From Acidobacteriaceae bacterium (GTDB taxonomy: Bacteria > Acidobacteriota > Terriglobia > Terriglobales > Acidobacteriaceae): a stretch of DNA of 40,807 nt. How positions within the stretch are numbered: position 1 is the first letter of the stretch; each line of letters starts with the position of its first letter. Below are positions 1-40,807 of the stretch, in pieces. The DNA lies in assembly GCA_003142015.1 (NCBI GenBank), contig PLOI01000063.1, positions 35,061 through 75,867 on the forward strand, given 5' to 3'. The notes below the pieces were generated by a model. It did no database searches, was not told the DNA's origin, and was given only the letters and a program-made list of their open reading frames with translations. The position numbers and the translations under genes are program-made.

Positions 1-779
1 GCCTGGAAGTTGCGCGACATGCTGAAGTAGTCCCACTTCTCAAGTGCATCGAGAGTTTTGTGGTCCATCTTCACCGCATCGTCGTAGGTGTGGTAGTGCG
101 ACAGATCTGAACTGGCCAGCACCAGTGTTTCGCCGCCTTTGCCGTCGGCCTTGATCAGCTTCGTCAGCGCCATCCCCAGCGCGCGGCTGCTCTCGTAGCT
201 CTGGTCTCCCATGACGATGGGCACAAGCTCAAAATTTCCCAATACTTTTTGCAGCCACGGCAACTCCACCTCGATTGCGTGCTCGCCGCCTGCCGGTGTG
301 GGGTCGTGTCCGCGGCTGGAGAGTTGCATCGTCGAGCTCATCCTCACAAGCTGGCGCGCGAAGGCTTTGTCCACCGGCACAGTTCCTAGCGGCGTTGCGT
401 AAGCGTCGCCTTCATAAACGGAGGTGAAATCGAAGGCCTCGTAATGCGACGGCGCAATCACCACGACCCGCGCGTACTTGTGTCCCTTCAGCGCGGCGTA
501 GGTGTAGGCGGCCACGGGCCCGGAGTATTGATAGCCGGCGTGCGGCGCAACCACCGCGAAAATGTGATCGGTAACCGGCGGCCCGGTGACCTTCGCCAGC
601 AACTGGTCGATCATTGCTGAAAGTTCCTTTGCATCGGCGGGATAAAAACTGCCGGCGACAGCCGCTTGCCGCACCTTTGGCGTTGCGTCTGCAGGAGTGT
701 GCGTCAGCGGCGGAATCGCCATGAATGCGATCAGCGGAGCCGCCAGCCAAAAAGCGTTCGAGGCCAATACGATGTGCAT
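1..779 (-). CDS. MEMO-family protein (AmmeMemoRadiSam system protein B), 3' end outside window
   Basis: An open frame runs from an ATG at 779 to the window edge with no stop (about 259 codons visible), so the C-terminus is missing. Family motifs are clear: VAGSFYPAD near residue 38, APHAGYQYSG, IAPSHYEAFD, GGEHAIEVELPWLQ and SSDLSHYHTYDD. The conserved histidines correspond to the metal-binding pocket shared with class III extradiol (LigB-type) dioxygenases. The biochemical role of bacterial MEMO proteins is not established. Residues 1-30 are hydrophobic (LAAPLIAFMAI) and precede the family domain, which suggests a signal peptide or membrane anchor, although the n-region lacks positive charge. 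A GTG five codons upstream is an alternative start; a G-rich tract lies just before the ATG. The gene follows the radical SAM gene by 22 bases on the same strand. Confidence 0.9.
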   Translation of the reverse strand, partial: MHIVLASNAFWLAAPLIAFMAIPPLTHTPADATPKVRQAAVAGSFYPADAKELSAMIDQLLAKVTGPPVTDHIFAVVAPHAGYQYSGPVAAYTYAALKGHKYARVVVIAPSHYEAFDFTSVYEGDAYATPLGTVPVDKAFARQLVRMSSTMQLSSRGHDPTPAGGEHAIEVELPWLQKVLGNFELVPIVMGDQSYESSRALGMALTKLIKADGKGGETLVLASSDLSHYHTYDDAVKMDHKTLDALEKWDYFSMSRNFQ

Positions 780-801
780 ATGCGAACCCCCCACTACATT
801 C

Positions 802-1995
802 TCATGCGTGCCAGATGCCGGGAATCGGCTGTTGGCAAAACGGGCAACTGTTCTTGCGAATCAGCATCTGGCTCGCCGTAAATCCCACGCGTTCCACTAA
901 CATTTTGCGGCACTTGGGGCAATAAGTATTCTGCGCCGGATGTCCCGGTACATTGCCAATGTACACGTAATGCAACCCTTCCGCATCGGCAATCGCCTTG
1001 GCGCGTTCCAGCGTGGGCACCGGCGTGATGGGCAAATTCTTCAACAAGTACTCGGGATGAAACTGCGTGAAATGCAAAGGAACATCCGGGCCCAGGTTCG
1101 CCTTTACCCATTGCGCCAGTCCGCGAAATTCCTCATCGCTGTCGTTGAGCGTCGGCAGCACCAGGTAAACAATCTCCGTCCACTTGTTCATCTTGCGCAG
1201 CGTCACCAGCGAATTCAGCACCGGCTTCAATTGCCCAGTGACCACCTGGCGATAGTACGACTCGGAGAAGGATTTCAGATCGATCTTGACGGCGTCCATC
1301 TTGCCGTACGCCGCCTTCAATGCCTCCTCCTGCATGTAGCCGTTCGACACCACAATGCTGCGGATGCCGGCTTCATGGCCCGCATCGGCTGCATCCATCA
1401 AGAATTCGCTGAAGATCACCGGCTCGCTGTAGGTGTATGCAATCGTTGGGCAGTTATATTGCTTCGCAATTTCCGCCACGCGCTGCGGCGGAATATACTC
1501 GGCCGGAATCTGTTCGGGACGCGACTGCGAAATGTCCCAGTTCTGGCAAAACTTGCAGTTGACGTTGCAGCCTGCCGTGGCTAGCGAGAAGGCAATCGAC
1601 CCCGGCAGATAGTGGAAGAGCGGCTTCTTCTCCACGGGATCAACATGCGCCGCGCATACCCGCGAGTGCACCAGCGTGTAATAAACGCCGCCGCGATTCT
1701 CGCGCACGCCGCAGTAGCCGCGTTCCTTGTCGCCCACCGTACATTCGCGCGGGCACAGCTTGCACTTGATCTTGCGCTCCGCAAGCTTCTGGTAAAACTT
1801 TGCTTCCACGATAAAGCGCGCATCGTCTTGCGTGCCGGAAGCCGCGCCGGATCCAATTCCGGCGGCCGGTTGCGCAACGCCGTTTATCCCCAGCGCCGCG
1901 CCCGACGCCAAAGCGCATTTCAGGAACGAGCGGCGATCGAGCGGGCTGCCCGCCTGGTTTCTCGCTATCTCCTGCACTTCTAATCCGCACAACAT
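802..1995 (-). CDS. AmmeMemoRadiSam system radical SAM enzyme with twin-arginine signal
   Basis: The protein (397 aa) has the radical SAM cluster motif CNVNCKFC (C143, C147, C150), which binds a 4Fe-4S cluster for SAM cleavage. It is preceded by a cysteine-rich stretch (KCKLCPRECTVG, YCGVRE) typical of this family, which is related to pyruvate-formate-lyase activases. Two CPxC pairs near the C-terminus (YCPKC, CPFC) may bind zinc or an extra cluster. Residues 21-40 read DRRSFLKCALASGAALG, a twin-arginine signal. I chose the ATG at 1995 because AAAGG lies 6 nt upstream; an upstream TTG at 2028 has no better support. The natural substrate of this enzyme class is unknown. It sits between a DUF362 gene (42 bases upstream) and the MEMO gene (22 bases downstream), so the three are probably one transcript. 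A Tat-exported radical SAM enzyme is odd because such enzymes are usually cytoplasmic and oxygen-sensitive. Confidence 0.92.
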   Translation of the reverse strand: MLCGLEVQEIARNQAGSPLDRRSFLKCALASGAALGINGVAQPAAGIGSGAASGTQDDARFIVEAKFYQKLAERKIKCKLCPRECTVGDKERGYCGVRENRGGVYYTLVHSRVCAAHVDPVEKKPLFHYLPGSIAFSLATAGCNVNCKFCQNWDISQSRPEQIPAEYIPPQRVAEIAKQYNCPTIAYTYSEPVIFSEFLMDAADAGHEAGIRSIVVSNGYMQEEALKAAYGKMDAVKIDLKSFSESYYRQVVTGQLKPVLNSLVTLRKMNKWTEIVYLVLPTLNDSDEEFRGLAQWVKANLGPDVPLHFTQFHPEYLLKNLPITPVPTLERAKAIADAEGLHYVYIGNVPGHPAQNTYCPKCRKMLVERVGFTASQMLIRKNSCPFCQQPIPGIWHA

Positions 1996-2037
1996 ATTGA
2001 ACCTTTCCGCAACGCTTCGGGTCCGCAAGTCTTTCAG

Positions 2038-3063
2038 CTACACCTCGACGAGTGCAATCCTTTTCGGGTCGTTCGTGCCCAGCTTGTGTTCGCCATCGGC
2101 CGCGGTCGCAATGTATCGCGGCGCGCGCTTCTTGGCCTCCAACGTCTTCAATCCCTTTTCGGCGCGCTTGCGCTCGATCATCTGCCAGCCCGTATGATCC
2201 AGCGCAACCGGATCCTGAGAAACGAGCAGGGAATTGGCGTTCCAGCAGTGTTCCGGTTTGTAACCCGGGCCGCCCTCGTAGATTGCGGTCGTCGCGTCGC
2301 AAATGGTCAGCCGCATCCTGCTTCGTATCTCCGGCAGCATGTTCAGATCAGCGACGTAGGGATTGCACCCGTCGGGATGATACTTGTTGGGGTTGTGAAT
2401 AACGCCGTACATATTCTTGAGAGCGATGGTTACGCCGGCGCCGTCGTGGTCTTTCAGCACGGGAACATTGATAAGCACGCCGGAGCGTTGCGTGAGTATC
2501 TTTGACAAGCAACTGCCCACGCTGCCCCAGGCGGCCAAATTCTCCTCATAGCCCACGCGGTCGGTCCCGTAACATTGCACGCGCTCTCCGCCCATCGCAA
2601 GATGAAAACCGGCGCGCTCCAGTTCGTTGCTGTCGCGGTCCCAAACCACAATGTCGCTCGCCCTGACGCCGGCCTCTTGCAATCGTTTGCAAATGGCCGC
2701 AACAAGCAGAACATTTGTCGAAATTCCGCGGCCTCCCAGCGTATTCACCTTCAGGCTCACCGTTTCGCTCGGACGGACCAGCGTTCTCCATATTTCCGCC
2801 GGATGATCGTGGCCGGCGAGAGCCTGCATGGCGCGATCCAGCAGAGCCAACATCCGGCCCGAATCCACCTTGGAGTCTGTGCCGCGCAGCAACTCGTCGC
2901 GCGCCACCACGACCCTGGACTTCGCGCCCACGGCTCCCGGTTTTGCCGCAACAGGCTCCGCTGCTGCCAGCGCTCCCGCCCCGCCGCTCGCGCACAACAA
3001 CGCAGCTCCGGCGAAAGATTGCCTGAGAAAATCTCTTCGGCTGCCGTTGCGCATAGTCTTCAT
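2038..3063 (-). CDS. DUF362 domain protein with twin-arginine signal
   Basis: The protein is 341 aa. The N-terminus contains SRRDFLRQSFAGAALLCASG, a twin-arginine signal, so it is probably exported folded, perhaps with a cofactor. The body matches DUF362 proteins: VSLKVNTLGGRGISTN, a conserved VPVLKDHDGAGVTIALKN segment, and a late SQDPVALDHTGW motif. DUF362 proteins are often found beside iron-sulfur or radical SAM proteins, but their reaction is unknown. No ferredoxin CxxCxxC motifs are visible here, unlike some longer family members. It is the first gene of the unit with the radical SAM and MEMO genes, which makes a shared, possibly periplasmic, process likely (inference). Confidence 0.85.
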   Translation of the reverse strand: MKTMRNGSRRDFLRQSFAGAALLCASGGAGALAAAEPVAAKPGAVGAKSRVVVARDELLRGTDSKVDSGRMLALLDRAMQALAGHDHPAEIWRTLVRPSETVSLKVNTLGGRGISTNVLLVAAICKRLQEAGVRASDIVVWDRDSNELERAGFHLAMGGERVQCYGTDRVGYEENLAAWGSVGSCLSKILTQRSGVLINVPVLKDHDGAGVTIALKNMYGVIHNPNKYHPDGCNPYVADLNMLPEIRSRMRLTICDATTAIYEGGPGYKPEHCWNANSLLVSQDPVALDHTGWQMIERKRAEKGLKTLEAKKRAPRYIATAADGEHKLGTNDPKRIALVEV

Positions 3064-3285
3064 ACGCGTTCTCCGCTGATCCCGCGACAGGCCTCTTTGG
3101 AATGAAGCGGTTTCAGCCGCGCCGCCAAATGGCTCGATTGAAAGTCGGGCTATAGCTTCGGATGGAATGTATTTTCAATGGGGTACATTCCCTTGGCGGT
3201 TAAAGCCGTGCCCCTTCAAAACAAAGAGCTTTTCCGCAACTTATAAGGCCTGTACTCTTCACCGCGCCGGTTTCCTGAGAGCCCG
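3064..3285. other. Intergenic region upstream of the DUF362 unit
   Basis: This stretch between the DUF362 start and the GH20 terminator should hold the promoter of the DUF362-radical SAM-MEMO unit on the minus strand. I see AT-rich segments around 3150-3200 but no convincing -35/-10 pair and no small gene. Confidence 0.4.
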
Positions 3286-3340
3286 AAAAACATCGCGGGT
3301 TGCATAGCCTAATTAACGGCTACGACAACCCGCGGATGTT
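3286..3340 (-). terminator. Rho-independent terminator of the GH20 gene
   Basis: Arms CGCGGGTTG (3294-3302) and CAACCCGCG (3326-3334) are perfectly complementary, with a nested TAGCC/GGCTA stem (3305-3309 and 3318-3322). Read on the minus strand, the stem is followed by a run of five T (complement of 3286-3290). It lies 20-70 bases after the GH20 stop, as expected for an intrinsic terminator. Confidence 0.85.
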
Positions 3341-3360
3341 TGCAGTGATGGCTGGCACGC

Positions 3361-5484
3361 TCATCTGGCAGGCGGCGCTTCTGACAGCCGGAAGGCGCCT
3401 ATGGGCGGCAGGTCCTTTCCGTCCTGCCAGTCGCGAATCGCTTCCAGGAACAAGTCGCTGCGCTGCTGCCACTTCTGGATCGCCAGGTCGTAGCGGACGG
3501 TGACATTTTTCAACCAATAAGGCCGGTTCTCGCTGAGCCAGACCTGGCTGTATTCTCCCTCTGCGGCGGAGTATGCATCGCGGAGATCCTGGCAACGGCC
3601 AAACATGCTGCTGATCTCATCCAGAATGTTCTGGGTTTCCACGTGGCGCGCCTCGTCGTGCTGTTGAGCCACCGCCTGGGCATACGTCTCAACAATCTCT
3701 TGGGCAAGCTGGAACTTCATGCCGATCAGATCCAGTCGGCGCGCGCCCAGGTCCATGGCGGCGAGAGCATCGCCCTCTTTCAGACGAGGATTGACGCTGC
3801 GCGCCTGGGCCAGCAACACGATGGCCTGTTCGGCGTGCCGGCGCAGTTCCGGCGCGACGGGCAACAGCTTGGCCGATGCGGCCTGGCCTTGCGCGCTCCA
3901 TGGATCGAGCCAGAAGAGTTCGTCGCTGGTCAATCCGCTCTTGGCTTTGGCCAGGGCAGCGTGCGCGGCCATCAGCTCCTTTTCAGCATCATTCACCTTG
4001 CCGCTCGTGTCGCCGTGGAAGAGTTGCCCCCATGCATCCTGATAAGGAGCGATCGGGCTTTCGCCCGGTTGCCATGCCGCAGCCGCGCCAAACATCAGGC
4101 TATACCAGTCTTCGTTGAACAGGCCTTCGCCGTCGTCGTTCCAGACGGTGGTCAAAGCGCCGGTCGAGCCTAGCCGCTGGCCGTCGCGGATAAAGCCCTG
4201 AATGTTGCCGAAGGCTGTCTCTGCTATGGGATAAACCTCTTTCCAGTTGGCGTCGCCGGGAGAGACCCAGGTCTCGATGCCGGCCTTGGCAAAGGGCTCG
4301 ATCATCTTGTCGAATCCCTTGGTATCCCAATAATTCCAGGGCACGGCGATCATGTCCTTGGGCAGGCTGGCCACGGCTTTGGGATCGGTCCCGCCAATGT
4401 CGCCCCAGAAAATCAGGCGGCGATTGAGCGGCGCCAGCGCTTCGTGAATCTGCTTGAGAAAATCCACGTACACTGGCCCATAGCCTTGCGCCTGCACCTG
4501 AGGCCGGGTGCGTCCTACGCCCAGGTCGAAGGTCTCATCGGCTCCTATATGGATAAACGGCGAGGGAAACTCCGCGGCCACTTGCGTGAACCAATCCTTG
4601 ATGAGCGGCAGCGAACCCGCCTGCCCCGGCGCCAGCACGTGGCCATGCGGCGTCTCGGCGACACCCTGGTAAAGTTCGTACTTCAGAACATGATGCAGAT
4701 GACCGAACGCCTCCTGTTCGGGGACGACCGTGATGTGAAGCTGGCGTGCAACGCTGACCAGCTCGGCTGCTTCCGATGGACTCAGCGCGCCGCCTGGGGG
4801 CGCAGCCAGCGGTTGATCGGGATACAGCAGCGTGTGTTCGATGTAGGGCGAATAGACGTTGATCTTGTACGCGGCGAAGACGCGTAATTGATGCTTCATG
4901 AACTCCAGCGTGGGAAAAGGGCCACGGGAGAGGTCGTCGTCAATGCCGCGGTACTTCATCGCCGGCCAGTCGCGCACCGTGCCCGTGGGCAGCGCCGGCT
5001 TGCCGTCAGGGAGCGGAAGCATCTGCTTGAGCGTCTGCACCCCGTAGAAAACTCCCGAGCCTGAGGCGGCAACGACGAAAGCCTCGCGGGGCTCGATCAC
5101 CAGCACATATCCCTCCTCCTGCATCGGCGCATCGAAGGCCAGTTTGCGCCGGGCGAGCAAGGCTTTACCCTCCGCTGAGCCGGCGCGCAGCAAAACGATT
5201 CGGAAATCAGAGTTTTCTGCTCCGGCCTTGGCGTGAGCCGCCTGCTTGAGCGCCTCTTCCAGGTCGCGGGCGGCAAACTCGTCCTCCGCATCGTGGCCGG
5301 GTACACTCACCGTTACCGTCTCCGGCACAGGAGTCTCGCCGTCAAAGTGCGCTTCGCGAGGAGCCGGTAGCAGCCGAATCTGGCTTGACGACAGGACAGG
5401 GAACACAAACAGCAAGGCGGCCACGCCTCCGATTGCGGCTCGTGACAGCTGCGTAAAGGCACATTTTGCATAAAATTTCGTCAT
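3361..5484 (-). CDS. Glycoside hydrolase family 20 beta-N-acetylhexosaminidase, secreted
   Basis: The protein (707 aa) has the GH20 layout: a signal peptide (AAIGGVAALLFVFPVLSSSQ), an N-terminal alpha/beta domain (about residues 35-175), then the catalytic barrel beginning MKYRGIDDDLSRGPFPTLEFMKHQLRVF. The catalytic Asp-Glu pair is D316-E317 in HIGADETFDLG; the aspartate orients the substrate acetamido group for neighbouring-group catalysis. The C-terminal 250 residues are helical. It should release terminal GlcNAc or GalNAc from chitin, peptidoglycan or glycan fragments. The ATG at 5484 is preferred over the one at 5535: GAGGTGG lies 7 nt upstream, and the predicted transcription start (about 5534) falls downstream of the longer start. 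It is divergent from a sugar transporter, fitting amino-sugar uptake. Confidence 0.9.
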   Translation of the reverse strand: MTKFYAKCAFTQLSRAAIGGVAALLFVFPVLSSSQIRLLPAPREAHFDGETPVPETVTVSVPGHDAEDEFAARDLEEALKQAAHAKAGAENSDFRIVLLRAGSAEGKALLARRKLAFDAPMQEEGYVLVIEPREAFVVAASGSGVFYGVQTLKQMLPLPDGKPALPTGTVRDWPAMKYRGIDDDLSRGPFPTLEFMKHQLRVFAAYKINVYSPYIEHTLLYPDQPLAAPPGGALSPSEAAELVSVARQLHITVVPEQEAFGHLHHVLKYELYQGVAETPHGHVLAPGQAGSLPLIKDWFTQVAAEFPSPFIHIGADETFDLGVGRTRPQVQAQGYGPVYVDFLKQIHEALAPLNRRLIFWGDIGGTDPKAVASLPKDMIAVPWNYWDTKGFDKMIEPFAKAGIETWVSPGDANWKEVYPIAETAFGNIQGFIRDGQRLGSTGALTTVWNDDGEGLFNEDWYSLMFGAAAAWQPGESPIAPYQDAWGQLFHGDTSGKVNDAEKELMAAHAALAKAKSGLTSDELFWLDPWSAQGQAASAKLLPVAPELRRHAEQAIVLLAQARSVNPRLKEGDALAAMDLGARRLDLIGMKFQLAQEIVETYAQAVAQQHDEARHVETQNILDEISSMFGRCQDLRDAYSAAEGEYSQVWLSENRPYWLKNVTVRYDLAIQKWQQRSDLFLEAIRDWQDGKDLPPIGAFRLSEAPPAR

Positions 5485-5540
5485 TTTAACCACCTTCAGC
5501 TCAAGAAACTGAGCATGTTCTTCCGATTTGGTCATTGTAG

Positions 5541-5569
5541 ACTATAAATGCATACCGAGCTCTCGACAA
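5541..5569 (-). promoter_or_regulatory. Sigma70-like promoter of the GH20 gene
   Basis: On the minus strand TTGTCG (5564-5569) and TATAGT (5541-5546) are separated by 17 bases. Transcription would begin near 5534, giving a leader of about 50 nt before the GH20 ATG at 5484. Only sequence resemblance supports this. Confidence 0.55.
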
Positions 5570-5676
5570 AAAACGCAATTCTCCAGGCAGGCGGTATCGG
5601 TTGGCTGTAGCATCGGTTTGGGCGGCTGGAGTGGGCCGCGCCGACAAGCAAAACGAGCGAAAGGGACTTATCTGTC

Positions 5677-7497
5677 ATGACGATGGCTGAAGACGGCTCC
5701 AGGAATATGCCTTTACCGATTGATGCCGCCAAGCGCGGCTACAACCTTTTTCTTCTTGTAGTTGCGGGGCTGGGCGGCCTCCTCTACGGCATGGACATCG
5801 GCCTCATCGGCGGCGCGCTGCCCTATCTGCAAGCCACCTCGCCGCTCACCGCCGCTCAGCTTTCCATCGTGGTGGCTGCGGTGCTGCTGGGCGCGGTCTT
5901 CTCTACGATGTTTGCCGGCATGCTGGCCGACTGGATGGGCCGCAAACCGTTGATGATCCTCAGCGGCCTCACGTTTGTTGTCAGCATTCCCATGATCGCC
6001 CTTTCGCACGGCTACTCGCCTTTGCTTGTCGGGCGTCTGCTCGAGGGCGTCAGCGCCGGACTCATTGGCGTCGTCGTTCCCCTCTATCTGGCTGAGTGCC
6101 TGGCGGCGTCGGACCGCGGCAAGGGAACAGGCGTCTTTCAGTGGCTGCCCACCTCGTCCATGGTCTTCGCGGCGCTGCTGGGCATCTACTTCAGTTATCA
6201 CGTTGCGGCCGTGGCTAAAACCGGCGACGCCTCGGCCTTGTTCGCCTACAAGGATCAGGCGTGGCGCCATCTCTTCTGGGTTTCGCTCCCTCCCGGCATC
6301 CTCTTTATCCTCGGCTGCCTGCTGGTCACCGAGTCGCCGCGCTGGCTCTTCAAGCGCGGAAAAAAGCAACAGGCCCATGCCGCCCTGCTGCGCTCTCGCA
6401 CCGAACAGCAAGCCGCCGTCGAGCTCGAAGAGATGGAAGAATCTCAGCGCAAAGCCTCTACGCTCTCCTCTTCCGGCAAAAAGATTCAGGACTCGCTCTT
6501 GCGCCGCAAATATGTGGTTCCGTTCCTGCTCGCCTGCATCATTCTCTTCTGCAATACGGCCACAGGCGTCAACTCGCTCATCGGCTATAACACCAGCATC
6601 CTGCTGCAAGGCGGTCTCTCCGACCTTCACGCCCACTGGGGCTATGTCGTTTTCACCTCGATGAACTTCCTGCTGACCATAGTGGGCATGGCGCTGGTCG
6701 ACCGCAAGGGCCGCAAGTTTCTGCTCATCCTTGGCACCAGCGGCATCATCGTCTCGATGGTGGGCGTGGGCATTCTCTTCCTGCGCACTGAAAAAGTCAG
6801 CGTGGACGCGCGCACCCAGGTGCAGGCCATGATTTCTCCCAGCCAGGAACTAACGCTGCCCTTCAATCGCGATGAAGCCGCCCAACTGCTAGCCGCGCAG
6901 GGCGATGCAGGCAAGCGCATTGACGCCGGCCGCGCATCCCTGGCCATTATCTATTCCTATGGCGATTTCACCGCCGCCACCAGCTTTGTGCGCTCCGACG
7001 ACCCCGCCGCCCGGCCTATCGAAATCACGCGCGCCAGTTGCGTGCCCGCCAATAAGGTTCTGGCCCTCTTCAAGAATCCCCTTGGCAATCTGGACGCCGC
7101 GCAAACCGCGCCGCTCAAAATCGAGAAAGCCCTTGTCGGCCAGGTGCCTGACTCGAGCCACGGCTGGCTGGTTGCCCTGGGCCTCTTTCTGTTCATGGCC
7201 TTCTATGCGGTCGGTCCCGGCGTCTGCGTCTGGCTGGCCCTCTCCGAGCTGATGCCCACGCGCATCCGCTCCAACGGCATGAGCATCGCGCTGGTCATCA
7301 ACCAGTTGGTTTCCACCACCCTGGCCGGCATCTTCCTGCCCTTCGTCAGCAAAAACGGCTACTCGTCCATGTTCTTTCTCTTCGCCGGGTTCACGGTGGT
7401 CTACTTCATCGTCGCGGCCTTCTTCTTGCCCGAGACCAAAGGCAAAACCCTGGAAGAAATCGAGGCGCATTTCGAGGGGAGCGCGGCCTTCGATTGA
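5677..7497 (+). CDS. Sugar-porter family MFS transporter with a large C-terminal-half loop
   Basis: The protein is 606 aa with about 12 membrane segments. Sugar-porter hallmarks are visible: GLGGLLYGMDIGLIGGALPYL in TM1, LADWMGRKPLM after TM2, RLLEGVSAGLIGVVVPLYLAE in TM4, TESPRWLFKRGK after TM6, and PETKGKTLEEIEAHF at the C-terminus. It probably imports a sugar by proton symport across the inner membrane. The family is normally about 450-500 aa; here roughly residues 370-493, between TM9 and TM10, form a hydrophilic insert that should face the periplasm. Divergence from the GH20 hexosaminidase suggests that an amino sugar such as GlcNAc is the substrate (inference). An ATG two codons downstream is an equally possible start. 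Confidence 0.9.
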   Translation: MTMAEDGSRNMPLPIDAAKRGYNLFLLVVAGLGGLLYGMDIGLIGGALPYLQATSPLTAAQLSIVVAAVLLGAVFSTMFAGMLADWMGRKPLMILSGLTFVVSIPMIALSHGYSPLLVGRLLEGVSAGLIGVVVPLYLAECLAASDRGKGTGVFQWLPTSSMVFAALLGIYFSYHVAAVAKTGDASALFAYKDQAWRHLFWVSLPPGILFILGCLLVTESPRWLFKRGKKQQAHAALLRSRTEQQAAVELEEMEESQRKASTLSSSGKKIQDSLLRRKYVVPFLLACIILFCNTATGVNSLIGYNTSILLQGGLSDLHAHWGYVVFTSMNFLLTIVGMALVDRKGRKFLLILGTSGIIVSMVGVGILFLRTEKVSVDARTQVQAMISPSQELTLPFNRDEAAQLLAAQGDAGKRIDAGRASLAIIYSYGDFTAATSFVRSDDPAARPIEITRASCVPANKVLALFKNPLGNLDAAQTAPLKIEKALVGQVPDSSHGWLVALGLFLFMAFYAVGPGVCVWLALSELMPTRIRSNGMSIALVINQLVSTTLAGIFLPFVSKNGYSSMFFLFAGFTVVYFIVAAFFLPETKGKTLEEIEAHFEGSAAFD

Positions 7498-7512
7498 TCT
7501 GTCATCCTGAGA

Positions 7513-7544
7513 CAGCCTTAACTCGCCGCGTTGAGTTACGGCTG
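7513..7544. terminator. Hairpin between convergent MFS and membrane-protein genes
   Basis: Arms at 7513-7524 and 7533-7544 pair at 11 of 12 positions around an 8-nt loop, 15 bases after the MFS stop. No strong T-run follows, so termination is plausible rather than certain. Confidence 0.45.
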
Positions 7545-7660
7545 AAATGAAAGCTCGCACCGAAACAGACCGCAGGCCGCACAAATCCGCTAACTTGCTG
7601 CTCTAAGATATAACCGGCGGATGGCTCGCCCTGCCTTTGCGGTGTCGGCCCGAAGCAGCA

Positions 7661-9235
7661 CTAATCAAGCCCGGAAAGCACTTTGCGAAGCCGCAACAAA
7701 ACCCACGCCAATGCGGCGAGTCCCGCGCTCCAGACGATCAACAAAAGGTTCACCACCCACATAGGCGCCTCGCCTATGCGTTTCAGCAGGAAGGGCAGAA
7801 AATTCCACGTGGTGATGTGAAGATAGTCCCACGGATCCTCGCTCATCGCATTGGTGCTCAGGCCCCACGCGTCCACTTTTCCCAATGCGAACGCAACCAC
7901 ATTCTCCAGGCGCAGCAGAACCACGAAGGTTGGATGGCCCAGTATCTCCATCTGGTATAACTCCAGCGATAACCAGAACGCGACCGACGCTGCCTGCACC
8001 ACCGCGCTCACGGCAACCAGCGCAACCCCCACGCTCCAAACCAGCTTTCCTATTTCACCGCGATGGCGCAGCAGCAGCGGGGCAGCCAACAGCGCCGCCA
8101 ATTCGGCGCTTGTCGAAACGTAGCGGTCGCCCCAGGCTGAATCGCCGCTCCACACCGTATATCTCGCATAAAAACAGATATACGCCATCAGCAGCAGGGC
8201 GCTGGTAATCACATAAGCCTTCGCCGCTCCGCTGAATCGTCTCCACGCCACCGCGGCCAGCACAATCATCAGAATCAGCAACGGGTCGAAAAGAAAAATC
8301 GACTTTTCCGGCGTAAAAAGCGCTCCGAAAAATCCCACGTGGAATGGTGTCTCGAATGGATAATTGGCAGGCAGCGTTGGATCTCTCTTCATCATCTCGT
8401 GAGCGAATACGCTTACATAAGTGTTGAAGAGCGATCCAAACCTGTAGTACTGATAGAGCCGGTCAACCAGCCCGAAGAACACATACACCGGCAGTGCGAT
8501 CGTCATGTAGCTGCAGCACTTGTTCCAAAGCTCTCTGCCGCGCGCGCCTTCCATCCACAGCACCAGCAGCAGGAAAACGCCACCAGCAATCAGGTCCATG
8601 CCCGTCGTCAGGCGTGTCAGCAGATTCAGCCCCAGGGCGCCTGAGCCAATCAGCAGGGCGCGGCGGCTACCCGTGCGCAGCCACTCAAATTGATACGTGA
8701 GCCCGGCGAGAGTCAGCAGGAAAATGTAATTGTTCTCCATCAGGTTCTGCGTGTAATGGAGGTGTGTGGTTGCCAGCAGCAGAGCCATAACGCCGGCCAC
8801 TGCCTGTTTCACCCCGAACTTCAATTGCCTCAGAAATCGGAAGCAAACCAGAGCGGTCAGCACGCACAGGAAAATATTCGTGCTGTAGCTGACAATAATG
8901 TTGCGCACCGTTGGATCGTTTCCGCGGTACTCGGCGAAAACCGGAAGCCGCTCCACATAGGTTCCCACCACATCCGCCGGCAGCATCAGCAGCGATTGTC
9001 CAATGCCATACCAGCTCTGCAACCTGCCATCGCGGCCGTGCAACCCAAAGTCGGGATACTCGTAAGGGAGCACCGGCGGTTCCGATGTCCACAACGCATG
9101 TGTGGCTTGAAGCCGATGCGTTGTGTCCGACGTGCCCAGTTCTCCCGATTGCACCGCGAACGCAATAAGTCCCGCCGCGAGCGCCAGCAAAAAGACCGGA
9201 TCGCGAAACCATTTCCGAATATATGTAATCATCAT
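7661..9235 (-). CDS. Polytopic membrane protein, possible GT-C (GT39/ArnT-like) glycosyltransferase
   Basis: The 524-aa protein has about 10-12 hydrophobic segments. After TM1 (PVFLLALAAGLIAFAVQ) comes a long extracytoplasmic loop with the acidic GELGTSDTTHRLQATHALW and YPDFGLHGRDG segments, a layout common in GT-C transferases that use lipid-linked sugars. No family signature is strong enough to assign a donor or acceptor. It is transcribed alone, convergent with the MFS gene, and a 760-base non-coding region lies upstream. A generic membrane protein of unknown function is the safe call; the glycosyltransferase idea is inference from topology. Confidence 0.7.
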   Translation of the reverse strand: MMITYIRKWFRDPVFLLALAAGLIAFAVQSGELGTSDTTHRLQATHALWTSEPPVLPYEYPDFGLHGRDGRLQSWYGIGQSLLMLPADVVGTYVERLPVFAEYRGNDPTVRNIIVSYSTNIFLCVLTALVCFRFLRQLKFGVKQAVAGVMALLLATTHLHYTQNLMENNYIFLLTLAGLTYQFEWLRTGSRRALLIGSGALGLNLLTRLTTGMDLIAGGVFLLLVLWMEGARGRELWNKCCSYMTIALPVYVFFGLVDRLYQYYRFGSLFNTYVSVFAHEMMKRDPTLPANYPFETPFHVGFFGALFTPEKSIFLFDPLLILMIVLAAVAWRRFSGAAKAYVITSALLLMAYICFYARYTVWSGDSAWGDRYVSTSAELAALLAAPLLLRHRGEIGKLVWSVGVALVAVSAVVQAASVAFWLSLELYQMEILGHPTFVVLLRLENVVAFALGKVDAWGLSTNAMSEDPWDYLHITTWNFLPFLLKRIGEAPMWVVNLLLIVWSAGLAALAWVLLRLRKVLSGLD

Positions 9236-9508
9236 CTGTATTCAGGCTAAACCAGGTAACCTCTGAATAAGCCGCTGTTTTGAAAGAGCACGGCTTCAAA
9301 GCCTGCCTTGAGCAACGCCGGAGGGTGCCGCAAACGCAAGAAAATGAATGGTGGGCCTCCACAGTCTGCGGAAAAACTCGATCCGGAGGGAGGCGGGGAT
9401 TTCAACTCCCGCATAAAGCTCCAAAATCAACGCGGGCTTCAGCCCCGGCGTAAAGCCAGCAAGACCTTTGCATCAACAAACTCTCCCGTAGGGAGAACGT
9501 GAAAATAG

Positions 9509-9527
9509 CCCAGGGTGAAACCCTGGG
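9509..9527. repeat. Perfect 8-bp-stem palindrome
   Basis: CCCAGGGT, a GAA loop, then ACCCTGGG. The same CCCAGGG core recurs in the hairpin after the PEP-CTERM gene (12622-12647), so it may be a dispersed repeat family. Confidence 0.6.
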
Positions 9528-9640
9528 TCAGCGGCTGCCTCAATCAACTTCTGTTTTGTCGACCTCCGCCCGGAACCATGATTTCGAACAGAAGATCCCA
9601 ACGACGCTGAGGATTCCACGACAAACTCACTTGTGATAGA

Positions 9641-9674
9641 CCCGTCGGTTGCATGCGAGCACCCATCGGTTGCA
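9641..9674. repeat. Two 13-bp direct repeats at 21-bp spacing
   Basis: CCCGTCGGTTGCA (9641-9653) and CCCATCGGTTGCA (9662-9674) differ at one base, and their start points are 21 bp apart, two helical turns. That geometry suits cooperative binding of a regulator to one DNA face. No obvious target gene begins immediately downstream. Confidence 0.5.
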
Positions 9675-9747
9675 GAATCCTGCGGCGTTTACCGTTGCTA
9701 ATCCTAAGACAAAGCCAGGATCCTTCCGCCTTTCGGAGAGGTATTCC

Positions 9748-9813
9748 ATGAGATTGACATTTCGCTTCAGCAAGCAGCGGTTTACTTACAAGCCTAACGC
9801 GCCGCCTTGTTAG
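9748..9813 (+). CDS. Possible small ORF (21 aa, basic)
   Basis: An ATG at 9748 is preceded by GGAGAGG about 7 nt upstream and opens a 21-codon frame ending in TAG. The peptide is basic and aromatic (FRFSKQRFTYKPN). The ribosome binding site sits within a small hairpin (about 9722-9741). No family is recognised, and a frame of this size can arise by chance. Confidence 0.2.
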   Translation: MRLTFRFSKQRFTYKPNAPPC

Positions 9814-9996
9814 CTCTAAGGTGTCGAGTAACGAGGATCGCTCTGGCTTCTTTTGGATGGGTGTTTATGCAAGAGCGGCTCCACAGCGCTGAGGTGTGGA
9901 GCACGGAGATCACGCTGAATTCACCCGCTTGGTCAAAGCTCTACACAGCCTTGGCGGCCGCAATGACGGTCATGACCTTGCACTTCTGGTCGTGGA

Positions 9997-11580
9997 TCAG
10001 TGCGGATCAGACGCAGCTCGTAAAGACGGCTGATTCTCTGCCGGGAGAGTGCTCGGCTGCGCCATCTGCGGTTCCCGGGGGAAATTGATCTTCTTCACCA
10101 ACGCTTTGTACTTTGGCTCATCCCTCAGCGTGCGCAGGTCCGGTTGCGACAAGCACGAGAGGACATTCGATTCATGGCGGTTATAGGCCTCTTCCAGCAG
10201 TTGCAATGCTTCCTGCTTCTTTCCCATCAGGATGCAGGTTTTCGCCAGAACGCTTCCCCATAGTTTACCCGCCTGGTAATACTCCTTTTGCCTGGCGTAC
10301 AGATCGTTCAATAGTCCGCGCTCACCATCCCGCTCGTATCCCGCCCGTGCCGATGCGATGATGTCCTTCAGCACTGGATCATTCTCAGCCTCCGCTGTCT
10401 TCTTACCTTCCTCCAGGTAGGACGGAGAGTCCCTAAGCTCCAGGCTGATGATCATGAGGTAGTAGTGGGGCGAGAGAAACTCCGGGGCGGAGCGCTCCAC
10501 TTCCTTGAGAAGTGCGATTGCCTCCTCCTTTTTCCCCGCATTGAACAGCATCAAGCCTCTGTCGGCAAGGATCGAATGCGAAGTAGGATCGAGTTCCTGA
10601 GCCTTGTTGTTCTCCTCCAGGCCTTCGGGAAATCGCCCTTGTACCGCAAGCACATTGGCATACCATTTGCGGGCTATCGGGTCTTTTGGATTCAACTCGA
10701 TGGCGCGACGAAACTCCTTTTCGCCGTCCACAAAATCCCATTTGCCCCACCATTCGGCAAAGGCCAGGGCGCGATGCGCTTCGGCAAGCGAATCGTCCAG
10801 TTCGACGGCCTTCCTTGCCGCGACAATCGCGCGCGCGTAGGCCTCGCTGTCCGGCATGGTCGAGTATTCCCGAAGCAGGTCGTACGTGTCGGCCATGCCC
10901 ACATAGGCCTGGGCATAGCCCGGATCATGCACAATCGCCTGGGTGAAGTAATCCAAGGCGCGATTCAAGCTATCTGGAGTCCTCTGGTTCCACTCGTAGC
11001 GGCCTTTCAGGTAAAGGTCGCGCGCCTGACTCTTTTCAGAATAGGAAACGGCGATCGAAGTCCCTGGTTCCGACTCCGCATGGATATTGGCGAACAGGCC
11101 CCGAAGCGCCTGGGATAATCGCTGGCCGGTTGCCCGAATACCCGCGGAATAGACGGCTGCGCCGACGACGCCGGCAAGCAGCAGTCCACAAGACGCCAGC
11201 AACCAGTTCCGTCTCAGGACCGATCGCGGGGCGGATGCTTCCAAAACGCGGGAGTTTGCCATCGCAGATCCGTCTGCCGCGACGAATGCTGCGCCGGAAG
11301 ACTCCCCTGGCACGGCATCTTCGCGGGTTGCAACCAGGGCAGCTTCCGATTCCTGGATCTTGGTCGACTTCACCCATTCATCCAGCTCACGCGTATAGGC
11401 ATAAACCGACGCACGCCCCCCGCCCGGTACGCGATGGATGGGCATACCACGATCCACGTCCCAGCGCTTGACGGTTCTTTCCACCTTGCCAAGATAGGCC
11501 GCAATTTCCTTCCAGGAGTCCAGGCGCCTGCCGAGTCTGCGATCTTCCGCATTTGACCGGTATGTCGAGGGCGACGCCAT
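9997..11580 (-). CDS. Membrane-anchored HTH-TPR protein
   Basis: The 527-aa protein has three parts. Residues 20-72 form a helix-turn-helix resembling MerR/excisionase-type DNA-binding domains (SWKEIAAYLGKVERTVKRW, then a basic VPGGGRASVYAYTRELDEW strand and helix). Residues 125-147 are one membrane segment (WLLASCGLLLAGVVGAAVYSAG). Residues 190-500 contain TPR-like helical repeats such as ALDYFTQAIVHDPGYAQAYVGMADTYDLL and AEHRALAF-type units. The layout suggests cytoplasmic DNA binding linked to a periplasmic TPR protein-interaction domain, as in one-component membrane regulators (CadC/ToxR-like in logic, not in fold). It is divergent from a PEP-CTERM gene 346 bases away, a possible target. 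Confidence 0.85.
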   Translation of the reverse strand: MASPSTYRSNAEDRRLGRRLDSWKEIAAYLGKVERTVKRWDVDRGMPIHRVPGGGRASVYAYTRELDEWVKSTKIQESEAALVATREDAVPGESSGAAFVAADGSAMANSRVLEASAPRSVLRRNWLLASCGLLLAGVVGAAVYSAGIRATGQRLSQALRGLFANIHAESEPGTSIAVSYSEKSQARDLYLKGRYEWNQRTPDSLNRALDYFTQAIVHDPGYAQAYVGMADTYDLLREYSTMPDSEAYARAIVAARKAVELDDSLAEAHRALAFAEWWGKWDFVDGEKEFRRAIELNPKDPIARKWYANVLAVQGRFPEGLEENNKAQELDPTSHSILADRGLMLFNAGKKEEAIALLKEVERSAPEFLSPHYYLMIISLELRDSPSYLEEGKKTAEAENDPVLKDIIASARAGYERDGERGLLNDLYARQKEYYQAGKLWGSVLAKTCILMGKKQEALQLLEEAYNRHESNVLSCLSQPDLRTLRDEPKYKALVKKINFPREPQMAQPSTLPAENQPSLRAASDPH

Positions 11581-11926
11581 GAACTGGCCTCAATTCCAGG
11601 GTGGGTGTCACGAACTGTCCCCATCAGTCCCGATCTGTCACTTGCTTCTGGCCCTAGGATGGGTTGATTATCGCATCTGCGCCAACCGGCGGCAATGCCT
11701 AAATAGTTGTAAGCAGAATTGCAAGGACTCGAGGAAGCGTTGTTGGGCGCCATTTCCGCCTGTGCGGTTTTCCTTCACTGCCCGTTTGTTCCCTCAGTCA
11801 AGCGGGGGACAAGACGCTGCAGTACATGCGGGCTACAGTGTGTTCAGGCATTGTGGGTCTGTATTCATCAATCCGGCGCGAGCACACTGCGCTGCAAACA
11901 GGAAAGGGAAGGAATAGGTACACGAT
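11581..11926. promoter_or_regulatory. Divergent intergenic region, HTH-TPR and PEP-CTERM genes
   Basis: This 346-base region should hold promoters for both flanking genes. I do not see a convincing -35/-10 pair or operator. A ribosome binding site (AAGGAA/TAGGT) lies just before the PEP-CTERM ATG. No additional gene is evident. Confidence 0.4.
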
Positions 11927-12589
11927 ATGAAGATGAGAATAGGCGCGATCGTTTTCGCTCTCCTGGCGTCCGCAGCGGTCTCCGCGCACGCTGACCCCAC
12001 TGTCGTCTTTACTCCCTGCACAACGACTCCCTGCCAAACGACAAGTAACGTGTCCGGCCTCTCCGGCACCGTCACGTATCCCGGTACGATTTCTGACTCC
12101 GGCGGTGATGTCACCGTTTCGACAACTACCAGTTACGGATTCAATCAAGGGTCTTCCCCATACGGCGAAACTAACTGGCTCAGTCTCGCAACAATCCCCA
12201 ACGACCAGAATATCACGTTCACTTTTACGCAGCCTGTCGACTATGTCGGCTTCTTCTGGGGATCACCGGATAACTCTAACTGGGTTTCTCTCTACGATGG
12301 CTCTACACAGATTGGAGCTTATGTCGGCGGCCCATCTGCTGAAGGTGACGGATCTCCCATCGGTATCCAAGCCGGCTATGTGGATTTCTCCGCCAGCGCC
12401 GGTGAAGAAATCACTTCAATTGAACTTCTTAACGCCGGCTCCTTCTGGTTCGAGACGGACAACCTCTCCTATCAAGAGGCACCGGTTAGCTCTACTCCCA
12501 CTCCCGAGCCCGGCTCTTTCCTGCTCTTGGGCAGCGGCCTGGTAGGACTGGCCGGCATGCTGCGGCGCAAGGCCGTTCTGCACGGCTAA
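11927..12589 (+). CDS. PEP-CTERM sorting domain protein
   Basis: The 220-aa protein begins with a signal peptide (MKMRIGAIVFALLASAAVSAHA) and ends with a textbook PEP-CTERM tail: PEPGS at about residues 194-198, a hydrophobic FLLLGSGLVGLAGML segment, then RRK. Such tails are recognised by exosortases, which cleave and anchor the protein in the envelope, often alongside exopolysaccharide production. The middle is rich in Ser, Thr, Gly and Asn and looks like a beta-sandwich surface domain (FTFTQPVDYVGFFWGSPDN). No exosortase gene is visible in this window. Its nearness to the HTH-TPR gene and, further on, a polysaccharide locus fits an envelope role. Confidence 0.88.
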   Translation: MKMRIGAIVFALLASAAVSAHADPTVVFTPCTTTPCQTTSNVSGLSGTVTYPGTISDSGGDVTVSTTTSYGFNQGSSPYGETNWLSLATIPNDQNITFTFTQPVDYVGFFWGSPDNSNWVSLYDGSTQIGAYVGGPSAEGDGSPIGIQAGYVDFSASAGEEITSIELLNAGSFWFETDNLSYQEAPVSSTPTPEPGSFLLLGSGLVGLAGMLRRKAVLHG

Positions 12590-12621
12590 CGGCTCCAGAT
12601 TAAGCAAACAATGTGTTTCTC

Positions 12622-12647
12622 AGGCCCAGGGAGCAAACCCTGGGCCT
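12622..12647 (+). terminator. Hairpin terminator after the PEP-CTERM gene
   Basis: Perfect 10-bp arms AGGCCCAGGG and CCCTGGGCCT flank a 6-nt AGCAAA loop, 32 bases after the stop. It is followed by CTCTT, a short pyrimidine run. It shares the CCCAGGG core with the palindrome at 9509-9527. Confidence 0.7.
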
Positions 12648-12759
12648 CTCTTATGCGCTCGCAGGTTCTCAAAAAGGGTGAAAGCCACTGTCCCGACCGG
12701 TATGCGATACCCGAAAAAGCATGCATAAACGCATTGTCTCAACCAGGGCAGCCGGGTGC

Positions 12760-12785
12760 CCCAGGTCCGGATTCTCGGACCTGGG
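12760..12785. repeat. Perfect 10-bp palindrome upstream of the RHH gene
   Basis: CCCAGGTCCG (12760-12769) and CGGACCTGGG (12776-12785) flank GATTCT. It resembles dispersed GTCC/GGAC palindromes that I associate with acidobacterial intergenic DNA, which is recall rather than a search. It could also form an RNA hairpin in the leader of the RHH gene about 100 nt downstream. Confidence 0.55.
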
Positions 12786-12888
12786 AAGGATCGCCCCTCC
12801 CAATCTGCCCTTACAGAAAATTACCCTCCGTGGGCGCACACTGGGAGAGAAAAGAAAAGGGAACGAAATCCCATCCGCCGGAGAAGCC

Positions 12889-13104
12889 ATGCGCAACATC
12901 ACCGTTACCATCCCCGATGATTCCTACCGCCGTGCACGTGTCTGGGCAGCCCAGCGCGACACCTCGATCTCCGCAGTCGTCAAGTATCTCCTCGAAACCA
13001 TGCCCGGAATCTCGCGCGCCAACAGCGCCTTCCCCGCCAACAAACCGAACTCCGCTAACACCGCCAACCCCGCTAACGCCGCCAACTCGACCAGTGCCGG
13101 CTAA
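12889..13104 (+). CDS. Small ribbon-helix-helix DNA-binding protein with Asn/Ala-rich tail
   Basis: The 71-aa protein starts at an ATG with GGAG 6-7 nt upstream. Residues 1-37 (MRNITVTIPDDSYRRARVWA then QRDTSISAVVKYLLE) match the ribbon-helix-helix fold: a beta strand with alternating polar residues for major-groove contact, then two helices. These proteins bind DNA as dimers and are often autoregulators or antitoxins. Residues 46-71 are low complexity, repeating NSAN/NTAN/NPAN/NAAN, and are probably disordered. No partner toxin gene is adjacent. Immediately downstream is an array of alternating inverted repeats (13124-13296), a candidate binding region or structured 3' RNA. Confidence 0.75.
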   Translation: MRNITVTIPDDSYRRARVWAAQRDTSISAVVKYLLETMPGISRANSAFPANKPNSANTANPANAANSTSAG

Positions 13105-13123
13105 AAAAATAGCGCTTTTGCCA

Positions 13124-13296
13124 GTGAAACTGTGGAGCCGCGCCTAACCAATTTAATATCAATATTTTCCACGCGTCGCCCGCACAGAATCACGCAATCA
13201 CTAAACAAGTGAAACTGTGGAGCCGCACTCAACCCGTTCAAAATCAAAAATTTCCACACGCCGCCTACACAGAATCACAGAACTTGTGAAACTGTG
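13124..13296. repeat. Alternating inverted-repeat array (five 11-bp arms)
   Basis: GTGAAACTGTG occurs at 13124-13134, 13209-13219 and 13286-13296. CACAGAATCAC, its inverse except for a central AA/AA mismatch, occurs at 13183-13193 and 13268-13278. Both complete units have exactly 48 bases between arms (59-bp period from arm to arm) with about 13 substitutions and no insertion or deletion in the intervening sequence. Every neighbouring pair of arms can form a stem with a symmetric AA/AA internal loop. The array begins 20 bases after the RHH stop. Confidence 0.85.
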
Positions 13297-13308
13297 GAGT
13301 TTTTATCT

Positions 13309-13335
13309 GAGGAACCCGCGTCGCGCGGGTTCCTC
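13309..13335. terminator. Strong hairpin, possibly bidirectional terminator
   Basis: GAGGAACCCGCG and CGCGGGTTCCTC form a perfect 12-bp stem around a 3-nt TCG loop. It lies between the RHH gene with its repeat array (plus strand) and the Gfo/Idh gene stop at 13367 (minus strand), so it may serve both. T-runs are short on both sides. Confidence 0.7.
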
Positions 13336-13366
13336 ATTTGAATTGAAGCGGCAGATGCGAAGTTTG

Positions 13367-14437
13367 CTACGTTACTCCGTATTCCTTGGCATTGACCGGG
13401 CTGGAGAGCAGCACTTGCTGGCCGCTCAGATGAGTCTTGAGCAGCTCGATCTCATCCAGCGCGCCGGTGAGCGGCAGCGCCACTTGCCCGCCGGTTGCGG
13501 CCGAGCGGCAGAGTCCCATCATGATCTCGAAGCCCGCGTAGGCGCTATTGAAATTGCAGGAGTGAACCTTGCGGTCATCGTCCAGCCAGTCGGCTATTTC
13601 CGCGACGTAAGGAGGCATATCGAGGTCGTAGTTCATGCAACCTGGCCCGGAAGACGCGCCCTCTTTAGTGACTGCGCGCCAGCCGCCGCCGGTGAGGACT
13701 TCCGCGAAGCCATCCGTGCCTTGCGCGCCAATGCGGCACTTCCGCCACCAGTAATCAACCTCTGGAACGTCGGGAGCGCCCGCTCCGCACTCGACAATGC
13801 CGCGCACCCCGTTGGCGAATTGGATGAAGCCGCCAATGTAGTCCGGCGAGGGATGCAGGTCCGCCAGTTTGCCGCGTCCGGCGGCCTGCGCCATCACCCA
13901 CTGTGCCGGCGCTTCCGCATTGTACCAGCGCATATAGTCGATCAGGTGCGAGAGCATGTGCGTCATCCAGCCCGACGACGTGCCGTAGACCGTATGCACG
14001 CGCCCCAGCGCGCCGCTGGCTACGATCTCCTTGACTTTGCGGTAGTGCTCGCCGTAACGGTGCTGATGGCTGACCACCGCCTTCACGCCGCTGGCCGCCA
14101 GCAGCTTTCTCACCTCGAAACCTTCGATGGTGTTGAGCGCCACCGGCTTTTCAAACGCGATCAGACGCGCGCCACCGTCGATGCCGGCGCGGACCATCTC
14201 GCTGCGCAGGTTAGGAAGGGTGCAGAAGCAGAAGATATCGGGCTTGAGGGACGCGCACAACTGGCGCGCGTCCGTGCCCTGGGCGGCGCCGAACCTGGCC
14301 GCCGCCGCGTCCAACCGAGCCGGGTCGATGTCGCAGACTCCTACGACCTCAAAGCGCTCGTTGGCCTGAAACGCCAGGGCATGGTGCATTCCACGCTTTC
14401 CCATGCCCACGACCACAACTCGATATTTCTGGCTCAC
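13367..14437 (-). CDS. Gfo/Idh/MocA family NAD(P)-dependent oxidoreductase
   Basis: The 356-aa protein has an N-terminal Rossmann fold (YRVVVVGMGKRGMHHALAF, then VVGVCDID) and the family EKP motif (AFEKPVALN), whose lysine is catalytic. A C-terminal alpha/beta substrate domain follows (SHLIDYMRWY, PYVAEIADWLDD). I chose the GTG at 14437: it overlaps the stop of the upstream aminotransferase as GTGA and has GGGAGG 5 nt upstream, so the two are translationally coupled. Pairing with a DegT-type aminotransferase recalls nucleotide-sugar routes in which a Gfo/Idh enzyme oxidises C3 and the aminotransferase aminates it (for example WlbA/WlbC-type pairs). The actual sugar is unknown. Confidence 0.88.
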   Translation of the reverse strand: MSQKYRVVVVGMGKRGMHHALAFQANERFEVVGVCDIDPARLDAAAARFGAAQGTDARQLCASLKPDIFCFCTLPNLRSEMVRAGIDGGARLIAFEKPVALNTIEGFEVRKLLAASGVKAVVSHQHRYGEHYRKVKEIVASGALGRVHTVYGTSSGWMTHMLSHLIDYMRWYNAEAPAQWVMAQAAGRGKLADLHPSPDYIGGFIQFANGVRGIVECGAGAPDVPEVDYWWRKCRIGAQGTDGFAEVLTGGGWRAVTKEGASSGPGCMNYDLDMPPYVAEIADWLDDDRKVHSCNFNSAYAGFEIMMGLCRSAATGGQVALPLTGALDEIELLKTHLSGQQVLLSSPVNAKEYGVT

Positions 14438-15573
14438 TTCGTCCTCCCATCCCATGCGAGGACGTTGGCGATCACGTAGTCCACTTCCTCGGCGGTCAGC
14501 TCGGGGAACATGGGCAGCGAGATGCAGCAGGCCGCGTTGCGTTCCGAGTTGGGGATCGGCCCGGCGATGCGGGCTCCATGGCCCCAGGGATAGCCCTCCT
14601 GCTGGTGGATGGCGATGGGATAGTGGCACTTGGCGTCTATGCCTTCGCCGGTCAGGAACTTCAGGAATCCATCGCGGTGCGCGGGGTTCTTGGTCTCGAT
14701 GACGTAAAGGTGGTAGACGTGACGGTAGCCGGGTGTCTCGTACGGCAGCGTGATGTTCTTAGCGCCGGCCAGGCCCTTGCTGTAACGCGCCGCCCACTTC
14801 CGGCGCTGGTCGCTCCACTCGTCGATATGCTTCAGCTTCGCGCTGAGCACGCCGGCCTGCAGATCGTCGAGGCGGCTGTTGTATCCGATGCTGTGGCAGG
14901 AGCGTTTTTCCGATCCGTGGTTGCGCAGCTTGCGCACGATGCGGTCGATCTCCGAGTTGTTGGTAACGATCGCTCCGCCATCGCCAAAACATCCCAGGTT
15001 CTTCTGGATGATGAAGCTGGTGGTTGCCGCGTCGCTTAATTCGCCGACCCGGAAACCGTCGCCGCGGGAGGCGATGCCCTGGGCATTGTCTTCTATCACG
15101 AAGAGTTTGTGCTTGTCGGCAATCTTGCGGATGGCTTTCATATCCGCGCACTGCCCATAAAGATGAACCGGAATAATGGCCTTGGTGCGCGGCGTGATCG
15201 CCGCTTCGATTTTGGTGGGATCAATGCAATTCGTTCTGGGGTCGCTATCGACAAACACGGCGGTCGCTTTGCGAAGCCAAATCGCTTCCGCGGTGGCGAA
15301 AAATGTGTTGGTGTGGGTTATAACTTCGTCGCCGGGGCCGATGCCGAGTGCTTCCAACGCCAGCCAGATGGCATCCGTTCCGTTGCCTACGCCGATAGCG
15401 TACTTGGTTCCGTGGAAGGCTGCAAACTCCTGCTCGAATCGATTCAGAACGGGTCCAAGCACGTACTGACCGCTCTCCAAAACGCCCTTGATTTGAGCGT
15501 CAATTTCAGACTGGATATTGTGGTACTGGCGCGTGTGGCCATAGAATGCCACGGTCATTTTCTTGTCTGGCAT
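14434..15573 (-). CDS. DegT/DnrJ/EryC1/StrS family PLP-dependent aminotransferase
   Basis: The 379-aa protein matches sugar aminotransferases of aspartate aminotransferase fold: GNGTDAIWLALEALGIGPGDEV near residues 63-84, VHLYGQCADM, EDNAQG (D162 contacts the PLP pyridine nitrogen) and FIIQKNLGCFGDGG, where K191 should form the internal aldimine. It probably transfers an amino group to a keto-sugar nucleotide. The motif before the lysine (FIIQ) differs from the common F/YxPGKN form. It ends overlapping the Gfo/Idh start, so both are made together. It precedes the SIS gene region and belongs to the amino-sugar theme of this area. Confidence 0.9.
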   Translation of the reverse strand: MPDKKMTVAFYGHTRQYHNIQSEIDAQIKGVLESGQYVLGPVLNRFEQEFAAFHGTKYAIGVGNGTDAIWLALEALGIGPGDEVITHTNTFFATAEAIWLRKATAVFVDSDPRTNCIDPTKIEAAITPRTKAIIPVHLYGQCADMKAIRKIADKHKLFVIEDNAQGIASRGDGFRVGELSDAATTSFIIQKNLGCFGDGGAIVTNNSEIDRIVRKLRNHGSEKRSCHSIGYNSRLDDLQAGVLSAKLKHIDEWSDQRRKWAARYSKGLAGAKNITLPYETPGYRHVYHLYVIETKNPAHRDGFLKFLTGEGIDAKCHYPIAIHQQEGYPWGHGARIAGPIPNSERNAACCISLPMFPELTAEEVDYVIANVLAWDGRTK

Positions 15574-15699
15574 TTAAGTTCTCCTTGCCCTGGGGCGTAG
15601 GATGACTGGCCCCAACAGTGCACGTGACTCGATTGGAGTTTCGCAGTCGTAGACTCGGGAAACGGCTCGAGACGGCCAATTTCCGCGCCTCTGGCAGAG

Positions 15700-16848
15700 C
15701 TATTCGTCGGCGCTCTGCGTTTCTACGACCGCCTTCGAGAGATTCCTGGGCCGGTCCACGTCCACGCCGTGTTCCAGCGCCATGAAATAGGCAAACAGTT
15801 GCAAGGGCACAACCTCGGCGATGGGCAGCAGGTATTCGGTGGCCGTCTGAACCGCAACGTAATCCGTCACGAGCCCCGCCACCTGCGTGTCGCCTGCGTT
15901 GGCAACGGCAATCACTTTGGCGCCTTGCGCCTTCATGTCTCGCAACAGTTCCAGCGTTTTTTTATAGCGGAGGACCGAGGCTTTGAGCGCACGGTCCACG
16001 GTGGCCAGCACGACCAGGGGCACGCTGTCGCTCACCAGCGCATTTGGTCCGTGTTTCAGTTCGCCCACCGGATAGCCCTCGGCATGAACATAAGAAGCTT
16101 CCTTGAGCTTCAAGGCTCCCTCACGCGCGATAGCGTAGTGAATGCCACGGCCCAGGAAAAGAAAGGTGTTGGCGGAGCTGTACTTGTGGGCCAGAGTGGC
16201 CATCTGGTCGCGCCAGCCGTCGAGCTGGTTTTCGATGCTGCCGGGGAGAGACTGAAGCCGGGCAATGTTGGCCGCCAACTCCGCGCTATCCATGCGGCCC
16301 AGGCGTTGCGCCTCATAGAGGCCCAAAAGAAACAGCACGGCCAACTGGCAAGTAAAGCTCTTGGTGGCGGGGATCGCCTTCTCGACGCCAGCGCCCAGCG
16401 GCATGGAAACGTCTGCCTTGCGCGCCATGGTGGAGGCCTTGGCATTGGTGATGGCCAGGCTGTGCTGTCCGCGCCGGTTCGCCTCCCGCAGGGCCGCCAG
16501 CGTGTCGGAGGTCTCGCCCGATTGCGATAGCACAAGCAAACTGGGATGGCGGGCGCCCTTGTTTTCATGGCCACCGCGGCAACTGTACTCGCTGGCGTAT
16601 TCAACATCGACGGCAAGCCCGCAGAGGTCTTCAAGCAGAATTTCGGCGGCCAGGCCGCTGTGGCGGCTGGAGCCGGAGGCGGCAATAAGCACCTCACCCG
16701 ACGGGTTGGCCCAGTCTGCCAGCCGGTCCGCCACGTCGCTCCTCAAGTGGTTGCCGTCCAGATACATAGCCAGGGTGCGGAGCAGGGCTGCCGGCTGTTC
16801 ATAAATCTCGCGCAACATCTCGTGGGAAAAGCTCGGCATATTGTTCAT
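15700..16848 (-). CDS. SIS-domain aminosugar-phosphate isomerase/deaminase (GlmS-isomerase or NagB-II-like)
   Basis: The 382-aa protein consists of two SIS domains homologous to the isomerase half of GlmS, without the glutaminase domain. Visible motifs are ASGSSRHSG (59-67), LSQSGETSDT (107-116), EGALKLKEASYVHAEGYPVGELKHGP and the C-terminal DRPRNLSKAVVE. The Glu, His and Lys of KLKE, ELKHGP and RNLSK correspond to GlmS isomerase active-site residues. Without the glutaminase, such proteins act as glucosamine-6-phosphate deaminases (NagB-II type) or AgaS-like deaminases, so the probable reaction is GlcN6P or GalN6P to a keto-hexose phosphate plus ammonia. It is divergent from a DeoR regulator and near GH20, supporting amino-sugar catabolism. 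Confidence 0.87.
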   Translation of the reverse strand: MNNMPSFSHEMLREIYEQPAALLRTLAMYLDGNHLRSDVADRLADWANPSGEVLIAASGSSRHSGLAAEILLEDLCGLAVDVEYASEYSCRGGHENKGARHPSLLVLSQSGETSDTLAALREANRRGQHSLAITNAKASTMARKADVSMPLGAGVEKAIPATKSFTCQLAVLFLLGLYEAQRLGRMDSAELAANIARLQSLPGSIENQLDGWRDQMATLAHKYSSANTFLFLGRGIHYAIAREGALKLKEASYVHAEGYPVGELKHGPNALVSDSVPLVVLATVDRALKASVLRYKKTLELLRDMKAQGAKVIAVANAGDTQVAGLVTDYVAVQTATEYLLPIAEVVPLQLFAYFMALEHGVDVDRPRNLSKAVVETQSADE

Positions 16849-16941
16849 TCTGGTACAAGTCCTTTTTTGGGCAAGTTTGGTTGAGCGCCTTTACAACCCT
16901 CAAAATTCGATCATATATGAAGAAGTTGGTCAAATCCTTGA

Positions 16942-16963
16942 GTGAATTCATGAAAATATTCAC
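16942..16963. promoter_or_regulatory. Candidate operator between SIS and DeoR genes
   Basis: GTGAAT (16942-16947) and ATTCAC (16958-16963) form an inverted repeat with a 10-bp spacer, giving arm centres 16 bp apart; TTGA and TCAA flank it further out. It lies in the divergent region and is a reasonable site for the DeoR protein or an autoregulatory loop. Confidence 0.45.
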
Positions 16964-17015
16964 AGATCGCTCAAATAATGTAAATTCAGGCTTTATTTTC
17001 TCTTCTTCGAGAGGG

Positions 17016-17030
17016 TAGAATCGGTGCGAT
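17016..17030 (+). promoter_or_regulatory. -10-like element directly before the DeoR gene
   Basis: TAGAAT (17016-17021) lies 9 nt before the ATG, and no Shine-Dalgarno is present in that gap. Transcription would start 1-2 nt before the start codon, suggesting a leaderless mRNA. Confidence 0.45.
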
Positions 17031-17816
17031 ATGGCTGACGCACTGAATCGACGCTGTGAACTGATTATCAAATTTCTTCTCCGGACCGGAACCGCCACAG
17101 TAGAAGAGATTCTCGAGGTAGCCGGCTCCTCGGCTCCCAGCATCCGGCGCGACCTGGCTCGGCTGGAAAGCCGCGGGCTGATTCGCCGCACCCATGGCGG
17201 GGCAACGCTGGTGGAGCCTCTGCTCTACGAGCCATTCCGCTACGACAGCTCCTTTTTGGCGCGCGAGCAGCGCTTTGCCCAAGAAAAGCGCCGCATCGGC
17301 CTGGCCGCCGCCGAACTGATTCAGGCCAACGAGACCGTGGGCCTCACCGCGGGCACTACCACCACGCACATTGGCCGCAGCCTGCGCCACCGCGAGAAGA
17401 TTCAGGTGGTCACCAACGCCATCAATATCGGCATGGAGCTGTGCAACCAGCCTGGCATCCGCACCTATCTGACCGGCGGTGCGGTCCCCTGGGCATGGTC
17501 GTTTTCGCTCACCGGCAACGCGGCGCTCACGTTTCTCGACGATATTTACATGGACAAGGTGTTCTTGAGCGTGACTGGACTGGATGCCGAGCGCGGCGCC
17601 ACCACGCTGGAGGCCGATGAGGCGCTGGTCTACCGCAAGATGCTCAAGCAAGCCAAGCAGGTGATTGTGACCGCCGATGCCAGCAAGCTGGGCAAAGTGA
17701 GCCCGGCTTTCATCTGCCCGACCAGTGAGATTCACATTCTGATTACCGATGCGGGCGCATCGGCCGAAGCGCTGGCCCCCTTTGAGCGCCAGGGAATCCG
17801 CGTTATTCGCGCATGA
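17031..17816 (+). CDS. DeoR/GlpR family transcriptional regulator
   Basis: The 261-aa protein has a DeoR N-terminal winged helix (residues 5-57: ATVEEILEVAGSSAPSIRRDLARLESRGLIRRTHGGA) and a C-terminal sugar-phosphate sensor domain (LTAGTTTTHIGRSL, VTNAINIGMELC, LTGG, DKVFLSVTGLD, VTADASKLGK). These regulators usually repress sugar catabolic genes and are released by a phosphorylated intermediate. Divergence from the SIS deaminase/isomerase suggests that GlcN6P or a related sugar phosphate is the effector (inference). The 21-base gap to the convergent cutC leaves little room for a terminator. Confidence 0.93.
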   Translation: MADALNRRCELIIKFLLRTGTATVEEILEVAGSSAPSIRRDLARLESRGLIRRTHGGATLVEPLLYEPFRYDSSFLAREQRFAQEKRRIGLAAAELIQANETVGLTAGTTTTHIGRSLRHREKIQVVTNAINIGMELCNQPGIRTYLTGGAVPWAWSFSLTGNAALTFLDDIYMDKVFLSVTGLDAERGATTLEADEALVYRKMLKQAKQVIVTADASKLGKVSPAFICPTSEIHILITDAGASAEALAPFERQGIRVIRA

Positions 17817-17837
17817 GCCTGCCCAGGCCCGCGGCTC

Positions 17838-18599
17838 TCAGCGCACACCCTGCGCTGCAATCTCTCTCGCGGCAATAGGGCTGCGCAGCAACTTCACCGC
17901 CGCGCGCACATCGGCTTCCAAAATGTCCGCTTTGCCGACTGCCGTATGTCCGTTAACGCTCTCCCGGCCGCACTCCTCGGCCCTGCGGGTCAGTGAGCCG
18001 TGCATGCAGCGGACACCGGTCCGCTGCAGAACCTCGGCCATGGAGGCCAGCTTCAGCCCGCCTCCGGCCATGATCTGAATGCGGTCTCCAGCCTGCCTGA
18101 CCAACTGCGCAATCTGCGTGGCGCCTGTAAGCACATTCGGCGCTCCGCCCGAGGTCAACAGGCAATCGGCCCTTGTCTTGATGACTGCCTCCAGCGCCAC
18201 GCCCAGATCAGGCGTTTCGTCGAAGGCACGATGGAAGGTCACTTTCATGGGACGGGCCAGCTCAACCAGTTCCCGGCTCCGGTCAACGTCAACGCGGCTG
18301 TCCGGCAACAGAACGCCCATTGCGACTCCGGCCGCGCCCGCCTCTTTGACCCATTGCACCTGCTGCCGCATCTGATCAAATTCCTCGGCGGAGTAGACAA
18401 AGTTCCCGCCGCGCGGGCGAATCAGCACATGAACGGGGATGGAAAGCGCCTGGAGGGTGGCCGTGATCAACCGTTCGCCGGGCGTGATCCCACTTAGATC
18501 GAGCCTGGCGCACAACTCGATACGGTCGGCGCCGCCCCGCTCAGCCGCCAGTGCGGCCTTCAGGGATTCGACGCAAAGCTCAAATAGAAAGGTCTTCAT
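17838..18599 (-). CDS. cutC: CutC family protein
   Basis: The 253-aa protein starts at the ATG beginning MKTFLFELCVESLKAALAAE. CutC features are plain: GGADRIELCARLDLSGITPG, IRPRGGNFVYS, VTFHRAFDETPD and IMAGGGLKLAS, which form a TIM barrel. The family was named for copper homeostasis in Escherichia coli, but that role is disputed and family members often sit beside sugar or amino-sugar genes. Here it is convergent with a DeoR regulator and near the amino-sugar genes. A sugar-related function is therefore as plausible as copper handling. Confidence 0.9.
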   Translation of the reverse strand: MKTFLFELCVESLKAALAAERGGADRIELCARLDLSGITPGERLITATLQALSIPVHVLIRPRGGNFVYSAEEFDQMRQQVQWVKEAGAAGVAMGVLLPDSRVDVDRSRELVELARPMKVTFHRAFDETPDLGVALEAVIKTRADCLLTSGGAPNVLTGATQIAQLVRQAGDRIQIMAGGGLKLASMAEVLQRTGVRCMHGSLTRRAEECGRESVNGHTAVGKADILEADVRAAVKLLRSPIAAREIAAQGVR

Positions 18600-19439
18600 G
18601 CAAGAATCCAAAATGGCAGAATGTGGCCCGCGTCTTGCCCGATGACCGCCATCCATGGATGAGCCATGCGCCGCGAGCATCAACGCGAGATCAAGAACAA
18701 ACATTAGAATAATAATCGTATTTTGTCAAAACGCTCATCAATATAGACAAAGATTGCCTTTTCAGTCACACTTCGGGACGATTCTATTCGTCCCTGCTCC
18801 CCGATCTTCCCCATTGCACGTGCCCGGCAACTGTCAGGCGCAATGTGACAAAATGGGCTGTCCACTGGCAAACAATATGGTTAGATTCAGAAGGATGGCG
18901 TTTCAAATGCAGTCCGAATAGTCCGGAGGAAGCGGAAGCCGCTGGGGAAATGGAATATTCAGAGATGTTCGCCACATTTCGCTTGCGCTAAACTACTTAT
19001 TTTTCACAAGATTGACTATTTCGACTGAATCTCGTCATTTTCCCCTTGCAAAAGGCAGAGGATATGTATTAATGTTTTCACGTCTCACAATTGAGCGTTT
19101 TGTCGTGAATCAATCATCCAGATGGAAAGCGGCTCAGAAGTGGGGCAGGAGCGGAGAGGGTGACTTGCCGCCTCAGGGAGACTGAGGCAGAAAAGCAAGG
19201 CCCAAATCGCTACCCGTTCGAATCAGAATTCCGGCGGCGCGGAAGCGCCCGTCTTTCCAAAGCCAAGGCGTGGTCTGCGAGAGCCTTGACTTTCAAAAAT
19301 GCCGGAGTCTGAATCGCAGGAGTTTGTGCAAATTCGGAGGCGAGCATTTTCCCGGCCTGGATAGTGCTCCATGGTTTCAACGTCATCCGTCAATACGTAC
19401 CGGCGTATGGACATCAACAGGACTTCAAAGAAAGGTGCG
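18600..19439. other. Long intergenic region upstream of the TonB-dependent receptor
   Basis: This 840-base region should contain promoters for cutC (minus) and the receptor (plus). Visible structure includes a perfect 7-bp hairpin GGGACGA/TCGTCCC (18775-18794), AT-rich DNA at 18700-18750 and 19000-19080, a weak promoter-like TTGCAA to TATTAA pair at 15-bp spacing (19046-19072), and a GCCTCAG/CTGAGGC hairpin (19170-19188) flanked by CTTGC/GCAAG. I recognise no protein gene or known riboswitch. Confidence 0.45.
19170..19188 (+). promoter_or_regulatory. Leader hairpin upstream of the receptor gene
   Basis: GCCTCAG, a GGAGA loop, then CTGAGGC, with outer CTTGC/GCAAG arms able to extend it. The GGAGA loop would be exposed, resembling loops bound by RsmA/CsrA. 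That link is speculative, as no csrA is in view. Confidence 0.3.
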
Positions 19440-22400
19440 ATGGCAATGATTGATTTCAGAGGGTTATTTGTTGAATTCTTTCGAACGAAGCGCGGGCCAG
19501 TGCTGCTCAGTTTGTTGGCTGTAGTGTTTCTGCTCAGCCCGGTATTTACGGGCGCTCAGGAACTCTCGGCAACGCTCAGCGGCGTTGTTACCGATGCAAC
19601 CGGGGCTGTGATTCCTCACGCCTCAGTGACGGTTGCACAGAATGGCGTCAACGCAGGATCCCGCGTTGTGCAGACGGATGGCTCCGGCAACTATGTTGCC
19701 ACTAACCTCACGGCCGGAACCTATTCGATCACCATAACGGCTGCGGGCTTTGAGACCTTCAAGGGCAAGAACATCGTCCTGAACGTGGCCGAAAAGCACG
19801 CCTTTAACGCCCAACTGACGCCCGGCTCGACCAGCACGACGATTACCGTCGAAGACAATCCGGTTCAGGTCGATACCGAGACCAGCGGCCAGGCCGGCAC
19901 CATCTCGGGAGTCCAGATCCGGGAACTTGAGATCAACAGCCGCAACTTCGAGCAGTTGATCACCTTGCAGCCCGGCGTTGTGAACCAGCTCGGCGATGAA
20001 CCCAACGCTTCCGGCATTGCGATTTCGGTCAACGGCGCGCGAACCTCGGCCAACAACTGGACGGTGGACGGCGCCGACATCAACGACTCCGGCTCCAACG
20101 GCACGGTGGTCAACGAACCCAGCATGGACGCCATCCAGGAAATCACACTGGAGCGCGGCAATTACGACGCAGGCTACGGACGTTCGGGCGGCGGCCAGAT
20201 TCTGGTGGCCACCAAGAACGGCACCAGCGCGTTCCATGGCGAGGGTTACGAGTACGTCCGCAATACCATGTTCGATGCCAACGATTGGCTCAACAAGCAG
20301 AGTCAGGAGACTATCACTGCAACCAACCCGGTTGCTTCCAATGATGCCGGTGTGAACCATCACAACGTCTACGGCTTCACAGTTGGCGGTCCCATTTACA
20401 TTCCCAAGGTCTACAACGAAAACAAGAGCAAGACCTTCTTCTTCTGGTCCGAGGACTGGCACAAGATTAACTCCGCGGCTTCTAGCGTTACCATTCCGGT
20501 GCCGACCACCAACAACATCAACGGCATCTTTCAAGCCGCACCCACAATATGCGGCCCGACTTCACCAGCAGGTTGTGTTAATGATCCCACGGGCTCAATC
20601 GGGACCCAGGCTATCGCGACCCAGTATGCTGCGTACGGCGCGACATATAACCCGGCCACCAACGAGACAACGATTGCCCAAGCGGCTAACCCAAGCAGCA
20701 AGAACACGCAGTTGTATCTGGCCGACGTCTTTAAGCCCAACGCGAACGCCGCCGGTTCAGAGACCCTCAACCTTCCGGCTGTGACCGACTACCGTGACGA
20801 CATCGTCCGCATCGACCACTACTTCAGCGACAAGGTTCACTTCTATGCGCGCGGCATGAATGATGTCATGCCGGTCACCGAGCCGATGGGCCTGTGGGCG
20901 GGCAACAACTACCCAGGCATGGCGGCGGCCTCTGTTGACTCACCGGGAAAGAACGTGGTGGGCAACCTGACCTGGACGATTTCGCCCACGATCGTCAATG
21001 AGCTGGAGTTTGTCTATGCTCAGGGCACTTATCATTCCAGCTTCCAGAGCGGTCAATTTGCCAATTCAGCCAGCGCGCTCAGCGCGCTACAGCCGAACAC
21101 AGAACAGTTCAAGGATCCTTATGGGCGCCTTTCCGCAGTCGGCATCACGGGCTTGACGGGCTTCTCGGCAGGATCCACTCCGTGGAAAGAGCGCAACCTC
21201 GACCGCAGCTACTTCGATAACCTGGCTCTGACATTGGGCAAGCACACGGTCCGCATGGGCTTCCAGCTACAGCAGATGCTGAAGAACGAAAATGCCGTCG
21301 CCGGCGAAGCTAGCTTCAGCTTTGGCACCGCTTTGGGGGCTGATGTTCCCTTTGCCGACTTCCTTTTGGGCAATGTTCTCCAATATACCCAGCAGAATAA
21401 GGACACCGTTCCCGACCTCCAGTACTTCAACAGAGAACTCTACATTCAGGACGACTGGAAGGTGACTCAAAAGCTGACCATCAACCTTGGTCTGCGTTGG
21501 AGCAGCTTCCCCTCACCCCACGACAAGGCCAACATCCTGGCCAACTTCGATCCCACGCTCTACAGCCCGCTGCTGGCGCCAACAATCAATCCAGCAACCG
21601 GCAACTTCAACCCTGGCCAGTCCGTCGGCGGCTTCAACCTGGTTCCCACCACCTACGCCAATGGCATCATCTTCCCGAAGGGAGCGGCCTGTGCGACGGC
21701 TCAGACATACTCCTCACAGGTGCAGTGCTCGCCCTTCGGCTCGACCATCGATCCGACTTACAATGCCAACTTCGCTCCGCGCATCGGCTTTGCCTATAAC
21801 CCCGACGGCCGTGGAGTCACTTCCATTCGCGGCGGCTTCGGCATCTTCTACGATCGCGTGCTGAACGGCATCTTCGAGCAGAGCGCCTTCTACGATCCGC
21901 CGGAAGTCCAGACCGATACCATCAACAACACCACCTTCGACGATGCGACCGGCGGCAGCAGCGTGACGAGCCTCGGACCAAACATGATGTGGACCACCGG
22001 GACCCCCGCTTTCAAGGTCCCGAACTACGCCGATTACAACCTCACCGTCGAACGCCAGCTTCTTCCCACCACCACTGTTTCAGTGGCTTACGTGGGCAGC
22101 CAGGCTCGCCATCTGATCGGCGAGTTCGACATGAACCAGCCCACGCTCGCTTCCAGGTTGGCTAAACCAGGCAACGTCGATGTCAACGCGCTGCGCCCCT
22201 ATGCCGGGTACAGCTATTTCGACACAAAAGCAACGACCTTTACCAGCAACTACAACTCTCTGCAGATCGCGTTGCAACATCGCTCCTCCAAGGGCCTGAC
22301 GGTTGGCGCGGCGTATACCTGGGCAAAGAGCTTGACCACGAATTCCGTGGATCGCGCCGGCGGCCTGAACGGCAACACGCAATACGGAACAACCGACTCC

Positions 22401-23045
22401 TACAACATGAAGATGGACTACGGTCCGTCGGGCTTCAATCAACCGCAGACGTTCGTTGTCAACTACGTCTACAACCTGCCCTTCTTCAAGGAGCAGCATG
22501 GCGCCGAGGGCCTGTTGCTGGGTGGCTGGGAGCTTTCAGGCATCACCTCGATGCTCTCCGGCACATCCTTCAATGTGGTTCAGGCAACAGATCCGTTTGC
22601 TTGCCCCACAATTGCGAGCGGACCTTCGGCCGGACTGTGCGACCCGGCGAAATCTCTGCCAAACCAGGGCTTGAGGGGATTGGGCATCGGCTCTCCCGAT
22701 AGCCATATCGCCGCTCGTCCGGACCAGGTAGCTAAGGTAAATATGACCCGGAAGCCGGGCCAATGGTTCACACAATCCTCCTACGCGCCTGCAGTTGGCC
22801 ATTTCGGCAACGTTAGCTCCGGTTCGCTCCTGGGTCCCGGAATGCAGAAGTGGGATCTTGCGTTGGTCAAGAACACCAAGATCTACGGCCCCGTCGGAAT
22901 GCAACTACGCGCAGAGGCCTTTGACCTCTTCAACCACCCGAACTTCCTTACTGTCGATAACGGCTATAGCGATACCACCTTTGGAATGGTCAACTCCGAC
23001 CACGAGCCGCGCCTCCTGCAGTTCGGCGCAAAGGTCACATTCTAA
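19440..23045 (+). CDS. TonB-dependent receptor, Oar-like, with carboxypeptidase-regulatory domain
   Basis: From the ATG at 19440 the protein is 1201 aa. AAAGGTG lies 4 nt upstream and the signal peptide then sits near the start (LLSLLAVVFLLSPVFTGA, cleavage near residue 39). Residues 42-125 form a carboxypeptidase-regulatory-like beta-sandwich (LSGVVTDATGAVIPHASVTV, NLTAGTYSITITAAGF). A plug domain follows (VSVNGARTSANN-type segment, ITLERGNYDAGYGRSGGGQI), then a long beta-barrel ending in GAKVTF with a C-terminal phenylalanine typical of outer-membrane proteins. Acidobacteria carry many such receptors, thought to import glycans or other large substrates with TonB energy. A frame extension to an ATG at 19371 exists but lacks a ribosome binding site. 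No SusD partner is adjacent. Confidence 0.92.
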   Translation: MAMIDFRGLFVEFFRTKRGPVLLSLLAVVFLLSPVFTGAQELSATLSGVVTDATGAVIPHASVTVAQNGVNAGSRVVQTDGSGNYVATNLTAGTYSITITAAGFETFKGKNIVLNVAEKHAFNAQLTPGSTSTTITVEDNPVQVDTETSGQAGTISGVQIRELEINSRNFEQLITLQPGVVNQLGDEPNASGIAISVNGARTSANNWTVDGADINDSGSNGTVVNEPSMDAIQEITLERGNYDAGYGRSGGGQILVATKNGTSAFHGEGYEYVRNTMFDANDWLNKQSQETITATNPVASNDAGVNHHNVYGFTVGGPIYIPKVYNENKSKTFFFWSEDWHKINSAASSVTIPVPTTNNINGIFQAAPTICGPTSPAGCVNDPTGSIGTQAIATQYAAYGATYNPATNETTIAQAANPSSKNTQLYLADVFKPNANAAGSETLNLPAVTDYRDDIVRIDHYFSDKVHFYARGMNDVMPVTEPMGLWAGNNYPGMAAASVDSPGKNVVGNLTWTISPTIVNELEFVYAQGTYHSSFQSGQFANSASALSALQPNTEQFKDPYGRLSAVGITGLTGFSAGSTPWKERNLDRSYFDNLALTLGKHTVRMGFQLQQMLKNENAVAGEASFSFGTALGADVPFADFLLGNVLQYTQQNKDTVPDLQYFNRELYIQDDWKVTQKLTINLGLRWSSFPSPHDKANILANFDPTLYSPLLAPTINPATGNFNPGQSVGGFNLVPTTYANGIIFPKGAACATAQTYSSQVQCSPFGSTIDPTYNANFAPRIGFAYNPDGRGVTSIRGGFGIFYDRVLNGIFEQSAFYDPPEVQTDTINNTTFDDATGGSSVTSLGPNMMWTTGTPAFKVPNYADYNLTVERQLLPTTTVSVAYVGSQARHLIGEFDMNQPTLASRLAKPGNVDVNALRPYAGYSYFDTKATTFTSNYNSLQIALQHRSSKGLTVGAAYTWAKSLTTNSVDRAGGLNGNTQYGTTDSYNMKMDYGPSGFNQPQTFVVNYVYNLPFFKEQHGAEGLLLGGWELSGITSMLSGTSFNVVQATDPFACPTIASGPSAGLCDPAKSLPNQGLRGLGIGSPDSHIAARPDQVAKVNMTRKPGQWFTQSSYAPAVGHFGNVSSGSLLGPGMQKWDLALVKNTKIYGPVGMQLRAEAFDLFNHPNFLTVDNGYSDTTFGMVNSDHEPRLLQFGAKVTF

Positions 23046-23068
23046 AGTTAGCCGATTCAACGCTGCAT

Positions 23069-23104
23069 AACCGAAGGCCAGGGCGAAAGCTCCGGCCTTC
23101 GGTT
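23069..23104. terminator. Terminator between receptor and TPR genes
   Basis: AACCGAAGGCC (23069-23079) and GGCCTTCGGTT (23094-23104) form a perfect 11-bp stem. It lies 24 bases after the receptor stop and 30 bases before the convergent TPR gene stop, so it may work in both directions. Confidence 0.75.
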
Positions 23105-23133
23105 GTACGCTGCGTACCCTTTACCAAGATAAG

Positions 23134-24342
23134 TTACTTGTTCGCCGGCGCGGGCGCCACGCTCTGGGAGGCGTTGTCCCGCAGTGGCATTTTGGATAAC
23201 ACCTTAATCAGGTCTTCATCGGCGGTTTCGTTGAGCCTCTTGGATTTGTCGAACTCGGTCTTGGCTTCGACCGTCTTTCCCATGGACTGATAAAGCAGTC
23301 CCAGCCGCCAGTGGGCGCTCACGTCGTCCGGCTTGAGCGCAATGACAGTCTTCAACTCGCGCAGCGCATCCTCACGCTGGCCGGCTTTGGTGTAGACGAT
23401 GCCCAGATCGAGATGTCCCATGGAGTTGGTGGGGTTGATCTTGACTACCTTCTCAAGCAGCGGCCGCGCATCTTCCAGCTGGTTCATTTTAATGTCGGAA
23501 TCGGCCAGGTAAAGCATGGCCAGGCCGTGCTCGGGAAAGTTGCCGAGTTCAGCCTGAAACTCTTGCGCGGCCTCCTGGTTTTGGCCTTGCTTCCATAACA
23601 TGTACCCCAGACCGAAATGCACATTGGGCTCTTTTGGATTAGCCTGGACAGCAGCGCGAAACTCCCGTGTGGCGTTGATGGTTTCCTTCATTTCGTCCAA
23701 TGCCTCGCCGGCCAGCATGTGGGCCTCGGCAGAGTCGGGATTCAAGGCGATAATGCGGTGAAACTCATCGAGAACGCATTGGTATTGCTTTGAGAGCAAA
23801 CAACTGTGCGCCAAAGTCAATAGCAGGGGAAGATTCTGCGTATCGCGGTCCGCAGCCTTCTTCAGATAGGGAGCCGCCGCCGCATATTCGCCCAGCCCGA
23901 AGTGCGACATTCCGAGCAGGACCGTCAACTGCTGCGCCTCGTCTGAGGAGGGTGGTTGCGTTTTGAGCAGCGGTCTAAGTTGCAGAATTGTGTCCTTGTA
24001 TTCGCCCGCCTTGAAGTACGCCAAGCCCAGGTTGTAGCGCAAACGAGGCATGGCCGGATTCAACGCCATAGCCTTGCGGTAGAACGCAATCGCCTCGGTG
24101 TAATGTTCCTGACGGGCTTCGAGCAGGCCAAGATGGGCGAATGGCTCAGGATTGGATGGGTGCGCAGTGGACAGCGCGCGCCATGCGGCTTCTGCTTCGG
24201 CAACTTTGCCTTGCTGTTCCAGCGAAAAGGCAACTTGCCTTTGGTCGCTCTGAGATAGCGCGAACAATGCACAACCGGCCAGAATCAGGGCCAGATAGAC
24301 GGATCGCCTGCACTCGGGAATAAGTCTCACTTTAATCTCCAT
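23134..24342 (-). CDS. Exported TPR-repeat protein
   Basis: The roughly 402-aa protein starts with a hydrophobic signal (YLALILAGCALFALSQ). LAGC fits a lipobox, so it may be a lipoprotein, although a type I cleavage after ALS is also possible. The rest is a run of about nine to ten TPR units with repeated A-x-x-Y and N-P features (HYTEAIAFYRKAMALNPAMP, RLRYNLGLAYFKAGEY, NVHFGLGYMLWKQGQ, MGHLDLGIVYTKAGQREDA). TPR proteins are scaffolds; the partner is unknown. It faces the TonB-dependent receptor gene convergently. The ATG at 24342 is preferred over a GTG at 24354. Confidence 0.85.
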   Translation of the reverse strand: MEIKVRLIPECRRSVYLALILAGCALFALSQSDQRQVAFSLEQQGKVAEAEAAWRALSTAHPSNPEPFAHLGLLEARQEHYTEAIAFYRKAMALNPAMPRLRYNLGLAYFKAGEYKDTILQLRPLLKTQPPSSDEAQQLTVLLGMSHFGLGEYAAAAPYLKKAADRDTQNLPLLLTLAHSCLLSKQYQCVLDEFHRIIALNPDSAEAHMLAGEALDEMKETINATREFRAAVQANPKEPNVHFGLGYMLWKQGQNQEAAQEFQAELGNFPEHGLAMLYLADSDIKMNQLEDARPLLEKVVKINPTNSMGHLDLGIVYTKAGQREDALRELKTVIALKPDDVSAHWRLGLLYQSMGKTVEAKTEFDKSKRLNETADEDLIKVLSKMPLRDNASQSVAPAPANK

Positions 24343-24516
24343 TGTTATTCTCACGCAGCGATAGAACTGTATGCAACCGCAACCTATTCAGAAGTTAGTG
24401 AACGCATCAATTCCATAACAGCTCCCAAACCATTCGCGCGGCTTGCGTAACCGGGCGCGAGCGTTGAAGATCAATAGATTGGGCGGAACGCGAGAAGATG
24501 CCGCCTGACACTCGCC

Positions 24517-26322
24517 ATGCGCAAGCCCAAACCTGTCCGCCGCCAATCTCCGTTCTCCCAAGGCCGCTGGAATATGCGCGATTTGATTGCCGCGTCCGCG
24601 CTGTTTCTAGCCAGCGCAGCCGTGGTCCTGTGGCAGAATGCGCATCTCGCGGTCCTTTGGGATACGAGCTACATTCTGGACACGGCCTTCCGCATCTCTC
24701 TGGGCCAAACGCCGTATCGGGATTTTCCGCTGGCTCACGCGCCGCTCACGTTTCTGGTTCAGGCCGCCCTCATTCGCTTCGGCGAACGGGTATTCTTCCA
24801 TCACGTTCTCTACGCCGCAGTGGTCGGCGGCCTGGGAACGGTGCTGGCTTGGCGGATCGCGTTGGAGACACTTCGAGAACGGCTGCGCGCGGCGTGGACC
24901 GTTTCCCTACTGCTAGCCGCACCGTTGACCGTCCTAGGCATCTATAGCATCCTGCCGTTTCCGTTCTATGACTGCGACTGTGTTTTCTGCATTCTCGTGG
25001 CGATTCTTCTTTTGCAGCGCGTGAGTGCGGATGACACCGCTGTATTGAACTCGGGCAGGACGCTTTTGCGGCCATTCGTTGCGGGCGTGGCGCTTCCGCT
25101 TCCGCTCTTCTTCAAGCAGAACATCGGTCTCCCGCTGCTGCTGGCGGCGCTGGCACTCGTTCTTCTGTTAATGCTAGCGAAGCGGTTGCGCAGAAATCCA
25201 GCTTCGCAGGACGGTTGTGGAGTCGCAGAGTTGGGCTCGATTTTTGCCGGCGCAGCCGCAACCCTCGTTGCGGCTGGAAGCCTGCTGCACTTCACCGTTG
25301 GGGTGGGCAATTATCTGCATTGGACAATCCAGTTTGCATCGCAGCGCCGTCTGCCTGGGTTTCAGCAGATGCTCGCTGTATACACGGAGCCCTCGCTGCT
25401 CTGGTGGCTGCCGGCCGCCGCTGTGGCTCTCGTGCTCTTGCGCGGTCGTTTTGCCCGGGCTCTGTGGGCGCGCTCGGTAGCGTTGGTGCTTCTGGGCGCG
25501 CCGTTTCTCTGGACGCTGGCCGGCCTCTTTCTCTCTTCAGACTCCGACGACCGCGCCAGCAGCCTACTGGCTCTGTGGCCGCTGCTGCTGGTCCTCAGCG
25601 GCGCGCTTACGCTGTGGAATCTTCGCCGTGGCCTGAGTTTGCGCGCCCTGTTGCCCGTCCTGCTTCTGGTTACTATCAACGGGACCCTGCTCTCGCAGCA
25701 GTTGTGGGGATCGACCTATGCCATCTGGCCGTTGCTGGTGCTTCTCATCGCCGAGATGATCGCCTTTCTGGCTTCCATCGAGCCGGCCAGCGCGGCTCAG
25801 GAGACAACAGACCGAAGGCAGTTTGTGGCGACGGCTTTGGCGGCGATCATTTCGGCAACGCTGGTTCTGTGCGGCGGCCTCTATATGGCCAGCGAGGAAC
25901 GCCTGTCTTATGCGCAACTGCCGGAGGGCCCAGCCGTGCGTTCGGCGGTTCCCGCGCTGCGGGGAATGACTGTCAGCGGTCCTTTCCTGCCTGATTTTGA
26001 AGAGTTGTTACGGTTCGCCGCCAACGAAATCCCTGTCTCCGACGGACTGATTCTCATTCCCGGCGAAGACCCGTTCTACTTTGCCACCGGGCGCGTTCCG
26101 CAATTTCCCGTGCTGCTGTTCGACAACGCCACGGACCCCTATTCGCCCGCGCAGCTTGTGGAAGAGGCGCGACGGCGCAATATCCACTGGCTGATTGTCA
26201 AGCGCGATCTGCAACTGAAGGAAGATCCTACCCCGCAGCGCGAAGCCGCGCTGGAAGCCCTTCAACAAGTCTTTCTGCCCTACCGCAAACTGGGCAGCTA
26301 TGATGTTTACCGCCGTCCGTAG
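24517..26322 (+). CDS. Polytopic membrane protein, possible GT-C glycosyltransferase
   Basis: The 601-aa protein has about 11-12 membrane segments and a soluble C-terminal domain of about 120 residues. After TM1 the loop reads WDTSYILDTAFRISLGQTPYRDFPLAHAPL, an acidic loop of the type used by GT-C transferases acting on polyprenyl-linked sugars. The C-terminal domain (ILIPGEDPFYFATGRVPQF, NIHWLIVKRDLQLKEDP) resembles the periplasmic domain of PMT/ArnT-like proteins. It opens the polysaccharide region and is convergent with the initiating sugar transferase. Substrate cannot be read from the sequence. Confidence 0.7.
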   Translation: MRKPKPVRRQSPFSQGRWNMRDLIAASALFLASAAVVLWQNAHLAVLWDTSYILDTAFRISLGQTPYRDFPLAHAPLTFLVQAALIRFGERVFFHHVLYAAVVGGLGTVLAWRIALETLRERLRAAWTVSLLLAAPLTVLGIYSILPFPFYDCDCVFCILVAILLLQRVSADDTAVLNSGRTLLRPFVAGVALPLPLFFKQNIGLPLLLAALALVLLLMLAKRLRRNPASQDGCGVAELGSIFAGAAATLVAAGSLLHFTVGVGNYLHWTIQFASQRRLPGFQQMLAVYTEPSLLWWLPAAAVALVLLRGRFARALWARSVALVLLGAPFLWTLAGLFLSSDSDDRASSLLALWPLLLVLSGALTLWNLRRGLSLRALLPVLLLVTINGTLLSQQLWGSTYAIWPLLVLLIAEMIAFLASIEPASAAQETTDRRQFVATALAAIISATLVLCGGLYMASEERLSYAQLPEGPAVRSAVPALRGMTVSGPFLPDFEELLRFAANEIPVSDGLILIPGEDPFYFATGRVPQFPVLLFDNATDPYSPAQLVEEARRRNIHWLIVKRDLQLKEDPTPQREAALEALQQVFLPYRKLGSYDVYRRP

Positions 26323-26346
26323 GTTTGCTTCCGCGCAAAGACCGGG

Positions 26347-27207
26347 TCAAATTGCCGTTTCAAAAGATTTTGCGGCGCTGACCTGCTGGGCCGGTTGCGG
26401 CGGGTAAGCGAGAAATCGCGTAGAGGCGTGGCGAACGATGGGTGGAGCGGGCGAGGACGCCAGACAGGCCAGGAATGTGGCGCCGATCAGGCGCAAATCG
26501 CTCCAGAAAGTTGCGCGGCACATGTAGCGCACGTCCATGCGCGTCTTGAGCGGCCGGATATGTTGGCTATAGTAATCATCCAGGTGACTGGGATGAACGC
26601 GGCTTAACATTCCCTCTTCGCGGCGGAAGGCGAGCGTAGCCGCGCCGGTGATGCCTGGGCGATAGGGCATGTTGACGATGCCGGTATAGCGCGGCAGTTT
26701 GGGTCGTGGACCGACAAGGCTCATCTCTCCGCGCAAGATGTTATAGAACTGAGGAAGCTCGTCAAGTTTCAGCTTGCGCAGCCAGCGCCCTATGGCGGTA
26801 ATGCGGCAATCCCCGCCTCTGGTAAGACCGGGACCGCGATGGCCCGCGTCCCACGTCATGCTGCGGAACTTGTAGATGCGAAAGAGACGACCTCCGCGGC
26901 CCACGCGATACTGGGCAAAGAATGCAGGTCCGCGCGAAGTGAGGCGCACGCACAATGCGATCGCCAGCATGGGAACCGCGAGGGCGGCAAGAACCAGCAG
27001 CGCAACAATAAAATCAAATACCCGCCTGGAAGAGGAGAGAGTCCAGACGCTGGCTGTGGGGCTTACCAGACTGGGGTTTACCGTGCGGGAGCTTTGCAGG
27101 CGCGCTTCATAGTCAGGAGCGCCGTGCAAGACAGGGGACAGTGCGGCGACCGGGAAGGGCGAAGCGAAGATAGAACTCGACTCAAGCGCGCGGCTGGGAA
27201 ACTGCAT
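26347..27207 (-). CDS. Initiating sugar-phosphate transferase (undecaprenyl-phosphate, WcaJ/WbaP C-domain type)
   Basis: The 286-aa protein is a monotopic phosphoglycosyl transferase. One hydrophobic segment (VFDFIVALLVLAALAVPMLAIALCV) is followed by the catalytic region with KFRSMTWDAG, KLDELPQFYNILRGEMSLVGPRP and YRPGITGAATL. It moves a sugar-1-phosphate from a nucleotide sugar to undecaprenyl phosphate, the first step of polysaccharide repeat-unit assembly. It lacks the extra N-terminal membrane segments and Rossmann-like domain of long WbaP/WcaJ proteins, so it is the short form. GAGGTGAGG lies a few bases before the ATG. It lies 333 bases downstream of the SLBB gene, with a strong hairpin between. 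Confidence 0.92.
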   Translation of the reverse strand: MQFPSRALESSSIFASPFPVAALSPVLHGAPDYEARLQSSRTVNPSLVSPTASVWTLSSSRRVFDFIVALLVLAALAVPMLAIALCVRLTSRGPAFFAQYRVGRGGRLFRIYKFRSMTWDAGHRGPGLTRGGDCRITAIGRWLRKLKLDELPQFYNILRGEMSLVGPRPKLPRYTGIVNMPYRPGITGAATLAFRREEGMLSRVHPSHLDDYYSQHIRPLKTRMDVRYMCRATFWSDLRLIGATFLACLASSPAPPIVRHASTRFLAYPPQPAQQVSAAKSFETAI

Positions 27208-27480
27208 AAAACCTCACCTCGAAAGCGTGATGGACCACCCGAGTGATGACGAAACCCGGCAGCGCATGAGAACGAGCATGGCTGAAGACTAGAACCGGGT
27301 AGCCAGGCGGTTTTGACTCTCAACCGCGAGTGCGACTACTTATGTATCGTCGGCTGTGCGGGCTGTGGATGCGCGGTCAATGGAGAGAAATAGGAGGGAT
27401 GGGAAGACACAATTGGGAAAAGTCCCATTATCGAATTCCTATGAGTCCGCTCTAATTGATATCTTTACGAGCGATGCGAC
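27208..27480. other. Intergenic region upstream of the sugar transferase
   Basis: About 270 bases that should contain a promoter for the minus-strand sugar transferase gene. I see no clear promoter pair and no small gene. A strong hairpin abuts it at 27489-27534. Confidence 0.35.
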
Positions 27481-27488
27481 AGGATGCC

Positions 27489-27534
27489 GCGCGGAGCCTC
27501 TTTGCGGAATACCTTCCGCGCAGAGGTTCCGCGC
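27489..27534 (-). terminator. Large hairpin just after the SLBB gene
   Basis: Two 21-nt arms (27489-27509 and 27514-27534) pair at 18 positions plus one possible wobble around a 4-nt loop. It begins 7 bases past the SLBB stop on the minus strand. It lacks a T-run, so it may be a terminator, a 3' stabiliser or a partial attenuator limiting read-through to the sugar transferase. Confidence 0.6.
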
Positions 27535-27540
27535 AACCGT

Positions 27541-30168
27541 TTACTTGATCACGTCAATGGCGGCCGCGCCCAGGGCAAGCTGGGAGAAGATCTGCGTCCA
27601 GGAGAGAAACTCGCGCATGGCTCCCGGCCCTACGTTCTTCTCTGGGACAACGATGGTATCGCCGGGGTAAAGGCGAGCGTCCTGGAAGCCGGAATAAAAG
27701 ATCGACTGTCCCGCGCTGCGGCCGGTCACCGATCCGTCCGCCCGCAGAACAAAGATCTGTCCATGGTCCGCGTCGCGGTTTGGGCCGCCTGCCATATGAA
27801 GGTACTGGCCAACACGAGCGCCGCTGCGATACAGGAAGGCATTCTGATTGAGCACGGCGCCGATCACCTGAATGGTGGCGGGAACGGGGGGAACAAGCAA
27901 CTGGTCGCCGTCTTCAAGTTGCGTCTCCGGCAACTGGTTCTCTCCCGCGCTGTGCGGGTTCAAATCCAGCACGATTCTTCCGGTAGGCTGCACCTGGCGC
28001 AGCCGCTCGATGAGAGCGCGGTCGACGGAGGCGATCTGCCCCTGTTGTCCACTCTCCTGCGAAGCTCCGCTCGCCGCGTTGCTCATGGCGATCGAACTGC
28101 GCGCCAACTGATGCTCGAGGCGATCGGCATACTCTTTCAAACGCTGCGCTTCGATCACCTGGGTGCTTTTGCGGGTGAACTCAGCTCCGTAAAGATATGC
28201 CTTGTCCGTCAGCCCTCCGGCGCGCACGACCAGCGAACGCAGAGTTTCGCCGGGCAGGACGCTGTACACACCGGCATGGGCGAACTCCCCTTCCAGCCGC
28301 ACATATTTTGTCTGCCTGTCCATCGGCTGGGGAATATCATCCTGCGAGAAGACGGTGACAATGTCGCCCGGTTGAAGTTCAAGGTCCTGGGAGGCGTCGT
28401 GGCTGAGTACCAGCTTGCCCAGATCGAAGGGAAGCAGGGATGTGGCCATGGTGGCTGTGTCCAGGCGCTCGATGACCGCGTAGTTCCAGTCGGTTTCAAA
28501 CGCAGGGCGAAGCAGCGACGTCTCTCGTCCCATCGGGTTGTTCACTTCAATGCCGCCCAGCGTGCCCGCCTCTGCCGAGGCGCGGGTGTCTGGGAGCTTT
28601 CGCATGGCCGCGGATGGATAGTCGTTTGAAGATTGCTGCTGCAAAAGCGCGTTGGAAACAGCGTTTGGAAGGCGGCCCGTTTGCCGCACTGGAAGTCCGC
28701 CGCTTTGCTGCATGGGAGAGCTGCCGGTCTGCTGCGTTGAAAATCGGCCTGTCTGCGGCTGCGGAGCAAGGGCGTCGAGGGAGGGCACAAACTCCGGCGC
28801 CGGAAGGCCGAGCTGGGTGCGCCGCCACCAGTAGTCCCGCGAGACCAGCGAATCGCGGTCAGGCATCAGGTCGCTCAGCTTCATGCCCACATGCCAGAGA
28901 AACCGGCCCGGATTGGCCACTGATCCGCGTAGCGTGACGGTCTCGCGATAGTCGGAGGCGATCGGATTGATGCGCACAATGTCGCCGTCGGCTAGCGGAG
29001 TGGCCAGACCAGCCGCATCAGTCTTCAGTTCGAAGGCTCTGCGCTGTGCATGGTCCTCGATGCGCTCGACCGAGATGCGCCCGCCAAAGGCCACCGCGGT
29101 TCTGCCGCCGGAGGCCTCCAGCAACTCTTCGATCGTCTGCTCGCCGCGCAGTTCGTAGATTGCTTCCTGGCGCACGCTGCCCACGAGCGCCACCTGTGGA
29201 CCCGCTGCGGGAATGTAGAGCACGTCTCCCGACTGCAGTTGTACGTCGCCTGTCTTGTCGCCCTTCACTAGCAGCGCGTAAAGGTCGAAGTCAGCGAGCA
29301 CCTTGCCCTCGCGTTTCAACTCAACGTGGCGCATGGAACCGGCTCCGGAAGGACCGCTGCTCAAAAAGACCGCATTTACCAGCGTGCTGAGCGCGCTCAC
29401 CGTGTACTCTCCCGGCTGCCGCGCCTGCCCGGTCACATACACCTGGATGGAATGAATCTCGCCCATATCGACACTCAGTTCGAAGTTGCGATAGACCCGC
29501 TCGAGCGCCTGGCGCAGGTGAGCGGCGACGGAAGAAAACGCGAGTCCGGCAACATGCACGTCGCCCGCCTTGGGAAGGTAGATTTCCCCCTCGCGGCTCA
29601 CGCGCAGATTGGCGCTGAAGTTGACCTGTCCCCATACGCGGATGCGCAATTCGTCCCCGGCGCCGACCACCATATCTTGCGGCGCGGGGGCCTGGTCGAT
29701 GGGGCCGAATGACGCAGGTTGCGCGGCAAAGAGCCTGGCTCCATAGATGGGCAGCATCCGGCCGGTGGTGGCATCGACAAAGCGCTGAAACTCAGTGGGA
29801 GGCTCGATGGTCAACGGCCGCCCGCCGCGATCACCGGCTGCGTTCAGGCCATTGCGCAGCGCCTGCTCGGTGTAATTCGAGCCGCCGGAAAGGCTGTTGT
29901 TGGCCGAGGCGTCCGTGGATAGGTCCGCCCGCGGCGTCTGTAGCTGCGGAGTTCCAGGTATCGCCGGCATATCGGGCGACGCCGGCGATGAGGTTGTGGA
30001 AGGCGGAGGCGCAGCCTGTTGCAACTGGCAGCCGTAGGAATCGGGATTGTCCTCTGCTGAACATTGCGCGCGCACATGAGGCACGCAGAAAACGAGAACG
30101 CCGGCACCGGCAACCGATAGAAGCAGCACGCGACGAGGGAGTGAGCGGGCAGATGAATGGTTTCTCAT
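27541..30168 (-). CDS. SLBB-domain polysaccharide export protein (Wza-like, multi-SLBB)
   Basis: From the ATG at 30168 the protein is 875 aa. A signal peptide (RRVLLLSVAGAGVLVFCVPHVRAQ) is followed by a Pro/Ser-rich linker (45-115). The polysaccharide export domain covers about 166-245 (VVGAGDELRIRVWGQVNFSA, YLPKAGDVHVAG). At least three SLBB-type domains follow (GQARQPGEYTVSAL, GSVANPGRFLWHVG, GEFAHAGVYSVLPGETLRSL), and a last one near 800. It probably forms the outer-membrane export channel. There is no clear lipobox, unlike Wza. Residues 472-503 consist of four imperfect 8-residue repeats (QTGRFSTQ, QTGSSPMQ, QSGGLPVR, QTGRLPNA). Divergent from the Wzz gene. Confidence 0.9.
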   Translation of the reverse strand: MRNHSSARSLPRRVLLLSVAGAGVLVFCVPHVRAQCSAEDNPDSYGCQLQQAAPPPSTTSSPASPDMPAIPGTPQLQTPRADLSTDASANNSLSGGSNYTEQALRNGLNAAGDRGGRPLTIEPPTEFQRFVDATTGRMLPIYGARLFAAQPASFGPIDQAPAPQDMVVGAGDELRIRVWGQVNFSANLRVSREGEIYLPKAGDVHVAGLAFSSVAAHLRQALERVYRNFELSVDMGEIHSIQVYVTGQARQPGEYTVSALSTLVNAVFLSSGPSGAGSMRHVELKREGKVLADFDLYALLVKGDKTGDVQLQSGDVLYIPAAGPQVALVGSVRQEAIYELRGEQTIEELLEASGGRTAVAFGGRISVERIEDHAQRRAFELKTDAAGLATPLADGDIVRINPIASDYRETVTLRGSVANPGRFLWHVGMKLSDLMPDRDSLVSRDYWWRRTQLGLPAPEFVPSLDALAPQPQTGRFSTQQTGSSPMQQSGGLPVRQTGRLPNAVSNALLQQQSSNDYPSAAMRKLPDTRASAEAGTLGGIEVNNPMGRETSLLRPAFETDWNYAVIERLDTATMATSLLPFDLGKLVLSHDASQDLELQPGDIVTVFSQDDIPQPMDRQTKYVRLEGEFAHAGVYSVLPGETLRSLVVRAGGLTDKAYLYGAEFTRKSTQVIEAQRLKEYADRLEHQLARSSIAMSNAASGASQESGQQGQIASVDRALIERLRQVQPTGRIVLDLNPHSAGENQLPETQLEDGDQLLVPPVPATIQVIGAVLNQNAFLYRSGARVGQYLHMAGGPNRDADHGQIFVLRADGSVTGRSAGQSIFYSGFQDARLYPGDTIVVPEKNVGPGAMREFLSWTQIFSQLALGAAAIDVIK
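28660..28755 (-). repeat. Four 24-bp intragenic repeats in the SLBB gene
   Basis: The coding sequence for residues 472-503 repeats in frame as Q-T/S-G-x-x-x-x-x units of eight codons. Such a linker can change length by slippage without breaking the reading frame. Confidence 0.65.
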
Positions 30169-30409
30169 AGACGCCCCATTGTTCTCATATCCGGCGGTCG
30201 GACCCAACGAAAAAATACAAAAGCATCTCGGCACTGTTCCGAAATTGAACAGAACCGTAAGCGTCTTCCCATAATTGATTTCGCACTGGCGTTTCTTTCT
30301 CCTTCTCCATTTGCACACATCCTTTCGCAGGTAATCTGAGCGCAGTTTTCCGGCTGAGTGACGGGCAATTCACTCGCAACTGACGCTTTTCGTCAACAGA
30401 GGCAGGCAG
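30169..30409. promoter_or_regulatory. Divergent promoter region of the SLBB and Wzz genes
   Basis: This 240-base gap should hold promoters for both export genes. Moderately AT-rich stretches are visible near 30210-30300, but I cannot name a reliable -35/-10 pair. Confidence 0.35.
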
Positions 30410-31738
30410 TTGCGATGGCTGTCAGTTTCCACGCCGGAAGAGTCGGCGACGCAGAGTTCGAAAGCGCTCCGCGCGGCTCAAGGGAAAAATCGACTCGCTC
30501 GAAAGAGGAAGCCCAGCGTGCCAACAGAGACTCAGGAACCCGCCGTTACCGCATCTCAGACTTGCATCGTCTCTCTTCCGCCCATAATCCGCGTGGCGAT
30601 CAAACGGAAGAAGCTGGTCGGCATCATTACGCTTGCCGTGATTGCGCTGGCCCTGGCAGTCGCCTTGGTGCTGTCCAGCCGCTACATGGCCACCACGGTG
30701 ATCCTGCCGCCGCAGCAAAGTAGTTCGGCGGGAGCGGCCATGATGGCGCAATTGAACAGTCTGAGCACCATGGCCGGCGCGGGCGCCCTGGGCATCAAGA
30801 ACCCCAACGATCTGCAGGTGGCTTTGCTGAAGAGCCGCAGCGTGGAGGATGCGATGGCGGCGCGCTTTCATCTGCAGGCGCTGTACCACGCGAAGTACCT
30901 GTCGTCGGCGCGCAAGCGGTGGGAGAAAAAGACATTCATTGATGACGGCTTGAAGGACGGATTGATCCGCCTATCGGTGACGGACAGTGATCCGCAGAGA
31001 GCCGCGGAGTTGGCCAACGGCTGGGTGGAGGAATACCAGCGCTTCTCGGCGACGCTGGCGGTGGGCGAGGCGTCCCGGCGAAGACTCTTCTTCGAGCGGC
31101 AAGTGGCTGACGCGCGCGAGAATCTGGCGCGCGCCGAAGAGGAGATGAAACAGACCGAGCAGCGCACCGGCGTGATTGAGCTGGACGGCCAGGCCCACGC
31201 CATGATCGCCTCGGCGGCCATGCTACGCGCCCAGGTGGCGGCCAAACAGGTCGAGATTCAGGCAATGCGCCAGTTTGCCGCCGATGGGAATCCGGATCTC
31301 GAACGCGCCCAGCAGGAGTTGTCGGGCCTGGAAGGGCAGTTGGCCGCCATGGACGTGGCCAAAGATCGCAGCAGCGGCGACCTGGTGGCGCCCACGGGCA
31401 TGGTGGCCCAGGCGGGTCTTGATTATGCGCGCGCCTTGCGCGAGGTGAAGTATCGCGAGGCAGTGGTGAGCCTGTTGATGCGCCTTTACGAGATGGCGCA
31501 GGTGGACGAGGCGCAAAAGGGTTCCCAGGCGCAGGTTGTGGATATGGCCGTTGTTCCGGATCGCCCCACTTCGCTGTTCAGGATTTGGATTGTGTTGGCG
31601 GGGATGTTACTGGCTTTGCCGATGGCCCTGCTGATCGCACTTGGAACTGAAGCCGTCGATGGCCTCCGCGCACTTCGCCGCCGTTCGGACTCGTGGTCAG
31701 CGGCGCTCGAAAAGGCATGGGGCGGGGAAGCGCGATGA
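30410..31738 (+). CDS. Wzz/chain-length determinant family protein (no kinase domain)
   Basis: The 442-aa protein has the polysaccharide co-polymerase layout. A cytoplasmic N-terminus leads into TM1 (LVGIITLAVIALALAVALVL, about 69-90). A long periplasmic coiled region follows (ARENLARAEEEMKQTEQRTG, LRAQVAAKQVEIQAM), then TM2 (IWIVLAGMLLALPMALLIAL, about 390-411) preceded by a proline-containing PDRPTSLFR motif. It controls chain length or export with the SLBB channel. A BY-kinase domain, fused in Wzc proteins, is absent. A GTG at 30518 with GAGGA upstream is an alternative start. It ends in an ATGA overlap with the flippase gene. Confidence 0.88.
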   Translation: MRWLSVSTPEESATQSSKALRAAQGKNRLARKRKPSVPTETQEPAVTASQTCIVSLPPIIRVAIKRKKLVGIITLAVIALALAVALVLSSRYMATTVILPPQQSSSAGAAMMAQLNSLSTMAGAGALGIKNPNDLQVALLKSRSVEDAMAARFHLQALYHAKYLSSARKRWEKKTFIDDGLKDGLIRLSVTDSDPQRAAELANGWVEEYQRFSATLAVGEASRRRLFFERQVADARENLARAEEEMKQTEQRTGVIELDGQAHAMIASAAMLRAQVAAKQVEIQAMRQFAADGNPDLERAQQELSGLEGQLAAMDVAKDRSSGDLVAPTGMVAQAGLDYARALREVKYREAVVSLLMRLYEMAQVDEAQKGSQAQVVDMAVVPDRPTSLFRIWIVLAGMLLALPMALLIALGTEAVDGLRALRRRSDSWSAALEKAWGGEAR

Positions 31739-33108
31739 AGATTCGGCGGGCCCTGGGCCTGGATGGCGCTGTCGCGTTTACCTCTCTGGCGAGGGCGGTG
31801 AGTATTGCGGGCAGCACGGTGACGGTCTTGCTGATCGTCCGCTTTTTGTCACCCATCGAGCAGGGTTATTACTACACGCTTCTCAGCCTGGTTGCGTTGC
31901 AGATGGTCTTTGAACTGGGCTTCTCCTTTGTCGTTCAGCAGTTGGCCGCGCATGAGTGCATTCACCTGGAATTGCATGGGGACGGCAGCGTGAGCGGCGA
32001 CCGGGTAGCGCACGCGCGGCTGGCCTCCACGCTTCAACTCAGCGTGCGCTGGTACACAGTGGCCGCCGTCGCAATGGGCTTGATTCTGGCGCCGATCGGA
32101 GAGTTCTTCTTTGCGCGCCACGGGGCGCCGGGAGCGGTGCATGTGGCCTGGAAGGGCCCCTGGCTGTTGGCTGTAGCCGCGTCAATGGCCGGCCTGTGGT
32201 GCCAGCCGTTTTATTCCTTCCTCGATGGATGCGGACAGGTACGCGCTGTGGCCGCGCTGCGGCTGCGACAGGCGATTGTCGGCATGTCGCTGTCCTGGAT
32301 TGCTCTGCTTCTGCATCACGGGCTCTACTCGCCGGCCTTGGTGGTTTTGGGTCAAATTGCAACCGGCCTTTATTTCCTGGCCACGCGCCGCCGTTTGCTG
32401 GCGGGGTTGCTTAGTCATCAGGCCCGCGACGCGTCCATTCACTGGACCCGCGAGGTGTGGCCCTTCCAATGGCGCATCGCTGTTAGTTGGACGTGTTCTT
32501 ACTTCACTCTTCAAGTTTTCATTCCTATTCTCTTTGCGTTGCGCGGGCCCGTGGAAGCCGGACAGATGGGCATGTCGCTCAGCATTACCGGCTATATGAC
32601 AGGCTTGGTGCTTCCATGGATTACGACCAAGGCCACACCGTTTGGCAGATTGATTGCGGCGCGCCAGTTTCAGGAACTTGACCGGCTATTCCTGCGCACG
32701 CTGCGCCAGGCTCTGACCGCATTCGCCACGATAGCTCTGGCCGCCGCCTCCGGTGCGGCGATGTTGTCCGTGGTCGCGCCCAGGCTGGCAACGCGCATGG
32801 TTTCGCCGCAACTGTTCGCGGTGCTGGTGCTGGCTGCCGGCGCGAATTGCGTGGTGCAAAGTCTGGGTACGTTGTTGCGTTCCTTCAAGCGGGAGCCGTT
32901 TCTAGTGCAGTCAATGGCGGTGGCCGCGCTCACCCTGCTGCTGGCCGTGTTGACGGCGCCGCGATGGGGCAACACCGGCGTCACGCTCGGCTATCTGGCG
33001 GTTTCGGTGGGCATCGGCCTGCCTTCTGCATTGGCCATTTTCTTTCGCGCTCGCCGTGAATATCTGGCTGCCAGTCCGCTGACAGTGAGTGAAGGCGAGG
33101 CGGCATGA
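31735..33108 (+). CDS. Polysaccharide flippase (Wzx-like, MOP superfamily)
   Basis: The ATG at 31735 overlaps the preceding stop as ATGA and has GGGGAAG upstream. The 457-aa protein has about 12-14 membrane segments. The start ARAVSIAGSTVTVLLIVRFL then SPIEQGYYYTLLSLVAL is typical of MOP-family polysaccharide exporters. It should flip lipid-linked repeat units to the periplasmic face. No strictly diagnostic Wzx residue can be read, so identity rests on topology, N-terminal motif and locus context. Confidence 0.82.
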   Translation: MKIRRALGLDGAVAFTSLARAVSIAGSTVTVLLIVRFLSPIEQGYYYTLLSLVALQMVFELGFSFVVQQLAAHECIHLELHGDGSVSGDRVAHARLASTLQLSVRWYTVAAVAMGLILAPIGEFFFARHGAPGAVHVAWKGPWLLAVAASMAGLWCQPFYSFLDGCGQVRAVAALRLRQAIVGMSLSWIALLLHHGLYSPALVVLGQIATGLYFLATRRRLLAGLLSHQARDASIHWTREVWPFQWRIAVSWTCSYFTLQVFIPILFALRGPVEAGQMGMSLSITGYMTGLVLPWITTKATPFGRLIAARQFQELDRLFLRTLRQALTAFATIALAAASGAAMLSVVAPRLATRMVSPQLFAVLVLAAGANCVVQSLGTLLRSFKREPFLVQSMAVAALTLLLAVLTAPRWGNTGVTLGYLAVSVGIGLPSALAIFFRARREYLAASPLTVSEGEAA

Positions 33109-34316
33109 ACCATTCATCTCCTTGCCTCGCTCTCCGGCCACAGGGCCTCGACGCTTCCGGTTCCCTGTCGGCGTCCGTCAGGCTTTTCGCCTTCAGCGCG
33201 ATCCTGATTTTCTCCTTCGTGCCGACCCCGATCTATATCAACCTCTCGCAAATCCTCCTCCTCGTGCTCTGTGTAATTGCTCTGTGCTGCTATGTTGTCC
33301 GTCTTGAAACCGACATATTTGCTGCACTTTTTCTGATACTTCTGATCGCCGTCTCTCAGGCGATCGGCATTGCGCACAGCCCCGCCGCTGAGAAGAATTA
33401 CTTGACGCCGGCGCTATTCCTGACCTCGCTGCTCATCGCTCCGGCCATGATGCTTTTGGCCAGACAGTTCCCGCTAGCCCGTCTCTACCGCCTGATGCCT
33501 CGCGTCATCAACTGGGTTCTAGTCTTTTTGACTGTCGAGAGTGTCTCGCGGCTCATCTTCTCGCCCTATCTGCCGGCAACGGCAGGTACAGATGTCTCAG
33601 ACAGCTTCTATCTCTACAAGGCCAGTCTCTTCTTCTTCGACTCCAACTTTGTCGGAATCGAGATTCTCTGCTTCCTTGCAATCATGTTTGCGTTCAAGAA
33701 AGAAATCGGACGCAAACGATGGTTACTGGCTTATTTTCTTCTCTTTGCAACTTTGTCCAGGGCATCCATTGCCGCCGGAATATGCCAGCTTGTGATTTAC
33801 AAACTGTGGCGCTGGAGGGCTTGGGCGTTCTTTGGTCTTCTGGCAGCTCAGGTTATTGCTATTTACCAACTATTCGTGAGTTATACCACGCAAGGGTCGC
33901 AAGCGATACACGATATGGACGGGAGCCTTGCCAGTAAGTTCTTCATTCTGTCTCTGATGACGGAAACATATCGCCGGGCAGATACAGCACAAAGGTTATT
34001 TGGCATCGGCGTAGGCAATCTATTCAGCCTGGCGGGAATATTCGCACATAACATCGTGGCAACCTTTGTTCTCGAGTTGGGCATCAGCGGCTCATTGCTG
34101 TTTGCCGCCTACGTATGGATTCTTTCGAGAAAGTGCCCGGCGTCCATCTATCTGCTCATCCTTCCCTTGGTAATTAACGGATTTTCTCTGGTAAGCACTT
34201 CCATGCCGTATTTCTTCGTTGCGCTCGGCCTGCTCGCGGCGTTGCGCGGCTCTCCGCATGACGGGAATGCAACACGCGAAGGTCAAACGACAAGTTACGA
34301 ACTTCAGGAAGGATGA
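33105..34316 (+). CDS. Wzy/O-antigen ligase-like polymerase membrane protein
   Basis: The 403-aa protein overlaps the flippase gene as ATGA. It has 10-12 hydrophobic segments and a periplasmic loop near the C-terminal half (SYTTQGSQAIHDMDGSLASK and RLFGIGVGNLFSLAG with a following HNIV). The FGIGVGN...AHN pattern resembles the G-x-G-x-N...H-N feature of O-antigen polymerases and ligases. The probable role is polymerisation of repeat units. Sequence conservation in this family is low, so locus position between flippase and glycosyltransferases carries much of the weight. Confidence 0.8.
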   Translation: MNHSSPCLALRPQGLDASGSLSASVRLFAFSAILIFSFVPTPIYINLSQILLLVLCVIALCCYVVRLETDIFAALFLILLIAVSQAIGIAHSPAAEKNYLTPALFLTSLLIAPAMMLLARQFPLARLYRLMPRVINWVLVFLTVESVSRLIFSPYLPATAGTDVSDSFYLYKASLFFFDSNFVGIEILCFLAIMFAFKKEIGRKRWLLAYFLLFATLSRASIAAGICQLVIYKLWRWRAWAFFGLLAAQVIAIYQLFVSYTTQGSQAIHDMDGSLASKFFILSLMTETYRRADTAQRLFGIGVGNLFSLAGIFAHNIVATFVLELGISGSLLFAAYVWILSRKCPASIYLLILPLVINGFSLVSTSMPYFFVALGLLAALRGSPHDGNATREGQTTSYELQEG

Positions 34317-35254
34317 ACATGACCAGAATCAGCGTGCTGCTGCCTGTATACAATGTCGAGCCTTATGTTGCCGACGCGCTCACAAGCATTCAATCGCAGA
34401 CTTTCTCAGACATAGAGATTGTGGTCGTGGACGATGGCTCGACGGACGGGACCTTGCGGATTGTCGAGCAGTTCGCTTCCACGGATGGGCGTATCAAAGT
34501 CGTCCGCAGTACGCGGAATCAAGGCCTCTCAGCCGCGCTTAACTTGGGTCTGACTTACTGCCGTGCTCCCTTCATCGCCAGAATGGATGGAGATGATATC
34601 GCTTTGCCGGAGAGGCTGGAGAAGCAGCTCAATTTCCTCGAGCAGACCCCCGGTGTTGCCCTTGTAGGATGCGCAAGCATTCAGATTGACCAGTCTGGCC
34701 GCCCCATTCCCGGCTTACGTATAGCGCGAAAACCTGAAGAGAAGGACATCGCACAAACCATCTTGCTCAACACGCCATGCCTCCATATATGGCTTGCGCG
34801 GCATGAGGTATACGACAAGCTCGGTGGCTATCGCGACATGTCTTTTTCTGAGGATTACGACTTTCTGCTTCGGGCCTGGACTGCAGGGTTCCGCCTAAGC
34901 AATCTGCCGGAAGCGCTGATGCATATTCGGACCCGTCCGGACAATATGTCCGCATGCGTCGAGCAAAGAAAGGCTCACTACTACATCAGGAACTTATATC
35001 GCGAGCGGGTGAAGTGCGGCCATGACAGCTTCAGCAAGGAAGCGTTCGATCGGCGTGTCAAGCCTGGCAAACTCGAGAATTTGTTCTTTCGCCTGGCGCT
35101 TAAGTGTGCCCAGCGCGGGGTCCTGGTGCGGCACAGCTTCCGGCCTTTCATATTTCTTCCTCTTTCCGCTGTCCTGTCCCCATGGCAAGCAAGATATTTC
35201 TTCGACAGCATAAGACTAAAACTTGCCTGGCGGGGAGCTATGCATGCGCCTTAA
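34313..35254 (+). CDS. GT2 family glycosyltransferase (copy 1)
   Basis: The 313-aa protein starts within an ATGA overlap with the polymerase gene (ATG at 34313; a second ATG at 34319 is possible). GT-A fold motifs: ISVLLPVYNVEPYVADAL, VVDDGSTDGT (nucleotide binding), RMDGDDIALPERL (DGDD metal site) and SEDYDFLLRA (ED near the catalytic base). It should add a sugar to the growing lipid-linked unit on the cytoplasmic side. It is closely similar over its full length to the next gene, marking a tandem duplication. Confidence 0.92.
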   Translation: MNMTRISVLLPVYNVEPYVADALTSIQSQTFSDIEIVVVDDGSTDGTLRIVEQFASTDGRIKVVRSTRNQGLSAALNLGLTYCRAPFIARMDGDDIALPERLEKQLNFLEQTPGVALVGCASIQIDQSGRPIPGLRIARKPEEKDIAQTILLNTPCLHIWLARHEVYDKLGGYRDMSFSEDYDFLLRAWTAGFRLSNLPEALMHIRTRPDNMSACVEQRKAHYYIRNLYRERVKCGHDSFSKEAFDRRVKPGKLENLFFRLALKCAQRGVLVRHSFRPFIFLPLSAVLSPWQARYFFDSIRLKLAWRGAMHAP

Positions 35255-35398
35255 TTGCCTAGGAACAACCTGCCGCCGCGCAGCAACGTTGGGAGATTGT
35301 TACGAAGATGAGCCTCTCCCTTTCAATTACAGCGCCGCACCGAGCTACGGAGACCGCGGCAATACAGCCGCAAAGAAATGGGTCCGGGAAGGTCAGGA

Positions 35399-36337
35399 AT
35401 GGCAAAGATCAGCGTACTTATGAATGTCTTCAACGTAGAGCCATATATTGCGGAAGCTCTCAAGAGTATCCAGTCGCAGACCTTCCAAGATATAGATATT
35501 GTGGTTGCAGACGACGGCTCAAAGGACAGGACGCGGCAGGTCGCCGAGCAAATCGCCTCCACCGACCGGCGAATCACGGTAGTAGGCACTCCTGACAATC
35601 GAGGCATACCGGCAGCGCTGAACCTAGGGCTCGCACTCTGTCACACACCTTACATTGCCAAGATGGATGGGGACGATATAGCCTTGCCAACCCGGTTGGA
35701 AAAGCAGCTTCGGTTCCTCGAGAATAACCCTGACGTATCGCTTGTGGGATGCGCCACCACGGCGATAGATCAATCCGGACGCCTTATCCCCGGATTAGGT
35801 GTTTCACAAAAGCCAATTACTCAGGAAGCAGTAGCAGAGACGATGCTGCTCGCGCCTCCGTGCAGTCATATCTGGCTGGCGCGGCGCGAAGTATACGACA
35901 CATTGTCAGGCTATCGGGAGATAGAGGTCGCTGAAGATTACGACTTTCTGCTCCGCGCCATTTCCTCTGGATTCCGCATAACAAACCTCCCGGAGTCTCT
36001 AATGCTGATCCGCACACGCTCCGGCAATGTCTCTTCGCGTCTTGAACAGAGAAAGGCGCATTACTACATCGTCAAGTTATACCGCGAGCGCCTGGAGCGC
36101 GGCGTGGACAGCTTCAGTAAGGAAGGTTACGCGCGAGCTGTCAGATCAGGCAAGGTGGAGGACGGCGCCTTTCGCCTTGCCATGCAATGCGCTCGAAAGG
36201 GGTTTAGATCTCACAGCAGAGTATTGCGCTATTTCCTTCTGATGTTCTCCGCGCTGGTATCGCCATGGCAAGCGCGCTATTACCTCATTCGATTTCATCT
36301 CAAGATGGCATTGCGAACGCCGGGTTACTCGGCTTGA
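35399..36337 (+). CDS. GT2 family glycosyltransferase (copy 2)
   Basis: I chose the ATG at 35399 (GAAGG about 7 nt upstream), which gives 312 aa and an N-terminus matching copy 1. Motifs are ISVLMNVFNVEPYIAEAL, VADDGSKDRT, KMDGDDIALPTRLEKQL and AEDYDFLLRA. Shared stretches with copy 1 such as SIQSQTF, MDGDDIALP and EQRKAHYYI show common descent by duplication. The 144-base gap between copies has no gene. The divergence in the middle acceptor-binding region (residues 150-240) suggests different sugar or acceptor specificity. Confidence 0.92.
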   Translation: MAKISVLMNVFNVEPYIAEALKSIQSQTFQDIDIVVADDGSKDRTRQVAEQIASTDRRITVVGTPDNRGIPAALNLGLALCHTPYIAKMDGDDIALPTRLEKQLRFLENNPDVSLVGCATTAIDQSGRLIPGLGVSQKPITQEAVAETMLLAPPCSHIWLARREVYDTLSGYREIEVAEDYDFLLRAISSGFRITNLPESLMLIRTRSGNVSSRLEQRKAHYYIVKLYRERLERGVDSFSKEGYARAVRSGKVEDGAFRLAMQCARKGFRSHSRVLRYFLLMFSALVSPWQARYYLIRFHLKMALRTPGYSA

Positions 36338-36387
36338 AAGTCTGGAAACGTGAACTCTTGTCCGATGAAAAGCCAACGGAGAAACCA

Positions 36388-37524
36388 ATGAAGATATGTT
36401 TCATCATTCATAATATTACGGCGCGCGCAGGGTCAGAGCGGGCTCAAGCCAATCTTGCTAACGCACTTTCCGCCCGCGGTAAGTCGATTTCAATCTGGTC
36501 GATGTATGGCGCAGGGTTGTCTCCGGGGTTTCCACTGACAAGCGGCGTCAAGGTGAGTTACGGCTTGAAGACGCCGTTGCTGTACTTTCTGGACTATCCA
36601 TGGCTGGCGTGCGTCTTTGCCATTCATGTTATTCGGCAGCGGCCAGATTGGATTGTTTGCACAGGCGCGAATCGATTGATCGTCGCATTGATGGCAGCCT
36701 TTGTTCCTGGCGTAAAGGTGGTTATATGGGAGCACTTTCCAGTTACAGACAGTGTTACAAAAGCGCGTGGCAGACTAGCAAGAAAGATTGCGTCTGTTGT
36801 CGCCTCGCGAATTGTGACCCTGACAAAGAGCGACAAAGACCTGTACGCAACGCTCTACGCCGCGACCGGAAGAGTTACCCATATTCCCAACATCGTGCTA
36901 TCGCCGGGCGTGACCGGAAGAGCTCGCCACAGGGAAGTTCTCGCCATGGGAAGACTTTCGCGGGAGAAGGGATTCGATCTGCTGCTCGAGGCCTGGGCGC
37001 TTGCTATACCGCGGCTGCCAGATTGGTCGCTGCGCATTGTAGGCGATGGACAGATGCGCGACGAGTTAGTGCGGCGAGCCGGCAGCCTTGGAATCGAAAA
37101 TCACGTAACCTTCGCGCCCTTTTCGGACGATCCGTTTTCCTTGTATTCGGAATGTGGAATCTTTGTTCTGAGCTCGCGGTTTGAGGGTTTGCCATTTGTG
37201 CTGATCGAGGCAATGACGTGCGGAACTGCATGCATCAGCTTCGATTGCCCGAATGGTCCGCGCGAGGTGATACGGAATGGAGTGAACGGCCTGTTGGTAT
37301 CGGCCGAACAAGTCAATGCTTTGGCAAGCGCAATAGTAAAGCTTGGCGAGAATCCAATGTTGCGTCAGAGGCTTGGATACGAGGCGCGCAAGGTTTCCAA
37401 GCCGTTTTCCGAGCCGCGCGTTGTGGCGCGCTGGCAGGAAGTACTTTACGGCCAGATGCCCATCGTTGCGAAGTCTGTTGCTGCGGCCGCGCCTGGCCAC
37501 GCTGCTGGATCGAGGGCAGCGTGA
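36388..37524 (+). CDS. GT4 family glycosyltransferase
   Basis: Start at ATG 36388 (GGAG 6 nt upstream) gives 378 aa and begins with MKICFIIHNITARAGSERAQ, the expected N-terminal strand. The start overlaps the end region of no other gene in this choice. GT-B fold motifs in the C-terminal half: MGRLSREKGFDLLLEAW (phosphate loop), LRIVGDGQMRDEL, and LSSRFEGLPFVLIEAMTCGT, which contains the E-x7-E motif of retaining GT4 enzymes. Probably adds a sugar to the repeat unit. It closes the polysaccharide gene run; 84 bases separate it from larE. Confidence 0.92.
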   Translation: MKICFIIHNITARAGSERAQANLANALSARGKSISIWSMYGAGLSPGFPLTSGVKVSYGLKTPLLYFLDYPWLACVFAIHVIRQRPDWIVCTGANRLIVALMAAFVPGVKVVIWEHFPVTDSVTKARGRLARKIASVVASRIVTLTKSDKDLYATLYAATGRVTHIPNIVLSPGVTGRARHREVLAMGRLSREKGFDLLLEAWALAIPRLPDWSLRIVGDGQMRDELVRRAGSLGIENHVTFAPFSDDPFSLYSECGIFVLSSRFEGLPFVLIEAMTCGTACISFDCPNGPREVIRNGVNGLLVSAEQVNALASAIVKLGENPMLRQRLGYEARKVSKPFSEPRVVARWQEVLYGQMPIVAKSVAAAAPGHAAGSRAA

Positions 37525-37595
37525 AGACTAACTACGCAGACCGCGGCCTGAGGTGATTGCCTGGGGTGCTACCAGTATTCAAAACCGCACCAGAG

Positions 37596-37608
37596 TATAA
37601 TCTGCTTC
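37596..37608 (+). promoter_or_regulatory. -10 element of larE, likely leaderless start
   Basis: A perfect TATAAT (37596-37601) lies 7 nt before the larE ATG (37609) and the gap TCTGCTTC-like sequence holds no Shine-Dalgarno. The expected transcription start coincides with the ATG. Confidence 0.6.
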
Positions 37609-38523
37609 ATGGCGGCGTATGCGCAATCGCATTTACCGGAGACCGGAGACGCGGAGAGTGGACCGAATCGCGCGGCAGACACGGCGCTGAAACTGCACGC
37701 GCTGGAAGCTCGCCTGGGGCTGTTAGGCAGCCTGATGGTGGCATACTCCGGCGGCGTGGACTCTGCGTTTCTGGCGGCCACGGCGCATCGAGTTCTGGGC
37801 AGCCGCATGATTGCCGTTCTGGCAGATTCACCCAGCCTGGCCCGCCGCGACTTCGAGCAGGCCTGCGAATTTGCGCGCGCCCAAGGGATTCCGCTGCGCA
37901 TCATCGCAACCGAAGAATTGAGCCGGCCGGAGTATCAGCGCAACGACGCTCATCGCTGTTTTCATTGCAAGGACGAGCTCTTCGGCGCCATGGAGACGCT
38001 GGGTGCAAGCCTGGGCTTCGAGAACATCGCCTATGGGATGAACGTCGATGACACGAGGGATTTCCGTCCCGGGCAACGCGCGGCCGAGGAACACGCGGTG
38101 TTGGCGCCGCTGGCCGAGGCCGGACTCACAAAAATCGAAATACGTGCGCTGGCCAAGGCGGCCGGCTATTCGCTGTGGGACCGGCCGGCAGCGCCGTGCC
38201 TGTCTTCGCGCGTTGAATATGGCCGCGCCGTGACCCCCGAGATCCTCGCCCAAGTAGAGAAGGCCGAAGAGAGCTTGCGGCAGTTGGGCTTTCGCGAGTT
38301 GCGCGTTCGCCATCATGGTGAACTTGCCCGCGTGGAGATTGCGCGAGCCGAGTTGCCGAGCGCCCTCACGATGGAGATGCTCGACGCTATTACCGCCGCT
38401 CTCAAGTTGGCCGGCTTCCAGTATGTGACGCTTGATTGCGCCGGTTTTCGCTCCGGGGCGATGAACGAGGTTCTTGGGAGCACAATTCTGTCCGTGGATG
38501 TGCTGGCCAAGCGCAGCGCATAG
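37609..38523 (+). CDS. larE: LarE, ATP-dependent sacrificial sulfur transferase
   Basis: The 304-aa protein has the PP-loop SGGVDS (47-52) that binds ATP and a C-terminal domain with the conserved PAAPCLSSR segment. C197 in it corresponds to the cysteine that LarE sacrifices to give its sulfur, being converted to dehydroalanine (known for Lactobacillus plantarum LarE C176). It converts the biscarboxylated nicotinic acid nucleotide into the thiolated precursor of the nickel-pincer nucleotide. It leads the larE-larC-larB run. Its start seems leaderless. Confidence 0.93.
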   Translation: MAAYAQSHLPETGDAESGPNRAADTALKLHALEARLGLLGSLMVAYSGGVDSAFLAATAHRVLGSRMIAVLADSPSLARRDFEQACEFARAQGIPLRIIATEELSRPEYQRNDAHRCFHCKDELFGAMETLGASLGFENIAYGMNVDDTRDFRPGQRAAEEHAVLAPLAEAGLTKIEIRALAKAAGYSLWDRPAAPCLSSRVEYGRAVTPEILAQVEKAEESLRQLGFRELRVRHHGELARVEIARAELPSALTMEMLDAITAALKLAGFQYVTLDCAGFRSGAMNEVLGSTILSVDVLAKRSA

Positions 38524-38532
38524 CAGACAGTT

Positions 38533-38547
38533 TAGAATCACCTTGCG
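38533..38547 (+). promoter_or_regulatory. -10-like element directly before larC
   Basis: TAGAAT (38533-38538) lies 9 nt before the larC ATG and the gap has no Shine-Dalgarno, the same layout as before the DeoR gene. It may be an internal promoter making a nearly leaderless larC transcript. Confidence 0.4.
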
Positions 38548-39828
38548 ATGCGTATTGGTTATCTGGAGTGCTTTTCCGGCATCAGCGGCGACATGCTGCT
38601 GGGAGCCTTGGTGGATGCGGGCGTCTCCTTCGCTTGCCTGGCGGAGACAGCGGCTGCGCTGAACGTTGGGGCGCGGCTGGAGATGCGCAAGGTGAACCGT
38701 GGCGGCCTGGCCGCAATCAAGGTTGACGTGATTACGCCCGACACCTTGGCCGTTGAGCCGGGACACTCTCACCAGGATCATCCGAAGCACGTACATCACG
38801 AGCATGAGCCGCACGCGCACACTGCGCACGCCCCTCACCGCTCTTTGTCGGCGATTCTCGAAATCATTCGTTCCGCGCCGCTCTCGGAAGCGGTAAAGCA
38901 GCGTTCGATACGCGCCTTCCAACTGCTGGGCGAGGCGGAAGCCGCCATCCATTCTGTTCCCATTGAAGAGGTGCATTTCCACGAGGTAGGCGCGGTGGAC
39001 ACCATTGTTGATATCGTCTGCGCCGCCGCGGGCGCAGAGGCGCTGGGCCGAGAAATGGGTGTGGACCGCTGGGTTTCGTCGCCGCTCAACGTGGGCAGCG
39101 GAACTGTGGTTTGCCAGCACGGCACATTGCCGGTTCCCGCACCGGCCACGCTGGCTTTGCTGGGTGATGCGCCGATCTACGCGGCGGGTGAGCCGATGGA
39201 GCGCGTGACTCCGACCGGAGCGGTGCTGCTGCGCATGCTTGAGGTGCAGTACGCAAAGCTGCCTGCCATGCGTGTGCTGAAAACCGGTTACGGCGCGGGC
39301 GGGCGCGAGACAGCAGGGCAGCCCAACCTGCTGCGGTTGCTGGTGGGTGAAGAAGATACTGTTGTGACCTCCGAAGCCGAATCGATTGCAGTGATAGAGA
39401 CAGTCATTGACGATTGCAATCCACAGTTGCTGAGTTATGTGAGTGAGTTGCTGTTGGCTGCTGGCGCGTGGGACGTGTATCGCACAACGGTGCAGATGAA
39501 GAAAGGGCGCACAGGCGTGCAGATGACCGTTCTCTGCCGGCCGGATCTTGCGCCCGCGTTGCAGAATCTGCTTTTCCGCGAGACCACCACCATCGGCTTG
39601 CGCTGGAGGCTGGAGAACAAGGTCGCGCTGACGCGAGAGTTCGTTGAAGTCGAAACAAGTTGGGGCAAGGTGAGGATCAAAATTGCCCACTGGCCTGACG
39701 GCAGAATCGCGAACGCGGCGCCGGAGTATGAGGATTGCCGCCAGCTTGCCACTGTGCACTCGATCCCGCTCAAGCAGGTGATGGAAGAAGCGATGCGAGT
39801 TTACGCGCTCACGAAGGAGAAACGCTGA
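38548..39828 (+). CDS. larC: LarC, nickel-pincer nucleotide nickel chelatase
   Basis: The 426-aa protein starts RIGYLECFSGISGDMLLGALVDAG, the family N-terminus. It has a histidine-rich stretch at about residues 70-97 (HSHQDHPKHVHHEHEPHAH) suited to nickel storage or binding, and conserved IHSVPIEEVHFHEVGAVDTIVD and AVLLRMLEV regions. LarC inserts nickel into the pincer ligand using CTP. In L. plantarum it is made through a programmed frameshift from two reading frames; here it is one continuous frame. Its stop overlaps the larB start by one base (TGATG). Confidence 0.93.
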   Translation: MRIGYLECFSGISGDMLLGALVDAGVSFACLAETAAALNVGARLEMRKVNRGGLAAIKVDVITPDTLAVEPGHSHQDHPKHVHHEHEPHAHTAHAPHRSLSAILEIIRSAPLSEAVKQRSIRAFQLLGEAEAAIHSVPIEEVHFHEVGAVDTIVDIVCAAAGAEALGREMGVDRWVSSPLNVGSGTVVCQHGTLPVPAPATLALLGDAPIYAAGEPMERVTPTGAVLLRMLEVQYAKLPAMRVLKTGYGAGGRETAGQPNLLRLLVGEEDTVVTSEAESIAVIETVIDDCNPQLLSYVSELLLAAGAWDVYRTTVQMKKGRTGVQMTVLCRPDLAPALQNLLFRETTTIGLRWRLENKVALTREFVEVETSWGKVRIKIAHWPDGRIANAAPEYEDCRQLATVHSIPLKQVMEEAMRVYALTKEKR

Positions 39829-40574
39829 TGGACCGCGCATACATTGAATCCCTGCTCAACGAAGTACGCGAGGGCCGCACGGCGGTCAACGACGCGGTTG
39901 ACCGGCTGAAGGATCTGCCATTCGAAGACCTGGGCTTCGCCAAACTCGATCACCACCGCGCGCTGCGCACCGGGATGCCCGAAGTGATTTTTGCCGCCGG
40001 CAAGACCGCAACGCAGGTGGCAACAATCTTCACCCGCATGGCGCAGGCCGGAGGCAACGTGCTGGCCACACGCGCGACGCGCGAAATGTTCGAGGCCGTT
40101 CATGCTGTCGAGCCACGCGCCGAATTTCATGAGATGGCCCGCGCCGTTACGCTCACGCAAGCTGCGGCCGTTCCCGGCAAGGGAACGATTGCCGTGGTCT
40201 GTGCGGGCACTAGCGATTTGCCGGTAGCCGAAGAAGCCGTGGTGACCGCGCGCCTGATGGGCAATACGGTCGAGTTGATTGCCGACGTCGGAGTGGCCGG
40301 CATTCACCGGCTACTGGCGCAAAAAAATTCTCTACAAGCGGCGCGTGTGCTGATTGTTTGCGCCGGCATGGAAGGCGCGCTGCCCACCGTTGTCGGCGGA
40401 CTGGTGAACGCGCCGGTTCTGGCCGTGCCCACCAGCGTGGGATATGGCGCGTCGTTCGGCGGCATTGCGGCGCTGCTGGGAATGTTGAACACCTGCTCGC
40501 CCAACGTCTCTGTGGTCAACATCGACAACGGGTTCGGCGCCGCCTGCATTGCCTCGCTCATCAATCGGCTGTGA
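39828..40574 (+). CDS. larB: LarB, nickel-pincer cofactor biosynthesis carboxylase/hydrolase
   Basis: The ATG at 39828 shares a base with the larC stop and has GAAGGAG upstream. The 248-aa protein resembles PurE-type AIR carboxylases in its C-terminal half (CAGTSDLPVAEEAVVTARLMG, GVAGIHRLL, CAGMEGALPTVVGGL, PTSVGYGASFGGIAALLGML). LarB carboxylates nicotinic acid adenine dinucleotide at C5 and cleaves the phosphoanhydride bond, the first step in the cofactor route. It is the last of the three synthesis genes; larA, which uses the cofactor in lactate racemase, is not seen in the window. Confidence 0.94.
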   Translation: MDRAYIESLLNEVREGRTAVNDAVDRLKDLPFEDLGFAKLDHHRALRTGMPEVIFAAGKTATQVATIFTRMAQAGGNVLATRATREMFEAVHAVEPRAEFHEMARAVTLTQAAAVPGKGTIAVVCAGTSDLPVAEEAVVTARLMGNTVELIADVGVAGIHRLLAQKNSLQAARVLIVCAGMEGALPTVVGGLVNAPVLAVPTSVGYGASFGGIAALLGMLNTCSPNVSVVNIDNGFGAACIASLINRL

Positions 40575-40611
40575 GAAAACGCCCGCGAATCCGGCTGAAC
40601 AGTGGACAGTA

Positions 40612-40643
40612 AGTCAGCGAGTTAGCGAGTCAGCAAGTCAGCG
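40612..40643. repeat. Four tandem 8-bp repeats after larB
   Basis: AGTCAGCG, AGTTAGCG, AGTCAGCA and AGTCAGCG follow without spacers. Short repeats of this kind can vary by slippage. They lie between the larB stop and its terminator. Confidence 0.8.
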
Positions 40644-40648
40644 GAAAG

Positions 40649-40679
40649 GCCCTGGAGCGATGCTTCGGGGCTGTTTTAT
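40649..40679 (+). terminator. Rho-independent terminator of the lar operon
   Basis: GCCCTGGAGC (40649-40658) and GCTTCGGGGC (40662-40671) form a 10-bp stem with two wobble pairs around a GAT loop, followed by TGTTTTAT. It lies 75 bases after larB. Confidence 0.8.
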
Positions 40680-40807
40680 GGGCAAAAAATGGATTTCCCG
40701 GGCGATTTTCAGAGGCCAAATCTCACAATGTGGGAGAATTTGGGCTATTCGTTTTTCGAGCGGTATTGATTTCAAACGGGTTAAAAATAATCTGCAATGT
40801 TTTGAGG
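40680..40807. other. Intergenic tail at the window end
   Basis: No gene start is recognised. It is AT-rich with an imperfect CTCACA/TGGGAG palindrome near 40728-40742 and could hold the promoter of a gene beyond the window. Confidence 0.3.

Follow-up and report, generated by a model that had tools for sequence, protein, structure and literature searches.

The window analysed here is a stretch of 40,807 nucleotides from Acidobacteriaceae bacterium (GCA_003142015.1, contig PLOI01000063.1, positions 35,061-75,867 of the forward strand). It contains a minus-strand unit that encodes a DUF362 protein, a radical SAM enzyme (TIGR04337) and a MEMO protein, with the following features.

2038..3063, minus strand: DUF362 protein, 341 aa, with a Tat-like signal and a predicted LarA-like fold (PF04015; AlphaFold model and fold comparison)
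3034..3039, minus strand: twin-arginine codons of the DUF362 protein (SRRDFLR; from sequence)
802..1995, minus strand: radical SAM enzyme of the AmmeMemoRadiSam type (TIGR04337; ATG at 1995, frame open to 2028)
1930..1935, minus strand: twin-arginine codons of the radical SAM enzyme (DRRSFLK; from sequence), in a Tat-like signal
1546..1569, minus strand: CxxxCxxC motif for the catalytic 4Fe-4S cluster (from sequence)
1..779, minus strand: MEMO domain (AmmeMemoRadiSam protein B; TIGR04336), ATG at 779, extending leftward out of the window
684..779 (left boundary approximate), minus strand: hydrophobic Sec-like N-terminus of the MEMO protein (from sequence)

The original prediction had described DRRSFLK in the radical SAM enzyme, SRRDFLRQ in the DUF362 protein and a hydrophobic MEMO N-terminus, all within one minus-strand unit; all three were confirmed in the sequence.

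The radical SAM enzyme scored 379.9 bits against TIGR04337 (cut-off 220) and 68.7 bits against PF04055 (cut-off 29.5), the MEMO domain 205.6 bits against TIGR04336 (cut-off 26), and an AMMECR1 domain in the same cassette 178.3 bits against TIGR04335 (cut-off 99); all three AmmeMemoRadiSam cut-offs are hence exceeded. Memo is said to have been described with AMMECR1 and a radical SAM domain by Burroughs and colleagues in 2019. The MEMO frame starts at ATG 779 (or GTG 794) with the N-terminus MHIVLASNAFWLAAPLIAFMAIPPL and runs off the window. On L002, where coordinates equal window coordinates plus 10000, it crosses a two-N assembly gap (L002:9999-10000) into an AMMECR1 domain that ends at L002:9376, the whole frame being L002:9376-10779; compared with relatives, approximately 40 MEMO residues are absent at the gap. 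A check for AMMECR1 and a signal of its own to the left of position 1 had been suggested: AMMECR1 is indeed there, but as a fusion to MEMO with which it shares one signal.

We then compared the radical SAM enzyme with its relatives, using branches (I, II, III) that we assigned from the tree. Its open frame spans 2028..802 on the minus strand, the best start being ATG 1995, preceded by GGAAAGG, a ribosome-binding-like site. The N-terminus carries the Tat-like motif LDRRSFLKCALASGAALGING, with arginine codons at 1935-1930. By our own script, Tat-like signals were found in 119 of the 129 radical SAM enzymes of the branch that includes the window copy (hereafter, the exported branch), in 0/43 canonical enzymes and in 1/34 of a third branch, with a test whose looser thresholds were selected after by-eye inspection of the misses of a stricter one. 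The window copy passes; the sole third-branch match (L202) looks spurious by eye. The stricter thresholds had scored RR-bearing sequences (L011, L130, L132, L138, L160 and others) as "none", either when a charged residue interrupted the hydrophobic window or when the domain boundary was too deep in the sequence. Ten sequences still failed the looser test, one of them truncated (L046), four with an RR by eye (L056, L127, L128, L173) and five without (L043, L051, L061, L063, L073). The same test was passed by only 2.2% of shuffled branch N-termini (138 of 6400) and 4.2% of other ORFs (42 of 995), so we reject chance or composition as the source of the signal. Signal-bearing relatives come from Acidobacteriota, Calditrichota and Latescibacterota, with the motif and the hydrophobic stretch similarly placed; within Calditrichota, inspection by eye found the signal in 11/11 enzymes of the exported branch and 0/6 canonical ones. 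Against Pfam TAT_signal (PF10518), the window enzyme stayed below the cut-off (19.8 versus 22.7 bits), and at E up to 0.05 this family matched 12/34 exported enzymes and 0/34 canonical plus third-branch enzymes. TIGR01409 was not among the best 25 of 50 families matched by 34 aligned exported enzymes, and therefore at most 15 of the 34 match it. TatC is present in the genome (229.4 bits).

The exported branch shares its catalytic cysteines and the metal ligands of MEMO with the canonical system. The CxxxCxxC cysteines are kept in 134/134 radical SAM enzymes, catalytic and auxiliary cysteines in 134 or 133 of 134, and most other canonical conserved positions are also kept; the MEMO iron ligands are present in 96/96, 96/96 and 92/93 sequences. 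The nearest solved relative of the radical SAM enzyme, by profile and by fold, is pyruvate formate-lyase activating enzyme (3c8f, 8fo0), which is shorter and shares 18-19% identity with a TM-score of 0.47-0.48 over the query. Pyruvate formate-lyase activating enzyme is cytoplasmic.

Next, we considered the MEMO N-terminus. A hydrophobic h-region was found in 90/96 exported-branch and 0/13 canonical MEMO proteins, but 1542 of 4800 shuffles passed as well. Because this control does not discriminate, the case for MEMO export leans on three other points: where the h-region lies, the absence of a signal from canonical copies, and the comparison of fused with single copies. In exported-branch genomes whose operon lacks MEMO, the fused MEMO-AMMECR1 encoded elsewhere has a Sec-like h-region in 10/11 cases and single MEMO in 0/19 (among the 30 loci listed). 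The n-region of the window MEMO is without Lys/Arg, whereas many relatives have Lys/Arg there. One fused MEMO is without a signal (L277), and one locus that lost its Tat signal retains that of MEMO (L051).

The DUF362 protein (PF04015, 76.5 bits; cut-off 24) begins with MKTMRNGSRRDFLRQSFAGAALLCASGGAGALAAA, its two arginine codons lying at 3039-3034. The RR pair is invariant in 38/38 aligned sequences (the window copy plus 37 relatives picked from 56), and the same looser test found a Tat-like signal in 60/88 proteins. At E up to 0.05, NCBIfam TIGR01409 matched 25/38; Pfam PF10518 gave no match in the window DUF362. Among the 28 proteins that failed the test, two are truncated (L012, L077), one has a broken frame (L049), in nine the hydrophobic stretch after the RR is interrupted, and 16 belong to one lineage without a Tat-like signal, including L154, which had earlier been scored as Sec-like. 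In this lineage, DUF362 adjoins the Tat-bearing radical SAM gene. The expectation that every member would appear exported was borne out. The pattern is also conserved, in that homologues flanked by the same genes retain their signals; a lack of signals in them had been set as a refuting condition.

On the basis of the AlphaFold model, the DUF362 protein is LarA-like in its predicted fold. The top 12 rows of the fold comparison had Z-scores of 12.9-14.8, and the next row 4.9; eleven of the 12 are LarA-type racemases and one is an unnamed Thermotoga protein. Foldseek TM-scores against LarA, which is longer than the window DUF362, were 0.38-0.44 over the query (11 rows, E up to 0.001). A search of solved structures by sequence gave one match for DUF362, at E 0.97, which we took as chance. 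According to an excerpt of PMC11770544, DUF362 and DUF2088 belong to the same Pfam clan, CL0471. The window itself also carries LarE-LarC-LarB, which together with the fold had pointed to a nickel-pincer cofactor. LarC was found in 40/48 exported-branch genomes, in 20/22 genomes where only the third branch was seen and in 8/10 genomes without a match, hence there is no association, and two genomes (G078 and G276) have an exported locus with DUF362 but no LarC match. Dependence of DUF362 on a nickel-pincer cofactor is therefore not supported and was not adopted, LarC being no more frequent in genomes with the exported branch than in those lacking it.

A neighbouring gene encodes a 14-helix membrane protein, built as two seven-helix sets with a spermidine-synthase-like domain between them. 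Per sequence, Lys and Arg numbered 19.0 in even loops and ends and 3.7 in odd loops, with even exceeding odd in 74/74; on this charge bias, the spermidine-synthase-like domain is predicted to lie outside. Counting loci flanked by 3.9 kb or more on each side, this partner was in the fetched region of 66/84 exported, 0/11 canonical and 0/25 third-branch loci. It exceeds the cut-offs of the membrane-fused spermidine synthases (NF037959 MFS_SpdSyn) and of PF01564, with glycine-rich and acidic motifs conserved, but differs from the former in that its domain sits between the seven-helix sets and is predicted outside, the topology having been computed for the partner alone. It falls below the polyamine aminopropyltransferase equivalog cut-offs (PRK03612, 175.7 versus 472 bits; PRK00811, 131.9 versus 260 bits). 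Literature matches listed for membrane spermidine synthase included none on point.

Compared with canonical AmmeMemoRadiSam, the exported branch adds signals on all members, the MEMO-AMMECR1 fusion, DUF362 and the membrane partner, none of which was seen in 43 canonical loci (only 11 of them with flanks of at least 3.9 kb). Canonical and exported copies co-occur in at least nine genomes. In an excerpt of PMC7159879, Burroughs et al. 2019 (J Biol Chem 294:10211) is cited for Memo-Ammecr1-radical SAM contexts. Our literature searches, with most subscription papers outside their scope, gave no phrase match for a periplasmic, exported, secreted, extracellular or extracytoplasmic radical SAM enzyme or a radical SAM lipoprotein. 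The name AmmeMemoRadiSam occurs in five listed papers. Judged by their listing, the matches for radical SAM with a Tat signal and periplasm, or for any two of radical SAM, twin-arginine and AMMECR1, held nothing on point, and no paper was found to mention any two of AMMECR1, Memo-like, Memo family, DUF362, TIGR04337 and AmmeMemoSam.

Among close relatives, DUF362 was absent from 4/4 loci with a lost Tat signal and otherwise present in 46/46, and the membrane partner was absent from 5/5 and otherwise present in 37/43. The Tat losses fall into two groups in FastTree but into a single one (support 82) in an IQ-TREE tree without L063; the placement of two long branches, L139 and L177, is unsure. 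Moreover, all eight tree members of one subclade, and L219, have a CxxCH between the Tat signal and the catalytic domain, a c-type heme motif that may instead be a metal knuckle (compare the C-terminal CPxCH motifs in the radical SAM family here). An N-terminal CxxCH occurs in only six of 211 rows, all from one subclade, and the window copy is without it. A NapH/NapG-like polyferredoxin was found in the fetched region of a minority of loci (18/129) and also elsewhere in the window's own genome (L237:1086-2774). The latter matches both NapH and NapG below their equivalog cut-offs (89.5 versus 234 and 97.1 versus 269 bits); unlike NapH and NapG, it is a single fusion protein, with links to DUF362 and to genes of the DUF6599 type.

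Collectively, we consider it probable that the locus is an exported branch of AmmeMemoRadiSam, with the system read as a whole. Judged from the signals in the sequences, the proteins are very probably exported, while for radical chemistry taking place outside the membrane we put the chances at roughly even. A complete radical SAM pathway outside is a more tentative proposal, which we favour slightly less than its converse: S-adenosylmethionine would probably be provided via the membrane protein, electrons would pass from quinol to a polyferredoxin or c-type heme, and an envelope product would, as part of the same proposal, be handled by exported MEMO-AMMECR1 and the LarA-like DUF362. Best backed by the sequences is the export part of the main reading, in which the radical SAM enzyme folds and is loaded with iron-sulphur clusters in the cytoplasm before it crosses via Tat. 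DUF362 would cross by its own Tat signal, perhaps being carried by the radical SAM enzyme in the signal-less lineage, and MEMO-AMMECR1 would cross by Sec. The 14-helix protein, also in this part of the reading, would turn its spermidine-synthase-like domain to the outside as well. Once outside, the radical SAM cluster could receive electrons from quinol by way of the NapH/NapG-like polyferredoxin, a role that a c-type heme could take in one subclade, and S-adenosylmethionine would be supplied there, with the membrane protein as candidate supplier or co-user. The enzyme may then abstract hydrogen, like pyruvate formate-lyase activating enzyme, from a substrate that MEMO-AMMECR1 and DUF362 handle; a membrane isoprenoid and an envelope protein are the candidates. 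To our knowledge, there is no case of S-adenosylmethionine outside the cytoplasm, and no S-adenosylmethionine transporter was identified in this analysis.

This supply problem would vanish if the radical SAM enzyme acted once in the cytoplasm, with itself or DUF362 as the target, and Tat then exported the modified complex, leaving the enzyme with only a structural or electron-carrying role outside. Folded proteins are Tat cargo, DUF362 without a Tat-like signal adjoins a Tat-bearing radical SAM enzyme in one lineage, and Tat heterodimers with a signal on one partner only are known (PMC10924467). However, MEMO-AMMECR1, by its Sec-like route, would not meet the enzyme inside, the domain of the membrane partner is predicted outside, and in the heme-motif subclade the enzyme would have its electron inlet outside; we consider this explanation unlikely. 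The lack of a known external S-adenosylmethionine pool, and the NapG-like ferredoxins near some loci, would likewise suit an exported radical SAM enzyme that is non-catalytic, an iron-sulphur electron carrier or scaffold. The intact CxxxCxxC in every exported-branch enzyme, along with most other canonical conserved positions, argues against a non-catalytic role, which appears quite improbable to us.

Two further explanations concern the signals themselves. Their n-regions are variable and sometimes long, and a single obvious cleavage site is absent, as might be expected if they were uncleaved anchors that hold enzymes working in the cytoplasm, at the inner face of the membrane. Yet the twin arginines are conserved, beyond mere hydrophobicity, an exported N-terminal anchor would set the next domain outside, and the CxxCH subclade also speaks against such anchoring, so that we give it little weight, similar to the non-catalytic role. 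It is least likely of all, to the point of being negligible, that the N-terminal extensions are untranslated upstream sequence mistaken for protein through a wrong start site. The frame of the radical SAM enzyme is open upstream of its ATG, but the ribosome-binding-like site precedes ATG 1995, and the similar placement of motif and hydrophobic stretch across relatives far exceeds what shuffling yields.

The usual view places radical SAM enzymes in the cytoplasm, on the grounds that their cluster is oxygen-sensitive and that S-adenosylmethionine and reductant are inside. If our reading of an exported AmmeMemoRadiSam branch is true, a conserved branch breaks this cytoplasm-only assumption, and S-adenosylmethionine and low-potential electrons outside are implied. 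MEMO and AMMECR1 both have human relatives, and placing them in a compartment that offers far fewer candidate substrates would narrow down their long-open function. A natural comparison is available in the genomes that carry an exported as well as a canonical copy. In these soil bacteria, a class of radical chemistry so far considered intracellular may take place on the outer surface of the membrane.

The minus-strand unit at the left edge of the window extends into L002, a fetched region of the same genome whose positions are window positions plus 10000; L237 is a separate region of that genome. Genes read from the sequence and features discussed below are as follows.

3063..2038, minus strand: DUF362 gene
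802..1995, minus strand: radical SAM gene (best start 1995, stop 802)
1..779, minus strand: MEMO gene (start 779), running past the left window edge
L002:9999-10000: two-N assembly gap inside MEMO-AMMECR1, at the left window edge
L002:7054-9381, plus strand: membrane partner, tail to tail with MEMO-AMMECR1
3361-5535, minus strand: adjoining the operon, presumably a family-20-type hexosaminidase-like protein
5677-7497, plus strand: adjoining the operon, presumably a sugar-transporter-like protein
37609-40574, plus strand: complete nickel-pincer cofactor cassette LarE, LarC, LarB, same contig
L237:1086-6468: separate cluster headed by a NapH/NapG-like polyferredoxin

In L002 the MEMO frame crosses the gap into an AMMECR1 domain, the component that the original prediction sought left of position 1. 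Relatives have ~40 residues more at the gap, so the assembly lacks a portion of MEMO. Since the radical SAM enzyme scored 379.9 bits against TIGR04337 (cut-off 220), MEMO 205.6 bits against TIGR04336 (cut-off 26) and AMMECR1 178.3 bits against TIGR04335 (cut-off 99), the locus is an AmmeMemoRadiSam cassette plus DUF362. The genome (~88% complete) has one MEMO and one TIGR04337 match and encodes TatC.

Relatives for comparison came from a single scan of species genomes (the best 80 of 253) and a TIGR04337 search of 396 Acidobacteriota genomes (258 matched, 232 above cut-off), with 100 more regions fetched for the radical SAM comparison. A FastTree phylogeny of 211 domains separated three groups, for which the labels are our own: I (canonical, 43 rows), II (134 rows; 129 once five duplicates were removed) and III (34 rows). 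IQ-TREE on 123 rows gave support of 100 for I, 95 for III and 91 for II, the last without the long-branch row L139. The window enzyme falls in II. I and II occur together in at least nine Acidobacteriota genomes (G064, G073, G098, G104, G121, G164, G231, G265 and G380), and 14 Calditrichota regions requested as class II divided into 11 in II and three in III. Class III (loci L168, L170, L174-L176 and L178-L206) has no convincing export signal, and none of the partners of II was seen in its fetched regions; at L178, L183 and L206 the class III gene is next to another, more distantly related radical SAM gene. At two canonical loci (L212:4235-6079 and L213:5073-6971), one open frame encodes both AMMECR1 and the radical SAM domain, and MEMO has a gene of its own.

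A Tat-like signal, scored as a twin-arginine motif plus an uncharged hydrophobic stretch, was found in 119/129 radical SAM enzymes of II, 0/43 of I and 1/34 of III; controls passed in 138/6400 shuffled II N-termini and 42/995 other ORFs of the loci. Independently of our script, Pfam TAT_signal (E up to 0.05) matched 12/34 members of II versus 0/34 members of I and III, and NCBIfam TAT_signal_seq, a family not among the matches listed, hit no more than 15 of these 34 II enzymes. By eye, the twin-arginine motif was present in 11/11 Calditrichota enzymes of II versus 0/6 canonical ones. DUF362 was Tat-like in 60/88 cases, and TAT_signal_seq matched 25/38 aligned DUF362 proteins. Of the 28 misses, 16 belong to a single lineage that lacks a Tat-like signal, and nine have RR followed by a broken hydrophobic stretch. 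In that lineage (L121, L125-L128, L130-L132, L134, L135, L140, L141, L144, L154, L155 and L157) DUF362 adjoins the radical SAM gene, then the membrane partner, with MEMO elsewhere in the genome. MEMO has a hydrophobic h-region in 90/96 cases in II and 0/13 in I, a comparison whose shuffle control is weak, many shuffles passing. In line with the original prediction, every member appears exported; the predicted MEMO route is Sec-like.

A genome-wide MEMO search covered 22 genomes: 17 of one lineage, whose operon has no MEMO but includes the membrane protein and radical SAM genes, and five from Calditrichota and Latescibacterota. MEMO was present somewhere in all 22. Among the 30 loci returned, a Sec-like h-region was found in 10/11 fused MEMO-AMMECR1 copies (the exception is L277) and 0/19 single copies, which argues that genomes of the exported radical SAM branch also have the exported MEMO form, even where the two are unlinked. 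An unsignalled MEMO remains alongside the exported fused form.

Neighbor clustering identified a polytopic protein that carries a spermidine-synthase-like domain as the commonest neighbor of the loci. This membrane partner lies within the fetched region of 87/129 II loci. Among loci flanked by at least 3.9 kb on each side, it is found at 66/84 in II, 0/11 in I and 0/25 in III, although most I loci have only ~1.5 kb of flank and are uninformative. In several lineages it directly adjoins the operon in the same direction. Seven predicted helices precede the domain and seven follow. Lys plus Arg averaged 19.0 in even loops and ends versus 3.7 in odd loops, with even exceeding odd in 74/74 sequences, hence the domain is predicted to lie outside. 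Its glycine-rich loop and acidic residues are conserved. The protein scores above the PF01564 and NF037959 cut-offs but below those of the polyamine synthase equivalogs.

Among 54 close relatives (L046, truncated, was set aside), five have lost the Tat motif: L043, L051, L061, L063 and L073. DUF362 is absent from 4/4 judgeable Tat-loss loci and present in 46/46 others; the membrane partner is absent from 5/5 and present in 37/43 others. Of the five loci, only L051 retains the MEMO signal; in the other four it is weak or lost. The joint loss of Tat motif, DUF362 and membrane partner is suggestive, but the trees permit one or two losses, so it falls short of independent replication.

The CxxxCxxC motif and four N-terminal cysteines are kept in 134/134 radical SAM rows of II and four C-terminal cysteines in 133/134; every row of II also has a glutamate at domain position 95, which varies in I and III. 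Human MEMO binds iron through H49, H81 and C244, according to PMC11081632, and in an alignment to 7kq8 the matching positions are kept in 96/96, 96/96 and 92/93 II sequences. The conserved cysteines and iron-ligand positions argue that the exported system is no decaying copy. Pyruvate formate-lyase activating enzyme is the closest match of the radical SAM model (mean pLDDT 78.4), in agreement with the sequence profile. The DUF362 model (mean pLDDT 80.3) matches LarA-type racemases (Z 12.9 to 14.8; next row 4.9). A single weak LarA match lies elsewhere in the genome (G000:C47:3204-3650, 31.2 bits, cut-off 23.3). DUF362 may or may not use the nickel-pincer cofactor: LarE-LarC-LarB are present in the window, but LarC showed no association with the exported branch across genomes.

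In 8/8 members of one II subclade (L138, L160, L162, L163, L166, L171, L242 and L244; FastTree support 100 for the first six, IQ-TREE support 99 for all eight), a CxxCH followed by a further His sits after the Tat-like signal and ahead of the catalytic domain. L219, outside both trees, has the same insertion. At the first six loci, MEMO-AMMECR1 and the membrane partner adjoin the radical SAM gene, and there is no DUF362. Since covalent attachment of c-type heme takes place outside the cytoplasm, the radical SAM enzyme must be outside if CxxCH is a heme site. The C-terminal metal knuckles of the family contain CxxCH as well, so this falls short of proof. At 18/129 II loci the fetched region includes a NapH/NapG-like polyferredoxin. 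In the window's own genome such a polyferredoxin, with an internal RRR and hydrophobic stretch, heads the L237 cluster beside a lipoprotein-like gene resembling the DUF6599 neighbors and three DUF362 genes, all of which begin with a twin-arginine motif. The polyferredoxin is a plausible route for electrons from quinol to the outer side. Such DUF6599 lipoprotein-like genes (L010:4210-4770 and relatives) lie near 32/129 exported loci, in two orientations relative to the operon.

The signals, conservation, neighbors and intact motifs are all seen in the sequences. We propose that the radical SAM enzyme would be loaded in the cytoplasm and exported by Tat, with MEMO-AMMECR1 exported by Sec; outside, both would meet DUF362 and the membrane protein's outward domain, with reductant from the polyferredoxin or heme. 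The main rival is radical SAM action inside the cell, before export. S-adenosylmethionine outside would be the hardest step for extracytoplasmic action; the membrane protein is the candidate supplier, and the best hint that S-adenosylmethionine is present there is that two predicted outward-facing proteins have domains of S-adenosylmethionine-using kinds.

The abstract of Burroughs et al. reportedly describes several Memo families with links to nucleotide-base and isoprenoid modification, and that work may already note secreted Memo forms. The AmmeMemoRadiSam cassette (TIGR04335-TIGR04337) is itself already known; for Memo-Ammecr1-radical SAM systems, PMC7159879 cites Burroughs et al., 2019. 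Literature phrase searches found no exported radical SAM enzymes. The exported branch makes the compartment and the partners of an unsolved system testable.
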